NCBI RefSeq assembly: GCF_004321985.1
Contig: NZ_SCQN01000044.1
Span: 147,620 to 211,619 of the forward strand
Reading direction: 5' to 3'
Source of the DNA: Castellaniella sp.
GTDB taxonomy: Bacteria > Pseudomonadota > Gammaproteobacteria > Burkholderiales > Burkholderiaceae_B
Length of the DNA: 64,000 nt
This document shows positions 1-64,000 of the stretch, piece by piece. The position numbers and the translations under genes are program-made. The notes under the pieces are model-generated. The model did no database searches, was not told the DNA's origin, and saw nothing but the letters and a program-made list of their open reading frames with translations. How positions within the stretch are numbered: position 1 is the first letter of the stretch; each line of letters opens with the position of its first letter.

Positions 1-545
1 CGCGCAGCGGTCTCTCCAATGTCGTGCCGGTCGTGATTTCCGAGCATCACGACCAGCGGGTGCACCGGCTGCGCGGCAAGGCGCACCGTGTGCTGGTCGA
101 TGCGCCCTGCAGCGGCCTGGGAACGCTGCGCCGCAACCCGGATCTGAAGTGGCGCCAGCACCCCGACGCCCTGACGCAGTTGTGTGCCGCGCAGGCCGCC
201 ATTTTGCGCGACGCTGCTGCCTGCGTGCGTCCGGGAGGGCGTCTGGTCTATGGAAGCTGCAGCATCCTGGCGGAGGAAAATGAGCGGCAGGTCGAGGCCT
301 TCCTGAGCGAGCACACGGAATTCGCCCTGCTGGAAGCCGGCCCGGTGTTGGCCGAGCGTGGCATCCCGCTATCGCTGGATGGGCCTTATCTGCGCTTGCG
401 CCCGGACGTGCACGGCACCGATGGTTTTTTCGGGGCGGTAATGCAGCGTGCGCTGGTCCGGCCGGCCGAACCAGGCCCGGTGGCTGATAGCGAAACCTCT
501 GGTGACGAACCCGCCGGATCCGATGATCCGGAGCCTCAGGATTAA
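1..545 (+). CDS. rsmB: RsmB/NOP-family 16S rRNA m5C methyltransferase, C-terminal part (5' truncated by window edge)
   Basis: VLVDAPCSGLGTLRRNPDLKW and VRPGGRLVYGSCSILAEENE motifs typical of RsmB; frame runs to the window start. Confidence 0.85.
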   Translation, partial: RSGLSNVVPVVISEHHDQRVHRLRGKAHRVLVDAPCSGLGTLRRNPDLKWRQHPDALTQLCAAQAAILRDAAACVRPGGRLVYGSCSILAEENERQVEAFLSEHTEFALLEAGPVLAERGIPLSLDGPYLRLRPDVHGTDGFFGAVMQRALVRPAEPGPVADSETSGDEPAGSDDPEPQD

Positions 546-633
546 CCCGCGCCGTTGCGGCAATTCCTGACGCGTGGCTGTCAGCTACGTTAAACTGAAA
601 GGTGCTTCTTCGAACTTTCTGGGCACTGACCGG

Positions 634-1845
634 ATGGCAATGAATACCTGGCTTTCGTTTCTTCAGGGCGGGGTGCTGCAACTGGGCCCCTGGGCGCTGG
701 TGGCGGTGACGTTGGTGCTTACGCACATCACGATCATCGCCGTCACGCTGTACCTCCACCGGTGCCAAGCGCACCGCGGGCTGGATCTGCATCCGGCGCT
801 GTCGCATTTTCTGCGCTTCTGGCTCTGGTTCACCACCGGGATGGTGACCAAGGAATGGGTAGCGATTCATCGCAAGCACCATGCCAAATGCGAGCGCGAA
901 GGCGACCCTCATTCGCCGGCAGTTTTCGGCCTGTCGCAGGTATTCTTTCGCGGTGCCGAGCTTTATCGTGACGAGGCAAAGAACCTGGAGACGCTGAAGC
1001 GCTACGGCCATGGCACGCCTGACGACTGGATCGAACGGCGGCTTTACTCCCGGCATAATCTGCTGGGCATCGTCATCATGCTGGTGATCGATCTGGTGCT
1101 TTTCGGAGTGGTGGGGCTCACCATCTGGGCCATCCAGATGGCCTGGATACCGTTCTGGGCGGCTGGCGTGGTCAATGGTCTGGGGCATGCCTGGGGCTAT
1201 CGCAATTTCGCCTGCCCCGATAACAGTACCAACGTAGTCCCCTGGGGGCTGGTGATCGGTGGCGAAGAGCTGCACAACAACCATCACGCCTACGGCAGCT
1301 CCGCCAAGTTCTCTTCCAAGTGGTACGAGATCGACCTGGGGTGGGCATACATCCGGATACTCCAGTTCCTGGGGCTGGTCAGCGTGCGCAAGGTCGCACC
1401 CCGCCTACGCCTGCAGAGCAATGGCTCACCCATTGAATCGTTGGGTCTGGATCAGCTTCAGGGCATCATTGCGCATCGCTACGAGGTTCTGGCACGGTAT
1501 TCGCGCATGGTGCGGGTGACCGTGACACACGAACTCCAATCCCTCAAGCTTCCCGGCGGTCAGGGCGATCGTGCGCTATTGCGCCGTTGCCGCAAGTGGC
1601 TCATGCGCGACGACGCCTTGCTGGCGCCAGTCGAGCGTGACCAGATGGCTCGTGCCTTGACGCTGGCGCCTGCACTGTCCACCCTGATTCAGATGCGCCA
1701 TGATCTGATGGCTCTGTGGGAATCTTCCAGCGCCAGTAGCGAGCAGTTGCTCGTTGATCTACGTGCCTGGTGCCAGAGGGCGCAGGCCAGCGGAATCGAC
1801 GGGCTGGAGCAATTCGCGTATCGGCTACGCCGCTACGCCCTATGA
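634..1845 (+). CDS. Membrane fatty acid desaturase (acyl-CoA/acyl-lipid delta-9 type)
   Basis: Histidine boxes HRCQAHR, HRKHH, HNNHH; hydrophobic segments; ATG at 634 more plausible than the ORF-track start at 574. Confidence 0.85.
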   Translation: MAMNTWLSFLQGGVLQLGPWALVAVTLVLTHITIIAVTLYLHRCQAHRGLDLHPALSHFLRFWLWFTTGMVTKEWVAIHRKHHAKCEREGDPHSPAVFGLSQVFFRGAELYRDEAKNLETLKRYGHGTPDDWIERRLYSRHNLLGIVIMLVIDLVLFGVVGLTIWAIQMAWIPFWAAGVVNGLGHAWGYRNFACPDNSTNVVPWGLVIGGEELHNNHHAYGSSAKFSSKWYEIDLGWAYIRILQFLGLVSVRKVAPRLRLQSNGSPIESLGLDQLQGIIAHRYEVLARYSRMVRVTVTHELQSLKLPGGQGDRALLRRCRKWLMRDDALLAPVERDQMARALTLAPALSTLIQMRHDLMALWESSSASSEQLLVDLRAWCQRAQASGIDGLEQFAYRLRRYAL

Positions 1846-4127
1846 TCGAAGGCCTGAACGAGCAACAGAAAGCCGCTGTCACGCTGCCGGCCGCGCATGC
1901 GCTCGTGCTGGCAGGCGCAGGTAGCGGCAAGACCCGGGTGCTGACGACCCGCATGGCTTGGCTGATCCAGACCGGCCAGGTGAGTCCATTCGGGCTGCTG
2001 GCGGTGACATTCACCAACAAGGCTGCTCGCGAGATGCTCACGCGCCTGTCGGCGCTGCTGCCGATCCAGACGCGCGGCATGTGGGTGGGAACTTTCCACG
2101 GCCTTTGCAACCGGTTGCTGCGAGCTCACTTCCGCGAGGCTGGGCTGCCACAGACCTTCCAGATTCTCGACGGCGCCGATCAGCTTTCCGCCATCAAACG
2201 GATGCTGAAGGCGGCTGGTGTGGACGACGAGCGTTTCGCGCCGCGTGATGTACAGCGAATGATCAACGGGGCCAAGGAAGATGGCCTGCGCCCCAAAGAC
2301 ATGGATGCGCGCGACGCGTACACACGGCGGTTGGCGGACCTGTATCAGCTTTACCAGGACCAATGCGAGCGCGAAGGGGTGGTGGACTTTGGCGAGCTGC
2401 TGCTGCGGGCCTACGAGTTGCTTACCCGCGAGTCGTCCATCCGCGAGCATTACCAGCGGCGGTTCCGTCACATCCTGGTCGATGAGTTTCAGGATACCAA
2501 CGTGCTGCAGTACCGGTGGCTGATGTTGCTCGCAGGGACCGATACGCCAGTCTTCGCGGTCGGTGATGACGATCAGTCCATCTATGCGTTTCGAGGCGCC
2601 AACGTGGGTAACATGGCCGACTTCGAGCGGCAGTACGCCCATGGTAACGTCATCCGTCTGGAGCAGAACTACCGGTCTTTCGGCCACATTCTGGATGCGG
2701 CGAACGCGCTGATTGCGCACAACGAGCATCGCCTGGGCAAGAATCTCTGGACCCAGGCTGGAGAAGGTGAGCTTCTACGAGTGGTGGAACAGCCCTCCGA
2801 TGCGCTCGAGGCGCAGTGGCTGGTGGATGAGGTCCGCGCACTGTTGCGTGAGGGCCGGGCGGCGCACCAGGTGGCCATCCTTTATCGCAGCAACGCGCAG
2901 TCCAGGCCCATCGAGCATGCGCTGTTCACCGCCGGGGTACCGTATCGAGTTTATGGTGGCCAGCGCTTCTTCGAGCGCCAGGAAATCAAGCATGTATTGG
3001 CATACCTGCGGTTGATCGACAATCCGCACGATGACACCTCATGGATGCGGGTGGTGAATTTCCCCACGCGCGGCATCGGCGCGCGCACGCTGGAGCAGCA
3101 GGCAGACGCAGCTGCCCAGTATGGCGTGAGCCTGGTGCAGGCGGTCCCTTATGTGGCGGGCAAGGGTGGCAGCAGCCTGGTCCGTTTCGCTCAGCTGATT
3201 CAGGGACTGGCCCACGATGCACAGAGCCTGGACCTGCCGGAACTCATCGGTCAGGTCGCGCACGTCAGCGGGCTGGAGGCTCACTACCGTGCGGATCGCG
3301 AGGGCCAGGAGCGGCTGGAAAATCTCCAGGAACTGGTCAACGCGGCCGCTGCGTTCGTGGCCGAGGAAGGCTATGCCGGGCTGGTGGCTGGGCGCATTCC
3401 CGAGGGTCTGGCGGCGGCAGCCACCCAGGCTGCGGCGGACGACCCGGAATCGGAGCCGCTTCAGGTCATGTCGCCACTGGGTGCTTTCCTGAGTCATGCC
3501 TCCTTTGAAGCAGGCGACAATCAAGCACAGGCGGGCGAAGACGCCGTGCAGCTCATGACTGTGCATGCCGCGAAGGGCCTCGAGTTCGATGCGGTCTTTA
3601 TCACAGGTCTGGAAGAAGGTCTCTTTCCGCACGAGAACAGCCTGCTGGATCCGGGGGGGCTCGAGGAAGAGCGCCGCCTCATGTACGTGGCCATGACACG
3701 GGCGCGGGAGCGGTTGACGCTCACGCTGGCGCAAAGCCGGTTGCTTCATGGTCAGACGCGGTATCCGATGCGCTCGCGCTTTCTGGACGAGATTCCCGAT
3801 GAGCATCTGAAATGGGTGACGCCGCGCCAGCGCGCCGATCGTGAGCAGTCTGCCTGGGCAGGGGCCTTCCGGCGCGGAGGGGGTGGTTGGCAGGGTGAGC
3901 GCACGAGTACTTTTGCGCCGCGGGTTGCGCACACCCAGACTGCCGGGATCACAGTGGATGGACAGTGTTTCCGCATTGGCGGCAGCGTGCGCCACGGCCG
4001 TTTTGGCGAGGGAACCGTGGTGGCGTTGAGTGGTAGCGGGGCCGAGGCCCAGGCACGCATCGAGTTTCGCGAGACGGGCGTCAAGACGCTGGCCCTGGGG
4101 GTGGCAAAACTGGAAGTTCTGGACTGA
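1842..4127 (+). CDS. uvrD: UvrD/Rep-family superfamily I DNA helicase
   Basis: LNEQQKAAVTLPAAHALVLAGAGSGKT, TFTNKAAREM, VDEFQDTN, GDDDQSIYAFRGA, QNYRS, MTVHAAKGLEFD motifs; ATG overlaps desaturase TGA. Confidence 0.95.
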   Translation: MIEGLNEQQKAAVTLPAAHALVLAGAGSGKTRVLTTRMAWLIQTGQVSPFGLLAVTFTNKAAREMLTRLSALLPIQTRGMWVGTFHGLCNRLLRAHFREAGLPQTFQILDGADQLSAIKRMLKAAGVDDERFAPRDVQRMINGAKEDGLRPKDMDARDAYTRRLADLYQLYQDQCEREGVVDFGELLLRAYELLTRESSIREHYQRRFRHILVDEFQDTNVLQYRWLMLLAGTDTPVFAVGDDDQSIYAFRGANVGNMADFERQYAHGNVIRLEQNYRSFGHILDAANALIAHNEHRLGKNLWTQAGEGELLRVVEQPSDALEAQWLVDEVRALLREGRAAHQVAILYRSNAQSRPIEHALFTAGVPYRVYGGQRFFERQEIKHVLAYLRLIDNPHDDTSWMRVVNFPTRGIGARTLEQQADAAAQYGVSLVQAVPYVAGKGGSSLVRFAQLIQGLAHDAQSLDLPELIGQVAHVSGLEAHYRADREGQERLENLQELVNAAAAFVAEEGYAGLVAGRIPEGLAAAATQAAADDPESEPLQVMSPLGAFLSHASFEAGDNQAQAGEDAVQLMTVHAAKGLEFDAVFITGLEEGLFPHENSLLDPGGLEEERRLMYVAMTRARERLTLTLAQSRLLHGQTRYPMRSRFLDEIPDEHLKWVTPRQRADREQSAWAGAFRRGGGGWQGERTSTFAPRVAHTQTAGITVDGQCFRIGGSVRHGRFGEGTVVALSGSGAEAQARIEFRETGVKTLALGVAKLEVLD

Positions 4128-4145
4128 CCGATCGTCCGTGGACCG

Positions 4146-5009
4146 TCAGGCCCGCCCGCGTGCCCAGCGCCGGTGCAGCCGTTGTGCGGTGGCGTCCAGC
4201 AGAAAACCCAGCACGCCGATCAGAACGATGACAGCCATGAGTTCGGAGTAGGCCAGCCGGTCTCGCGTGTCCAGGATGAAATAGCCGAGGCCGGAACTGA
4301 CCCCCAGCATTTCACAGGGTACCAGGATGATCCAGACGATTCCGATGGCCAGCCTCAGCCCCGTCAGGATATGGCCCAGCGACCCGGGGATGACGATCCT
4401 CCAGAGGATTTCGCGGCGCGTGGCGCTCAGGCTGCGTGCCAGCATGAGCCAGCGTGGGTCTAGCGTGCGAACGCCTGCGCTGGTGTTCAGGATGATGGGC
4501 CACACGGCTGCGAAGCTGAGCAGGAAGTAAATGGGTGCGTCTCCGATGCCGAACAGCATGACGGCGATCGGCATCCACGAAAGCGGCGAGATCATCCTCA
4601 GGAACTGGAAGGCGCCGCTGGTGGCGGATTCCAGCCGTCTGGATGCGCCTACTGCCAGGCCGATCGGAACGCCGAAGATCAACGCCCAGAACAGGCCGAC
4701 AGCCACCCGGCGCAGGCTGACCAGGGTGTGCAGCGTCAACTGGTTCTCTGCCAACAAGTGGATCAGCGAGGGTAGCGCCTGGAACGGCGAAAACATGCGG
4801 GCCATGGGAACGTTGTCGCCCAGCAATGCAATGCCGGCCCCCCAGAGCACCAGCAATACCAGCAGGCCGCTCAGGCTCAATGCCAAGCGTCCTGTTGCGA
4901 GCCGCAGCGTGAAGCCGCTGAGTTTCGTGTGCCCGGACGCTGACCGTGAGTGCCGAGTGGACTCGGATCGTGCATCTCCGACGGTCAACGTGGATAAAGG
5001 GGCGTCCAT
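4146..5009 (-). CDS. ABC transporter permease, nitrate/sulfonate/taurine type (SsuC/TauC/NrtB-like)
   Basis: Multi-TM protein with the EAA-like region typical of BPD_transp_1; in operon with SBP and ATPase. Confidence 0.85.
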   Translation of the reverse strand: MDAPLSTLTVGDARSESTRHSRSASGHTKLSGFTLRLATGRLALSLSGLLVLLVLWGAGIALLGDNVPMARMFSPFQALPSLIHLLAENQLTLHTLVSLRRVAVGLFWALIFGVPIGLAVGASRRLESATSGAFQFLRMISPLSWMPIAVMLFGIGDAPIYFLLSFAAVWPIILNTSAGVRTLDPRWLMLARSLSATRREILWRIVIPGSLGHILTGLRLAIGIVWIILVPCEMLGVSSGLGYFILDTRDRLAYSELMAVIVLIGVLGFLLDATAQRLHRRWARGRA

Positions 5010-6232
5010 CAGGTCACCTCAAAGGTCTCGGTGCGGGCATAGCCGTCGGGTGCACCAAACGCTTTCATGCCGCCCTGAGCCTCGATGGCCTTGCGCACAT
5101 AGCGTTCGTCCACCAGTTCGCGTGCGGCCCTTGCTGGGTCCAAGGTTTTCAGGAAGTCGTTCTGACCCAGCACATAGGTTGTCTTGAGGAGATCCACCAG
5201 CTTCTCCGTGTAGCTCGGATAGGGGTAGGGCTGGAAGTCGATGCGTTTCTCGTGCCATGCCGGGTGGCGAATGGCGCCCGTCCGTGCGTATTCCGCATCG
5301 CGTTCAGGTGATGGGACGAGCACGCGCGCCAGGGTGGAACGGTTGTGCGGCGTATAGGCTGCAGGATTGTCGCGGGCCAGGATGTTGACCGTTTCCTCGC
5401 GGTGACCACGCACCCAGGACTGGGCCTGGACGATGGCGTTGACGACCTTCTGTGTCCATTCGGGGCGCTTCTGCAAATCGCTTTCGTGCATGGTGACCAC
5501 GCAGCAGGCATGGTTGCGCCAGACGTCTCCCGTGAAACGCCAGACCTTGCCGACGCCCAGTTCTTCGGCCTTGGCGTTGAAGGGCTCAGCAACGATATAG
5601 CCCGAAATCTGTTTGGTGCCGAGTGCGGGGAGCATGTCGCCCGGGGACATCACGACCAGTCTCACCTGCTTCTTGGTCGGTACACCCTCGCTGATGAACT
5701 CCAGGCCAGATTCCCGCAGCAGCGCTTGCAAGACGATGTTGTGGACTGAATACCAGAACGGAATGGCGACCGTGGTCCCACCCAGATCCGCGACATTCTT
5801 CAGATCCGGGAGAACGGTCAGGCAGGATCCTTCCGTATGATTCCAGGCCACGACTTTCGCGGGCGAATGACTGCCGAATCGCGACCAGATCGTCATGGGC
5901 ATAAGCAGGTGCACCACGTTCACCTGTCCGGCCAGGAAGGCTTCCACGATCTGCGACCAGCTACGGAACCGGCGCGGTTTCTCGACCTGCAGCCCTTGTT
6001 GCGTGAACAAGCCGTTGTGGTGGGCGACGAGCAGAGGCGTTGCGTCCGTGATGGGCAGGTAGCCGATCCGCACGGGTGCGTCGGGCTCCGCCGCCCGCGC
6101 CACCCGCCCCATTTGCAGGAACGGCAGTGCGCCGGTTGCCGTGAACAGTGCGGACAGTTTGAGGAATTCACGGCGACGGGCGAGCGTGCTGTCGTCGGTG
6201 GAGCAGCAGGAATCCAGAAGTTTGAGTGTCAT
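5009..6232 (-). CDS. ABC transporter substrate-binding protein, CmpA/NrtA-like, Tat-type signal
   Basis: RRREFLKLSALFTATGALPFL signal; VRIGYLPITDATPLLVAHHNGLFTQQGL fold signature; start at MTLKLLDSCC rather than the extended ORF. Confidence 0.85.
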   Translation of the reverse strand: MTLKLLDSCCSTDDSTLARRREFLKLSALFTATGALPFLQMGRVARAAEPDAPVRIGYLPITDATPLLVAHHNGLFTQQGLQVEKPRRFRSWSQIVEAFLAGQVNVVHLLMPMTIWSRFGSHSPAKVVAWNHTEGSCLTVLPDLKNVADLGGTTVAIPFWYSVHNIVLQALLRESGLEFISEGVPTKKQVRLVVMSPGDMLPALGTKQISGYIVAEPFNAKAEELGVGKVWRFTGDVWRNHACCVVTMHESDLQKRPEWTQKVVNAIVQAQSWVRGHREETVNILARDNPAAYTPHNRSTLARVLVPSPERDAEYARTGAIRHPAWHEKRIDFQPYPYPSYTEKLVDLLKTTYVLGQNDFLKTLDPARAARELVDERYVRKAIEAQGGMKAFGAPDGYARTETFEVT

Positions 6233-7059
6233 GATACGAGTCTGGGAGTGCGTGCGGCCCGGAGGGCCTGGAGAATGTCGACGCGCAGCGTGGTCAGGTG
6301 AGGATCGGTTTCGTCGCGAGGGTGGGGGCAGTCCGGCCGCCATTGGCCAATCAGGTGTCCTGGCTGGCCGCCGATCAACAGAATGCGATCGGCGAGAATG
6401 AGTGCCTCGTCGATGTCGTGGGTCACCAGGATGGCCGACGTATGGTGGCGCATGGTGATCTGCAGGAGCAGCGTCTGCATTTCCCCGCGTGTGATTTCAT
6501 CCAGAGCGCTGAACGGCTCGTCCAACAGCAGGATTTCGGGCGCGCGGGCCAAGCTGCGGGCCAGTGACGTGCGTTGTGCCATTCCGCCCGACAGTTCATC
6601 GGGGTAGCGGGTGCGTGCCGCGAGCAGCCCGACCTCGGCGATGGCGCGCTGGATTCTCTCGCCCCGCTGCGTCTGGTCCAAGTGTGGCTGATGGCGAAAG
6701 TCCAGCCCGAAACCCACGTTTTCCTCGAGTGTGAGCCATGGAAGCAGGCAGGGGTCCTGGAACACGAATCCCAGCTTGGGGTCAGGCCCGGTCAGCCGCT
6801 CTCCCCGGATGCGGACTTCGCCGGCTTGCACGGGCTGCAGTCCTGCAAGAGTGCGCAGCAGCGATGATTTGCCGGCCCCGCTGGGCCCCAGGACCGCCAC
6901 GATCTCTCCCGCTTGCAGTTCGAATGAGAAGTCCCGCAGGACGCAGGTGGCCTGAGATTGCCCGGCCCGCGCATAGCCCAGTGCCAGGCCCTGCGCACTG
7001 AGGACGCCGGGTGTGGGGCTACTGTCCGTGTGGGCGAGCGTCGAAGGGAGCGCCGCCAT
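6229..7059 (-). CDS. ABC transporter ATP-binding protein (SsuB/TauB/NrtD-like)
   Basis: GPSGAGKSSLLRTLAG Walker A, LSGGMAQRTSLARSLARAPEILLLDEPFSALD signature and Walker B. Confidence 0.92.
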   Translation of the reverse strand: MAALPSTLAHTDSSPTPGVLSAQGLALGYARAGQSQATCVLRDFSFELQAGEIVAVLGPSGAGKSSLLRTLAGLQPVQAGEVRIRGERLTGPDPKLGFVFQDPCLLPWLTLEENVGFGLDFRHQPHLDQTQRGERIQRAIAEVGLLAARTRYPDELSGGMAQRTSLARSLARAPEILLLDEPFSALDEITRGEMQTLLLQITMRHHTSAILVTHDIDEALILADRILLIGGQPGHLIGQWRPDCPHPRDETDPHLTTLRVDILQALRAARTPRLVS

Positions 7060-7062
7060 GGC

Positions 7063-8175
7063 TCAAGCTGCCTCTCGGGCGTGTTCCAGCCCGTCGATTT
7101 CTTTGCGCAGGTGCTTCAGAGCTGGCGTCACAATGGCGACGAACAGGGCCTCGCGCAGGCGGCGCTGCGACGGATTGCTCAGCAGGTAGCCAGCTGCGCC
7201 CGTGTGCAGCGCTGCTGATTGAGTGGCGCGCAAGGCGAGTTCCGACGAACGGGCACGAACGCGCAGCACATCCAGCGGTAGGGCGGACTGCCCCTGGTTC
7301 GCCAGACGGGTGGTCTCTGCATGCAGGGCATCCAGGTCCCGTGCCAGGGTGTCGGACTGATCGTCCAGATAGCAGTTGACGTGCGCGAGGCGTACATTGC
7401 TGGCCGTGATGGCGTCCACGCTGGCCTGAATCAGGCCCAGGCCCATGCCGGCCTGGGTCAGCAGGAAACCGCTCTTGATCCGCTTCATGTAGGCATCGAA
7501 TTCGTCTGCGTCGGCCAGGACGTCATCGGCAGGGATGCGAGCGTTCTTCAGGCGGACATTCAGCGTGCCCGTGCCTTCCATCCCCGAGAAGGCGGGGCAG
7601 GCGCGCAGCGTCAGTGCGGGCGCGTGTGGCGGTACGACGAACATGACGTAGCCGCCTTCGTCCAGTTCGGCAGCCGCGATGAGCAGATGATCTTCGCCCA
7701 GATTGGAAACCCAGGGCAGGGCCCCGTTGACCACGAAGTCGGTGCCATCGCGGTGCCCGCGCAAATTGATGCGCTCGATTCCCGCCAGATGCTTCACCGC
7801 ATTCGACATGCCTGTGCCGGCAAGCAGGGTGCCTGCCGCGAGTGGTTTCAAGTAGCGTTCGCGAGCTGCAGGGTTGTGCGTCTGGTGCAGATACCAGGTG
7901 CAGATGGCCTGGCACCAGACCAGAAAGGCTGTGGATCCGCAGGTACGGGCCACCTGCGCCACGAGATCGACCTGGGCAGCCAGGTTCAGGTTCAGTCCGC
8001 CTTCAGCCGATGGCAGTGCAGCGGCAAACCCGCCCAGTTGGCCTAGGGTACGCAGGAAATCTGCGGGATAGAGGCCGTGGTCGATGGCCTGCGTCTGGGG
8101 AGCGAGGCGTGTCTGGATCAGCTCGTCCACCGTTTGCAGCAGGCCATGGGGCAACGCAGAGCGCGTCATGATCAT
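7063..8175 (-). CDS. Acyl-CoA dehydrogenase-family flavoprotein (SfnB/DszC-like)
   Basis: Acyl-CoA dehydrogenase-like architecture (ALPSAEGGLNL, GTGMSNAVKHLAGIERI, FSGMEGTGTLNVRLKNARIPADDVL). Confidence 0.75.
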   Translation of the reverse strand: MIMTRSALPHGLLQTVDELIQTRLAPQTQAIDHGLYPADFLRTLGQLGGFAAALPSAEGGLNLNLAAQVDLVAQVARTCGSTAFLVWCQAICTWYLHQTHNPAARERYLKPLAAGTLLAGTGMSNAVKHLAGIERINLRGHRDGTDFVVNGALPWVSNLGEDHLLIAAAELDEGGYVMFVVPPHAPALTLRACPAFSGMEGTGTLNVRLKNARIPADDVLADADEFDAYMKRIKSGFLLTQAGMGLGLIQASVDAITASNVRLAHVNCYLDDQSDTLARDLDALHAETTRLANQGQSALPLDVLRVRARSSELALRATQSAALHTGAAGYLLSNPSQRRLREALFVAIVTPALKHLRKEIDGLEHAREAA

Positions 8176-8183
8176 GCGTCCTG

Positions 8184-8753
8184 TCAGGCCGCGTAGGCGG
8201 CCAATTGCTGGTTGGCGTAAGGCTGCAGTTCTGCGTTGATCGGGGTGTGCGCCAGATTGTTGGAGTAGTTGCACAGGGATGCCAGGCTCACGCCCAGCAC
8301 GACTTCCAGTACTTGCCCGTCGGTATAGCCAGCAGCCCGGAAGGCCTGGAGTGCCAAGTCGGAAACTTGGCCCTTGTGCTCAAGAACTTGCAAGGTGAAC
8401 TGGGCCAATGCATTGAGCTTGGGGTCAGACAGGGCGTGTGTGCCGCGCAGCGCATCCACCAGCTCCTGGGGAAGCTGAAGCTTCTTGGTAGCGAGCTTGG
8501 TGTGGCCGGCGACGCAGAAGCCGCAGCCGTTGTAGGTTGCCGCCGTGATCTGGATCACCTCGCGCTCGGTCGCCGTCAGGCTGTTGCGGGCGTTGATCGC
8601 GCTGACAGTCTGGTAGGTTTCCAGGGCAGTCGGCGCGTTGGCCAGGACACCCAGCAGGTTGGGCAGAAAGCCATTGGCCTGGGCGGCAGTACGCAGGCGG
8701 TCCTGGGCGGCGGCGGGGGCGGAATCAATCGTTTGGATGGGAAGGCGGCTCAT
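8184..8753 (-). CDS. Carboxymuconolactone decarboxylase/AhpD-family protein
   Basis: TYNGCGFCVAGHTKLA CxxC...H AhpD core motif. Confidence 0.88.
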   Translation of the reverse strand: MSRLPIQTIDSAPAAAQDRLRTAAQANGFLPNLLGVLANAPTALETYQTVSAINARNSLTATEREVIQITAATYNGCGFCVAGHTKLATKKLQLPQELVDALRGTHALSDPKLNALAQFTLQVLEHKGQVSDLALQAFRAAGYTDGQVLEVVLGVSLASLCNYSNNLAHTPINAELQPYANQQLAAYAA

Positions 8754-8993
8754 GGTGTTCAGATCTTCTGTGAAATAGCTAAGACCTGATCATTCTAAGG
8801 AGCCATTCATGTGACCCAAACGAATATAAGCTCATTAAATTATTCGGAGCAGTCCTAATGACTCGCGTTCATCAGTCCATGCCGGATTCTCTTAATGACC
8901 GCTGCGTATGAACATATTCCGTCGATGCTCCGAACCGGCTCCAATGCGGTCCTGATGGTGGGCGACGGTGCGCGGCCCGTGCGGCCCGTCCGG

Positions 8994-10910
8994 TCAGATC
9001 TCCAGAGCTTCGATTTCAGCCTGGGTCCGCAGCCAGTCGTCTTCGCTGGCCTCTAGCGCCTTGGTGAGTTCGCCGTGCTCGGCGAGCAGTCTGGGGCGCT
9101 GATCGCGCCATGCGTCGGTGTAGAAATCCGGTTGTGTCATCAGTGCGTTCAGTTCTGCCAGGCGGCTCTGCGCGCGCGCCATGGCATCTTCAGTCTTCTT
9201 CAGGCGGGCTTCCAGCGGCTTACGCTGTGCCGCCAGACGCTGGCGCGCCTGCGCCTGCTCCCGCCGTTCGGTCTTGCGGTCCTTTTCGGCAGGTGCGGCC
9301 AAGCGGTTGGTCTGGGACCGGGCCGCAGCGTGCTGCTGCAGCCATTCCCGGTAATCTTCCAGATCTCCTTCGAAGGGCTGCACACGGCCATCTGCCACGA
9401 TCCAGAAATCGTCCACCGTTGTGCGCAGCAGGTGTCGGTCGTGAGAAACCAGCAGGACGCTCCCAGGGAACTCCGCCAGTGCGCGGGCTAGTGCCTCTCG
9501 GGTGTCCACGTCCAGGTGGTTGCTGGGTTCGTCCAGCAGCAGCAGATTGGGCTTGCGCCAGACGATGAGGGCCAGTGCCAGGCGTGCCTTCTCGCCGCCG
9601 GAAAAGGGAGCCACCGGCTGATTCACCATGTCGCCCCCGAAGCCGAATCCGCCCAGCATGTCGCGCAGATCCTGTTCGCGCGCATCGGGTGCAATACGCG
9701 TGAAATGCTGCAGAGGGCTGAGTTCAGCATCGAGCAGGTCGAGCTGCTGCTGCGCAAAGTAGCCGATCTCCAGCCCACGCGCTGGGTGGTAGTGGCCTGC
9801 CAGGGGCTGCAGTTCCTGTGCCAGCGTCTTGACCAGCGTGCTTTTGCCAGCGCCATTCACCCCGAGGATGCCGGTGCGGCCGCCGCCGCGTACTGTCAGT
9901 GTCACTCCCTCCAGCACGGTACGCGCCGGCGTGTCGTTGCCGGCGGGGTACCCCATCGAGGCCTCTTCGAGTCTCAACAAGATGTCCGGCGTGTGGTCAG
10001 GATCGGGCAGGCGGATGTCGATGCCAGACTCCACGGCCAACGGCGTGAGGACCTGCATGCGGGCCAGCGCCTTGACCCGGCTCTGAGCCTGCTTGGCCTT
10101 GGTGGCCTTTGCCTTGAAGCGGTCGATGAATGACTGCAGATGTGCGGCTTCGCGGGTCTGGCGCTGCTGCGCCAGACGGCTCTGGCGCAGGCGCTCCGCG
10201 CGCTGCTCCAGGAAGGCCTGATAGTCGCCCTTGTAGCGCACCAGCTTGCCCTGCTCGAAATGCAGGATGGCGCGTGCCACCGCATCCAGAAATTCGGTGT
10301 CGTGAGAGATCAGCAGAATCGTGCCCGGGTATCCCGCCAGCCACCGTTCCAGCCAGAGCATGGCGTCCAGGTCCAGGTGGTTGGTCGGTTCGTCCAGCAG
10401 CAGCAGATCGGATGGGGCCATGAGTGCGCGCGCCAGCGCAATACGCATCTGCCAGCCGCCCGAAAAGCTCGCCACTGGCCGGGTCCATTCGTCGGGTGCG
10501 AAACCCAGACCTGCCAGAAGCTGATCGGCGCGCGATGGAGCGCTCCAGGCCTGGGCCTCGACCAGCGCGGCCTCAGACTCGGCGATGGCTTGGCCTTGGT
10601 CGGGCCCCAGTGTGGCACGGTGCGCTTGCAGCGCACGCAGGTGGCGGTCACCGTCGATGACGAATTCCCGCGCCGGCCGGTCTGTATCGTGCACGATCTG
10701 TTCGACAGCTGCCATGCGCCAGGCGGCTGGCATGTCCAGCGTGCCTGCGTCCTGGTCGATCTGGTGTTGAAGCAGGGCGAAAAGGGAAGACTTTCCAGCG
10801 CCGTTGCGCCCGACGATGCCGACTCGTTCGCCGGCGTGGATAGTGAATTCCGCACCGTCCAGCAGAACCTTGATGCCGCGCCTGAGCGTGAGTCCAGAGG
10901 CGCGAATCAT
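8994..10910 (-). CDS. ABC-F family ATP-binding protein (YheS-like)
   Basis: Two ABC cassettes (GRNGAGKSSLFALL and GVNGAGKSTLVKTL; LLLLDEPTNHLD and LLLLDEPSNHLD) and a coiled C-terminus. Confidence 0.93.
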   Translation of the reverse strand: MIRASGLTLRRGIKVLLDGAEFTIHAGERVGIVGRNGAGKSSLFALLQHQIDQDAGTLDMPAAWRMAAVEQIVHDTDRPAREFVIDGDRHLRALQAHRATLGPDQGQAIAESEAALVEAQAWSAPSRADQLLAGLGFAPDEWTRPVASFSGGWQMRIALARALMAPSDLLLLDEPTNHLDLDAMLWLERWLAGYPGTILLISHDTEFLDAVARAILHFEQGKLVRYKGDYQAFLEQRAERLRQSRLAQQRQTREAAHLQSFIDRFKAKATKAKQAQSRVKALARMQVLTPLAVESGIDIRLPDPDHTPDILLRLEEASMGYPAGNDTPARTVLEGVTLTVRGGGRTGILGVNGAGKSTLVKTLAQELQPLAGHYHPARGLEIGYFAQQQLDLLDAELSPLQHFTRIAPDAREQDLRDMLGGFGFGGDMVNQPVAPFSGGEKARLALALIVWRKPNLLLLDEPSNHLDVDTREALARALAEFPGSVLLVSHDRHLLRTTVDDFWIVADGRVQPFEGDLEDYREWLQQHAAARSQTNRLAAPAEKDRKTERREQAQARQRLAAQRKPLEARLKKTEDAMARAQSRLAELNALMTQPDFYTDAWRDQRPRLLAEHGELTKALEASEDDWLRTQAEIEALEI

Positions 10911-11803
10911 TCCGTGAGTTGCGCGCGGCGCAGCAGCAGGATCTGGTCAGAGGCCGAATCCGTGCTCAACCAGGTCGGTTCGAGTTCGGGGAATGCCTGC
11001 TCGAAGTGTTCCTGTTCGTTGCCGACTTCCAGAATCAGCAGCCCCTTTGGGGCCATCAATTTTGGCACCTGGGCAAGGATCTTGCGCACCAGGTCCATGC
11101 CGTCCGATCCGCCCGCCAGCGCCAGGCCCGGTTCGTGCCGATACTCGGCCGGCAGCTCGGCCATGGAGCGGGCGTTGACATAAGGTGGATTGCACACGAT
11201 CAGATCGTAACTGCGGTCGTTCGGGATACGGGTCGTCAGGTCGCTGCGCAGGGGTGTCACGCGTTCCTGCAGGCTGTGCAGCTCGATATTGGTCTGAGCA
11301 ACTGCTAGAGCATCGGCCGAGACATCCGTGGCATCCACAGTCGCCTGGGGAAAAGCCTTGGCCGCCAGAATGGCCAGGCAGCCTGATCCGGTACACAGAT
11401 CCAGCACTTGGTGGACGGCCAGCGGATCGGCGATCCATGGGGCGAGGTTTTCGGCCAACAGCTCGGCAATGGGTGAGCGCGGCACGATGACGCGCTCGTC
11501 CACCAGGAACCGCTCGCCCTGGAGCCAGGCCTCGCCCGTCAGGTAGGCTGCAGGCTTGCGGCTGCTGACACGTTCGTGGATCAGGTCCACGCAACGCTGT
11601 CGTTCGCGCTCCAGGAGTCGTGCGTCCAGAAAAGGTTCCAGCGTATCCAGCGGCAGGTGAAGGCTGTGCAACAGCAGGTATGCTGCCTCGTCCCAGGCGT
11701 TGTCGGTGCCGTGTCCAAACACCAGGCCTGCCGCCTGAAAGCGTGAGATCGCCCAGCGCAGCAGGTCGCGCAGGGTCAGAAGTTCGTTATATGGGGAGGC
11801 CAT
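10907..11803 (-). CDS. prmB: 50S ribosomal protein L3 N5-glutamine methyltransferase
   Basis: VLDLCTGSGCLAILAAKAFP and VCNPPYVNARSM; N-terminal TLRDLLRWAISRFQAAGLVFGHGTDNAWDEAAYLLLHSLHLP typical of PrmB. Confidence 0.93.
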   Translation of the reverse strand: MASPYNELLTLRDLLRWAISRFQAAGLVFGHGTDNAWDEAAYLLLHSLHLPLDTLEPFLDARLLERERQRCVDLIHERVSSRKPAAYLTGEAWLQGERFLVDERVIVPRSPIAELLAENLAPWIADPLAVHQVLDLCTGSGCLAILAAKAFPQATVDATDVSADALAVAQTNIELHSLQERVTPLRSDLTTRIPNDRSYDLIVCNPPYVNARSMAELPAEYRHEPGLALAGGSDGMDLVRKILAQVPKLMAPKGLLILEVGNEQEHFEQAFPELEPTWLSTDSASDQILLLRRAQLTE

Positions 11804-12078
11804 GGCAGTCGCAATAAAAGAGGCAGGACCGGTGCGGCCCGCACCCGTGATCCTGCCGTTGATGGCTGAATTTTACCTTCTCTGGCACACCCCTGCAGAT
11901 CTTTTGCAGTCTGGCGAGTAGTACCATGGGCGTTGCTGCGGTCGTGGCAACACCGTGGTCGGACGCATGTTGATGGTAAAATCGCGGGTTCCCGTGATTT
12001 CAGACGCGAAGGTCGATTGCCTGCCGCATGTGCCGGCTTGGTTCGCTGGCCGGTGGCGGCGAGTCTTTCTGGCATCAC

Positions 12079-12161
12079 GCCCGGATGGTGGAATTGGTAG
12101 ACACGCTGGTCTTAGAAGCCAGTGCGCAAGCGTGGGGGTTCAAGTCCCCCTCCGGGCACCA
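12079..12161 (+). tRNA. tRNA-Leu (anticodon TAG), CCA encoded
   Basis: GCCCGGA acceptor pairs with TCCGGGC; anticodon stem-loop CTGGT-CTTAGAA-GCCAG; T-loop GGGGGTTCAAGTCCCCC; ends ACCA. Confidence 0.95.
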
Positions 12162-12236
12162 TCCGCATCGGCGGGTTCACCCAGATTCCGGTAAAATGCC
12201 TCGTTTACCGTCTCTCATTTATCCAATAGGTTCCGC

Positions 12237-13547
12237 ATGCAACCCGTGGTTGAAAAGTTGTCCGGCCTGGAGCGCCGCGTCGATCTGACCGTCTCGGTCG
12301 CCGATATCGAAAAGGAAGTTCAGACGCAGCTCAAGCGCGTCGCCAGGACCGCGAAGATCCATGGTTTTCGCCCCGGCAAGGCTCCGCTGTCGGTGATCGA
12401 GCGCAGCCACGGGCCTTCGGTGCGTTATGACGTCATCAACGGCCAGATCGGCAAGACTCTGGACAAGGTCATCGCGGATGCCAATCTGCGGGTGGCCGGT
12501 ACCCCGAATCTGGAACCCAAGACCGAGGACACGGACGAAGGCGTTCTGGCCTTCTCGGCGACTTTCGAGGTCTATCCCGAAATTGCGCTCCCCGATCTGG
12601 CGGGCCTCAAGGTCACGCGCAGCACGGTGTCCGTGGGCGACGCCGAAGTCCAGAAGACCGTGGACGTGCTGCGCCACCAGCGCACTATTTTCAAGCCCGC
12701 TGCCGACCGCTCGGCGCAAGCAGGGGACCGCGTGAAGCTGGACTTCAAGGGCACGATCGACGGCGTGGCCTTCGAGGGCGGCTCGGCCGAGGATTTTTAC
12801 TTCGTGCTGGGCCAGGGACGCATGCTGCCCGAATTCGAGACTGCGGCGACGGGACTCAAGGCTGGCGAATCCAAAACCTTTCCGCTGAAATTCCCCGATG
12901 ATTACGGCAGCGCGGCTGTAGCCGGCAAGCAGGCTGAATTCGCGATCACACTGAAAGAAGTCTCTGCGCCCGAGCTTCCCGAGATGGATGCCGATTTCGC
13001 GAAGTCGCTGGGTCAGGCCGAAGGCAACGTGGAATTGCTGCTGGCTGATATCCGCGCCAATGTCGAGCGGGAAGCACAGGCGCGTGCCAAGAACCGCACC
13101 AAGGCCAGCGTCATGGACGCCCTGGCGGGTGCCTGCACGTTCGATCTGCCCAAGGCGCTGGTGGACAGCGAGATCGCCAGCCGTACCGCAGCAGCCCGCG
13201 AGGAGCTCAAGCAGCGCGGCCTGCCCAACGCCGACACCGTGCCCATTCCCGAGGACACGTTCCGGGCAGAATCCGAGCGCCGTGTGCGGCTCGGGCTGGT
13301 GGTGGGCGAACTGATCAAGTCTGCCGACCTCACGGCCAAGCCCGAACAGGTGCGGGCCCGCATCGAAGACTTCGCCAAGAGCTACGAGCAACCGGCTCAG
13401 GTCGTTACTTATTACTTGTCGGATCGTCAACGCCGTGCTGAGATAGAATCGCTGGTACTGGAAGACAACGTGGTTGATCATATTCTGGCGGCAGCTCAGG
13501 TGACTGATGAGTCCGTCGATTTCGATACCTTGATGGGAACACATTGA
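12237..13547 (+). CDS. tig: Trigger factor (ribosome-associated chaperone/PPIase)
   Basis: N-terminal [32 protein letters not shown] ribosome-binding signature, FKBP domain, upstream of clpP-clpX. Confidence 0.96.
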
Positions 13548-14206
13548 TGCCCAGGTTCACCGATTTCTATGCCTCTCTGTACGGTGGGAATTCGGTCGTC
13601 CCCACTGGTCTGGGCTATGTGCCCATCGTGGTCGAGCAGTCGGGTCGCGGCGAGCGCTCCTACGATATCTACTCGCGCCTGCTGCGCGAGCGGGTAATCT
13701 TCTTCGTCGGAGAGGTCAACGACCAGTCGGCGAATCTGGTTGTGGCTCAGCTGCTGTTCCTGGAATCAGAGAACCCCGACAAGGACATATCGCTATACAT
13801 CAACTCGCCGGGCGGGTCCGTGTACGCGGGCATGGCAATCTATGACACGATGCAGTTCGTGAAGCCTGCTGTTTCGACGCTGTGCACGGGCATTGCGGCC
13901 AGCATGGGTGCATTCCTGCTGGCGGCTGGCGAAAAGGGCAAGCGCTACGCCTTGCCGAATTCGCGCATCATGATTCACCAGCCGTCGGGCGGCGCCCAGG
14001 GGCAGGCGTCCGACATTCAGATCCAGGCGAAGGAAATCCTTAGCCTGCGGGAGCGCATGAACGGCATTCTGGCCGAAAGAACCGGCCAGGACGTCGAACG
14101 CATCGGTTTGGATACCGAGCGCGACAACTTCATGTCCGCCGCCGATGCTCAGGCCTACGGGCTCATCGACAAGGTATTGGTTTCGCGGACCGACGAGACC
14201 GAATGA
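13544..14206 (+). CDS. clpP: ATP-dependent Clp protease proteolytic subunit
   Basis: [35 protein letters not shown] active-site Ser/His regions. Confidence 0.97.
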
Positions 14207-14216
14207 GTGGGATGCC

Positions 14217-15509
14217 ATGACGGAAAAAAAAGGTTCCAGTGAAGACAAGACCCTGCACTGCTCCTTCTGCAACAAAAGCCAGCACGAAGTTCACAAGCTG
14301 ATCGCCGGTCCTTCGGTGTTCATCTGCGACGAGTGCATCAGCCTGTGCAACGACATCATCCGCGAAGAATCGCAGGATGCGACGCGTGTGGCTGTCCGGA
14401 CCGAGTTGCCTACACCGCAGGAAATCAAATCGTTCCTCGATGGTTATGTCATTGGACAGGAAGCGCCCAAGCGCAATCTGGCGGTGGCTGTCTACAACCA
14501 CTACAAGCGCATCCGCTATGCGGATGCCAAGGACGGCGACGTCGAGCTCTCCAAGAGCAATATCCTTCTGATCGGCCCGACGGGCTCAGGCAAGACCCTG
14601 CTGGCGCAGACGCTGGCGCGGATGCTGGACGTGCCGTTCGTGATGGCCGATGCGACTACCTTGACTGAGGCCGGCTATGTAGGCGAGGATGTCGAAAACA
14701 TCATCCAGAAACTGCTGCAGAACTGCAACTACGAGGTCGAGAAGGCTCAGCGCGCCATCGTCTATATCGATGAAATAGACAAGATCTCGCGCAAGTCCGA
14801 CAACCCGTCGATCACCCGCGATGTTTCGGGAGAAGGCGTTCAGCAGGCACTGCTCAAGCTCATCGAGGGGACGGTCGCGTCGGTGCCACCACAGGGTGGT
14901 CGCAAGCATCCCAACCAGGATTTCGTTCAGGTCGACACCACCAACATCCTGTTTATCGTCGGCGGTGCGTTCGACGGTCTGGAAAAGATCATTCGTGACC
15001 GCAGCGAGCGCTCCGGTATCGGCTTTTCCGCCACCGTGCATACCCGCTCTGAGCGCGGTGTGGGGGAGCTGTTTTCCGAGGTGGAGCCCGAAGACCTCAT
15101 CAAGTTCGGTTTGATTCCCGAGCTGGTGGGGCGGCTCCCCGTAGTAGCCACCCTCGAAGAACTGGACGAGAGCATGCTGGTGCGGATCCTGACCGAGCCG
15201 CGTAATGCGGTGGTCAAGCAGTTCCAGAAGCTCTTCGAGATGGAGGACGTGGGACTGGAAGTCACCCCAGAGGCGCTCAAGGCGATCGCCGCGCGTGCCA
15301 TCAAGCGCCGTACCGGGGCTCGCGGCTTGCGTTCCATCCTCGAGCAATCGCTGCTGGGAACCATGTACGAGCTACCCGCACACACCGAAGTCAACCGGGT
15401 GGTGCTGGATCAGGATGCGGTCAACGGCAAGACAACGCCGCAGCTCATCAAGGGCCCCCGGGCCGCTCGCCGCCCGGAACAGAAGCCGTTGCATTCGGCG
15501 GCCGCCTGA
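14217..15509 (+). CDS. clpX: ATP-dependent Clp protease ATP-binding subunit
   Basis: Zinc-binding CSFCNKSQ...[32 protein letters not shown]. Confidence 0.97.
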
Positions 15510-15569
15510 ATCAGCCTCGGACATTCTATATACTGTACTCAGGCCTCCCGGCTTCCTGGCGCTTGCGGG

Positions 15570-15597
15570 CTTGAAACCCCCCCAAGCGACACCATAT
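15570..15597 (+). promoter_or_regulatory. Putative sigma32 (heat-shock) promoter of lon
   Basis: CTTGAAA (15570-15576), 13-nt spacer, CACCATAT (15590-15597), versus consensus CTTGAAA-N11-16-CCCCATNT. Confidence 0.7.
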
Positions 15598-15613
15598 GGA
15601 TGTCAGGCATCAC

Positions 15614-15640
15614 AAAAAGGAAGCCTGTGCTTCCTTTTTT
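15614..15640 (+). terminator. Rho-independent terminator-like hairpin between clpX and lon
   Basis: AAAAAGGAAGC-CTGT-GCTTCCTTTTTT. Confidence 0.75.
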
Positions 15641-15666
15641 CATAGACTCAGTTCAAGGAAGCAACC

Positions 15667-18135
15667 ATGTCTGCTAGCCAGATTCTCACTGCGGATCCCG
15701 TGGACCTGCCACTGTTGCCATTGCGCGACGTGGTCGTGTTCCCCCACATGGTCATCCCCCTGTTTGTCGGGCGTCCTCGTTCCATCAAGGCGCTGGAAAT
15801 GGCCATGGAGGCCGGCAGCAGCGTCATGCTGGTTGCCCAGAAAGCAGCCGGCAAGGACGAACCTTCAGCCGATGATCTGTTCGATGTGGGCTGTGCCGCC
15901 AGCATCCTGCAGATGCTCAAGCTCCCCGACGGTACCGTCAAGGTATTGGTCGAAGGGCTGCAGCGTGCCCGTATCCATGCAGTGGTCGAAGCCGAGACTC
16001 ACTTCATGGCCCGAGCCTCCGGCATTGTCGAGGAACCCGGCGTGCAGGCTGAAGCCGAGGCACTGCGCCGTGCGGTCGTGGCCCAGTTCGACCAGTACGT
16101 CAAGCTGAACAAGAAAATCCCCCAGGAAATCCTGACCACGCTCTCCGGGATCGAGGAAGCCGGCCGGCTGGCGGACACGATTGCGGCTCATCTGCCGCTG
16201 AAGATCGAGCAAAAGCAGTCCCTGCTGGATACACCCAGTGCGACGGGCCGGCTCGAGGCGCTGTTGTCACAGCTCGAATCCGAGATCGACATTCTTCAGG
16301 TCGAGAAGCGCATTCGTGGGCGCGTGAAGAAGCAGATGGAGAAGAGCCAGCGTGACTACTACCTGAATGAGCAGGTCAAGGCCATTCAGAAGGAGCTGGG
16401 CGAGGGTGAAGAGGGCGCCGATATCGAAGAGCTGGAGCGCAAGGTCGCTGACGCGCACCTGCCCAAGGAAGCCCGTAAGAAGGCAGACGGCGAGCTGAAG
16501 AAGCTCAAGCTCATGTCGCCCATGTCGGCCGAGGCCACCGTGGTGCGCAACTACATCGACACGCTGGTGGGGTTGCCGTGGCGCAAGAAGAGCCGCGTCA
16601 ATAATTCGCTGGACAACGCCGAAGAGATCCTGAATGCCGACCATTACGGTCTGGAAAAGGTCAAGGAGCGCATCATCGAGTATCTGGCGGTTCAGCAACG
16701 TGTGGACAAGCTCAAGGCGCCGATCCTCTGTCTGGTCGGCCCTCCGGGAGTGGGCAAGACATCGCTGGGCCAGTCGGTGGCGCGGGCGACAAACCGCAAG
16801 TACATTCGCATGGCGCTGGGCGGGGTTCGCGATGAGGCCGAGATCCGTGGTCACCGCCGCACATACATTGGCTCCATGCCGGGCAAGATTCTGCAGAACA
16901 TGGCCAAGGTCGGCGTTCGTAATCCGCTCTTTCTGCTCGACGAAATCGACAAGATGGGTGCGGACTTTCGCGGTGATCCTTCGTCGGCGCTTCTGGAGGT
17001 TCTGGATCCCGAGCAGAATCACACTTTCCAGGACCATTACATCGAGGTCGATTTTGATCTGTCCGATGTGATGTTCGTGGCCACGAGCAATACGCTGAAC
17101 ATTCCACCGGCACTGCTGGACCGGATGGAGGTCATCCGCTTGTCCGGATATACCGAGGACGAGAAAGTGCACATTGCCTTCGATCACCTGTTGCCCAAGC
17201 AGATGAAGAACAATGGCGTCGAGGACGGCGAGCTCTCCATCGCCGAAGCCGCCGTGCGCGACATCGTGCGGTATTACACCCGCGAGGCGGGCGTGCGGGC
17301 GCTGGAACGCGAAATTTCCAAGATCTGCCGCAAGGTCGTGAAGAAGATGCTGGCAGACAGAGCCGCCGCGAAGGGCCGCAAGTCCACGAAGGCTTTTGTG
17401 AAGGACCCCGTCAAGGTCGACGCTGACAATCTGAGCGATTTCTTGGGTGTGCGGCGGTTCAGCTTCGGCATGGCTGAAAAGGAAGACAAAGTAGGCCAGG
17501 TCACCGGGCTTGCCTGGACCGAGGTGGGTGGCGACTTGCTGACCATCGAAGTTGCCGACATGCCTGGGAAGGGTGTGGTGCTGCGCACCGGCTCGCTGGG
17601 TGACGTCATGAAGGAGTCCGTCGAGGCGGCACGCACGGTCGTGCGGGCGCGGGCTCGGCGCTGGGGCATTGCGGACCAGGTGTTTGAGAAGCGCGATCTG
17701 CATGTGCACTTTCCCGAGGGGGCGGTCCCCAAGGACGGGCCATCCGCAGGCATTGCGATCACCACCGCGCTGGTTTCTGCGTTGACCGGGATTCCGGTGC
17801 GGGCCGACGTGGCCATGACAGGTGAGATCACGCTACGCGGCGAGGTCCTCGAGATCGGCGGATTGAAGGAAAAACTCTTGGCTGCCCACCGGGGCGGGAT
17901 CAAGACCGTGATGATTCCCGAGGATAACGTGAAGGACCTGGCCGAAATCCCCGACAACGTGAAAAACTACCTGGAGATCATCCCGGTACGCTGGATCGAT
18001 CGGGTGCTCGAGGTCGCCTTGCAGCACATGCCAACGCCGTTGTCAGACGAGGAAGTGGCCAAGCTGGCGGCAGAAGCCGCGGCGGCAGCCGCTAAAGTCG
18101 CCGCGCCAGCGCCGGAGGGCCTGCTCAAGCATTGA
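15667..18135 (+). CDS. lon: ATP-dependent protease La
   Basis: GPPGVGKTSLGQSVARATNRKYIRMALGGVRDEAEIRGHRRTYIGSMPGKI and PKDGPSAGIA catalytic Ser region. Confidence 0.98.
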   Translation: MSASQILTADPVDLPLLPLRDVVVFPHMVIPLFVGRPRSIKALEMAMEAGSSVMLVAQKAAGKDEPSADDLFDVGCAASILQMLKLPDGTVKVLVEGLQRARIHAVVEAETHFMARASGIVEEPGVQAEAEALRRAVVAQFDQYVKLNKKIPQEILTTLSGIEEAGRLADTIAAHLPLKIEQKQSLLDTPSATGRLEALLSQLESEIDILQVEKRIRGRVKKQMEKSQRDYYLNEQVKAIQKELGEGEEGADIEELERKVADAHLPKEARKKADGELKKLKLMSPMSAEATVVRNYIDTLVGLPWRKKSRVNNSLDNAEEILNADHYGLEKVKERIIEYLAVQQRVDKLKAPILCLVGPPGVGKTSLGQSVARATNRKYIRMALGGVRDEAEIRGHRRTYIGSMPGKILQNMAKVGVRNPLFLLDEIDKMGADFRGDPSSALLEVLDPEQNHTFQDHYIEVDFDLSDVMFVATSNTLNIPPALLDRMEVIRLSGYTEDEKVHIAFDHLLPKQMKNNGVEDGELSIAEAAVRDIVRYYTREAGVRALEREISKICRKVVKKMLADRAAAKGRKSTKAFVKDPVKVDADNLSDFLGVRRFSFGMAEKEDKVGQVTGLAWTEVGGDLLTIEVADMPGKGVVLRTGSLGDVMKESVEAARTVVRARARRWGIADQVFEKRDLHVHFPEGAVPKDGPSAGIAITTALVSALTGIPVRADVAMTGEITLRGEVLEIGGLKEKLLAAHRGGIKTVMIPEDNVKDLAEIPDNVKNYLEIIPVRWIDRVLEVALQHMPTPLSDEEVAKLAAEAAAAAAKVAAPAPEGLLKH

Positions 18136-18260
18136 GATAGGTGTGGAAGCTCATCATTCGTTGCGGTGCAATGCACCACCAATCATCGGATGATGGGCTT
18201 CTTCGTCCTGTTGAAAGGTGGAAGGGGCCCAACGACTGCTTGATGTCGGGGCTGATTGGG

Positions 18261-18938
18261 TTAGTGCAGCGGCGTGGTCCGAATCAGCCCCACAGCGATG
18301 CCTTCGATGGCGAAGTTGTCGCCCGGTCCTACCTGGATGGGCTTGAAGTCGGGGTTCTCGGGCAGGAGCCGGATGGCGCGGCCCAGGTGTTCCAGGCGCT
18401 TGACGGTGACGTCGTCGCCCAGGCGGGCGACGACGATCTGGCCGTGTCGGGCCTCTGGTGTGCGGTGCACGGCCAGCAGGTCGCCGTCCAGGATGCCCGC
18501 ATCCCGCATGCTGCTGCCTCGCACGCGCAGCAGGTAGTCAGGGGCTGAGGAGAAGAGCTGAGGCGCGACGGCGATTTCGCGCTCCACATGCTCGGCCGCC
18601 AGGATGGGATGGCCGGCGGCCACATGCCCCACCAGCGGTAGGAGCAGGCTGCCGGCCGCATCCAGCCAGCCAAGTGTTTCTGAGGTGCGTTGGGGGGGTG
18701 CCGGAACAGCGGCCGGCGCGGCGGCGTCCAGCAACTGGATCCCGCGGGATGTGCTGGCCGTCAGGCGAATGTGGCCTTTGCGTTCTAGAGCGCGCAGGTG
18801 GTCTTCAGCAGCGTTGGCCGAGCGAAACCCGAGTTGGTGGGCGATTTCTGCACGGGTCGGCGGCCGCCCGGTTCGGCTGATGGCCTGGCGGATGAGGTCC
18901 AGGATCTGGGATTGGCGCGCAGTGAGTTTCAGAGCCAT
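18261..18938 (-). CDS. lexA: SOS repressor LexA
   Basis: [44 protein letters not shown] wHTH; S24 peptidase domain with [21 protein letters not shown]. Confidence 0.95.
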
Positions 18939-18945
18939 GACACAC

Positions 18946-18965
18946 TACTGGATGAAAAACCAGTC
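18946..18965. promoter_or_regulatory. LexA (SOS) box upstream of lexA
   Basis: TACTGGATGAAAAACCAGTC: CTG-N10-CAG with flanking TA, 8 bp before the lexA start codon. Confidence 0.85.
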
Positions 18966-19008
18966 CGTATTGTGTCTGAAGTGGCAGCCGAAAGCAAGCG
19001 TTCCCGCC

Positions 19009-19030
19009 GGCCCCGGTCTGAGCCGGGGCC
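19009..19030 (-). terminator. GC-rich hairpin downstream of tyrB (candidate terminator)
   Basis: GGCCCCGG-TCTGAG-CCGGGGCC perfect 8-bp stem; no clear U-tract. Confidence 0.45.
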
Positions 19031-19043
19031 GATATGGCTGGTT

Positions 19044-20249
19044 CTAGTGCTTCAGGACCTTGGCGATCGACTGTGCCACATAGTCGATGTTGCCGCTGTT
19101 CAGGGCGGCAACGCAGATGCGGCCGCTGCCAATGGCATAGATGCCGAACTCGTCACGGAGGCGGTCGACATGCGCCTTGGTCAGGCCGGAGTATGAGAAC
19201 ATCCCGCGCTGGGCTTCCACGAAGCGGAAGTCCTGGGTGACGCCCTGTGCGTGAAGCTTCTCCACCAGTTGATGGCGCATGGTGCGGATGCGGTCCCGCA
19301 TCTCGGCCAGCTCGGTCGCCCAGAGCGCACGCAGTTCGGGTGTGTTGAGTACCATCGCCACGATGGCGCCGCCATGGGTGGGGGGGTTGGAGTAGTTGGT
19401 GCGGATGACGCGCTTGAGCTGGCTCAGGACGCGGGTGCTTTCCTCGTCTCCGCTGGTGATCAGCGTCAGGGCGCCCACTCGCTCACCGTACAGCGAAAAT
19501 GATTTGGAGAACGAGGAACTGACGAACATGGTCATGTTCATCCCGGCAAACAACCGGACCACAGAGGCATCCTCTTCCAGGCCTGCTCCGAATCCCTGGT
19601 AGGCAATGTCCAGGAAAGGCACGAGCTGACGCGACTGCAAGGTCTTTGCGATTTCGAGCCACTGTTCCGTGCTGGGATCCACGCCCGTGGGATTGTGGCA
19701 GCAGGCGTGCAGCACCACGATGGTGCCAGCCGGCAGCGCGCGCAGGGACGCCATCATGGCATCGAAGTCAAGACCGTGGGTGGCCGCATCGTAGTAGTCG
19801 TACTGCACGACGGGAAAGCCCGCGGCCGAAAACAGTGCCTGGTGGTTGGCCCAGCTCGGATTGCTGATGGCGACCTGGGCATTGGGCAGGATGCGCTTGA
19901 GGAAATCGGCCCCGATCTTCAGGGCTCCGGTGCCACCCAGCGCCTGTACCGTGACCGAGCGGTGTTCGGAAATCAGGGGAGAATCGGCGCCCAGGAGCAG
20001 GGCGCGCGCGCCGGCGTTGTAGCCAGGAATGCCGTCAATCGGCAGGTAGCTGCGTGGTGCCGCCTGCTCGAACAGCTTTGCTTCCGCCTGGCGGACGGAC
20101 TTCAGCAGCGGGATGTGGCCCTTGTCGTCGTAGTAGACACCTACGCCCAGGTTCACCTTGGTGGAGCGGGTATCGGCCTTGAATTGTTCGTTCAGGCCCA
20201 GGATGGGGTCGCGGGGGGCAAGTTCGACGGAAGCGAATAGGGAGGACAT
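19044..20249 (-). CDS. tyrB: Aromatic/aspartate amino acid aminotransferase
   Basis: [67 protein letters not shown]. Confidence 0.93.
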
Positions 20250-20277
20250 TGGACAGTGAAGGAGGGAGAAAAGGGGC

Positions 20278-20303
20278 CTTGGTCTTGAAGCTTGGTCTTG
20301 AAG
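20278..20303. repeat. Perfect 13-bp tandem direct repeat (CTTGGTCTTGAAG x2)
   Basis: CTTGGTCTTGAAGCTTGGTCTTGAAG read directly. Confidence 0.95.
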
Positions 20304-20320
20304 ATCAACGATGGGATAAT
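20292..20320 (+). promoter_or_regulatory. Candidate sigma70 promoter for uvrB
   Basis: TTGGTC (20292-20297), 17-nt spacer, GATAAT (20315-20320). Confidence 0.5.
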
Positions 20321-20356
20321 AAGGGGTTTACCCGTAGAGTGTCTAGCACAAGCCTC

Positions 20357-22393
20357 ATGTCTGATTCCGGCGCGCGATTCGTGCAGTACCCCGATAGCCC
20401 GTTCCAGCTGTACGAACCCTATTCGCCCGCCGGCGATCAGCCGGCTGCGATTGCTGCGCTCGAAGAGGGCTTGCGCGACGGGCTCATGGGCCAGACATTG
20501 CTGGGTGTTACAGGGTCCGGCAAAACATACACCATGGCCAACGTCATCGCGCGAATGGGGCGTCCGGCCATCGTGCTGGCACCCAACAAGACGCTGGCGG
20601 CGCAGCTTTATGCCGAGATGCGCGAGTTCTTTCCACGCAACGCGGTGGAGTATTTCGTTTCGTATTACGACTATTACCAACCCGAGGCCTATGTGCCGGC
20701 GCGTGACCTGTTCATCGAGAAGGACTCGTCAATCAACGAGCACATCGAGCAGATGCGGCTTTCGGCGACCAAGAGCCTGCTCGAGCGCCAGGATACCGTC
20801 ATCGTAGGGACAGTGTCCTGCATCTATGGGATCGGCAATCCGGGCGACTATCACGCCATGGTGCTGACCCTGCGCAACGGTGACCACATCGCGCGGCAAG
20901 AGATTCTCGCCCGCCTGGTGTCCATGCAGTACGAACGCAATGACATGGATTTCGCGCGTGGGACATTCCGCGCGAGAGGCGAAATCGTGGACGTATTCCC
21001 GGCCGAACATGCCGAATACGCGCTTCGCATCACCATGTTCGACGACGAGATCGAGTCCCTGGACCTGTTCGATCCGCTCACGGGCAAGCTGGTTCAGAGT
21101 CTGGTGCGGTTCACCGTTTTCCCGAGCTCTCACTACGTCACACCGCGCGAAACCGTGCTGCGCGCGATCGGGACTATCAAGGAAGAGCTGCGCAGCCGCC
21201 TGGAGGAGCTGAACACCGCCGGCAAGCTGGTCGAGGCGCAGCGCCTGGAGCAGCGCACCCGTTTCGATCTGGAGATGCTGCAGGAGCTGGGCTTCTGCAA
21301 AGGCATCGAGAATTACTCGCGGCACTTGTCCGGCGCCGCGCCCGGTGAGCCGCCTCCCACGCTCATCGACTATCTGCCGGCGCGCGCACTCATGTTCATC
21401 GATGAGAGCCACGTTACGATCGGGCAGTTGGGGGGCATGTATCGAGGTGACCGGTCGCGCAAAGAGACGCTGGTGCAATTCGGGTTCCGGCTTCCTTCCG
21501 CGTTGGACAACCGGCCTCTGCGGCTCGAGGAATTCGAGGCCCGCATGCCGCAGTGCGTGTTCGTGTCCGCCACCCCTGGTCTCTATGAGTCCCAGCATTC
21601 CGACCAGGTGGTGGAACAGGTGGTGCGTCCTACGGGGCTGGTGGATCCCGAAGTCGAAGTCCGGCCGGCCACGACTCAGGTGGATGACCTGCTCGGTGAG
21701 GCCAAGAAATGTATCGCGCGCCGCGAGCGGGTGCTGGTGACCACGCTCACCAAGCGCATGGCTGAAGATCTGACCGAGTATCTGCAGGAAAGCGGGCTCA
21801 AGGTGCGCTATCTGCATTCGGACATCGACACTGTCGAGCGGGTCGAGATCATCCGGGACCTCCGGCTGGGTGCTTTCGACGTGCTGGTGGGGATCAACCT
21901 GCTGCGCGAGGGACTGGATATTCCTGAGGTGTCCCTGGTTGCAATCCTGGATGCCGACAAGGAGGGTTTTCTGCGGTCCGAACGCAGCCTGATCCAGACC
22001 ATGGGCCGGGCGGCCCGCAATCTGCATGGCCGGGCGATCTTGTACGCTGACCGGGTGACCGATTCCATGCAGCGGGCGATGGGTGAGACTCGGCGCCGGC
22101 GGGAAAAGCAGCAAGCCTTCAACGAAGCGCATGGGATCACGGCACGCGGCGTCAGCAAGGCCGTGCGCGACCTGATCGACGGGGTAGGCATGTCCCCCGC
22201 TGCGGTGCCGGATGACGAGCCGGCTTTCGATGCTGCCGCCCTCCGGGACGAGAAGTCGCTGGCTCGGGAAATCCGGCGTCTGGAGCAGAAAATGAATGAA
22301 CACGCCCGCAATCTGGAGTTCGAGCAGGCCGCCGCCGCACGAGACGCCCTGCATGCGCTCAAGGACCGGGCGCTATGGGCGGCAAACTTCTGA
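20357..22393 (+). CDS. uvrB: Excinuclease ABC subunit B
   Basis: [60 protein letters not shown]; start ATG 20357. Confidence 0.97.
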
Positions 22394-22469
22394 CAGGACA
22401 CGCTTTTCTCTGATTCTCAGTCGAAAATACTTGCCAATTTCCGGGTTTTCCCGCACACTTTCACCTATC

Positions 22470-22958
22470 ATGCATAAGGTCCTTTTCGTCTGTACAGGCA
22501 ATATCTGCCGTTCCCCCACCGCTCAGGGCGTGTTCCAGCATCTGGTTGACGAGGGCAGCCTTTCTGACGCAGTTTGCGTCGATTCCGTTGCCACGCATCA
22601 TTTTCATGTGGGTGAAGCCCCCGACGCGCGGGCACAGGCTGCTGCGCGAAAGCGCGGCTATGACCTGTCCAGCCATGTGGCGCGTCAAATCAGGATGGAT
22701 GATTTTCGGGATGCGGACCTGATCCTCGCCATGGATTGGGAGAACCTGTCGGCACTGCAGCAGCAGTGCCCCAAGATCTACCAGCACAAGCTCATGCTGC
22801 TGATGCGTTTTTCCAACGAATTCGAGGAAGCGACGGTGCCGGACCCTTACTATGGCGGCCCCGAAGGTTTCAACAAGGTCCTGGACTACATCGAAGACGC
22901 CTGCCAGGGGGTCCTGGAACTCGTGCGCAAGCGTGCCCTTCAGTATCAGGCAGCCTGA
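22470..22958 (+). CDS. Low-molecular-weight protein tyrosine phosphatase
   Basis: VLFVCTGNICRSPTAQGVF P-loop and VPDPYYGG acid loop. Confidence 0.95.
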   Translation: MHKVLFVCTGNICRSPTAQGVFQHLVDEGSLSDAVCVDSVATHHFHVGEAPDARAQAAARKRGYDLSSHVARQIRMDDFRDADLILAMDWENLSALQQQCPKIYQHKLMLLMRFSNEFEEATVPDPYYGGPEGFNKVLDYIEDACQGVLELVRKRALQYQAA

Positions 22959-22983
22959 TCCGCCACTTGCATCGGCATGACCC

Positions 22984-23006
22984 AAAGGCGCCTCCCGGCG
23001 CCTTTT
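22984..23006 (+). terminator. Rho-independent terminator after LMW-PTP
   Basis: AAAGGCGCC-TCCC-GGCGCCTTTT. Confidence 0.8.
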
Positions 23007-23106
23007 CATTGCCCCTCGGCTGCGTGAAATCCTGTCGGCTTGATCTACGTCAAGTTTCCCTTCCGACAGGGCCTGGAGCTCGCCCGATTCGTGCATCCGC
23101 ATTGAT

Positions 23107-23131
23107 ATACTTGACTCAATTAGTCGGGTAT
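23107..23131. promoter_or_regulatory. Type 1 IscR binding site overlapping the isc promoter
   Basis: ATACTTGACTCAATTAGTCGGGTAT matches ATASYYGACTRWWWYAGTCRRSTAT at nearly every position; TTGACT-17-GATATG promoter overlaps it. Confidence 0.85.
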
Positions 23132-23172
23132 CAGATATGCCCAATGACTAGCATCGAATAGTGAGGCCTATC

Positions 23173-23697
23173 ATGCGTTTGACGACCAAGGGACGATTTG
23201 CAGTAACTGCGATGATCGATCTGGCTTTGCGGGCTCATAGCGGACCGGTGACGCTGGCCGCCATCAGCGAACGGCAGAACATCTCGCTGTCCTATCTGGA
23301 GCAGCTTTTTGGCAAGTTGCGTCGTCATGAGTTGGTCGACAGCGTTCGCGGGCCTGGCGGTGGCTATACGCTGGCGCGTCATGCACGCGACATCTCCGTG
23401 GCCGGCGTCATTTTCGCGGTGGACGAGCCGCTCGACGCAACGAGCTGCGGCGGCAAAGAAAATTGCAACATCGGCCGCAATGGGCATACTGGAAAGTGCA
23501 TGACCCATGATCTGTGGGCGACGCTGAGCCGAAAGATGGTAGAGTATCTGGATTCGGTCTCGCTGCAAGATCTGGTGGATCAGCAGCGCCTGCGTGAATG
23601 GCAGGAATCCGGCCAGCTGCGAGCGGGCCTGAAGTCCACCGGCCGCAAGGTTCCAGCGCGCCAGGCGGAACCTCTGGAGGAGACCGTCTCGGCCTGA
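23173..23697 (+). CDS. iscR: Fe-S cluster-responsive Rrf2 regulator IscR
   Basis: MRLTTKGRFAVTAMIDLAL...[40 protein letters not shown] cluster ligands. Confidence 0.95.
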   Translation: MRLTTKGRFAVTAMIDLALRAHSGPVTLAAISERQNISLSYLEQLFGKLRRHELVDSVRGPGGGYTLARHARDISVAGVIFAVDEPLDATSCGGKENCNIGRNGHTGKCMTHDLWATLSRKMVEYLDSVSLQDLVDQQRLREWQESGQLRAGLKSTGRKVPARQAEPLEETVSA

Positions 23698-23720
23698 TTG
23701 GTCCGGCCCAAGGAGTCTGA

Positions 23721-24929
23721 ATGTCGTTGTCGCCCCCCGTGTATCTGGATTACTCCGCCACCACGCCGGTGGACGAGCGGGTGGTCCAGGCGATGCTGCC
23801 GTGGCTCGGCGAACGCTTCGGCAACGCGGCTTCCACCAGCCACGCCTGGGGCTGGGATGCCAGCGAGGCTGTCGAGCAGGCTCGTGCTCAAGTTGCAGGA
23901 CTGATCCATGCCGATCCACGCGAGATCATCTGGACATCCGGTGCGACCGAGTCCGACAATCTGGCGATCAAGGGCGTGGCGCAATTCCATGGTGGGCGCG
24001 GGCGTCACATCGTGACGGTTCGCACCGAACACAAGGCTGTCCTCGACACCTGTCATGCGCTGGAGCAGGGCGGGTTCGAGGTCACCTATCTGGATGTGGA
24101 CGCTGGCGGGCTGGTGACGCCCGAGGCTTTGGCGGCCGCCTTGCGCCCGGACACCATTCTGGCGTCCGTGATGCTGGTGAATAATGAAATAGGGGTCATC
24201 CAGGACGTCGCTGCGCTGGCGGCCGTGTGTCATCAGCGGGGCGTACTGTTTCATACCGATGCGGCGCAGGCCACCGGGAAGATTCCCGTCGACGCGGCTG
24301 GGATGGACGTGGACTTGATGTCGCTGTCGGCACACAAGACCTACGGGCCCAAGGGAATCGGTGCGCTTTACGTGCGCCGCAAGCCTCGTGTGCGTCTGGA
24401 AGCACAGATGCACGGAGGTGGGCACGAGCGGGGCTTGCGCTCCGGGACGCTGCCCACGCATCAGATCGTCGGCATGGGTGCTTCATTCGAGCTGGCCGGG
24501 CAACTCATGGCGACGGAGCTTCCCAGGATCGGCGCATTGCGCGACCGTCTCTGGGAAGGCTTGCGCGATCTGCCCGACGTCTATCTCAATGGCGATCCAG
24601 CTCGGCGCGTTGTCCACAACCTGAACATCAGCGTGGCGCATGTCGAAGGCGAGGCACTGCTCATGTCCGTCCCGGAACTGGCGGTTTCGTCTGGTTCAGC
24701 CTGCACGTCGGCCAGCCTGGAACCGTCGCACGTCCTGCGCGCGCTAGGGCGCAGCGATCTGCTCGCACACAGTTCCCTGCGCATGACGATAGGCCGCTAT
24801 ACGTCCGATACGGATGTGGATCTGGCGATTCGCGTGCTGCGGACGCAGATTCAACGCCTGCGCGAGCTCTCGCCGCTCTGGGAAATGCGTGAACGAGGTA
24901 CTCTGGGCGCCTGGATGGAGACCTGCTGA
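23721..24929 (+). CDS. iscS: Cysteine desulfurase IscS
   Basis: [19 protein letters not shown] Lys [12 protein letters not shown], active-site loop [20 protein letters not shown]. Confidence 0.95.
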
Positions 24930-25318
24930 TGGCTGGTCTGCCGTACGGGCCGCTGGTTCTGGATCACTATCTGCATCCGCGCAACGTAGGGTCTCTGGAT
25001 CCGGCGGATGCGCGTGTGGGGTCTGCACTGGTCGGATCTCCGGTCCTGGGCGAGGTACTCAAGCTCCAGATCTTCCTGCAGGACGGAACCATCACCCAGG
25101 CTCGCTTTCGCGCGTTTGGTGGTGGTTCGGCGATTGCCGCGGGTTCGTGGCTGACCGAACAACTACAGGGCCAAAGTCTGAACCATGCGCTGGGCATCCG
25201 CAGTCAGGACATCATGAGTGCCCTGAACCTTCCGCCTGTGAAGATGCATTCGGCGTTGCTCGCCGAAGATGCCATCCGGGCCGCAGTAGCTGATTACACG
25301 CAAAAACACTCTCAATAA
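24929..25318 (+). CDS. IscU-like scaffold homologue lacking all cysteines
   Basis: PRNVGSLD, VGSALVGSP, KLQIFLQDG, GSAIAAGSWLTEQLQGQSL, LPPVKMHSALLAEDAIRAAVADY; canonical Cys positions are Leu, Gly and Ser. Confidence 0.93.
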   Translation: MAGLPYGPLVLDHYLHPRNVGSLDPADARVGSALVGSPVLGEVLKLQIFLQDGTITQARFRAFGGGSAIAAGSWLTEQLQGQSLNHALGIRSQDIMSALNLPPVKMHSALLAEDAIRAAVADYTQKHSQ

Positions 25319-25340
25319 CCCCCTCAAGTGAGTTGCATCA

Positions 25341-25663
25341 TGGGAATTACATTGACATCGCAAGCAGCCGAGCATATCCAGCGCAATCTGGAAAAGCGGG
25401 GCAAGGGCCTGGGGCTGCGCCTGGGCGTGAAGCCGGCTGGCTGTTCCGGTCTGTCTTACCAACTGGAGTATGTGGACGATCCAACCGCTGAAGATCAGGT
25501 GTTCGAGCAGTTCGGCGCGCGGGTCTACGTCGCGCCCGACAGCCTGCCGTATCTGCAGGGAACCGAACTCGACTATGCGCGTGAGGGCCTGAACGAGGGG
25601 TTTCGCTTCCACAACCCGAATGAAAAGGCGGCTTGTGGGTGTGGGGATTCGTTCACAGTCTGA
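25341..25663 (+). CDS. iscA: A-type Fe-S carrier protein IscA
   Basis: [17 protein letters not shown] and [10 protein letters not shown] three-Cys signature. Confidence 0.95.
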
Positions 25664-25679
25664 GGCTTACCGGAAAACG

Positions 25680-25717
25680 GCAGGGCCCGGGACTCGATTC
25701 GAAGTCCCGGGCCCTGC
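25680..25717. terminator. Bidirectional terminator between convergent iscA and lysS
   Basis: Perfect 15-bp stem GCAGGGCCCGGGACT/AGTCCCGGGCCCTGC with 8-nt loop CGATTCGA. Confidence 0.88.
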
Positions 25718-25738
25718 TGCTTTGGCCGCCTGGCGTCG

Positions 25739-27256
25739 TCAGTCTTCGCGACGCATGTGCGGAAAGAGAATCACGTCCCGGATGTTGGGGCTGTCGGTCA
25801 GCATCATGACCAGCCGGTCGATGCCGATTCCGCATCCGCCCGTGGGCGGCATGCCGTACTCCAGTGCTCGGACGTAGTCGGCGTCGTAATACATGGCTTC
25901 CTCGTCGCCTGCGTCTTTCGCAGCTACCTGCGCCCGGAACCGCGCCGCCTGGTCCTCGGGGTCGTTCAGCTCCGAGAATCCGTTGGCAATCTCGCGCCCG
26001 CAGGCGAAAAGTTCGAACCGCTCCGTGATGTCGGCCTGCGTATCCGAGGCCCGGGCCAGCGGTGAGACTTCAACCGGGTAGTCAATGATGTAGGTCGGGT
26101 GCCAAAGCTGGGTTTCGGTGGTTTCCTCAAAGAGCGCCAGCTGCAGGGCACCCAGGCCGGCGTGAGAGAGCGCCGGACCATCGACCTCGGCGCCCAGCCG
26201 GAGCAGCTCGGTCCTCAGGTAGCCGGCGTCCAAGAGCTGGCTGTCGGTATAGACCGGCGCGTATTTGCGGATGGCCTGGGTAATGGTGAGCCTGTCGAAA
26301 GCGCGGCCAAGGTCCAGGGGTTTGCTCTGGTAGATCAGGTCCGTCGTGCCGCAGGCGCTCAGCGCGGTATCCCGGATCAATGACTCCGTGTAGTCCATCA
26401 GCCATTGATAGTCGGTATAGGCCGCGTAGAACTCCATCATCGTGAATTCGGGGTTGTGACGCGGACTCACGCCTTCGTTGCGGAAGTTGCGGTTGATCTC
26501 GAAGACACGCTCGAATCCGCCTACGATCAAGCGCTTCAGATACAGTTCGGGCGCGATGCGCAGGTACATATCCATGTCCAGCGCGTTGTGGTGCGTGATG
26601 AAAGGCTTGGCCGAAGCGCCCCCCGGAATCGGGTGCAGCATGGGCGTTTCGACTTCCAGGAAGTTGGCGTCCGACATGAACTGGCGGATGGTCGCCACGA
26701 TGCGGCTGCGGGCCAGAAAGGTCTGTCGCGTTTCCTCGCTGACGATGAGATCCACATAGCGGCGCCGGTAGCGCAGCTCCTGATCTGCCATACCGTGGAA
26801 TTTGTCCGGCAGCGGCCGCAACGACTTCGCCAGCAGACGCAGCGACTGGACGCGCAGCGACAGCTCGCCCTTGTGGGTCTTGAAGACCTCTCCTTCGGCA
26901 CCGATGATATCGCCGATGTCCCAGGACTTGAAGGCCGCGTAGGCTTCGTCCCCCAGGACGCTGCGGTCCAGGTAGAGTTGCAGGCGCCCGCTGGTGTCCT
27001 GCAGTGTTGCAAAGCTGGCCCTGCCCATGACACGCTTGAGCACCATGCGTCCGGCTACCTTCGCATGGCGGTTCAGGGCTTGAAGGGCGTCGTCGTCAAG
27101 CGTGCCGCAGTCCTGGTGCAGGGTTGCCGCGTGGCTGTCGGGACGAAAGTCGTTGGGGTATGCCGGGCCCGCCGCGCGCAGGGCGTCCAGCTTGCCGCGC
27201 CGTTCGGCGATGAGGCGGTTCTCGTCCGGGGCTTGTGAATCGTTTTGAGCAGTCAT
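25739..27256 (-). CDS. lysS: Lysyl-tRNA synthetase class II
   Basis: [26 protein letters not shown] and [29 protein letters not shown]. Confidence 0.96.
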
Positions 27257-27281
27257 GTCGTCGAGGGTAGGGGGCCAGGGA

Positions 27282-28386
27282 TCAGTCGGTCTGCTTCAGG
27301 CTGGCCGTGATGAAGGCGTCCAGATCGCCATCCAGTACTTTCTGTGTGTTGGAGATTTCAACGCCGGTGCGCAAGTCCTTGATGCGGCTCTGATCCAGGA
27401 CATAGGACCGGATCTGGTGGCCCCAGCCCACATCGCTCTTGGTGTCCTCGAGCTTCTGTTGTTCGGCCATGCGCTTGCGCATCTCGAGTTCATACAGGCG
27501 GGACTTCAGCATTTGCATGGCTTCCGCGCGGTTGCGGTGTTGAGAACGGTCGTTCTGGCACTGCACCACGATTCCGGTAGGCATGTGGGTGATGCGGACA
27601 GCCGAATCCGTCTTGTTGATGTGCTGGCCGCCGGCGCCACTGGCGCGGTAGGTGTCGATGCGCAGATCGGCCGGGTTGATCTCGATTTCGAACGAGTCGT
27701 CGATTTCGGGGTATACGAAAACGCTGGCGAATGACGTGTGCCGGCCGTTGGACGAATCAAAGGGGCTCTTGCGCACCAGGCGGTGCACGCCCGTTTCGGT
27801 CCGCAGCAGGCCGTAAGCGTATTCACCCTCGAATTTGATCGTCGCGGATTTGATGCCGGCAACTTCGCCTTCGGAGATTTCCAGCACCTCGGTCTTGAAG
27901 TCTTTGCGTTCCCCGTAGTGCAGGTACTGGCGTAACAGCATCGACGCCCAGTCCTGGGCCTCGGTTCCGCCAGCGCCCGCCTGAATGTCGACGAAACAGT
28001 TCAGCGGATCAGCAGGGTTGGAGAACATGCGCCGGAATTCCAGTGCCTCAAGGCGCTCACCCAGCGCGGCGCAGTCCTGCTCGATGGCAGCAAGCGTGGC
28101 GTCGTCGTCGTCTTCGCTGGCCAGCTCAAACAGGTCGTGCGCGTCGGCCAGGCCCCGCTCCAGGTCGCTCAGCGTGTGGACGACAGTTTCCAGGGACTTC
28201 TTTTCCCGGCCCAGTTCCTGGGCGTGCTGGGGATCGTTCCAAATGTCGGGGTTCTCGAGTTCGGCGTTGACGACGAGCAAGCGTTCGGCTTTGGCATCGT
28301 AGTCAAAGATACCTCCGTAGAGCCGCCTGGCGTTCCTGATAATCGTCGATGCAGGCGCTGATATGGTTTTGGCGTTCGGCTTCCAT
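27282..28386 (-). CDS. prfB: Peptide chain release factor 2, programmed +1 frameshift (UGA at 28305..28303)
   Basis: 0-frame [30 protein letters not shown] then [23 protein letters not shown]; slip site GGAGGTATCTTTGAC; GGQ motif [24 protein letters not shown]. The ORF-track extension to 28640 is an artefact. Confidence 0.95.
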
Positions 28387-28628
28387 GGTGTGATCCACTT
28401 CAATCTTTCAAGATAATCCAGCATTCTAACGCGGCGGGAGGACATCATGCGAAGCGGCCGGGGGCGCGGATTATAATGGCGGGCTGCACAGCGTCGTCGT
28501 TTGGCCGAAAGGCCGGACGAGGCCATCGTCAGGATCCGTCCGCGGCTTGATCCGCCCCACTGCGCAATGAACTTTTGACTACTTTTCCGAACGGGATCTG
28601 ACGACCGTCCGGACCCTGGAATCTTGGA

Positions 28629-30599
28629 ATGGCGAAACACACGTCTGGAAACCCGACAGCATCGGTCATTACGTCAGGCAGCCCAGGCGCGGTACCGATT
28701 GCGCCGGCGCTTGACGCCACGATGGACGATGCCCGTGTGGCGCGCAAGTCGACCCTGATGAGCCACCGGACGGTCTGGATCGGCCTGCTGGCCATCGTGC
28801 TGGGCGTAGTTGCAGCAGAGATCGCGCAACTGCTGATGTTCATGATCAACGTCATCACGGACATCACCTTTTATGGCCGCGTGTCGGACGTCGTCGGCGT
28901 CAAGCATACCGGCTCATTTGTCTTGTCACCCGCCGACAACCGCCTGGGTGCATGGGTGATCCTGATGCCGGCCATTGGCGGCCTGATCGCGGGTGCCATG
29001 GCGCGCTGGGGCTCGCGCGCGATTCAGGGCCATGGCATCCCTGAGGCGATGGAACAGATTCTCAAGAACGACGCGAACATTCCGCCCAGGGTAACCTGGC
29101 TGAAGCCTGTTTCGTCGGCGTTTGCCATTGGTACCGGCGGACCTTTCGGTGCCGAAGGACCCATCATCTCCACGGGTGGGGCGCTGGGATCCCTGCTCGG
29201 GCAACTGCTGTCGGTGACGGCCACAGAGCGCAAGACACTGCTTGCGGCGGGGGCCGCCGCGGGTATGGCGGCCGTGTTCGGTGCACCCTTGTCCTCCCTG
29301 ACCCTAGCGGTGGAGTTGCTGCTCTTCGAATTGCGGCCGCGCTCGCTCATTCCCGTCGCACTGGCGGCGGTGTCGGCGACCGGCGTACGCTACGCAACCT
29401 ATGGCGCAGGCGCGGTGTTTTCGATGCCGACGGTTCTGGAACCAGGCCTCTCGGCTCTTGTCAGCTTCATCCTTCTGGGAGCCATCGTCGGGGTGCTCAG
29501 CGTACTGGTGACCAAGGCGGTGTATGGGATCGAGGACGCGTTTGCGAAGTTGCCCATCCACTGGGTATGGTGGCCTGCGCTCGGCGGCATCGTGGCTGGG
29601 GTCATCGGCTGGATCGAACCGCGCACCATGGGGGTGGGCTACGACAATATCGACGCGATCATATCGGGCAGCTTTGGCGTCAAGATGCTGATTGCGATGT
29701 GCGTCCTGAAATTCGCTGCGTGGTCGATCGCGCTTGGCAGCGGCACGTCGGGGGGGACACTGGCCCCCTTGTTCATCATCGGCGGTTCCTTTGGTGCCTT
29801 GCTGGGGCTGGGTGCGGACCACATTCTTCCCCAGCTTGGGATAGACCCGCGCATTGCAGCGCTGGTGGGCATGGCGGCGATCTTCGCCGGTTCATCGCGT
29901 GCGTTGCTGACGGCGGTCGTGTTTGCATTCGAAACCACCCGGCAGGCGGCCGTGCTGTTGCCGTTGCTGGCGGGATGCTCTGCGGCATACATCGTGTCCG
30001 CACTCATCATGCGCAACACCATCATGACCGAAAAGATTGTGCGCCGGGGCGTTCGTGTACCACTGGAATACACCGCGGATTTTCTCCAGCGCGTGACGGT
30101 CGGTCAGGTGTACACCCGCGACGCGGTGACGCTGAGGGCAGAGGACACGCTGGCGCAGGTGCAGGAATGGCTGCAGAGCGAATCCAGTGCACATCATCAC
30201 GGCTACCCGGTCGTCGGGGCCGGTGGTGAAGTCATGGGTGTGCTGACCATGCGCGAGCTCTTCAATCCGTCGGCCGAGCCCAAGACTCCCATCGGCGAAT
30301 TGGTGCTTCGGTCTCCGGTCATGGTCACAGAGGACTATTCCGTGCGTGAGGCCTGTGACCTGATGGTCAATTCGAGCGTGGGCCAGTTACTCGTGATGAG
30401 CCGCACGCAACCGCGTCGGTTGCTTGGCATGCTCACGCGTGGTGACGTGTTCAAGGCGAATGTCTACCGTCTGCAGGAAAGCCGCGATGCCCAACGTCAG
30501 TTGCGCGTCAATTTGCGCCGCCCGCTCCGGCCATTGCGGCCCGTGCGACAGCGCCGGTTGCGACCGCAGTCGGGCAGGACCCCCGCCCGCACACCCTGA
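28629..30599 (+). CDS. CLC-family chloride channel/transporter with C-terminal CBS domains
   Basis: [61 protein letters not shown]; two CBS repeats after residue ~490. Confidence 0.92.
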
Positions 30600-31094
30600 T
30601 CATCTGGGGCTGGCTGTCCCCGGCAGGTCCCCGCAAGCGCGGCTGAGCGAGTCCAGCGCATCATCGTCGAAAAGACGCGGCACCATGGGGAGCAGCTCAT
30701 TGTCGGTCCGCTGCAGGTGCCTTTCGAAGGCCGCCGTCCAGGCTGGTAGCTCTGGAGTGGCGGGGACGCCCGCTTTCAGCAGTGGACCAATCGTGGCGCG
30801 CCAGCGGCTATCCAACTGGTCCCGCTCGTGGGTCAGGCCTGTGGTGAGGTCCCTGAGGCATATCGCGTCCGAACCAGCCATGGACTCCACCAGTGCCGGA
30901 AACACCTGGCCTTCCAGGATGTGCCACTGCGCCTGGGCCGGGCCCTCCAGCCAGGCGATGGCCGCGTGCAGAACCGGGGCGGCGAGGTGGGCTGGCGCGC
31001 CAGCACTGGATGTCAGCGCCCTGAGGTGAACAAGTGTTGTCGCATCCGTTTGCAATAACGCCGAGATCGGGTCGGTGGCGCCCACATGAGCCAT
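30600..31094 (-). CDS. Hemerythrin HHE-domain-like protein
   Basis: QWHILEGQVFPALVE, THERDQLDSRW, FERHLQRTDNELLPMV helical His/Glu pattern. Confidence 0.6.
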   Translation of the reverse strand: MAHVGATDPISALLQTDATTLVHLRALTSSAGAPAHLAAPVLHAAIAWLEGPAQAQWHILEGQVFPALVESMAGSDAICLRDLTTGLTHERDQLDSRWRATIGPLLKAGVPATPELPAWTAAFERHLQRTDNELLPMVPRLFDDDALDSLSRACGDLPGTASPR

Positions 31095-31274
31095 GATGGA
31101 TCAATCCCCAACTGAAATGACTCATGGTATGTCAATCTGCGTCCGCTGGTCCTATATCTCTTTCAGAAATATGGAAATCGTAAATATATCGTTGTTCATT
31201 ATTTAAGAAAATCGTTAAAGTTTCAGTCGTTGAAATTACTTTGAGATATGACGCCCGGGTGGGGCGCGACGGCC

Positions 31275-32051
31275 ATGAACCTTTCCTTTGAGCATGTTCA
31301 GAAACAATTCGGCGACCTGTCTGTGGTGGCTGAATTCCAGCGCGAGGTCCAGGCCGGCGAATTGGTCGCGCTGGTCGGCCCATCGGGTTGCGGCAAGTCG
31401 ACCCTTCTGCATATTGCGGCGGGGCTGGAGCATCCCAGCCATGGCCGGGTCCTGGCGGATGGAAAACCTGTCTCGCGTCCCGATCCCAGCCGCATGCTGA
31501 TGTTTCAGGAAAATGCCCTGTACCCCTGGTTGACGCTGGTGCAGAACGTGTCGATGGCGCTGGAGTTGCAGAAAGTGGGCCGTGCCCAGGCTCGCAAGCA
31601 GGCGCTGGTCTGGCTGGAGAAGGTCCAGCTCAAGGGGTTTGAAGACTATTTTCCGCATCAGGTCTCCGGTGGCATGCGCCAGCGCTGCGCCTTGGCGCGC
31701 GCCTTCATTACCCACCCCGAGGTCCTTCTGCTGGACGAGCCCTTCGGAGCGCTGGATGCGCTGACGCGGATGACGCTGCAGGATGCCTTGCGCGCACTGA
31801 TTCGCGAGACTCGTCCCACGGTGCTGCTGGTCACGCACGATGTGGAGGAGGCGCTGTTTCTGGCGGACCGGATTCTGGTCTTCAGCGCACGCCCTTCGCG
31901 TGTCCTGAAGGAATTCCATCTGTCGGCGACGGACAAGACGCATGACCTGTCCAATTTTGCCGACATGCGCCGCGAGATCCTGAGACTGTTGGGGATCACG
32001 ACCGAAGACACAAAACCCGCTCTTGCCATTGCCGAGGAACTTGCAGCATGA
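31275..32051 (+). CDS. ABC transporter ATP-binding protein (nitrate/sulfonate/taurine family)
   Basis: GPSGCGKSTLLHIAAGLEHPSHG, VSGGMRQRCALARAF, LLLDEPFGALDALTR. Confidence 0.93.
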   Translation: MNLSFEHVQKQFGDLSVVAEFQREVQAGELVALVGPSGCGKSTLLHIAAGLEHPSHGRVLADGKPVSRPDPSRMLMFQENALYPWLTLVQNVSMALELQKVGRAQARKQALVWLEKVQLKGFEDYFPHQVSGGMRQRCALARAFITHPEVLLLDEPFGALDALTRMTLQDALRALIRETRPTVLLVTHDVEEALFLADRILVFSARPSRVLKEFHLSATDKTHDLSNFADMRREILRLLGITTEDTKPALAIAEELAA

Positions 32052-33043
32052 AATTGAATCGTTACTTGATCCCTGTTCTAGCTGCACTGACGGTAGCATC
32101 CCAGGCGCTGGCCGCTGAACCCTTCAAGGTCGGCTATATCCGCGTGATGGATGATGCGCAGGCGATTGCCGCCTACGAGGGCAAGCTCTATGAAAAGCAG
32201 GGGCTGGACGTGCAACTGGTGGAATTCAAGTCCGGCACGGACCTGATCAAGGCCATCGTGGGCGGGCAACTCGACACCGGCGTGTTGGGATTCACCAATG
32301 CGGCGTCATGGTCGTCGCGCGGTGCGGACCTGAAGGTCGTGAGCGGCGCACAACGCGGCTATCACGCTCTGGTGGTACGCGATGACGCGGGCATCGAGAA
32401 GGTGGCCGATCTGAAGGGCCACACACTGGCCTCGCAGAAAGAGGGCAGCACCGCCGACGTGGTGCTGAAGGGTGTCGTGCTGAAGGACGCCGGCATCAAG
32501 CCCGAGGATCTGTCGATTTTGGGGGTGAGCCCCCAGGTCGCCGTGCAGTCGCTGGTCGGCAAGCGTGTCGATGCGGCCTTCCTGTTTGAGCCGCAGGCCA
32601 GCATTGCCGAGCAGATCGCGCCGGTCAAGCAGATCTATGAGATTGGCGAGGTCTGGCCGTTCCCGTGCATGGTGACCATCACATCCGGGGAAACGCTGAA
32701 GACGAAAAAGGATCTGGTCTGGAAATCCCTGGACGCGCAGCGTCAGGCGATCGAACTGTTGCAACAGAAGCCCGATGCAGCGGCCAAGCTGATCGCGGGT
32801 TACTTTATCTCCGAACCCACGTTGAAGACGCTCAAGCATGGTGACGTGCCTCGTGAGAAAATCATTGCGGATGCCATTCGGACCCAGACGTACAGCGCTG
32901 CACTCACGCCCAAGGACTTGTCACGCATGCAGGAAGTTGCCGATATCATGCAGGCCCAGGGCACGCTCAAGACGCGTGACGGCAAGCCGTTCGATGTCAA
33001 GGCGATCGTGGATCTGGACTGGCAGCATTCGCGCAAACTCTAG
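32048..33043 (+). CDS. ABC transporter substrate-binding protein (NMT1/SsuA-like)
   Basis: Signal peptide; FKVGYIRVMDDAQAIAAYEGKLYEKQGLDVQLVEFKSGTDLIKAIVGGQLDTGVLGFT. Confidence 0.9.
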   Translation: MKLNRYLIPVLAALTVASQALAAEPFKVGYIRVMDDAQAIAAYEGKLYEKQGLDVQLVEFKSGTDLIKAIVGGQLDTGVLGFTNAASWSSRGADLKVVSGAQRGYHALVVRDDAGIEKVADLKGHTLASQKEGSTADVVLKGVVLKDAGIKPEDLSILGVSPQVAVQSLVGKRVDAAFLFEPQASIAEQIAPVKQIYEIGEVWPFPCMVTITSGETLKTKKDLVWKSLDAQRQAIELLQQKPDAAAKLIAGYFISEPTLKTLKHGDVPREKIIADAIRTQTYSAALTPKDLSRMQEVADIMQAQGTLKTRDGKPFDVKAIVDLDWQHSRKL

Positions 33044-33125
33044 CGTGGTCTCTCTGCTGTCGCGGCACGGCCCGTCCGTGACCGGCATTGCTGCGATGTC
33101 TTGCTAGCGCGCTGTCTGGTTTGAT

Positions 33126-33150
33126 GGCGGCCGGGCGTGTCCCGGCCGCC
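33126..33150 (+). other. Intra-operonic GC hairpin between SBP and permease genes
   Basis: GGCGGCCGGG-CGTGT-CCCGGCCGCC, perfect 10-bp stem. Confidence 0.85.
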
Positions 33151-33164
33151 GCACGTTGGGAATC

Positions 33165-33938
33165 ATGAGTAAAAAACAACGACTTTCACCCGCCGCGCGC
33201 AAATTGGCCATGCTGATTGCGATCGCGGCCATCCTTTTGTTCTGGCAGTTTGCAGCCTGGACGCTTCCAGACTTCCTGATGCCTGGAGTTCCCAAGGTGC
33301 TGGCGCGGATCTGGCACGATATTCAGACGACGCAGTTTCGTAGCATCCTGGCCGGTAGCATGGGCCGGTTGGGTGTGGGCTATGGGTTTGCACTGCTGTT
33401 CGGGATTGGGTTTGGTCTGGCGGGAGGGCTGCTGACGTTCTTCCGCGAGATCCTGAAATCGGCCATCATCGTCCTGCAGTCGATTCCGTCCATCGCCTGG
33501 GTCCCTCTGTTCCTCATCCTGATGGGGTTCGGAAACCTCCCCATCATTGTCGTCATTGCGCTGGCCGCTTTCTTCCCGGCGGCATTGTCCGTCATGAATG
33601 CGACCGAAAGTGTGCTGCAGACTCATGTGTCTGCGGCGCGGGTAATGGGTGCCGGCCCCTGGGACATGCTGCGGCGGGTATACCTGCCAGCCGTGATGCC
33701 AGAGCTGATTACAGGCGCGCAGCTGGCGTTCGGGAATGCCTGGCGAGCGCTGATTTCGGCTGAAATGCTGATCGGCTTCGGTCAGGGGTTGGGGCGGTCG
33801 CTGGCCTACGCTGGCGAGACCGCCGACATGATAGGGGTGATGGCGGACATTCTGACGATTGCCATCCTGGCCACCCTGATCGATCAGGTCTTGCTTGAAA
33901 ACATCAAGCGCAAGGTGCTGCGCTACCAATATGTCTGA
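33165..33938 (+). CDS. ABC transporter permease (SsuC/TauC-like)
   Basis: SIAWVPLFLILMGFGNLPIIVVIALAAFFPAALSVMNA, EAA-like loop AARVMGAGPWDMLRRVYLPAVMPELITG. Confidence 0.92.
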   Translation: MSKKQRLSPAARKLAMLIAIAAILLFWQFAAWTLPDFLMPGVPKVLARIWHDIQTTQFRSILAGSMGRLGVGYGFALLFGIGFGLAGGLLTFFREILKSAIIVLQSIPSIAWVPLFLILMGFGNLPIIVVIALAAFFPAALSVMNATESVLQTHVSAARVMGAGPWDMLRRVYLPAVMPELITGAQLAFGNAWRALISAEMLIGFGQGLGRSLAYAGETADMIGVMADILTIAILATLIDQVLLENIKRKVLRYQYV

Positions 33939-34716
33939 TTCATGCCGCGGCGTGGCAGTCGCGATTTGCGCAGGTCTGTGGTGGGGATTGGCAGGGGTTC
34001 CCGTCCAGGCCGCCCCTGGGCATGGGCATGGGCATGGGATGCGGATCGGAATCGCTCGAGTCCCGCCGGCTCCGGCCCCTGGCGCCAAGGTCCGTACGCC
34101 TGTCCAGCTGGAGGCGCTGCTGATCCGGGCCACCGGTGGTGTACAGCCACAATCGGTGGTGGCCGAACAAGCGGTCGGCCGGATTCATCAAGGGACACTG
34201 GATGTCTGGGTGGGGGCGCTGTCGCCGCATGCTGCATTGCCCGAAGGGGTTCAGCGTGTGGCGTTGGCCTGGTCCGCCAGCCCCATGGCCATCATGCGGT
34301 CCGACACGGCCATCCGTCGCTGGGAGGACCTGAAGGACCATACCGTCTGCCTGGCGGCTGACGGCCGCTATCGCGGTGAGCTGGCCGCCCGCTATGACGC
34401 GATCGAGCGGATTTATCCTTCAGCGACGGATGCGCTGCTGGCGCTCCGCACCGGTCAGTGCGATGCCACGGTGCAGGACGAGAGCTTATTGCGAGAGCTG
34501 CTGAAATTCCCGGAGTGGCACAAGTTTTCGGCGGTTCTTGAGCCCTACCGGCATCAGGACCTGGTCCGCCTGACGCGGCGTGATCTCCCCACCGAACAAC
34601 GCGCCTTGCTGAGCCGCCAGACGGGCCCCGCGACGCTGCAGGCTGCGGCCAGTAAACAGGCCCGCGACATTGCCTTCGAGGTTTATCTGGACCAGGCGGT
34701 TCCGGACTGCCACTAG
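33931..34716 (+). CDS. Periplasmic solute-binding protein (SBP_bac_3-like) with N-terminal Gly-His repeat
   Basis: Signal peptide ending VPVQAA, then [63 protein letters not shown] typical of SBP_bac_3; overlaps permease stop. Confidence 0.7.
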
Positions 34717-34976
34717 TGGCGGCGGTTCGTCGGGCTCGCACCAGCCGGGGGACGGCCGTTCAGATGGCGGAAGGTGATGCGGCCCTTGGTCAGGTCGTAC
34801 GGGGACATTTCCAGAGTGACCTGGTCGCCGGCCAGGATGCGGATATGGTGCTTGCGCATCTTGCCGCCGGTATAGGCGATAACCGGGTGCCCATTGTCCA
34901 GCGTCACGCGAAAGCGCGAGTCAGGCAGCACTTCGGTGACGGACCCATGCATTTCGAGTAGTTCTTCTTTGGCCAT
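34713..34976 (-). CDS. infA: Translation initiation factor IF-1 (second-copy type)
   Basis: [70 protein letters not shown]. Confidence 0.95.
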
Positions 34977-35271
34977 TTTTACTCCATTCAATCAAACAGG
35001 GTCAGCGGGCATGCACGCATTGTGACCTGCACTGATGTGCATCGCGCGAGATCAACCGAAAATCAGGTAGGGCGGATGCCCCGGAAGACAGAGCTCAGGC
35101 AAGGAACCTGGGTCTGCGTTGGCTGGCCCGACGGGGCCAGATCTGAAAACCGCTGACTGACAATCGTTTCCATGGTAACCGGTGGGGTCATATTATGTCA
35201 ATAATTCTGACGATTTGGGGGCTGGTCCATCCGGTTTAGAATGCGCTCTGATCACTGGAGCGTAACCTTTC

Positions 35272-36180
35272 ATGAACAACCGGTTGACCGCCGGCACGGT
35301 GGTGCTGCTGCTCATCCCACCCCTGATGTGGGCCGGCAACGCCGTCATCGGGCGTGCCGTGGCCAGCCTGGTGTCGCCGCTGACCCTGAATTTCCTGCGC
35401 TGGATGGTTGCGTTGTTGTTGCTGCTGCCCCTGGGTTGGCGGGTGCTGCGGCCTGACAGCGTCATATGGCGTGAGTGGCGTCGGTACGCCCTGCTGGGCC
35501 TGCTGGGGGTCGGTCTGTATAACTCACTGCAGTATCTCGCGCTGCATACCTCCACGGCCGTAAATGTCACACTGGTTGCCGCCAGCATGCCGATCTGGAT
35601 GCTGCTGGTCGGGCGCGTCTTTTATGGGGCTGGCATCAATGCAATGCAGATCGTGGGAGCCGTTCTTTCGCTGGTCGGTGTCGTAGTGGTTTTATCACAG
35701 GGGCGTTGGGTGCAGCTGCTGGCCCTGCATTTCGTCTTTGGTGACCTGCTCATGGTCGTGGCCACCATCCTTTGGGCGTTTTACAGCTGGCAGCTGACCC
35801 GGATCTCCGCAGAGGCTGCGTCAAGCATGCCGTGGGCCGATTTTCTCTTGGCCCAGATCGTGTACGGTGTCGGCTGGTCGGGGCTGCTTTCGGCACTGGA
35901 GTGGGGCGTCGGTGAACCGGTGATCGTCTGGGACTGGCCGATCGCGTTGGCCATTCTTTTCGTGGCTGTCGGGCCTGCCGTACTGGCTTACCGGTGCTGG
36001 GGGGTGGGGGTGCGGCGGGTAGGGCCAACAGTTGCGGGGTTCTTCTTCAATCTCACGCCGCTGTTTGCGGCCCTGCTGTCCCAGGGTCTTCTGAACGAAA
36101 GCCCGCATGAATACCATGTGCTGGCGTTTGCACTCATTCTGGGTGGCATCGTGCTGGCCTCGCGTCCAGGGCGGGTATGA
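35272..36180 (+). CDS. EamA/DMT-superfamily transporter
   Basis: Ten-TM-like hydrophobic profile; VVLLLIPPLMWAGNAVIGRA; EamA-type C-terminal half. Confidence 0.88.
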   Translation: MNNRLTAGTVVLLLIPPLMWAGNAVIGRAVASLVSPLTLNFLRWMVALLLLLPLGWRVLRPDSVIWREWRRYALLGLLGVGLYNSLQYLALHTSTAVNVTLVAASMPIWMLLVGRVFYGAGINAMQIVGAVLSLVGVVVVLSQGRWVQLLALHFVFGDLLMVVATILWAFYSWQLTRISAEAASSMPWADFLLAQIVYGVGWSGLLSALEWGVGEPVIVWDWPIALAILFVAVGPAVLAYRCWGVGVRRVGPTVAGFFFNLTPLFAALLSQGLLNESPHEYHVLAFALILGGIVLASRPGRV

Positions 36181-37103
36181 AGACAACAGGATTTCGAGGA
36201 TCAGGCCTCGCCGGGCTGATACCTTACGGATACCTGGCCAGCGCCATGTTCGTGGTCGGGATCTACGTGGCCTTGAGCAAGCCGCTGGCGGCGGCGTTTC
36301 CCGTGTTTCTGCTCGGGTGGCTGCGGTTCGGCATTGCCGGCGTGGTGACGTTGCGCTGGCTGCGCAAGCCGTCAGCCGAACCCAGGCTGGGCTGGCGTCT
36401 GAAGGGGTTGCTCTTCCTGAGCTCCTTCATCGGCAGCTTCCTTTTCACGATCTGCATGGTGCTGGGCGTCAGCCGTAGTGGCGCCGTAGCGGCCGGCGTC
36501 ATCCTGTCGGCCATCCCGGCCTCCGTGGCCATCCTCAGCCGGATTGTCTTGCACGAGGTGATCCGCCCCCGAGTCATCGCCGCCATTGTCTGTGGCGTTG
36601 CGGGGATCGCGCTGCTTGCACTGGCGCAGCCCTCGACGGATGCCCAGGGTCCCCAAGGAGACTGGATCGGCTACCTGTTGCTGAGCGCCACCGTCATGTG
36701 TGAAGCATGCTATGTGGTGATCGGAAAGCAGTTGACTGCCGTTCTGTCGTCCAAGCGCATCAGTGCGCTAGTCAATCTGTGGGGTTTCGTCCTGATGATG
36801 CCGGCGGGTGCCTGGATCGCCTGGAGTTTCGACTTCAGCGCAGTGGCGCTCTCGAGCTGGCTGTTGCTGCTGTTCTACGCCATGGCGGCCAGTGTCTGGA
36901 CCGTCTGGCTATGGATGACAGGACTGCGCAGCGTCCCTGCCTCGCAGGCTGGCGTATTCACCGTCATGCTCCCGGTTGGCTCGGCCAGTATCGGCGTGAT
37001 GGCGTTGGGTGAGCCCTTCGGTTACCAGCATGCCCTGGCCTTCACACTGGCGCTTATCGGCCTGCTGTTGGCAGCATGGCCGTCGCAGCGTGTTCGATCA
37101 TGA
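36177..37103 (+). CDS. EamA/DMT-superfamily transporter
   Basis: Ten-TM-like profile; ATGA overlap with upstream EamA gene. Confidence 0.87.
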   Translation: MKTTGFRGSGLAGLIPYGYLASAMFVVGIYVALSKPLAAAFPVFLLGWLRFGIAGVVTLRWLRKPSAEPRLGWRLKGLLFLSSFIGSFLFTICMVLGVSRSGAVAAGVILSAIPASVAILSRIVLHEVIRPRVIAAIVCGVAGIALLALAQPSTDAQGPQGDWIGYLLLSATVMCEACYVVIGKQLTAVLSSKRISALVNLWGFVLMMPAGAWIAWSFDFSAVALSSWLLLLFYAMAASVWTVWLWMTGLRSVPASQAGVFTVMLPVGSASIGVMALGEPFGYQHALAFTLALIGLLLAAWPSQRVRS

Positions 37104-38811
37104 GTTGCACCGTGGTCCGGCCACCCCATGTGTTGCGTTCCAGGCGGTAGACCGCCTCGATGGTTTCAGGCAGCGGTTCGGCGTGGTTGAACCAGATGGC
37201 ATCCATCCGCAGCCCGTCGCGCTCCAGGAACAATTTCAAGTGGCGATCCTTCAGCAGCCGCTGGTGCACGACCCGGAAGGTGTCCCGAAACGATGGCATC
37301 GGGAAACCTGCGCCCCAGATCTGCCCGTGCAGGAGTTCGGCCGTTTCGGCCGTCAGATAGTCTGGCTCCAGCGAGCCGTCGGTCAGGATGGTCTGGTCGA
37401 ATCCCTGGCAGCCGCTCAGCGTGCAGACGGCTTCATCGAAATGGCGTGAGAAGTCCTCGAAGGCCGCTGCGTGCAGGGTCAGGCCGGCCGCCATCGCGTG
37501 CCCGCCGAACTGCAGGATGGCGCCTGGCAGGCGCTTGCTGACCAGATCCAAGGCGTCGCGCAGATGCACATCAGGAATGGAGCGCCCGGAGCCGCGCAGG
37601 GTGTCGTGCGCATCGGGCGCAAAGGCGATGGCCGGCCGCCAATAGGTTTCTTTCAGCCGCGAGGCAACCAGGCCGATGATGCCCTGATGCCAGCCTGCCT
37701 GCCAGACGCAGACGCTTGCGGCCCGGGTCGGCGGCTGAGCGTCCAGTTGGGCCAGCGCTTCGTCGCGCATGGTCGATTCCCGTTCGCGGCGTTCGCGGTT
37801 GATGGCATCCAATGATTGGGCCAGCGACCGGGCCCGCTCTGGGTTGTCTTCCAACAGGCAGTGAATGCCCAGGCTCATGTCGGCCATGCGCCCGGCGGCA
37901 TTGATGCGTGGCCCCAGTGCGAAACCCAGGTCGCTGGTCGTGGCCTCGTGCGCATCCCGGTCCGCGACCTGGAAGAGAGCGGCAATGCCAGGCTGCATCC
38001 GACCCTGGCGGATGCGCCGCAGACCCTGGGTCACCAGCAGCCGGTTGTTGGCATCCAATCGCACCACATCCGCGACGGTTCCCAGGGCGACCAAATCGGC
38101 ATAACGGTCTAGTCTTGGGCCCTGCCGGTCCGGGAATGCGCCACGCGCTCTCAGGACCGCCCGTACCGCCAACAATACGTAGAAGATCACGCCCACACCC
38201 GCCAAGTGTTTGGAGGGGAAGCTGCACCCCGCCTGGTTGGGGTTGACGATAGCCAAGGCCTGCGGCAGCGCGGCACCGGGCAGGTGGTGGTCGGTCACGA
38301 TCACCTCCATGCCTGCTGCATGCGCTGCGGCCACGCCCTCGATGCTGGCAATGCCGTTGTCCACCGTGATGAGCAGGTCAGGTTTGCCGGCGGGGTGTCG
38401 TAGGGCGAGGTCCACCACGGCCGGTGAGAGCCCATAGCCCGTCTCGAATCGATTGGGGACCAGGAAATCGACCTGGGCGCCCATATCGCGCAGTCCCCGC
38501 ACCGCCACTGCACAAGCGGTCGCGCCATCGCAGTCGTAGTCCGCGACGATCATCAGCCGCTTGCGGGCGGTAATCGCATCGGCCAGCAGTTCCGCGGCCA
38601 GGTCGACGTGACTCAGGCGCTTCGGCGGTATCAGCCCTTCCCATTCGGTGGATGCCGGTTGACTGACGCCGCGCGCCGCCCAGAGCCTGGCCAGTAGCGG
38701 ATGGATACCCGCGCCGATCAGCTCTGATGTCCGCTCAGGGTGCGGCTCGCGTGAGTGGATTAGCGGCTGCACCACCAGCGTCTCCAGTCGCGGGATTTCA
38801 GCCGCATCCAC
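37054..38811 (-). CDS. recJ: Single-stranded-DNA-specific exonuclease RecJ (GTG start proposed)
   Basis: IVADYDCDGATACAVAVRGL, VTDHHLPG, LGPRINAAGRMADMSLGIHCLL; GTG at 38811 gives a ~585-aa protein. Confidence 0.9.
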   Translation of the reverse strand: MDAAEIPRLETLVVQPLIHSREPHPERTSELIGAGIHPLLARLWAARGVSQPASTEWEGLIPPKRLSHVDLAAELLADAITARKRLMIVADYDCDGATACAVAVRGLRDMGAQVDFLVPNRFETGYGLSPAVVDLALRHPAGKPDLLITVDNGIASIEGVAAAHAAGMEVIVTDHHLPGAALPQALAIVNPNQAGCSFPSKHLAGVGVIFYVLLAVRAVLRARGAFPDRQGPRLDRYADLVALGTVADVVRLDANNRLLVTQGLRRIRQGRMQPGIAALFQVADRDAHEATTSDLGFALGPRINAAGRMADMSLGIHCLLEDNPERARSLAQSLDAINRERRERESTMRDEALAQLDAQPPTRAASVCVWQAGWHQGIIGLVASRLKETYWRPAIAFAPDAHDTLRGSGRSIPDVHLRDALDLVSKRLPGAILQFGGHAMAAGLTLHAAAFEDFSRHFDEAVCTLSGCQGFDQTILTDGSLEPDYLTAETAELLHGQIWGAGFPMPSFRDTFRVVHQRLLKDRHLKLFLERDGLRMDAIWFNHAEPLPETIEAVYRLERNTWGGRTTVQLMIEHAATAMLPTAGR

Positions 38812-39672
38812 CAATGGGGCGGAACGGTCAGGGTGATGAATCGGTCGCGGCTCGTGAGCACCAGCGTGGGAGCGGTCTTTGCCAGGGGTGCGAAGCAATC
38901 TTGCTCCAGCTGGTCCAGCGCCTGGATCCATCCCCCCCCAGTCCTGGCGGGTTGCCGCATCCAGCAGCGCCGGCTCAATGACGGTGTCAGGCGGCAGAGG
39001 TTGCGTCAGCTGGTTGATGCGTGCGCCGCCATACAGCCAGAGGCTGTTGATGGGTACCAGGCCAGCTTGGGTGCGCTCCAGGTTGACCGGGTGCTCGAAC
39101 CAAGCCATCTGCAGCGTGTTGATCAGGCGCCGCCAGGGCCGTGCGATGGTGTCTCGCGGCCACCAGTCGTTGACGGCACTCACCGCTACCAGTGCGGGGC
39201 TGGCGCAGGCGAGTCCAGTCAGCTCTGGTGAACGGACCCGCCAGGAAGTAGCAGAGTCGCGGTCGAGTTCAATCCCGCTTCCGGTCGTGAGTTCGCGGGC
39301 ACTGGCGAGCAGTGCTGCCGCATGTGCTTCAGTAATGGATAGCTGCTCGGCCGGCAGCAGTGCAGCGCCATCGCGCGAAGGCGCCATGTGAATGAGTTCA
39401 GCGAGCCAGACCGGCTGATCGTCCGGTGCCTGCGTGCGCAGCGGTCCCAGACCTGCGCTAATATGCTCGCCTTGTGCAGGCTGAAAGCCGCGAGCCTGCA
39501 GCAGCCAGTGTTCCAGCGGTGTACACCAGGTGTCCGCCGCTGCGCTGGGCGTGACTTTTGCTGTTGCGTACAGGAACCACCAGGCTAGTGTGGGCGCATG
39601 TTGCGTCAGGTGGGGTGCCAGTTCGGCGGCAACCTCGGGATCGGGCAGAGCCCCTGGCAGTACGATGTGCAT
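38760..39672 (-). CDS. PGAM-like conserved betaproteobacterial protein upstream of recJ, apparent frameshift at G8 (38932-38939)
   Basis: Frame 1 MHIVLPGALPDPEVAAEL...HPVNLERTQAGLVPINSLWLYGGARIN...TRQDWGG then frame 2 WIQALDQLEQDCFAPLAKTAPTLVLTSRDRFITLTVPPHWWMRLKSRDWRRWWCSR*. Confidence 0.65.
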
Positions 39673-39713
39673 GGCGGAATTGTAGAGTCATTCGGACGGG
39701 GCGATAAATTGAC

Positions 39714-40985
39714 ATGAGTTACGAGTGGTGGATTGGAGCCCGTTACGCGGGACTCGCGCATATCGGCCGGGGTGGGCGCCGCGGTGACCGCTTCGTGTCG
39801 TTCGTGGCGGCGAGTTCCATGGCTGGCATTGCGTTGGGGGTCGCTGCGCTCATCATCGTGTTGTCAGTCATGAATGGCTTCCAGACACAGGTTCGCGATC
39901 GCATGTTGTCGGTGCTGCCGCACATCGAGGTTTATGTGCCAGGGGCTGATCATGAGCAGGTGCTGGCCCACTGGCAAGATTTGGCGCGGGATGCGCGTCG
40001 CGATCCAGAAGTGCGCGGGGCTGCGCCATTCGTCGCGGCACAGGGGATGCTGGCGCGCGGTCAGGGCCTGAGTGGCGTGCAGGTGCGTGGTATCGACCCT
40101 TCGGTGGAGCCGCATGTTTCCGATCTCGCGGGACAGATGCAGTCGGGTGGGCTGGATAGCCTGGTTCCAGGCTCATTTCACATGATCGTGGGTAGCCAGA
40201 TCGCCCAGTCGCTGGGTCTGACAGTCGGCGATACGGTGCTGTTGCTCGCACCCCAGGGGTCGATTTCACCGGCGGGCTTTGCACCGCGCATGCGCCAGTT
40301 CACGGTGACCGGAATCTTTTCAACCGGTTATTACGAATATGACGCCTCGCTCGTGTTCGTGGACGACGAAGACGCGGCGCGTGTCTTTCGCGACAGTGGA
40401 GTGGGCGGGGTACGGCTGCGCATTGCCGACATGCAGCGTGCCCCTGAAGTCGCCCACCGCTTGCTCGGCCTGATGCCGCCGGGGGTGCAGGCCACCGACT
40501 GGACCCAGAACAATCGCACCTGGTTCGCCGCCGTGCAGACTGAAAAGCGCATGATGTTCCTGATCCTGACGCTGATCGTTGCGGTGGCGGCGTTCAATCT
40601 CCTGTCGTCGCTGGTGATGGCGGTCAAAGACAAGCAGTCGGATGTGGCGATCTTGCGGACCCTGGGCTCGACGCCGACGGAAGTGGCCCGCATCTTCTTG
40701 GTCCAGGGGGCGCTCATCGGCGTGGTCGGGACGGCGGCCGGCGTCTTGTTCGGTACGCTGGTCGCTTACAACATTGACGTGATCGTGCCCTGGATCGAAC
40801 GGCTTCTGGGGGTGCACTTTTTGCCGCAACAGATCTACTTCATCAGCGAGCTGCCTTCCAGCCCACAGGTCGGCGACATCGTCACCATTGGGGTGACGTC
40901 GCTGATCCTGTCGCTGCTGGCGACTCTGTATCCGAGCTGGCGGGCGTCACGCTTGCAGCCTGCACAGGTGCTGCGCCATGACTGA
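39714..40985 (+). CDS. lolC: Lipoprotein-releasing ABC transporter permease LolC/LolE family
   Basis: WIGARYAGL...DRFVSFVAASSMAGIALGVAALIIVLSVMNGFQTQVRDRMLSVLPHIEVY. Confidence 0.93.
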   Translation: MSYEWWIGARYAGLAHIGRGGRRGDRFVSFVAASSMAGIALGVAALIIVLSVMNGFQTQVRDRMLSVLPHIEVYVPGADHEQVLAHWQDLARDARRDPEVRGAAPFVAAQGMLARGQGLSGVQVRGIDPSVEPHVSDLAGQMQSGGLDSLVPGSFHMIVGSQIAQSLGLTVGDTVLLLAPQGSISPAGFAPRMRQFTVTGIFSTGYYEYDASLVFVDDEDAARVFRDSGVGGVRLRIADMQRAPEVAHRLLGLMPPGVQATDWTQNNRTWFAAVQTEKRMMFLILTLIVAVAAFNLLSSLVMAVKDKQSDVAILRTLGSTPTEVARIFLVQGALIGVVGTAAGVLFGTLVAYNIDVIVPWIERLLGVHFLPQQIYFISELPSSPQVGDIVTIGVTSLILSLLATLYPSWRASRLQPAQVLRHD

Positions 40986-41676
40986 TCGCGCTCCAGGAGT
41001 CATTGAAGTGCTGCGTGCGGAGCACCTGGCGAAGACTTATGACGAAGGCGCCGGGCGGGTCGAGGTTCTGCGCGACGTCAGTCTGTCGGTCAATGCGCAC
41101 GAGATGGTCGCGGTGGTCGGGGCTTCCGGCTCCGGCAAGAGCACTCTGCTGCATGTGCTGGGGCTGCTGGACCAGCCTGATCAAGGGCGCCTCTGGGTCG
41201 CTGGCGAGCCTACGGACCATCTGGGCGAGCGCAAGCGCAGCCACCTGCGCAATCGGGCGCTAGGTTTTGTTTACCAGTTCCACCATTTGCTGCCGGAGTT
41301 CTCGGCGCTGGACAATGTGGCCATGCCGCTCATCGTACGCCGGCTGGCGCGCGATGAGGCCCGCAAACAGGCCCGGGACTTGCTGGAGCAGGTAGGGCTT
41401 GGCAATCGGGCGACGCACTTTCCGGGGCAGCTTTCGGGCGGCGAGCGCCAGCGCGTGGCGCTGGCGCGTGCGCTGGTGACGAAGCCGTCCTGCGTGCTGG
41501 CGGACGAGCCGACCGGTAACCTGGATCGGCATACTGCCGATGCCATGTTCGAGCTGCTGAGACGCATCAATCAGACGCTGGGAACTGCCTTCGTGATCGT
41601 GACGCACGACCCGGCGCTGGCCGCACTGGCGCATCGCCGTCTGAACATGCTGGCGGGAGCATTGACGGCCGCCTGA
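40978..41676 (+). CDS. lolD: Lipoprotein-releasing ABC transporter ATP-binding protein
   Basis: GASGSGKSTLLHVLGLLDQPDQG, FVYQFHHLLPEFSALDNVAMPL, LSGGERQRVALARALVTKPSCVLADEPTGNLD. Confidence 0.96.
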   Translation: MTDRAPGVIEVLRAEHLAKTYDEGAGRVEVLRDVSLSVNAHEMVAVVGASGSGKSTLLHVLGLLDQPDQGRLWVAGEPTDHLGERKRSHLRNRALGFVYQFHHLLPEFSALDNVAMPLIVRRLARDEARKQARDLLEQVGLGNRATHFPGQLSGGERQRVALARALVTKPSCVLADEPTGNLDRHTADAMFELLRRINQTLGTAFVIVTHDPALAALAHRRLNMLAGALTAA

Positions 41677-41727
41677 ACCGCGTCGGGCCTCAGCAGCGCA
41701 GTGGACGGCTGCTGAGGGGGAGACGAC

Positions 41728-42555
41728 ATGTTGATCGACACGCACTGCCATCTGGATGCAAGCGAATTCGACGATGACCGGGATAGGGTCATTCAGCGTG
41801 CCACACATGCCGGCGTGGGGTGCATTGTCATTCCGTCGGTAAGCCGCGCCAATTTCGAGACGGTGCGTCGGCTGGCCCATACCGTTCCGGGAGCCGTCTA
41901 TGCGCTGGGGATCCATCCGCTTTATGTGGCACAGGCCTCGGAAGACGATCTGGATGCGCTGGATGTGTGCCTGCAGGCGTCGCACGACGACCCAAAGCTG
42001 GTAGCCATCGGAGAAATCGGCCTGGACCATTTCGTGCCGGACGTCAACACGCCGGAGCTGCGGGCACGACAGGAATATTTCTATACCCGCCAGCTGACAC
42101 TGGCGCAGCGGCATGACCTGCCCGTGCTGCTGCACGTGCGCCGGTCGCAGGATGACTTGCTGAAGCACCTGCGGCGTTGCTCACGTATCGGCGGTATCGC
42201 GCACGCCTTCAACGGCAGCTTTCAGCAGGCGCAGCAGTTTCTGGATCTTGGCTTCGCGCTGGGCCTGGGCGGCGCCATGACTTTTGAGCGATCGCTTCAG
42301 ATCCGGCGTCTGGCTGCGCAGTTGCCGTTGTCGGCATTAGTGCTGGAAACCGATGCGCCCGACATCCCGCCTGCGTGGCTGGGGCGTGATGAGCGCGGAC
42401 GCAGGGTATCCGCCCGCAATGAGCCTGCGGAAGTTGCCGGCATCGCACGTGCGCTGGCCGGGCTGCGGCAGTTGCCGCAGGATACGATTTCCGAGGCGTG
42501 CCTGCGGAACGCCTGCGAGGTCCTCCCCCGTCTGGCCGCCTTCCTGAGCCGCTGA
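41728..42555 (+). CDS. TatD-family metal-dependent DNase
   Basis: MLIDTHCHLDASEFDDDRD, IGEIGLDHF, VLETDAPDIPPAWLG. Confidence 0.93.
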   Translation: MLIDTHCHLDASEFDDDRDRVIQRATHAGVGCIVIPSVSRANFETVRRLAHTVPGAVYALGIHPLYVAQASEDDLDALDVCLQASHDDPKLVAIGEIGLDHFVPDVNTPELRARQEYFYTRQLTLAQRHDLPVLLHVRRSQDDLLKHLRRCSRIGGIAHAFNGSFQQAQQFLDLGFALGLGGAMTFERSLQIRRLAAQLPLSALVLETDAPDIPPAWLGRDERGRRVSARNEPAEVAGIARALAGLRQLPQDTISEACLRNACEVLPRLAAFLSR

Positions 42556-42643
42556 GTCATTCTCGTCACCACCGGGTTTCCCGGGTGGCCTGGAAGGGCA
42601 CACCCATCGTCCTTTTGGCGCCGGACCGGACTACCGTGGCAGG

Positions 42644-46560
<3,917 letters not shown>

Positions 46561-46562
46561 TC

Positions 46563-47600
46563 ATGGCGGAAGAAAAGCTCAGAACCAAGCCCATGACCAT
46601 GATCCAGGCGCTTCGTTCGGCGATGGACCTCATGCTGGATCGCGACGATGACGTCGTGGTCTTTGGCGAGGATGTCGGCTATTTTGGCGGCGTCTTTCGG
46701 TGTACCGAGGGCCTGCAGGCAAAATATGGCGTCTCCCGTGTGTTTGATACGCCGATTTCCGAAAGCGGTATCGTGGCGGCCGCCATCGGCATGGGAGCCT
46801 ATGGCTTGCGGCCGGTAGTGGAAATCCAGTTCGCTGACTATTTCTATCCGGCGGCGGACCAGATCTACTCCGAGGCGGCACGCCTGCGCTACCGGTCGGC
46901 CGGTGGATTTACTGCTCCTCTGACCATCCGCATGCCATGCGGCGGGGGGATCTTTGGTGGGCAGACCCATAGCCAGAGCCCGGAGGCGCTATTCACGCAT
47001 TGCGCGGGGCTGCGGACGGTGATGCCGTCCAATCCCTACGATGCCAAGGGGCTGTTGATCAGCGCCATCGAATGCGACGATCCAGTGATCTTCCTGGAGC
47101 CCAAGCGGCTGTACAACGGTCCCTTTGACGGCCACCATGACCAGCCCGTGGTGCCTTGGTCCAAGCATCCGTTGGGCAACGTCCCGGAGGGCTATTACCA
47201 TGTGCCGCTTGATTCCGCGTCGCTTTATCGCGAAGGCAAGGACCTGACGGTGCTGACCTACGGCACGATGGTGTATGTGGCCGAAGTCGCCGCACACGCT
47301 GCCGGCATCGAGGCCGACATTATCGACCTGCGCAGTCTATGGCCTCTGGACCTGGAGACCATCACCGCGTCGGTGCGCAAGACCGGGCGTTGCGTGGTGC
47401 TGCACGAAGCCACGCGAACCAGCGGTTTTGGCGCCGAGCTGGCCGCGCTGGTCCAGGAGCACTGCTTCTACCATCTCGAAGCCCCAATCGAACGCATCAC
47501 CGGTTGGGATACGCCTTATCCGCACTCGCACGAGTGGGCCTATTTTCCGGGTCCGAAGCGAGTCGCAGAGGCGTTCAAGCGCGCATTTCGGGAGGCATAA
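46563..47600 (+). CDS. bkdA2: Branched-chain 2-oxoacid dehydrogenase E1 beta
   Basis: MIQALRSAMDLMLDRDDDVVVFGEDVGYFGGVFRCTEGLQAKYG...FDTPISESGIVAAAIGMGAYGLRPVVEIQFADY. Confidence 0.95.
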   Translation: MAEEKLRTKPMTMIQALRSAMDLMLDRDDDVVVFGEDVGYFGGVFRCTEGLQAKYGVSRVFDTPISESGIVAAAIGMGAYGLRPVVEIQFADYFYPAADQIYSEAARLRYRSAGGFTAPLTIRMPCGGGIFGGQTHSQSPEALFTHCAGLRTVMPSNPYDAKGLLISAIECDDPVIFLEPKRLYNGPFDGHHDQPVVPWSKHPLGNVPEGYYHVPLDSASLYREGKDLTVLTYGTMVYVAEVAAHAAGIEADIIDLRSLWPLDLETITASVRKTGRCVVLHEATRTSGFGAELAALVQEHCFYHLEAPIERITGWDTPYPHSHEWAYFPGPKRVAEAFKRAFREA

Positions 47601-48982
47601 TGGGCATTCACATCATCAAGATGCCGGATATCGGCGAAGGAATCGCGGAAGTCGAACTGGCGGAATGGCACGTCCAGGTGGGCGATGCAGTGGTCGAGGA
47701 TCAGGTCCTCGCCGACGTGATGACGGACAAGGCCACAGTCCAGGTCCCATCGCCAGTCCAAGGGCGAGTAGTGGCGCTGGGCGGCAAGGCGGGCGACGTG
47801 ATGGCCGTGGGGACTGAACTCATCCGTCTCGAGGTCGAAGGCGCGGGCAACGAGGATACAGTCGCGGCGGCTTCGGCCTCCCGGGCTGGCATGCCGGCGC
47901 GTGCGGCGTCGCCTGTCGAATCGCCATCGGCGACCCCGGCATCAGCACCAGCACCGGAAGGCCCCGCACACACCGCCACCCCGGTACAGATGCAGGCCGC
48001 CCCGGCTGACGAAGAATCGTCTTCGGCGGATGTGGTACCGGTTACGCCGCGCAGCGGGCATGTGCAGCACTCGGCTTCCCACACACCAGCGCGCACCGAG
48101 GGGCAGCGCCCGCTGGCTTCGCCTGCCGTGCGCCGCCGCGCATGGGATCTGGGTGTCACACTGCAGTATGTGCCCGGCACGGGCCCTGCCGGGCGCGTCA
48201 CCCACGGGGACCTGGACGCATGGCTGGCGCGGGATCGCAACGAAACATCGCACCGCACCACGGCATCGCTCTACGACGCCCACAACGAGGAAACTCAGGT
48301 TCCGGTCATCGGCTTACGGCGCAAGATCGCCCAGAAGATGCAGGAATCGAAGCGTCACATTCCACACTTCACGTATGTCGAAGAGACCGATGTTACCGAG
48401 CTCGAATCGCTGCGTGCGCGCCTGAATGCCCGCTACGGCCTCGAGCGTGGCAAGCTCACGCTGCTGCCGTTCCTGGTGCGTGCGCTGGTGCTGGCGTTAC
48501 GCGACTTCCCGCAGATCAATGCGCGTTTTGACGACGATGCCGGTGTTGTGACCCGGTACGGCGCCGTTCACCTGGGGATTGCGGCGCAGACGCCATCCGG
48601 TCTCATGGTGCCGGTGGTGCACCACGCCGAGACACTGGACCTGTGGTCCTGCGCAGCGGAAATCTCCCGGCTTGCCGAGGCGACGCGCCAAGGCAAGGCT
48701 GCCCGCGATGAGCTCACCGGCTCCACCATCACGATCACCAGCCTGGGGCCGCTAGGCGGGATCGTCTCCACGCCGGTCATCAATTGGCCAGAGGTTGCCA
48801 TCATCGGCATCAATCGGGTGGTCGAGCGGCCGGTCTTCCAGGGGACCCAGATCGTGGCGCGCAAGCTCATGAACTTGTCCTCATCCTTTGACCATCGCGT
48901 GGTCGACGGCATGGATGCCGCCGAATTCGTCCAGTGCATCCGGCGTTATCTGGAATGCCCGGCACTCTTGTTTGTGGAGTAA
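47600..48982 (+). CDS. bkdB: Branched-chain 2-oxoacid dehydrogenase E2 (lipoamide acyltransferase)
   Basis: [22 protein letters not shown]...[16 protein letters not shown] lipoyl domain; catalytic [17 protein letters not shown]. Confidence 0.95.
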
Positions 48983-48984
48983 GC

Positions 48985-50400
48985 ATGTCCGGTTCCGTGA
49001 ATACCACTTTGCTCATCATCGGCGGCGGCCCCGGCGGCTACGTGGCGGCCATCCGGGCAGCGCAACTGGGAGTGCCCACCGTGCTGGTCGAGGGCGCATC
49101 GCTTGGCGGCACCTGCCTGAACATCGGCTGCATTCCCTCGAAGGCGCTCATCCATGTGGCTGAGCAATTTCATGCGCTTCAGGCCTATGCTGGTGATTCG
49201 CCCCTGGGCATCCGCACCCGGGCGCCCGAGCTGGATCTGGCGCGCAGCGTGGCCTGGAAGGATGGCATCGTGAAGCGCCTGACAGGTGGGGTGGCGACTC
49301 TGCTGAAGCGCCACAAGGTGACGGTGATTCAGGGTTGGGCGCATATCGTGGACGGCAAGACGGTGGATGTCACATCCGAAGGCGCCAAAGGCAAGGCGGG
49401 CGCGCCGCAGCGCATTCGCTGCGAGCACATGCTGCTGGCTACGGGTTCCGAGCCGGTGGCCCTGCCTTTCATGCCTTTTGGCGGCAAGGTCATTTCCTCC
49501 ACCGATGCTCTGTCGCCCCGGGAATTGCCCAAGGCCCTCGCAATCGTGGGCGCTGGCTACATCGGCCTGGAATTGGGCGTGGTCTATCGCAAGTTCGGGG
49601 TCAAGGTGGATGTGGTGGAAGCTCAGGACCGCATTCTGCCCGCTTATGACGCCGAACTGGTCAAGCCCGTGCATGCATCCCTGAAAGCCTTGGGCGTAGG
49701 GCTGCATCTGCAGACCCAGGTTCTGGGCCTTGCCGAAGACGGGGAGGGTATCCGCATTCAGCCGCCAAAGTCCGAGGAGCGGGTACTGGCTGCCGATCAG
49801 GTGCTGGTGGCTGTCGGCCGCAAGCCGCGCAGCCGGGGGTTCGGGCTCAGTTCGCTGATGCTGGACATGAACGGCCTGGCGGTTCGCGTGGATGATCGCT
49901 GCCGCACCTCCATGAATGGAGTCTGGGCCATCGGCGACCTGACGGGTGAACCGATGCTGGCGCATCGCGCTATGGCTCAAGGCGAGTGTGTGGCGGAACA
50001 GGTTGCCGGCCAGATGCGGCAATTCGTGCCGCAAGCGATTCCAGCTGTCTGCTTCACAGACCCCGAGGTCGTGACGGCAGGGCTCTCTCCCGCACAGGCC
50101 GAAAAGGCCGGCATGGATGCGATCGAGGGGGTGTTCCCGCTAGCGGCCAACGGCCGGGCGATGACACTGGAATCCACGGACGGCTTCGTGCGCGTGGTGG
50201 CCCGGCGTGACAATCACTTGATCGTCGGTTGGCAGGCCGTGGGACGCGGGGTTTCTGAATTCGCTGCGGCGTTTGCCCAGTCCATCGAAATGGGCGCGCG
50301 TCTCGAGGACGTAGCCCATACCATCCATGCGCACCCGACGCAGGGCGAAGCCATCCAGGAGGCGGCTTTGCGGGCTTTGGGCGAGGCCATTCACATCTGA
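48985..50400 (+). CDS. lpdA: Dihydrolipoamide dehydrogenase (E3)
   Basis: [52 protein letters not shown]. Confidence 0.96.
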
Positions 50401-50495
50401 TCGGCCGACCGCCGCTGGCGCCTGATACGGCAGTCGGCGGCAATTCCAGCAACGACTACAATCGAAAGGTCCGTGGTCTTTGTTCGGGGTGCTGC

Positions 50496-51464
50496 ATGTC
50501 TGTCGTTGTTTCCTCTCTGCCGTCTTCGGACCAGGCTTCGGGCGAGGTACCGCACTTGTGCTATGTGACGTGCGCTGATCCTGTCGGCCTGCACCGCATG
50601 GCCTACTGGCAATGGGGTGACCCGGACAACGACCGGATACTGCTCTGTGTCCACGGGCTTACGCGTACAGGGCGTGACTTTGACCCCCTGGCTCGGGCGC
50701 TGCAGCAGGACTATCGAGTCATCTGTCCTGACGTGGTTGGCAGAGGGCGGTCCGATTGGCTCATCAACTCCGCCGGTTACGTCGTTCCACAGTATGTTGC
50801 GGACATGGTGACGCTGATTGCCCGGCTGCAGCCAAAGCGCCTGGACTGGGTCGGTACGTCGATGGGCGGGCTGATTGGTCTGGCGCTGGCCGGGACGCTG
50901 GCGGCCTCACCGACCCTGCGGCCCGCGCGCGGCCCCTGGGGGCTGGGCGACTCCACCGATGTTCCCCTGACCCGGATGGTCTTCAACGACGTCGGTCCGC
51001 AATTGAATGGCCCCGGTCTTGCGCGCATTGCCGGCTATGTGGGGCAGGATCAGCATTTTGGAAGTTTTCAGGCGGCGGTGGCCTATGTGCAGGCCGTGTC
51101 GGCGGGGTTCGGGCCGCACGATTCGGACGGCTGGCAGGACCTGACACGGTTCGTTTTTCATGAACAGGATGGCCAATGGGTCAAGCACTATGACCTGCGC
51201 ATTGCGCAGCCCTTTATCGGCCAGACACCAGAGGCCCTGGCGATGGCCGAACAGCTGCTGTGGCAGGCCTGGGATCACTTGTCCTGCCCCGCACTCGTGC
51301 TGCGCGGTGCCCAGTCGGATATCCTCACCAAGCCCGCACTGACACAGATGCTGGCGCGCAACTCCGGGGTCAGCAGTGTGGAATTTGCCGGCGTCGGTCA
51401 TGCGCCGACCCTCCGGAGTACAGACCAGATTGCGGCCGTGCGGGATTTCCTGTTGGCGGCCTGA
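50496..51464 (+). CDS. Alpha/beta hydrolase
   Basis: CVHGLTRTGRDFDPLARAL, WVGTSMGGLIGLALA nucleophile elbow. Confidence 0.88.
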   Translation: MSVVVSSLPSSDQASGEVPHLCYVTCADPVGLHRMAYWQWGDPDNDRILLCVHGLTRTGRDFDPLARALQQDYRVICPDVVGRGRSDWLINSAGYVVPQYVADMVTLIARLQPKRLDWVGTSMGGLIGLALAGTLAASPTLRPARGPWGLGDSTDVPLTRMVFNDVGPQLNGPGLARIAGYVGQDQHFGSFQAAVAYVQAVSAGFGPHDSDGWQDLTRFVFHEQDGQWVKHYDLRIAQPFIGQTPEALAMAEQLLWQAWDHLSCPALVLRGAQSDILTKPALTQMLARNSGVSSVEFAGVGHAPTLRSTDQIAAVRDFLLAA

Positions 51465-51492
51465 TACCGCCCACCAGGACTTCGTTGTCATC

Positions 51493-52332
51493 ATGTTGAA
51501 TGCCGATCTGCACAGTCACTCCACCTTCTCCGATGGCGCGATCCCGCCGGCTGAAGTCGCCCGGCGGGCGCATGCCCGAGGGGTCCAGTGGTGGGCGCTC
51601 AGCGACCATGACACGCTTGCGGGGCTGGCGGAAGCTGCAGCCGCGGCCAGCGAGCTCGGGATGGTGTTTGTGCCCAGCGTCGAAATCTCGATCAATTTTC
51701 TGGGCGTCAGCGTTCACATCCTGGGCCTTCACATCGACCCGCAAGACGCCAGGTTGCAGGCCGGACTCGCCAATATCCGCAGCGCGCGTCTCGAACGTGC
51801 CCGGCAAATCGGTGACCGCCTGCGGGCCTGTGGGATCGAGGGCGGCTTTGAAGGCGCGTTACGCCATGCCACCAATCCCAGTCTGATCGGGCGGGTTCAT
51901 TTCGCCCGCTTCCTGGTCGATGCGGGGGTGTGCGACACCATGCAGCAGGCGTTCGAGCGATACCTGGGAGACGGCAAGCGTGCCTGTGTCGTCATGCAGG
52001 GTGCCAGTCTGGAAGACGCAGTGGCATGGATCCTGGGAGCGGGTGGCAAGGCGGTGATCGCTCACCCGGGACGATATCCCTATAAACCTGCCCGGCGCCG
52101 GTCGCTGTTTTCGGCCTTCAAGGATCTGGGTGGGCAGGGCATGGAGATCGTCACCGGCTGCCACACGCAGGAACAGTGCCGACAGTACGCCCGCGTGGCG
52201 CGTGAATATGGCTTCGAAGCGTCGCGTGGCTCGGACTTTCACGCCCCGGGCGCCGGGCGGGTCGATCTGGGTGGCCTACCTGATTTGCCGCCTGGCCTGG
52301 TTCCCGTCTGGCATGATTGGGTGGGAGGTTGA
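51493..52332 (+). CDS. PHP-domain phosphoesterase (YciV/RNase AM-like)
   Basis: ADLHSHSTFSDGAIPPAEVARRAHARGVQWWALSDHDTLAGL. Confidence 0.93.
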   Translation: MLNADLHSHSTFSDGAIPPAEVARRAHARGVQWWALSDHDTLAGLAEAAAAASELGMVFVPSVEISINFLGVSVHILGLHIDPQDARLQAGLANIRSARLERARQIGDRLRACGIEGGFEGALRHATNPSLIGRVHFARFLVDAGVCDTMQQAFERYLGDGKRACVVMQGASLEDAVAWILGAGGKAVIAHPGRYPYKPARRRSLFSAFKDLGGQGMEIVTGCHTQEQCRQYARVAREYGFEASRGSDFHAPGAGRVDLGGLPDLPPGLVPVWHDWVGG

Positions 52333-52333
52333 T

Positions 52334-52888
52334 ATGAACAAGGCTTTCGTCAAGGAAAACGAGTCGGACGACGATGATGACCTGGAACCCGCGAAGGCGC
52401 TTCCGGCTGGCAACAAAAACTACATGACGGTGCAGGGCTACCGTGCGCTGAATGATGAACTCATGCGGCTCATGAACGTCGAGCGCCCCGAGGTCGTGTC
52501 GGTCGTGTCCTGGGCCGCGTCGAATGGCGATCGGTCCGAGAACGGCGACTACATCTACGGCAAGAAGCGCCTGCGCGAGATCGATCGGCGGATGCGTTTC
52601 CTGACGCGTCGGCTGGCGAGCGCCGAGGTCGTGGATCCTGCTCAGCAGCCCAATCGCGGTCAGGTCTTCTTCGGGGCGACCGTCAGTTACTGCGATAGCC
52701 AGGGACACGAATTCACCGTGACCATTGTCGGCGTGGATGAGGCGGAGCCGCTTGTCGGGCGAATCAGCTGGATTTCACCTGTCGCGCGAGCGCTGATCAA
52801 GGCGCACGAAGGCGATACCGTCAGCTTACGCACCCCGGGTGGCGTGGAGGAACTGGACATCCTGGAAGTCCGCTATCCGGAACCGTAA
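52334..52888 (+). CDS. greB: Transcription elongation factor GreB
   Basis: NYMTVQGYRALNDELMRLMNVERPEVVSVVSWAASNGDRSENGDYIYGKKRLREIDRRMRFL. Confidence 0.95.
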   Translation: MNKAFVKENESDDDDDLEPAKALPAGNKNYMTVQGYRALNDELMRLMNVERPEVVSVVSWAASNGDRSENGDYIYGKKRLREIDRRMRFLTRRLASAEVVDPAQQPNRGQVFFGATVSYCDSQGHEFTVTIVGVDEAEPLVGRISWISPVARALIKAHEGDTVSLRTPGGVEELDILEVRYPEP

Positions 52889-52982
52889 CCCGCACTGATT
52901 CCACTGTTACTGGCCTGATCCGGCCCTGGTTCACGGCTAAAATGGCCGCTTCTCAATCTGTTCGTATTTAGGCTGCACCGTC

Positions 52983-55900
52983 GTGACTACTGTCCTGCTC
53001 ATCCCTGGTTCGTCCGCCCTGTCCGACTTCCGTCGGGATCGCCTGCTGCACATGCTGGAGGCGAAGGGGCTTCCGGTTGCGGATGTGCAGGCCCGCGCTT
53101 GCTATTTCGTGGGCGTGCAGGGTGATCTTTCGGCAGTAGAGCGGAACAGGCTGACAGCGTTGCTGGACGATGGCCGGTCAGAGCCGAAAGCTCCATCCGA
53201 CCGGCATGCGGCCTCGTTCCTGGTGGTTCCGCGTCCTGGCACGATTTCGCCGTGGGCCAGCAAGGCGACCGACATTGCTCACCATTGCGGATCGCCGCAG
53301 ATCGTTCGGATCGAGCGGGCCATTCGATATACCGTTGTGCCGCAGCGTCGCCTGCTGGCGTCGCGGGAGCTGGAAGCTGGCCAGATCGATGCGGTGGCGG
53401 CGCTTGTCCATGATCGCATGACGCAGTCCGTGGTCGCAGCCGACTTCGACGGCCTGGCCCTGTTTGCGGCGGTGTCCGGAGAACCGGTGCGTCCAGTACC
53501 CATCATGGCCGAAGGCCGGGCCGCGCTCAGCGCCTGCAACGAGCGGTTGGGCCTGGCCCTGTCCCCGGATGAAATCGACTACTTGGTGCGGGCCTACGAA
53601 GACCTCGGGCGCGATCCGACGGACGTTGAACTCATGATGTTCGCGCAAGCCAACAGCGAACACTGCCGCCACAAGATCTTCAACGCGCACTGGGCGATCG
53701 ACGGCCAGGCGCAGGCGCATACACTGTTTGACATGATCCGTGCCACGCATGCTGCCCAGCCCGAAGGCACCATCATGGCGTATTCAGACAACGCAGCCGT
53801 GATGGCCGGTGGTTCGGCTTCGCTGTTCCATGCGGCAGCCACTGGCGACCGTGCCTATGCGCGCAGCAGCCGGCTCCTGCACACGCTGATGAAGGTGGAG
53901 ACGCACAACCACCCGACGGCGATCGCGCCGTTTCCGGGGGCGGCCACCGGCGCGGGCGGCGAGATCCGCGACGAGGGTGCGACGGGTCGTGGCTCAAAGC
54001 CCAAGGCGGGGCTGACTGGCTTCACCGTCTCAAACCTGCGGGTCGATGACGCGGTGGAACCCTGGGAGACTGCCGCCATGGCGCCGGACCGCATCGCCAC
54101 GCCGCTGGACATCATGATCGAAGGGCCAGTCGGGGCAGCCGCCTTCAACAACGAGTTCGGCCGGCCCAATCTCCTGGGGTACTTCCGCAGTTTCGAGCAG
54201 GTGGTTGGGGACGTGCACTGGGGCTATCACAAACCGATCATGCTGGCGGGTGGCCTGGGCCAGATCGATGCCCGCTTGGTGCATAAAGACCCCTTGCCGC
54301 CTGGCGCGCTGCTGGTGCAACTGGGTGGGCCGGGCATGCGCATCGGCATGGGCGGAGGCGCAGCCTCCAGCCTGGGGGCCGGGGTGAATCAGGCGGAGCT
54401 GGATTTCGATTCCGTTCAGCGGGGCAACCCAGAGATGCAGCGCCGCGCCCAGGAGGTTATCGACCGATGCTGGCAACAGGGGCCGTCCAACCCCATCCTG
54501 GCCATCCATGACGTGGGGGCGGGTGGGCTTTCGAACGCCTTCCCGGAACTCGTCAACGATGCCGGCCGGGGGGCCGACTTCGAGCTGCAAAGGGTTCCGC
54601 TGGAGGCTTCAGGCCTCTCGCCCGCAGAAATCTGGAGCAACGAGTCACAGGAGCGCTACGTGTTGGCCGTTCTGCCGGACGACATCCAACGGTTTGCCGA
54701 CATCGCCGATCGCGAGCGTTGTCCATACGCCGTGGTGGGCGTGGCGACCGAAGATCGCCGGCTGCGTGTCACCATGGGCGAGGGTCTGCCCGGCCTGGAC
54801 GAACCCGCTGCCGGACAGCCCCCCACAGGGCTACGGCCTGTGGATGTGCCGCTGGAGGTCATCCTGGGCAAACCTCCGCGCATGCAGCGCAATGTCCGGC
54901 GAAGCTCCGTGCAGGGCCGGCCGATGGAACTGGTCGACATCGATTTGTCCGAGGCCGTGGATCGGGTGTTGCGCCATCCCACGGTGGCGAACAAGTCGTT
55001 TCTCATCACTTTGGGCGACCGCACGGTGGGTGGCCTGACGGCGCGTGATCAGATGGTTGGTCCCTGGCAGGTCCCAGTGTCGGATTGTGCGGTGACCTTA
55101 CGCGACTACGAGGGTGTCGCCGGCGAAGCCATGGCGCTGGGCGAGCGGTCCCCGCTTGCGATTCTGAACCCGGCTGCTTCTGGCCGGATGGCGGTGACCG
55201 AGGCGCTGACCAATCTTGCCGCTGCGGATGTCGCCCGGCTGGAGGACGTCAAGTTGTCTGCCAACTGGATGGCGGCCTGCGGTGTTCCTGGGCAGGATGC
55301 CGCCCTGTTCGATACGGTGTCGGCTGTCGGCGACTGGTGTGAATCGCTGGGGTTGTCAATTCCGGTCGGCAAGGATTCCCTGTCCATGCGGACGGCATGG
55401 CAAGATGATCAGGGCGAGCACCAGGTGGTGTCCCCTGTATCGCTGGTAGTGACGGCCTTTGCACCGGTGGCTGATGCCCGTCAGACGCTCACGCCACAGC
55501 TCCGCACTGATGTGGGCGACAGCGTTCTGTTGCTGATCGATTTGGGCGAGGGTCGCCAACGGATGGGCGGTTCAGTGCTTGGCCAGGTCTACGGCAGCAT
55601 CGGTGCGGAGACGCCCGACATGCATGATGCCACGCTGTTGCGTACGGCCTTCCTGGCGGTGCGGGATCTGGCGCACCAGGGGCTGGTGCTGGCTTGCCAC
55701 GACCGCTCCGATGGCGGACTGCTCGCGACCGCCGCAGAAATGGCGTTTGCAAGCCGCACGGGTGTGTCCTTGAATCTGGACATGCTGACCTTTGACATTC
55801 ACACTGCCGATGCCGGCGACTATAAGATTCATATCGACCAGGTCGCGGTCCAGCACCGAGAGCGTGGTCTGACGGCACTATTCAACGAAGAGGCCGGCTG

Positions 55901-57032
55901 GCTGCTGCAGATCCCGCGCGCACGCCGTGATGACGTGTTGCATGCCCTGCGCCAGGCTGGCCTGTCGACCTGCTCTCATGTCGTGGGCATGCTCAACGAT
56001 AAGAAGGAACTCCAGATTTTTTCGGATGGGTCCGTCATTTATCGACGGCCGCTGGCCGAACTGGGGCAGGTCTGGAGCGAAACCACCCGCCGCATCCGGG
56101 TCCGGCGGGATCACCCCGAATGTGCGCAGGCGGAATTCGATACCTGGCTGGACACGGAAGACCCGGGGCTCTCCTCGCATGTAGCATTCGATCCGCAAGA
56201 TGATGTGGCGGCTCCGTTCGTTGCGACCGGTGTGCGCCCACGGATCGCCGTGCTGCGGGAACAGGGCTGCAACAGTCAAGTAGAAATGGCCTGGGCGTTT
56301 GACGTGGCCGGTTTCCAGGCGGTCGACGTTCATATGACGGATCTGTTGGCCGGTCGGGCCCGTTTGTCCGACGTACAGGGATTGGTAGCGGTGGGCGGCT
56401 TCAGCTACGGCGACGTCCTCGGCGCGGGCGAGGGCTGGGCACGGACGATCCGGTTCAACACCGGCCTGGCCGATCAGTTTTCGGCATTCTTTGCCCGGCC
56501 TGACGTATTTGCGCTGGGCGTGTGCAACGGCTGCCAGATGATGGCCGCCCTGGCGGACATGATTCCAGGCGCTCAGGCCTGGCCACGCTTCACCCGCAAT
56601 CGCTCTGAGCAGTACGAGTCACGATTGTCTCTGGTCGAGGTCCTGGATTCGCCGTCCATACTGTTCGCCGGGATGGCCGGTACGCGGGTGCCTATCGCCG
56701 TTGCGCATGGCGAAGGTTTCGCGGACTTCAGCCGCCAGGGAGATGCCGCGAAGGTGGTGTCCACGATGGCGTTCGTGGACCATCATGGGGCTCGCACCCA
56801 GACCTATCCGGCCAATCCGAACGGCAGCCCAGACGGCCTGACGGCAGTCACGACAGCCGATGGCCGTTTCACGGCCATGATGCCGCACCCGGAACGGGTC
56901 ACGCGCAATGCTGCGATGTCGTGGCGCCCCGAGCGCTGGGGGGCTGCGGATCGGGGAGGCAATGACACTGCGCATGGTGGCTACACACCCTGGATGCGGT
57001 TGTTCCGGAATGCCAGGGTCTGGTTAGGGTAG
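52983..57032 (+). CDS. purL: Phosphoribosylformylglycinamidine synthase (GTG start)
   Basis: [58 protein letters not shown]-terminal glutaminase [15 protein letters not shown]. Confidence 0.98.
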
Positions 57033-57117
57033 GGGCGAGGCTGGAAGACGCTATTGTCGTCTGCGCGGTGCTGGGGGTTACCCGTATAATCTATTTTTGC
57101 CCGGAGCAAAATTGTTT

Positions 57118-58578
57118 ATGCGGCTCATCAAAAAAGCACTGACCTTCGACGATGTTCTGCTGGTCCCTGCCTATTCCAAAATCCTGCCCCGTGACGCCCA
57201 ACTGACCACCCAATTCACACGCGGCATCCAGCTCAATATCCCGCTGGTGTCCGCCGCGATGGACACGGTCACCGAATCCGGCCTGGCCATTGCGATGGCG
57301 CAGGAAGGCGGTATCGGCATCATTCACAAGAACCTTTCCGCAGACGAACAGGCGCGTGAAGTTTCCCGCGTCAAGCGCCACGAATTCGGCATCGTCATCG
57401 ATCCCATCACGGTCACCCCGACCATGAAGGTGCGCGACGCCATTGCGTTGCAGCGCCAGCATGGGATTTCTGGCCTGCCGGTGGTCGAGGCAGGCAAGCT
57501 GGTCGGTATCGTCACCAACCGGGATCTGCGTTTTGAAGACCGGCTGGATGAGTCGCTACGCGAGGTCATGACTCCCCAGGATCGTCTGGTCACCCTACGC
57601 GAAGGCGCGACGCTGGAAGAGGCCCAGAGGCTCATGCACCGGCACCGCCTGGAGCGCGTGCTGATCGTCAATGACAAGTTCCAGTTGCGCGGGCTCGCAA
57701 CGGTGAAGGACATCGTCAAGAACACTGAACACCCGCTGGCTTCCAAGGACGCCCAGGGCCAGTTGCGCGTGGGTGCGGCCGTCGGAGTGGGCGAAGGCAC
57801 CGATGAACGCGTCGAGAAGCTGGCCGCAGCAGGGGTGGACGTGATCGTGGTGGACACCGCCCACGGCCATTCCGCAGGGGTGATCGAGCGCGTCCATTGG
57901 GTCAAGAAGCACTACCCGCACATCCAGGTCATTGGCGGTAACATCGCGACCGCAGCGGCGGCGCTGGCGTTGGTGGAAGCCGGCGCCGACGGCGTAAAGG
58001 TCGGGATCGGTCCTGGCTCCATCTGCACGACTCGCATCGTGGCCGGTGTGGGTGTGCCGCAGATGACCGCCATATCAGATGTGGCGGATGCCTTGCATGG
58101 CACGGGCGTGCCGTTCATCGCGGACGGTGGTATCCGCTATTCGGGCGACGTGTCCAAGGCGCTGGCCGCTGGTGCGGCAGCCTGCATGATGGGCAGCATG
58201 TTCGCGGGCACCGAAGAGGCGCCTGGCGAAGTCGTGCTTTTCCAGGGACGGTCCTACAAGTCCTACCGCGGCATGGGCAGCCTGGGTGCGATGGCTGCCG
58301 GCTCGGCCGACCGCTATTTCCAGGATCCAAACAACAACGTGGACAAGCTCGTACCCGAAGGTATCGAGGCGCGTGTTCCCTATAAGGGCAGTGTGATCGC
58401 CATCATCTTCCAACTGATCGGCGGGATTCGGGCATCCATGGGCTATTGCGGGTGCGCCACCATCGCCGAGCTGCACGAGAAGGCGGAATTCGTGGAAATC
58501 ACGGCGGCTGGCGTGCGTGAATCCCACGTCCATGACGTGCAGATCACCAAGGAAGCCCCGAACTATCGGGCAGATTGA
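57118..58578 (+). CDS. guaB: IMP dehydrogenase
   Basis: [25 protein letters not shown] pair, [24 protein letters not shown]. Confidence 0.98.
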
Positions 58579-59285
58579 ACCAGGGCATCGACCACCAGAC
58601 CGGGAGCAGCCACCATGGCATCGTGGCCACAGGCCAGATCCTTCCAGTCCCATTGGGCCCCGAATGTCTGCCACGCCCAGTCCCTGGACGCGTGCACGGC
58701 CGGAAAGGGCGGTGTGGTGCATTGCCAGTAGCTGACTGGCAAGCCGTTGCCCATGGGGTGCGCCAGGCGCAGCGGCTCGCGGTAGGTGCCGATGGGGTGT
58801 GGTGTCAGTCGGCCCTGCACGAACGCGATGTCCTCGGGTGCCGCCAGTCCTAGACTGGTGGGACGGGGCGGGGCGATCCCGCCCGTTGCAGCCGCACCGT
58901 GCTCGAATTTTTCGACCAGCTCCGCGGGCAGGGTATCAAAGGCTGACGTATTCGGCGGGAGCAGAAAAGCGTCCAGAAAGATCAGGCACCGGATCCGCTC
59001 GGGCATTCGATCGGCAGCCCCGGCCACTGCGAGGCCGCCGAAGCTGTGGCCCACCAGCACCACGTCGCGCAAATCTTCCCAGGTCAGCACGTTGCAGACG
59101 TCCTCGACAAAGGTATCCAGACCAATGGCAGGCGATAGCAAGTGACTGCGTTCGCCCAAACCAGTGAGCGTGGGCGTGTAGACGTGGTGACCGGCTGCGC
59201 GCAGGCGCTCGGCCACGTGCGACCAGCACCAGCCGCCATGCCAGGCGCCGTGGACGAGGACGTAGGTTGTAGGGGTCGGCTTCAT
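58563..59285 (-). CDS. Alpha/beta hydrolase (salicylate-esterase/hydroxynitrile-lyase-like)
   Basis: [62 protein letters not shown]. Confidence 0.9.
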
Positions 59286-59324
59286 GAGCGTGCGGCCTTG
59301 GGTTGTGTGCGAAGCTTCTTCAAT

Positions 59325-60059
59325 TCAAACCTCTGCGTGATCGGTAGACTTTCTTAAGAACCTTTTCTCGGCGGCCTTGGCAGCTTTGCGGACGTGATTG
59401 GAACAGAGCGCCCTTGCCTTACGGGCGTCTCTTGATTCCAGTGCTTCCATGATCTCGGTCATCTCCTGGAGAGTTTGCGGCAATCGACCGGGTTGCGCCA
59501 GCGACATGCGTCTGAGGAGCGTGATTCGATTGTTGAGCTGCACCAGTATCTGGCCGACAAGTCTGTTGCCGCACCCCTCGACCAAAGTGGCATAGAAGAG
59601 GTTTTTTGCCTGCAAGAGCTCGTCCGTAGCAGCCAGAGGGTCGATATGCCTCAGTTTTTCGATCGTGGCGCGCAGTCGCTGCATTTGTTCCGGGCTGGCA
59701 TGTCTGGCGAAGCCTTCACCCGCTAGACCTTCCAGGACTTCCCGGACCCTGTAGATGTCTTTGGCGTCCTGTTTCGTGAGTTCGGCGACCGAGGTGCTGC
59801 GATAGGAGGATCCTGTCAGGAGACCTTCGGCTCGCAGATGTTGCAGGGCTTCGCGCAGCAATGTGCGGCTAACGCCGAGCGTCTCGCACAGATCACGTTC
59901 CACCAGCTTTTCTCCTGGTGGCAGCTGGCCTTTCAGGATGGCTTCCCGGATGCTGCTTGCGACCTGGTTGCGAAGAGAGCTGGTTTCGCGAGAGATAGAA
60001 AGTGCGCCGCTATCCATGGGTTTTGGACTATCTTGAGTTTGTTCCCACATATTTTTCAT
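59325..60059 (-). CDS. GntR-family (FCD/FadR subfamily) transcriptional regulator
   Basis: SIREAILKGQLPPGEKLVERDLCETLGVSRTLLREALQHLRAEGLL wHTH, FCD domain; ATG 60059 proposed. Confidence 0.9.
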   Translation of the reverse strand: MKNMWEQTQDSPKPMDSGALSISRETSSLRNQVASSIREAILKGQLPPGEKLVERDLCETLGVSRTLLREALQHLRAEGLLTGSSYRSTSVAELTKQDAKDIYRVREVLEGLAGEGFARHASPEQMQRLRATIEKLRHIDPLAATDELLQAKNLFYATLVEGCGNRLVGQILVQLNNRITLLRRMSLAQPGRLPQTLQEMTEIMEALESRDARKARALCSNHVRKAAKAAEKRFLRKSTDHAEV

Positions 60060-60064
60060 GATCT

Positions 60065-60079
60065 GATTGTCGTACAATC
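60065..60079. promoter_or_regulatory. Candidate FadR/FCD-type operator
   Basis: GATTGT-CGT-ACAATC perfect inverted repeat containing TTGTCGTACAA (TNGTNNNACNA-like), 5 nt upstream of the regulator start. Confidence 0.6.
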
Positions 60080-60294
60080 GTATTGTATCAACTAAAGCTG
60101 TACACAAGGATGTCAGTGACCTATATTTGACGCCACTGACGTACATCACGCGCTGCTAAAACGCGTGGGGACAGGCACGCGGGCGGCCCTTGGCCCGCAT
60201 GTGGTTATCGGAGTAACGCCGCATCGTTAACGGTTGGATCGGGTATTTGGAGGTGGTTTCCGATCGGCGGATCCGCAAAAAATTCTCAGGAGAC

Positions 60295-61545
60295 ATGACC
60301 ATGCAAGAAAAGATCCAAGCCGTCACACGATCTGGCGCGGGGCTAAAGCGTCGGGATTTTCTGAGGCAGGCCGTTGCGGCGACTGCCGTCATTTCAGTTC
60401 CTTCCCTCGCGTGGAGCAAGACCGAAAAAGTGAACGTTGGCGTGGTAGTTCCTCTGTCAGGAGCCAATGCTGAATTCGGAAAAAATTCTCAGCGTGGTAT
60501 CCAGCTGGTAGCCGATCAGATCAACGCGGCGGGCGGCATCAAGTCTCTGGGCGGGGCAAAAATCAACCTGATCGTTGCCGACTCGACCTCCACACCAACC
60601 ACGGCAGCCACGGTCGCGCAGCGCCTGGTCACAGAGAATCGGTGCGTTGGAATCCTGGGGGCGTACGCGTCCTCGCTGACACTCGCTGTGATGCAGGTGA
60701 CCGAGCGTCGGAAGGTGCCGCTGTTGACCATGTCGTTTTCTGATGAAATCACGGGCAGCGGCTATAAATATGTCTTCCAGATCGTGCCAAAGGCCTCGGT
60801 GATCGGTGAAGCCCAGTTCAACTACCCGCTGGCCGCGTTGTCCAAGATCGAGAAGCTTTCAATCAAGAAGGCAGCGATCATGTACGAGGACACAGCGTAC
60901 GGCACCTCGCAGGCAAAGGGCCTGCGTAGCGCAGCCAAGAAAGCCAATGTCGATCTCGTCATGGACGAGGCCTATTCGCCTGGGATATCCGATGCCACCC
61001 CGCTCATCAACAAACTGCGTGGCTCTGGGGCGGAGATGGTATTTCCGGTCTCGTACTTCAACGACAGCATACTGATCATACGCACCATGCGGCAGCAGAG
61101 CATCAGCACCCCGGTGATTGGTGGTGCTGCGGGCTATGTGATCCCCGCGTTTGCGCAGGCCCTGGGCAACACCGTCGAAGGCATCTTGTCGATCGACACC
61201 TCGAATGATGACGGAAAGCCGGAATACACGGACGTGTACCGCAAGAAATACGGAGTGTTCGCCACGCATGAGGCTATAGAAAATGCCGCTTGCATGTACG
61301 TTCTGGCGCAGGCGGTGGATATTGCCAAATCGGTGGATCCCAAAGCGGTCAGAGACGCCCTGGCAGCCACGCATTTCACGACCGGGTGGGCAACGGCCAT
61401 GCCGGGGGGGTCCGTCCAGTTCGACGAGCATGGCCTGAACGCGAAGGCGACACCCATCCTGGTCCAGTGGCAAAACAACAATCTGGTTACGGTATACCCG
61501 GAAGCCGTGGCAAAAGGAGCAATCAAGGTCTCGGGTCACGTATAG
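60295..61545 (+). CDS. Branched-chain amino acid-type ABC substrate-binding protein, Tat-type signal
   Basis: KRRDFLRQAVAATAVISVPSLAWS; VNVGVVVPLSGANAEFGKNSQRGIQLVADQINAAGGI. Confidence 0.92.
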   Translation: MTMQEKIQAVTRSGAGLKRRDFLRQAVAATAVISVPSLAWSKTEKVNVGVVVPLSGANAEFGKNSQRGIQLVADQINAAGGIKSLGGAKINLIVADSTSTPTTAATVAQRLVTENRCVGILGAYASSLTLAVMQVTERRKVPLLTMSFSDEITGSGYKYVFQIVPKASVIGEAQFNYPLAALSKIEKLSIKKAAIMYEDTAYGTSQAKGLRSAAKKANVDLVMDEAYSPGISDATPLINKLRGSGAEMVFPVSYFNDSILIIRTMRQQSISTPVIGGAAGYVIPAFAQALGNTVEGILSIDTSNDDGKPEYTDVYRKKYGVFATHEAIENAACMYVLAQAVDIAKSVDPKAVRDALAATHFTTGWATAMPGGSVQFDEHGLNAKATPILVQWQNNNLVTVYPEAVAKGAIKVSGHV

Positions 61546-61556
61546 CGTCAAGGGTC

Positions 61557-61582
61557 GCGCGACCTCGCCTCGGGGGTCGCGC
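61557..61582 (+). other. Intra-operonic hairpin between SBP and LivH-type permease
   Basis: GCGCGACC-10-nt loop-GGTCGCGC perfect 8-bp stem. Confidence 0.8.
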
Positions 61583-61608
61583 ATGGAAAATCTCCGCCGG
61601 AAAACACC

Positions 61609-62469
61609 GTGCAACTACTACAGGCAATCATCGACGGGATCCTGCTGGGTGGCGTGTATGCCGTGATATCCATAGGTCTGACACTGGTGTTCGGCGTCAT
61701 CGGGATCGTGAATTTTGCGCAGGCTCAGTTCATGATGGTGGGGATGTTCATCGCCTACTATTGCTGGCGGTATTTCGATCTGGATCCGCTCGCAGGATCT
61801 CTGCTGGCCTTTGCGGGGGTTTTTGTCCTGGGCGTAATGATCCAGCGATTCGTCATCAATCGTGTGCTCAGGGCGCCTGATGTCGCGCAAATCTTCCTGA
61901 CGGTTGGGTTGTTGATCGTCCTGGAAAATCTTGCGTTGATTGTTTTTGGATCCGATTTCCGTACCGTTCACACTTCTTACCAGACGAGTGCGCTGCACCT
62001 CGGCGGCCTGCTGTTCAGCGTGCCCTATCTTCTTGCTTTCATCATCTCCATACTGGTCGGGTTCCTGCTCTGGGCGGTGTTGAACAATACGTGGTGGGGG
62101 CGCGCTGTGCGCGCGACCGCGCAGGATTCGATGGCTGCCCAGCTCCTGGGTATTTCCACATCCAGAATCTATCAGACGGCCTTCGGGCTCGGGGTTGGGC
62201 TGACGGCCCTGGGTGGCGCCATCATTCTGCCTTTCGTGACGACGTCTCCGACTGTTGGGAACCAATTTGCCGTGCTCATGTTCACGGTCGTCGTCTTGGG
62301 AGGGCTCGGCAATATCCTGGGGGCGGTTGTGGGTGGCATCGTGGCGGGGTTGATTCAGTCCATATCCTCGCTGGTACTGCCCATACAGCTGCAGAACTTC
62401 GTCCTGTTCGTCATTTTCATCCTCGTCCTTGCTGTACGGCCTGAGGGTCTGTTGCAGAGGAGGGCATAA
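61609..62469 (+). CDS. Branched-chain amino acid-type ABC permease LivH family (GTG start)
   Basis: LLQAIIDGILLGGVYAVISIGLTLVFGVIGIVNFAQAQFMMVGMF. Confidence 0.94.
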   Translation: MQLLQAIIDGILLGGVYAVISIGLTLVFGVIGIVNFAQAQFMMVGMFIAYYCWRYFDLDPLAGSLLAFAGVFVLGVMIQRFVINRVLRAPDVAQIFLTVGLLIVLENLALIVFGSDFRTVHTSYQTSALHLGGLLFSVPYLLAFIISILVGFLLWAVLNNTWWGRAVRATAQDSMAAQLLGISTSRIYQTAFGLGVGLTALGGAIILPFVTTSPTVGNQFAVLMFTVVVLGGLGNILGAVVGGIVAGLIQSISSLVLPIQLQNFVLFVIFILVLAVRPEGLLQRRA

Positions 62470-62472
62470 ACC

Positions 62473-63474
62473 ATGAATCTGAACCGAACTCTCGCCAAGT
62501 GGGCCGCCTTTACCATTGTGGCGGCGATTCTCCCTGCGCTGGTGCGTGATCAGTCCTATCTGATGCGAGTCATTGCGATGGCGATGCTGTTTGCAGCGAT
62601 GTCCCAGACGTGGAATATCGTGGGTGGGCTGGGCAATCAGATATCTCTGGGGCATGCGGCTTTTTTCGGAGTTGGTTGCTACACCTCGACACTTCTGCTG
62701 ATCCGGTTCGGCATCTCGCCATGGATTGGCATGCTGTGTGCCATGGGCCTCAGTGGAATCATCGGTGCTTTGCTGTGCATTCCCACGATGCGCTTGCGTG
62801 GTCACTATTTCGCGCTAGCCACCCTGGCATTTGGCGAAGCCGTGCGTGTCGTGGCGAACAGCTGGGGCTCTTTGACTGGTGGGCCGGTTGGCATTTCCGT
62901 CCCGGTCATGGACAACAGTCTCACGATGCTGCAGTTCGATTCATCGACGCCGTACTACTATATTTTCCTCGTGGCCTTCCTTGTCGTGACGGCGGTGTTT
63001 ATCGCCATCAACCGTTCCAAACTCGGCTATCGGCTAAGAGCGCTTAGAGCCAGTCCCGAGGTGGCCGAAGTCGTGGGTGTCGATACGGCGCGTACGAAGG
63101 TTGTTGCTTCCTGCATCTCTGCAGGCTTGATCGGCGCCTGTGGCACGCTCTACGCCCAGTTCAATTTCTTTTTTGACCCTGACAGCGCATTTTCGTTGAT
63201 CGGCATCTCCATCAACATCGCTCTCATCTGCATCATCGGTGGCCTTGGAACAGCGGTGGGGCCTTTGATCGGGGCGTTTCTGATCCTTCCCGCAGAGGAG
63301 GTCCTGAACAGCTTGTTCACAGGCCAAGCGGGAGCTGGTTATGCGCAGCTTTTCTATGGCCTGATCCTCGTGATCATCGTGCTGGTCGAGCCGCGCGGCG
63401 TTGTCGCGTTGGGTTCGCGGTTCAGGGACGCTGTACGGCATTCTCGACAGGCGCAACTAAGTTCCCACGGATAG
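62473..63474 (+). CDS. Branched-chain amino acid-type ABC permease LivM family
   Basis: MSQTWNIVGGLGNQISLGHAAFFGVGCYTSTLLL; IGGLGTAVGPLIGAFLI. Confidence 0.93.
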   Translation: MNLNRTLAKWAAFTIVAAILPALVRDQSYLMRVIAMAMLFAAMSQTWNIVGGLGNQISLGHAAFFGVGCYTSTLLLIRFGISPWIGMLCAMGLSGIIGALLCIPTMRLRGHYFALATLAFGEAVRVVANSWGSLTGGPVGISVPVMDNSLTMLQFDSSTPYYYIFLVAFLVVTAVFIAINRSKLGYRLRALRASPEVAEVVGVDTARTKVVASCISAGLIGACGTLYAQFNFFFDPDSAFSLIGISINIALICIIGGLGTAVGPLIGAFLILPAEEVLNSLFTGQAGAGYAQLFYGLILVIIVLVEPRGVVALGSRFRDAVRHSRQAQLSSHG

Positions 63475-63486
63475 GTGCTCGTCGAT

Positions 63487-64000
63487 ATGAGTGAACTGTT
63501 AAGTATCGAAAATGTCGTCAAGAGATTTGGTGGACTGGTCGCCGTGGACGGAGTCTCTTTTTCTGTTCAACCGGGCGACATTCTGGGGTTGATAGGCCCG
63601 AACGGCGCGGGGAAGACCACATTGTTCAACTTGTTGGTCGGTCTGCACAGGCCTAATAGCGGAAAGATTTTGTTTGATCACGTTGACGTAACCGGGATGC
63701 GCCCCCATGCAGTCTGTGAGCATGGCATGACCAAGACATTCCAGAACGTCAGCCTTTTTCCTGACATGACTGTCCTGGAGAATGTAATGGTCGGCGGCCT
63801 GTTGCGATTGTCAATACAGGATGCCCGCGACATGGCCCTTCGCAATCTGGAAAGGGTCGGGCTCCCAGGGATCGCCGATAAACAGAGCAGCGACTTGTCC
63901 TTCCCGGAAAAAGCGCGAGTCGAATTGGCACAGGTACTGTGCACAGGGCCCAAACTCCTTTTGCTGGACGAGGTCATGGCTGCTCTCAACAATCAGGAAA
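63487..64000 (+). CDS. Branched-chain amino acid-type ABC ATP-binding protein LivG family (3' truncated by window edge)
   Basis: MSELLSIENVVKRFGGLVAVDGVSFSVQPGDILGLIGPNGAGKTTLFNLLVGLHRPNSGKILF; LLLLDEV Walker B; not in the ORF track because no stop lies in the window. Confidence 0.92.
   Translation, partial: MSELLSIENVVKRFGGLVAVDGVSFSVQPGDILGLIGPNGAGKTTLFNLLVGLHRPNSGKILFDHVDVTGMRPHAVCEHGMTKTFQNVSLFPDMTVLENVMVGGLLRLSIQDARDMALRNLERVGLPGIADKQSSDLSFPEKARVELAQVLCTGPKLLLLDEVMAALNNQE

Follow-up and report, generated by a model that had tools for sequence, protein, structure and literature searches.

SufU is the Zn-dependent sulfurtransferase of the SUF system, and CyaY and IscX are non-scaffold proteins that bind IscS and tune it. 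Canonical IscU of E. coli touches IscS via Y3, Y11, G38, V40, K42, K59-G64 and K103, the IscS residues that face it are 309-316, 347 and 379-391, and binding is abolished by K103E or by deletion of IscS residues 376-404 (PMC2854127). On the same E. coli enzyme, IscU and TusA compete and alter its activity (PMC11302665), while D39, N90, S107 and E111 set the equilibrium between structured and disordered states of E. coli IscU (PMC13423590). In Methanosarcina acetivorans, whose genome lacks HscBA, IscU3 carries His in place of C37 (PMC7585200).

We describe here an IscU homologue of Castellaniella sp. with no cysteine at all, encoded within a stretch of 64,000 nucleotides (the window). In its place after iscS, its full-length homology and its fold it is like canonical E. 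coli IscU (TIGR01999; structures 3lvl and 2l4x), with which it shares H105, the LPPVK motif, Y3 and K103; unlike canonical IscU, it is without C37, D39, C63 and C106, it scores below the equivalog cut-off, and its genome lacks HscBA, Fdx and CyaY. SufU (TIGR01994/SUF_scaf_2) belongs to the same superfamily and likewise serves a cysteine desulfurase, but the protein reaches only 37.6 bits against the SufU cut-off of 92.5, has none of the Zn/persulfide cysteines nor any other thiol, and stands in a genome with its own SufU beside sufS. The replaced C37 and the absence of HscBA recall M. acetivorans IscU3, which differs in keeping D39, C63 and C106, in being archaeal, and in having no link to the loss of a former HscBA system (PMC7585200). 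The likeness to CyaY and IscX is a works-like analogy only, their folds being unrelated and their site on IscS different; CyaY is itself absent from Castellaniella. Judged by its sequence, the protein is homologous to IscU but does not have the ligands by which an IscU is defined. In the openly licensed literature we found no earlier description of a cysteine-free IscU, nor any report of an association between C37 and HscBA.

The isc operon and its cysteine-free IscU

The features of the locus are as follows; counts compare aligned IscUs with and without hscA in their locus.

23107..23131, forward strand: IscR type-1-like box 5' of iscR, one mismatch to the consensus
23161..23697, forward strand: iscR, Fe-S regulator, Cys/His ligands retained (TIGR02010 above cut-off; alignment)
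23721..24929, forward strand: iscS, cysteine desulfurase with conserved catalytic Cys loop, helix 379-391 and TusA-site residues, and with an altered C-terminal tail and Glu347
24929..25318, forward strand: cysteine-free IscU homologue, 129 aa (translation, NifU_N and TIGR01999 matches, purifying selection, IscU fold)
25046..25048, forward strand: Leu codon (L40) at canonical ligand C37 (Cys in 31/31 with hscA, 0/25 without)
25052..25054, forward strand: Glu codon (E42) at canonical D39 (D39 in 31/31 versus 5/25)
25121..25123, forward strand: Gly codon (G65) at canonical ligand C63 (C63 in 20/25 without hscA; Ser in two other Castellaniella)
25250..25252, forward strand: Ser codon (S108) at canonical ligand C106 (C106 in 23/25 without hscA)
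25340..25663, forward strand: iscA, A-type carrier, three Cys retained (TIGR02011 above cut-off; alignment)

The gene order is iscR-iscS-iscU-iscA, with the iscU start overlapping the iscS stop (TGATG); hscB, hscA and fdx are absent 3' of iscA, where a convergent lysS is found instead. Scanning with an IscR type-1 consensus returned the box at 23107-23131 as the sole such site in the 64 kb window. Similar IscR-type sites lie upstream of iscR in the other Castellaniella loci; in three relatives the surroundings of the SUF loci were searched too, and no such box was found there.

Translation of the reading frame at 24929-25318 (forward strand) yields 129 residues with zero cysteines and zero internal stops. 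The product matches NifU_N at 123.9 bits (Pfam cut-off 22) and aligns with positions 1-123 of the 124 in TIGR01999, that is, over its whole length, at a score of 144.4 against the equivalog cut-off of 192.4 bits. Alignment to canonical IscUs from the same order gives, in E. coli numbering, the replacements C37L, D39E, C63G and C106S; H105 (own H107), K103 (own K105) and the full LPPVK motif are retained, so that of the two fourth-ligand positions D39 has become Glu and H105 remains. Translation and alignment thus confirmed the motif comparison of an earlier sequence-only reading, which had noted the lack of Cys and the replacement of all three ligands. An AlphaFold2 model built from 12 sequences (pLDDT 92.4, pTM 0.85) is matched best, among PDB structures, by the IscS-bound E. 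coli IscU of 3lvl (TM 0.93, 0.7 A).

The genome of the window species (3.4 Mb, 99.6% complete, a draft of 86 contigs) encodes TusA, SufB and a SufD-like match, and none of the partners HscA, HscB, ferredoxin and CyaY was found in it. A search for a second IscU or a SUF system, proposed with that reading, returned no second canonical IscU, and located SUF elsewhere in the genome, its SufU bearing cysteines: the two other NifU_N proteins are of SufU type with cysteines, one sitting in sufS-sufU-sufT. The other (L003:1492-1917, on contig C75) is flanked by genes for an XdhC homologue on one side and a MobA-like nucleotidyltransferase on the other, and perhaps serves molybdenum-enzyme maturation.

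Graded ligand loss and the absence of HscA and HscB

All ten Castellaniella genomes carry iscR-iscS-iscU-iscA without hscB, hscA or fdx, and have SUF and no CyaY; HscB, HscA over cut-off, the isc ferredoxin and CyaY were absent from each of these genomes as a whole. IscU is nonetheless present and stop-free in 10/10, with K42 retained in every one. Position 37 is L, V or I throughout, and the uniformly canonical close relatives that the sequence-only reading had named as evidence against itself are thus not seen, every Castellaniella IscU being without C37. At position 39, D is changed to Q or E in 10/10. C63 is Ser in two species and Gly in the window species, C106 is lost in the window species only, and LPPVK, intact there, is changed in part of L99-V102 in most sisters. 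On these alignments the window species stands at the far end of a graded ligand loss within the genus. Position 57, which is Cys in 9/10 Castellaniella IscUs, is Arg in the window protein, leaving it without every cysteine that its sisters carry. Of 63 positions that do not vary among the nine sister species, five are changed in it, and these include both invariant cysteines, C57 and C106; the hypergeometric probability of this is about 0.005, which argues that the cysteine loss is not due to chance.

An artefact of sequencing or assembly, to which a draft of 86 contigs lends some color, has a negligible probability and was rejected, since three separate codons are affected in an open frame on a 211-kb contig, and the graded loss of the same ligands, including that of C37, recurs in nine other assemblies, among them the single-contig genome G006.

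Codon models for Castellaniella gave omega values of 0.089 for iscU, 0.054 for iscS and 0.052 for iscA. On the branch to the iscU of the window species omega was 0.073, and lnL was lower by about 1.9 when omega was set near 0.2 and by 10.2 when it was set to 1; synonymous change on this branch is saturated and the value is an average along it, compatible with a short recent neutral phase. A pseudogene was rejected on the open frame and on this likelihood. That ligand loss combined with fold retention speaks against random decay, as proposed from the sequence, was borne out by the rejection of neutrality at a branch dN/dS of 0.073 and by the pLDDT of 92. As selection still preserves it, the protein probably does something other than build clusters.

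Gene content was surveyed in 61 genomes of the order, in which further SUF-bearing family members also have no HscB, isc ferredoxin or CyaY, and no HscA that is isc-linked or scores over cut-off. The IscU alignment comprised 56 sequences, 31 with hscA in the locus and 25 without, leaving out of the counts a truncated IscU of the hscA genome G020, in which C37 is present, and a paralogue of G059. Cys37 was found in 31/31 of the former and 0/25 of the latter, making position 37 the sole site of zero retention among 81 conserved positions. D39 fell from 31/31 to 5/25, and the other ligand positions were largely kept without hscA (C63 20/25, H105 22/25, C106 23/25), as were the IscS contacts Y3 and K103, each in 25/25. 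This alignment across Burkholderiales, one of the checks suggested with the sequence-only reading, confirmed the ligand loss and showed that loss of C37 tracks the absence of hscA. Two genomes with SUF and a complete ISC system (G025 and G026) retain C37, as would be expected of intermediates.

An out-of-sample pattern scan of about 85,000 GTDB species returned 11 C37-less IscU records, a lower bound because the strict pattern missed other C37-less forms of this analysis. Six are from Castellaniella, and five from Candidimonas humi, Pollutimonas nitritireducens and three other Pseudomonadota MAGs; in the six of these genomes that were tested, including all five outside the genus, HscA over cut-off was found in 0/6 and SufB in 6/6. 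The independence of these losses of C37 is limited: a UvrB tree gives two changes if only branches with support are counted and five on the best tree, with RBG_16_57_12 an additional case outside that tree. Branches with support provide two independent pairs, too few for a significant sign test, and both pairs go the way expected.

Other departures were seen in the same material. The IscU of the SZAS CTRL-40 MAG (L057:3645-4043) has lost all three ligands (C37G, C63S, C106S) and kept other cysteines; this genome stands on a separate UvrB-tree branch from the window species, and its IscU is an unrelated second case of ligand loss. The IscU of G013 (L046:6759-7163), from a genome with SUF and without HscBA, is only 34% to canonical and still lies between iscS and iscA; C63, H105, C106 and K103 are retained in it. 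The HscB match of the small genome G023 (C1:1045896-1046339) contains one in-frame TAA, and several SUF-only genomes of the order have no IscU. Position 57, canonically Lys/Arg, is Cys in 13/25 IscUs without hscA and 1/31 with it (for example L039:7195-7686, reverse strand), a distribution that needs four changes on the UvrB tree; Cys57 may be a thiol that was acquired more than once close to C63.

Two alternatives bear directly on these ligand counts. IscUs without HscBA could pass persulfide from IscS via C63 and C106, often together with a gained C57, as SufU does for SufS, the window protein being a descendant of such a form. Retention of C63 in 20/25 and C106 in 23/25 despite C37 in 0/25, together with the distribution of Cys57, agrees with such a relay, which may apply to the relatives with two cysteines, half of which have Cys57; the window protein has no thiol, so a relay cannot be what it does at present and at best describes its relatives, and we consider this account as a whole improbable. 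More improbable still is continued scaffolding through non-cysteine or intersubunit ligands, with release of the cluster independent of HscBA. H105 and a carboxylate at position 39 (Glu) are retained, the His37 form of M. acetivorans IscU3 likewise occurs without HscBA (PMC7585200), and positions favouring the structured state are changed: D39, N90, S107 and E111 have a mean retention of 0.42 against 0.75 (permutation p 0.004), a lead only, the set having been chosen post hoc. Against this stand the zero cysteines, the loss of the ferredoxin and CyaY partners as well, and a SUF system complete enough to serve. Without C37, D39, C63 and C106, the protein has no means of binding a cysteine-ligated [2Fe-2S] cluster or of taking up persulfide, and we are confident that it is neither a cysteine-ligated scaffold nor a persulfide carrier, and that it represents the end of a stepwise loss tied to SUF takeover and to the loss of HscBA, Fdx and CyaY.

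IscS and the retention of IscU

In the IscS of Castellaniella, helix 379-391 has stayed intact, with 98.6% of its conserved positions kept across the genus and 7/7 in the window species, as has the TusA/ThiI surface (W45, R55, R220, R237). Glu347 and most of the tail beyond residue 393 are changed, and Arg112/Arg116, which belong to the CyaY/IscX surface, are eroded. This pattern fits an enzyme that now hands its sulfur solely to acceptors other than ISC cluster assembly. Among the related loci the IscS tail is uniform (W401, H404) in 32/32 with hscA; many IscSs from loci that lack hscA have a shorter tail or one of scrambled sequence (24890-24929 in the window), and Arg112/Arg116 are eroded among them as well. 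On the IscU side, the IscS-contact positions as a class show no significant excess conservation in Castellaniella (0.71 versus 0.68 for other conserved positions).

We propose that the window protein is a retired scaffold kept to dock on IscS and tune the supply of sulfur to TusA and other acceptors, an account to which we assign a probability of about 0.5. SUF would have taken over cluster assembly in the lineage, after which HscB, HscA, the isc ferredoxin and CyaY would have been lost and the operon would have shrunk to iscR-iscS-iscU-iscA; IscU would next have lost C37 and mostly D39, and in the window species additionally C63 and C106. The remaining protein would persist as an IscU-fold protein under purifying selection, docking at the old IscU site of IscS and tuning the share of sulfur that goes to TusA for tRNA thiolation and Moco. 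As IscU and TusA compete for IscS in E. coli, an IscU without ligands could still throttle or steer sulfur. The invariance of Y3 and K103 (25/25), the intact IscS helix, the presence of TusA and the kept TusA site of IscS count for docking; the decay of Glu347 and of the IscS tail counts against it, in that docking of IscU could have ceased to be selected, as does the lack of excess conservation of the contact positions as a class, and the faster evolution of iscU than of iscS and iscA (0.089 versus 0.054 and 0.052) counts against the modulator account. Gene content, ligand loss, its association with the loss of HscBA, selection on the sequence and the predicted fold are computed results; the order of events, the binding to IscS and the modulatory effect are inferred from them, and retention as an IscS-docking modulator appears about as probable as its contrary.

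The main rival of this modulator reading is a slowly fading relic with no function of its own, kept by its place in the translationally coupled iscS-iscA operon, with selection acting only against misfolding or disruption of the message. The faster evolution of iscU than of its operon neighbours, the decay of LPPVK and of the IscS tail, the strong divergence of the G013 protein (34%) and the complete loss of IscU from several SUF-only genomes would all follow from such a state; the omega of 0.073 on the window branch with neutrality rejected, the stop-free IscU in 10/10 Castellaniella and the invariance of Y3 and K103 in 25/25 would not, and we judge the relic the less likely of the two, although the protein may be either. 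The repurposing suggested by the sequence-only reading is therefore consistent with the lost ligands and the kept fold and selection, and stops short of being demonstrated, whereas the sulfur relay that it also entertained is excluded for a protein without a thiol. Absent from that reading were the graded loss across the lineage and its coupling to the disappearing HscB, HscA, Fdx and CyaY, the retention of C63 and C106 by most relatives, and the partial decay of the IscS tail.

Significance for ISC systems

The ligand cysteines of IscU are generally taken to be invariant. The forms described here make up a natural series, from the full scaffold through C37-less forms with two cysteines to a cysteine-free form, that is associated with the loss of HscB, HscA, Fdx and CyaY and along which the active residues of IscS, IscA and IscR persist. 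Two groups of IscU residues part along this series: C37 and D39 disappear together with the chaperone branch, and C63, C106, K103 and Y3 remain after that branch is lost. With more reserve than for the single protein, we suggest that IscU may have a cluster- and thiol-independent role as an IscS-binding modulator of sulfur allocation, visible only after SUF takeover and the loss of HscBA, Fdx and CyaY, with C37 the first residue to be released. A cluster-independent role of IscU on IscS becomes directly testable in strains of Castellaniella, Pollutimonas and Candidimonas. For surveys of genomes, the presence of iscU is not equivalent to the presence of an ISC scaffold.
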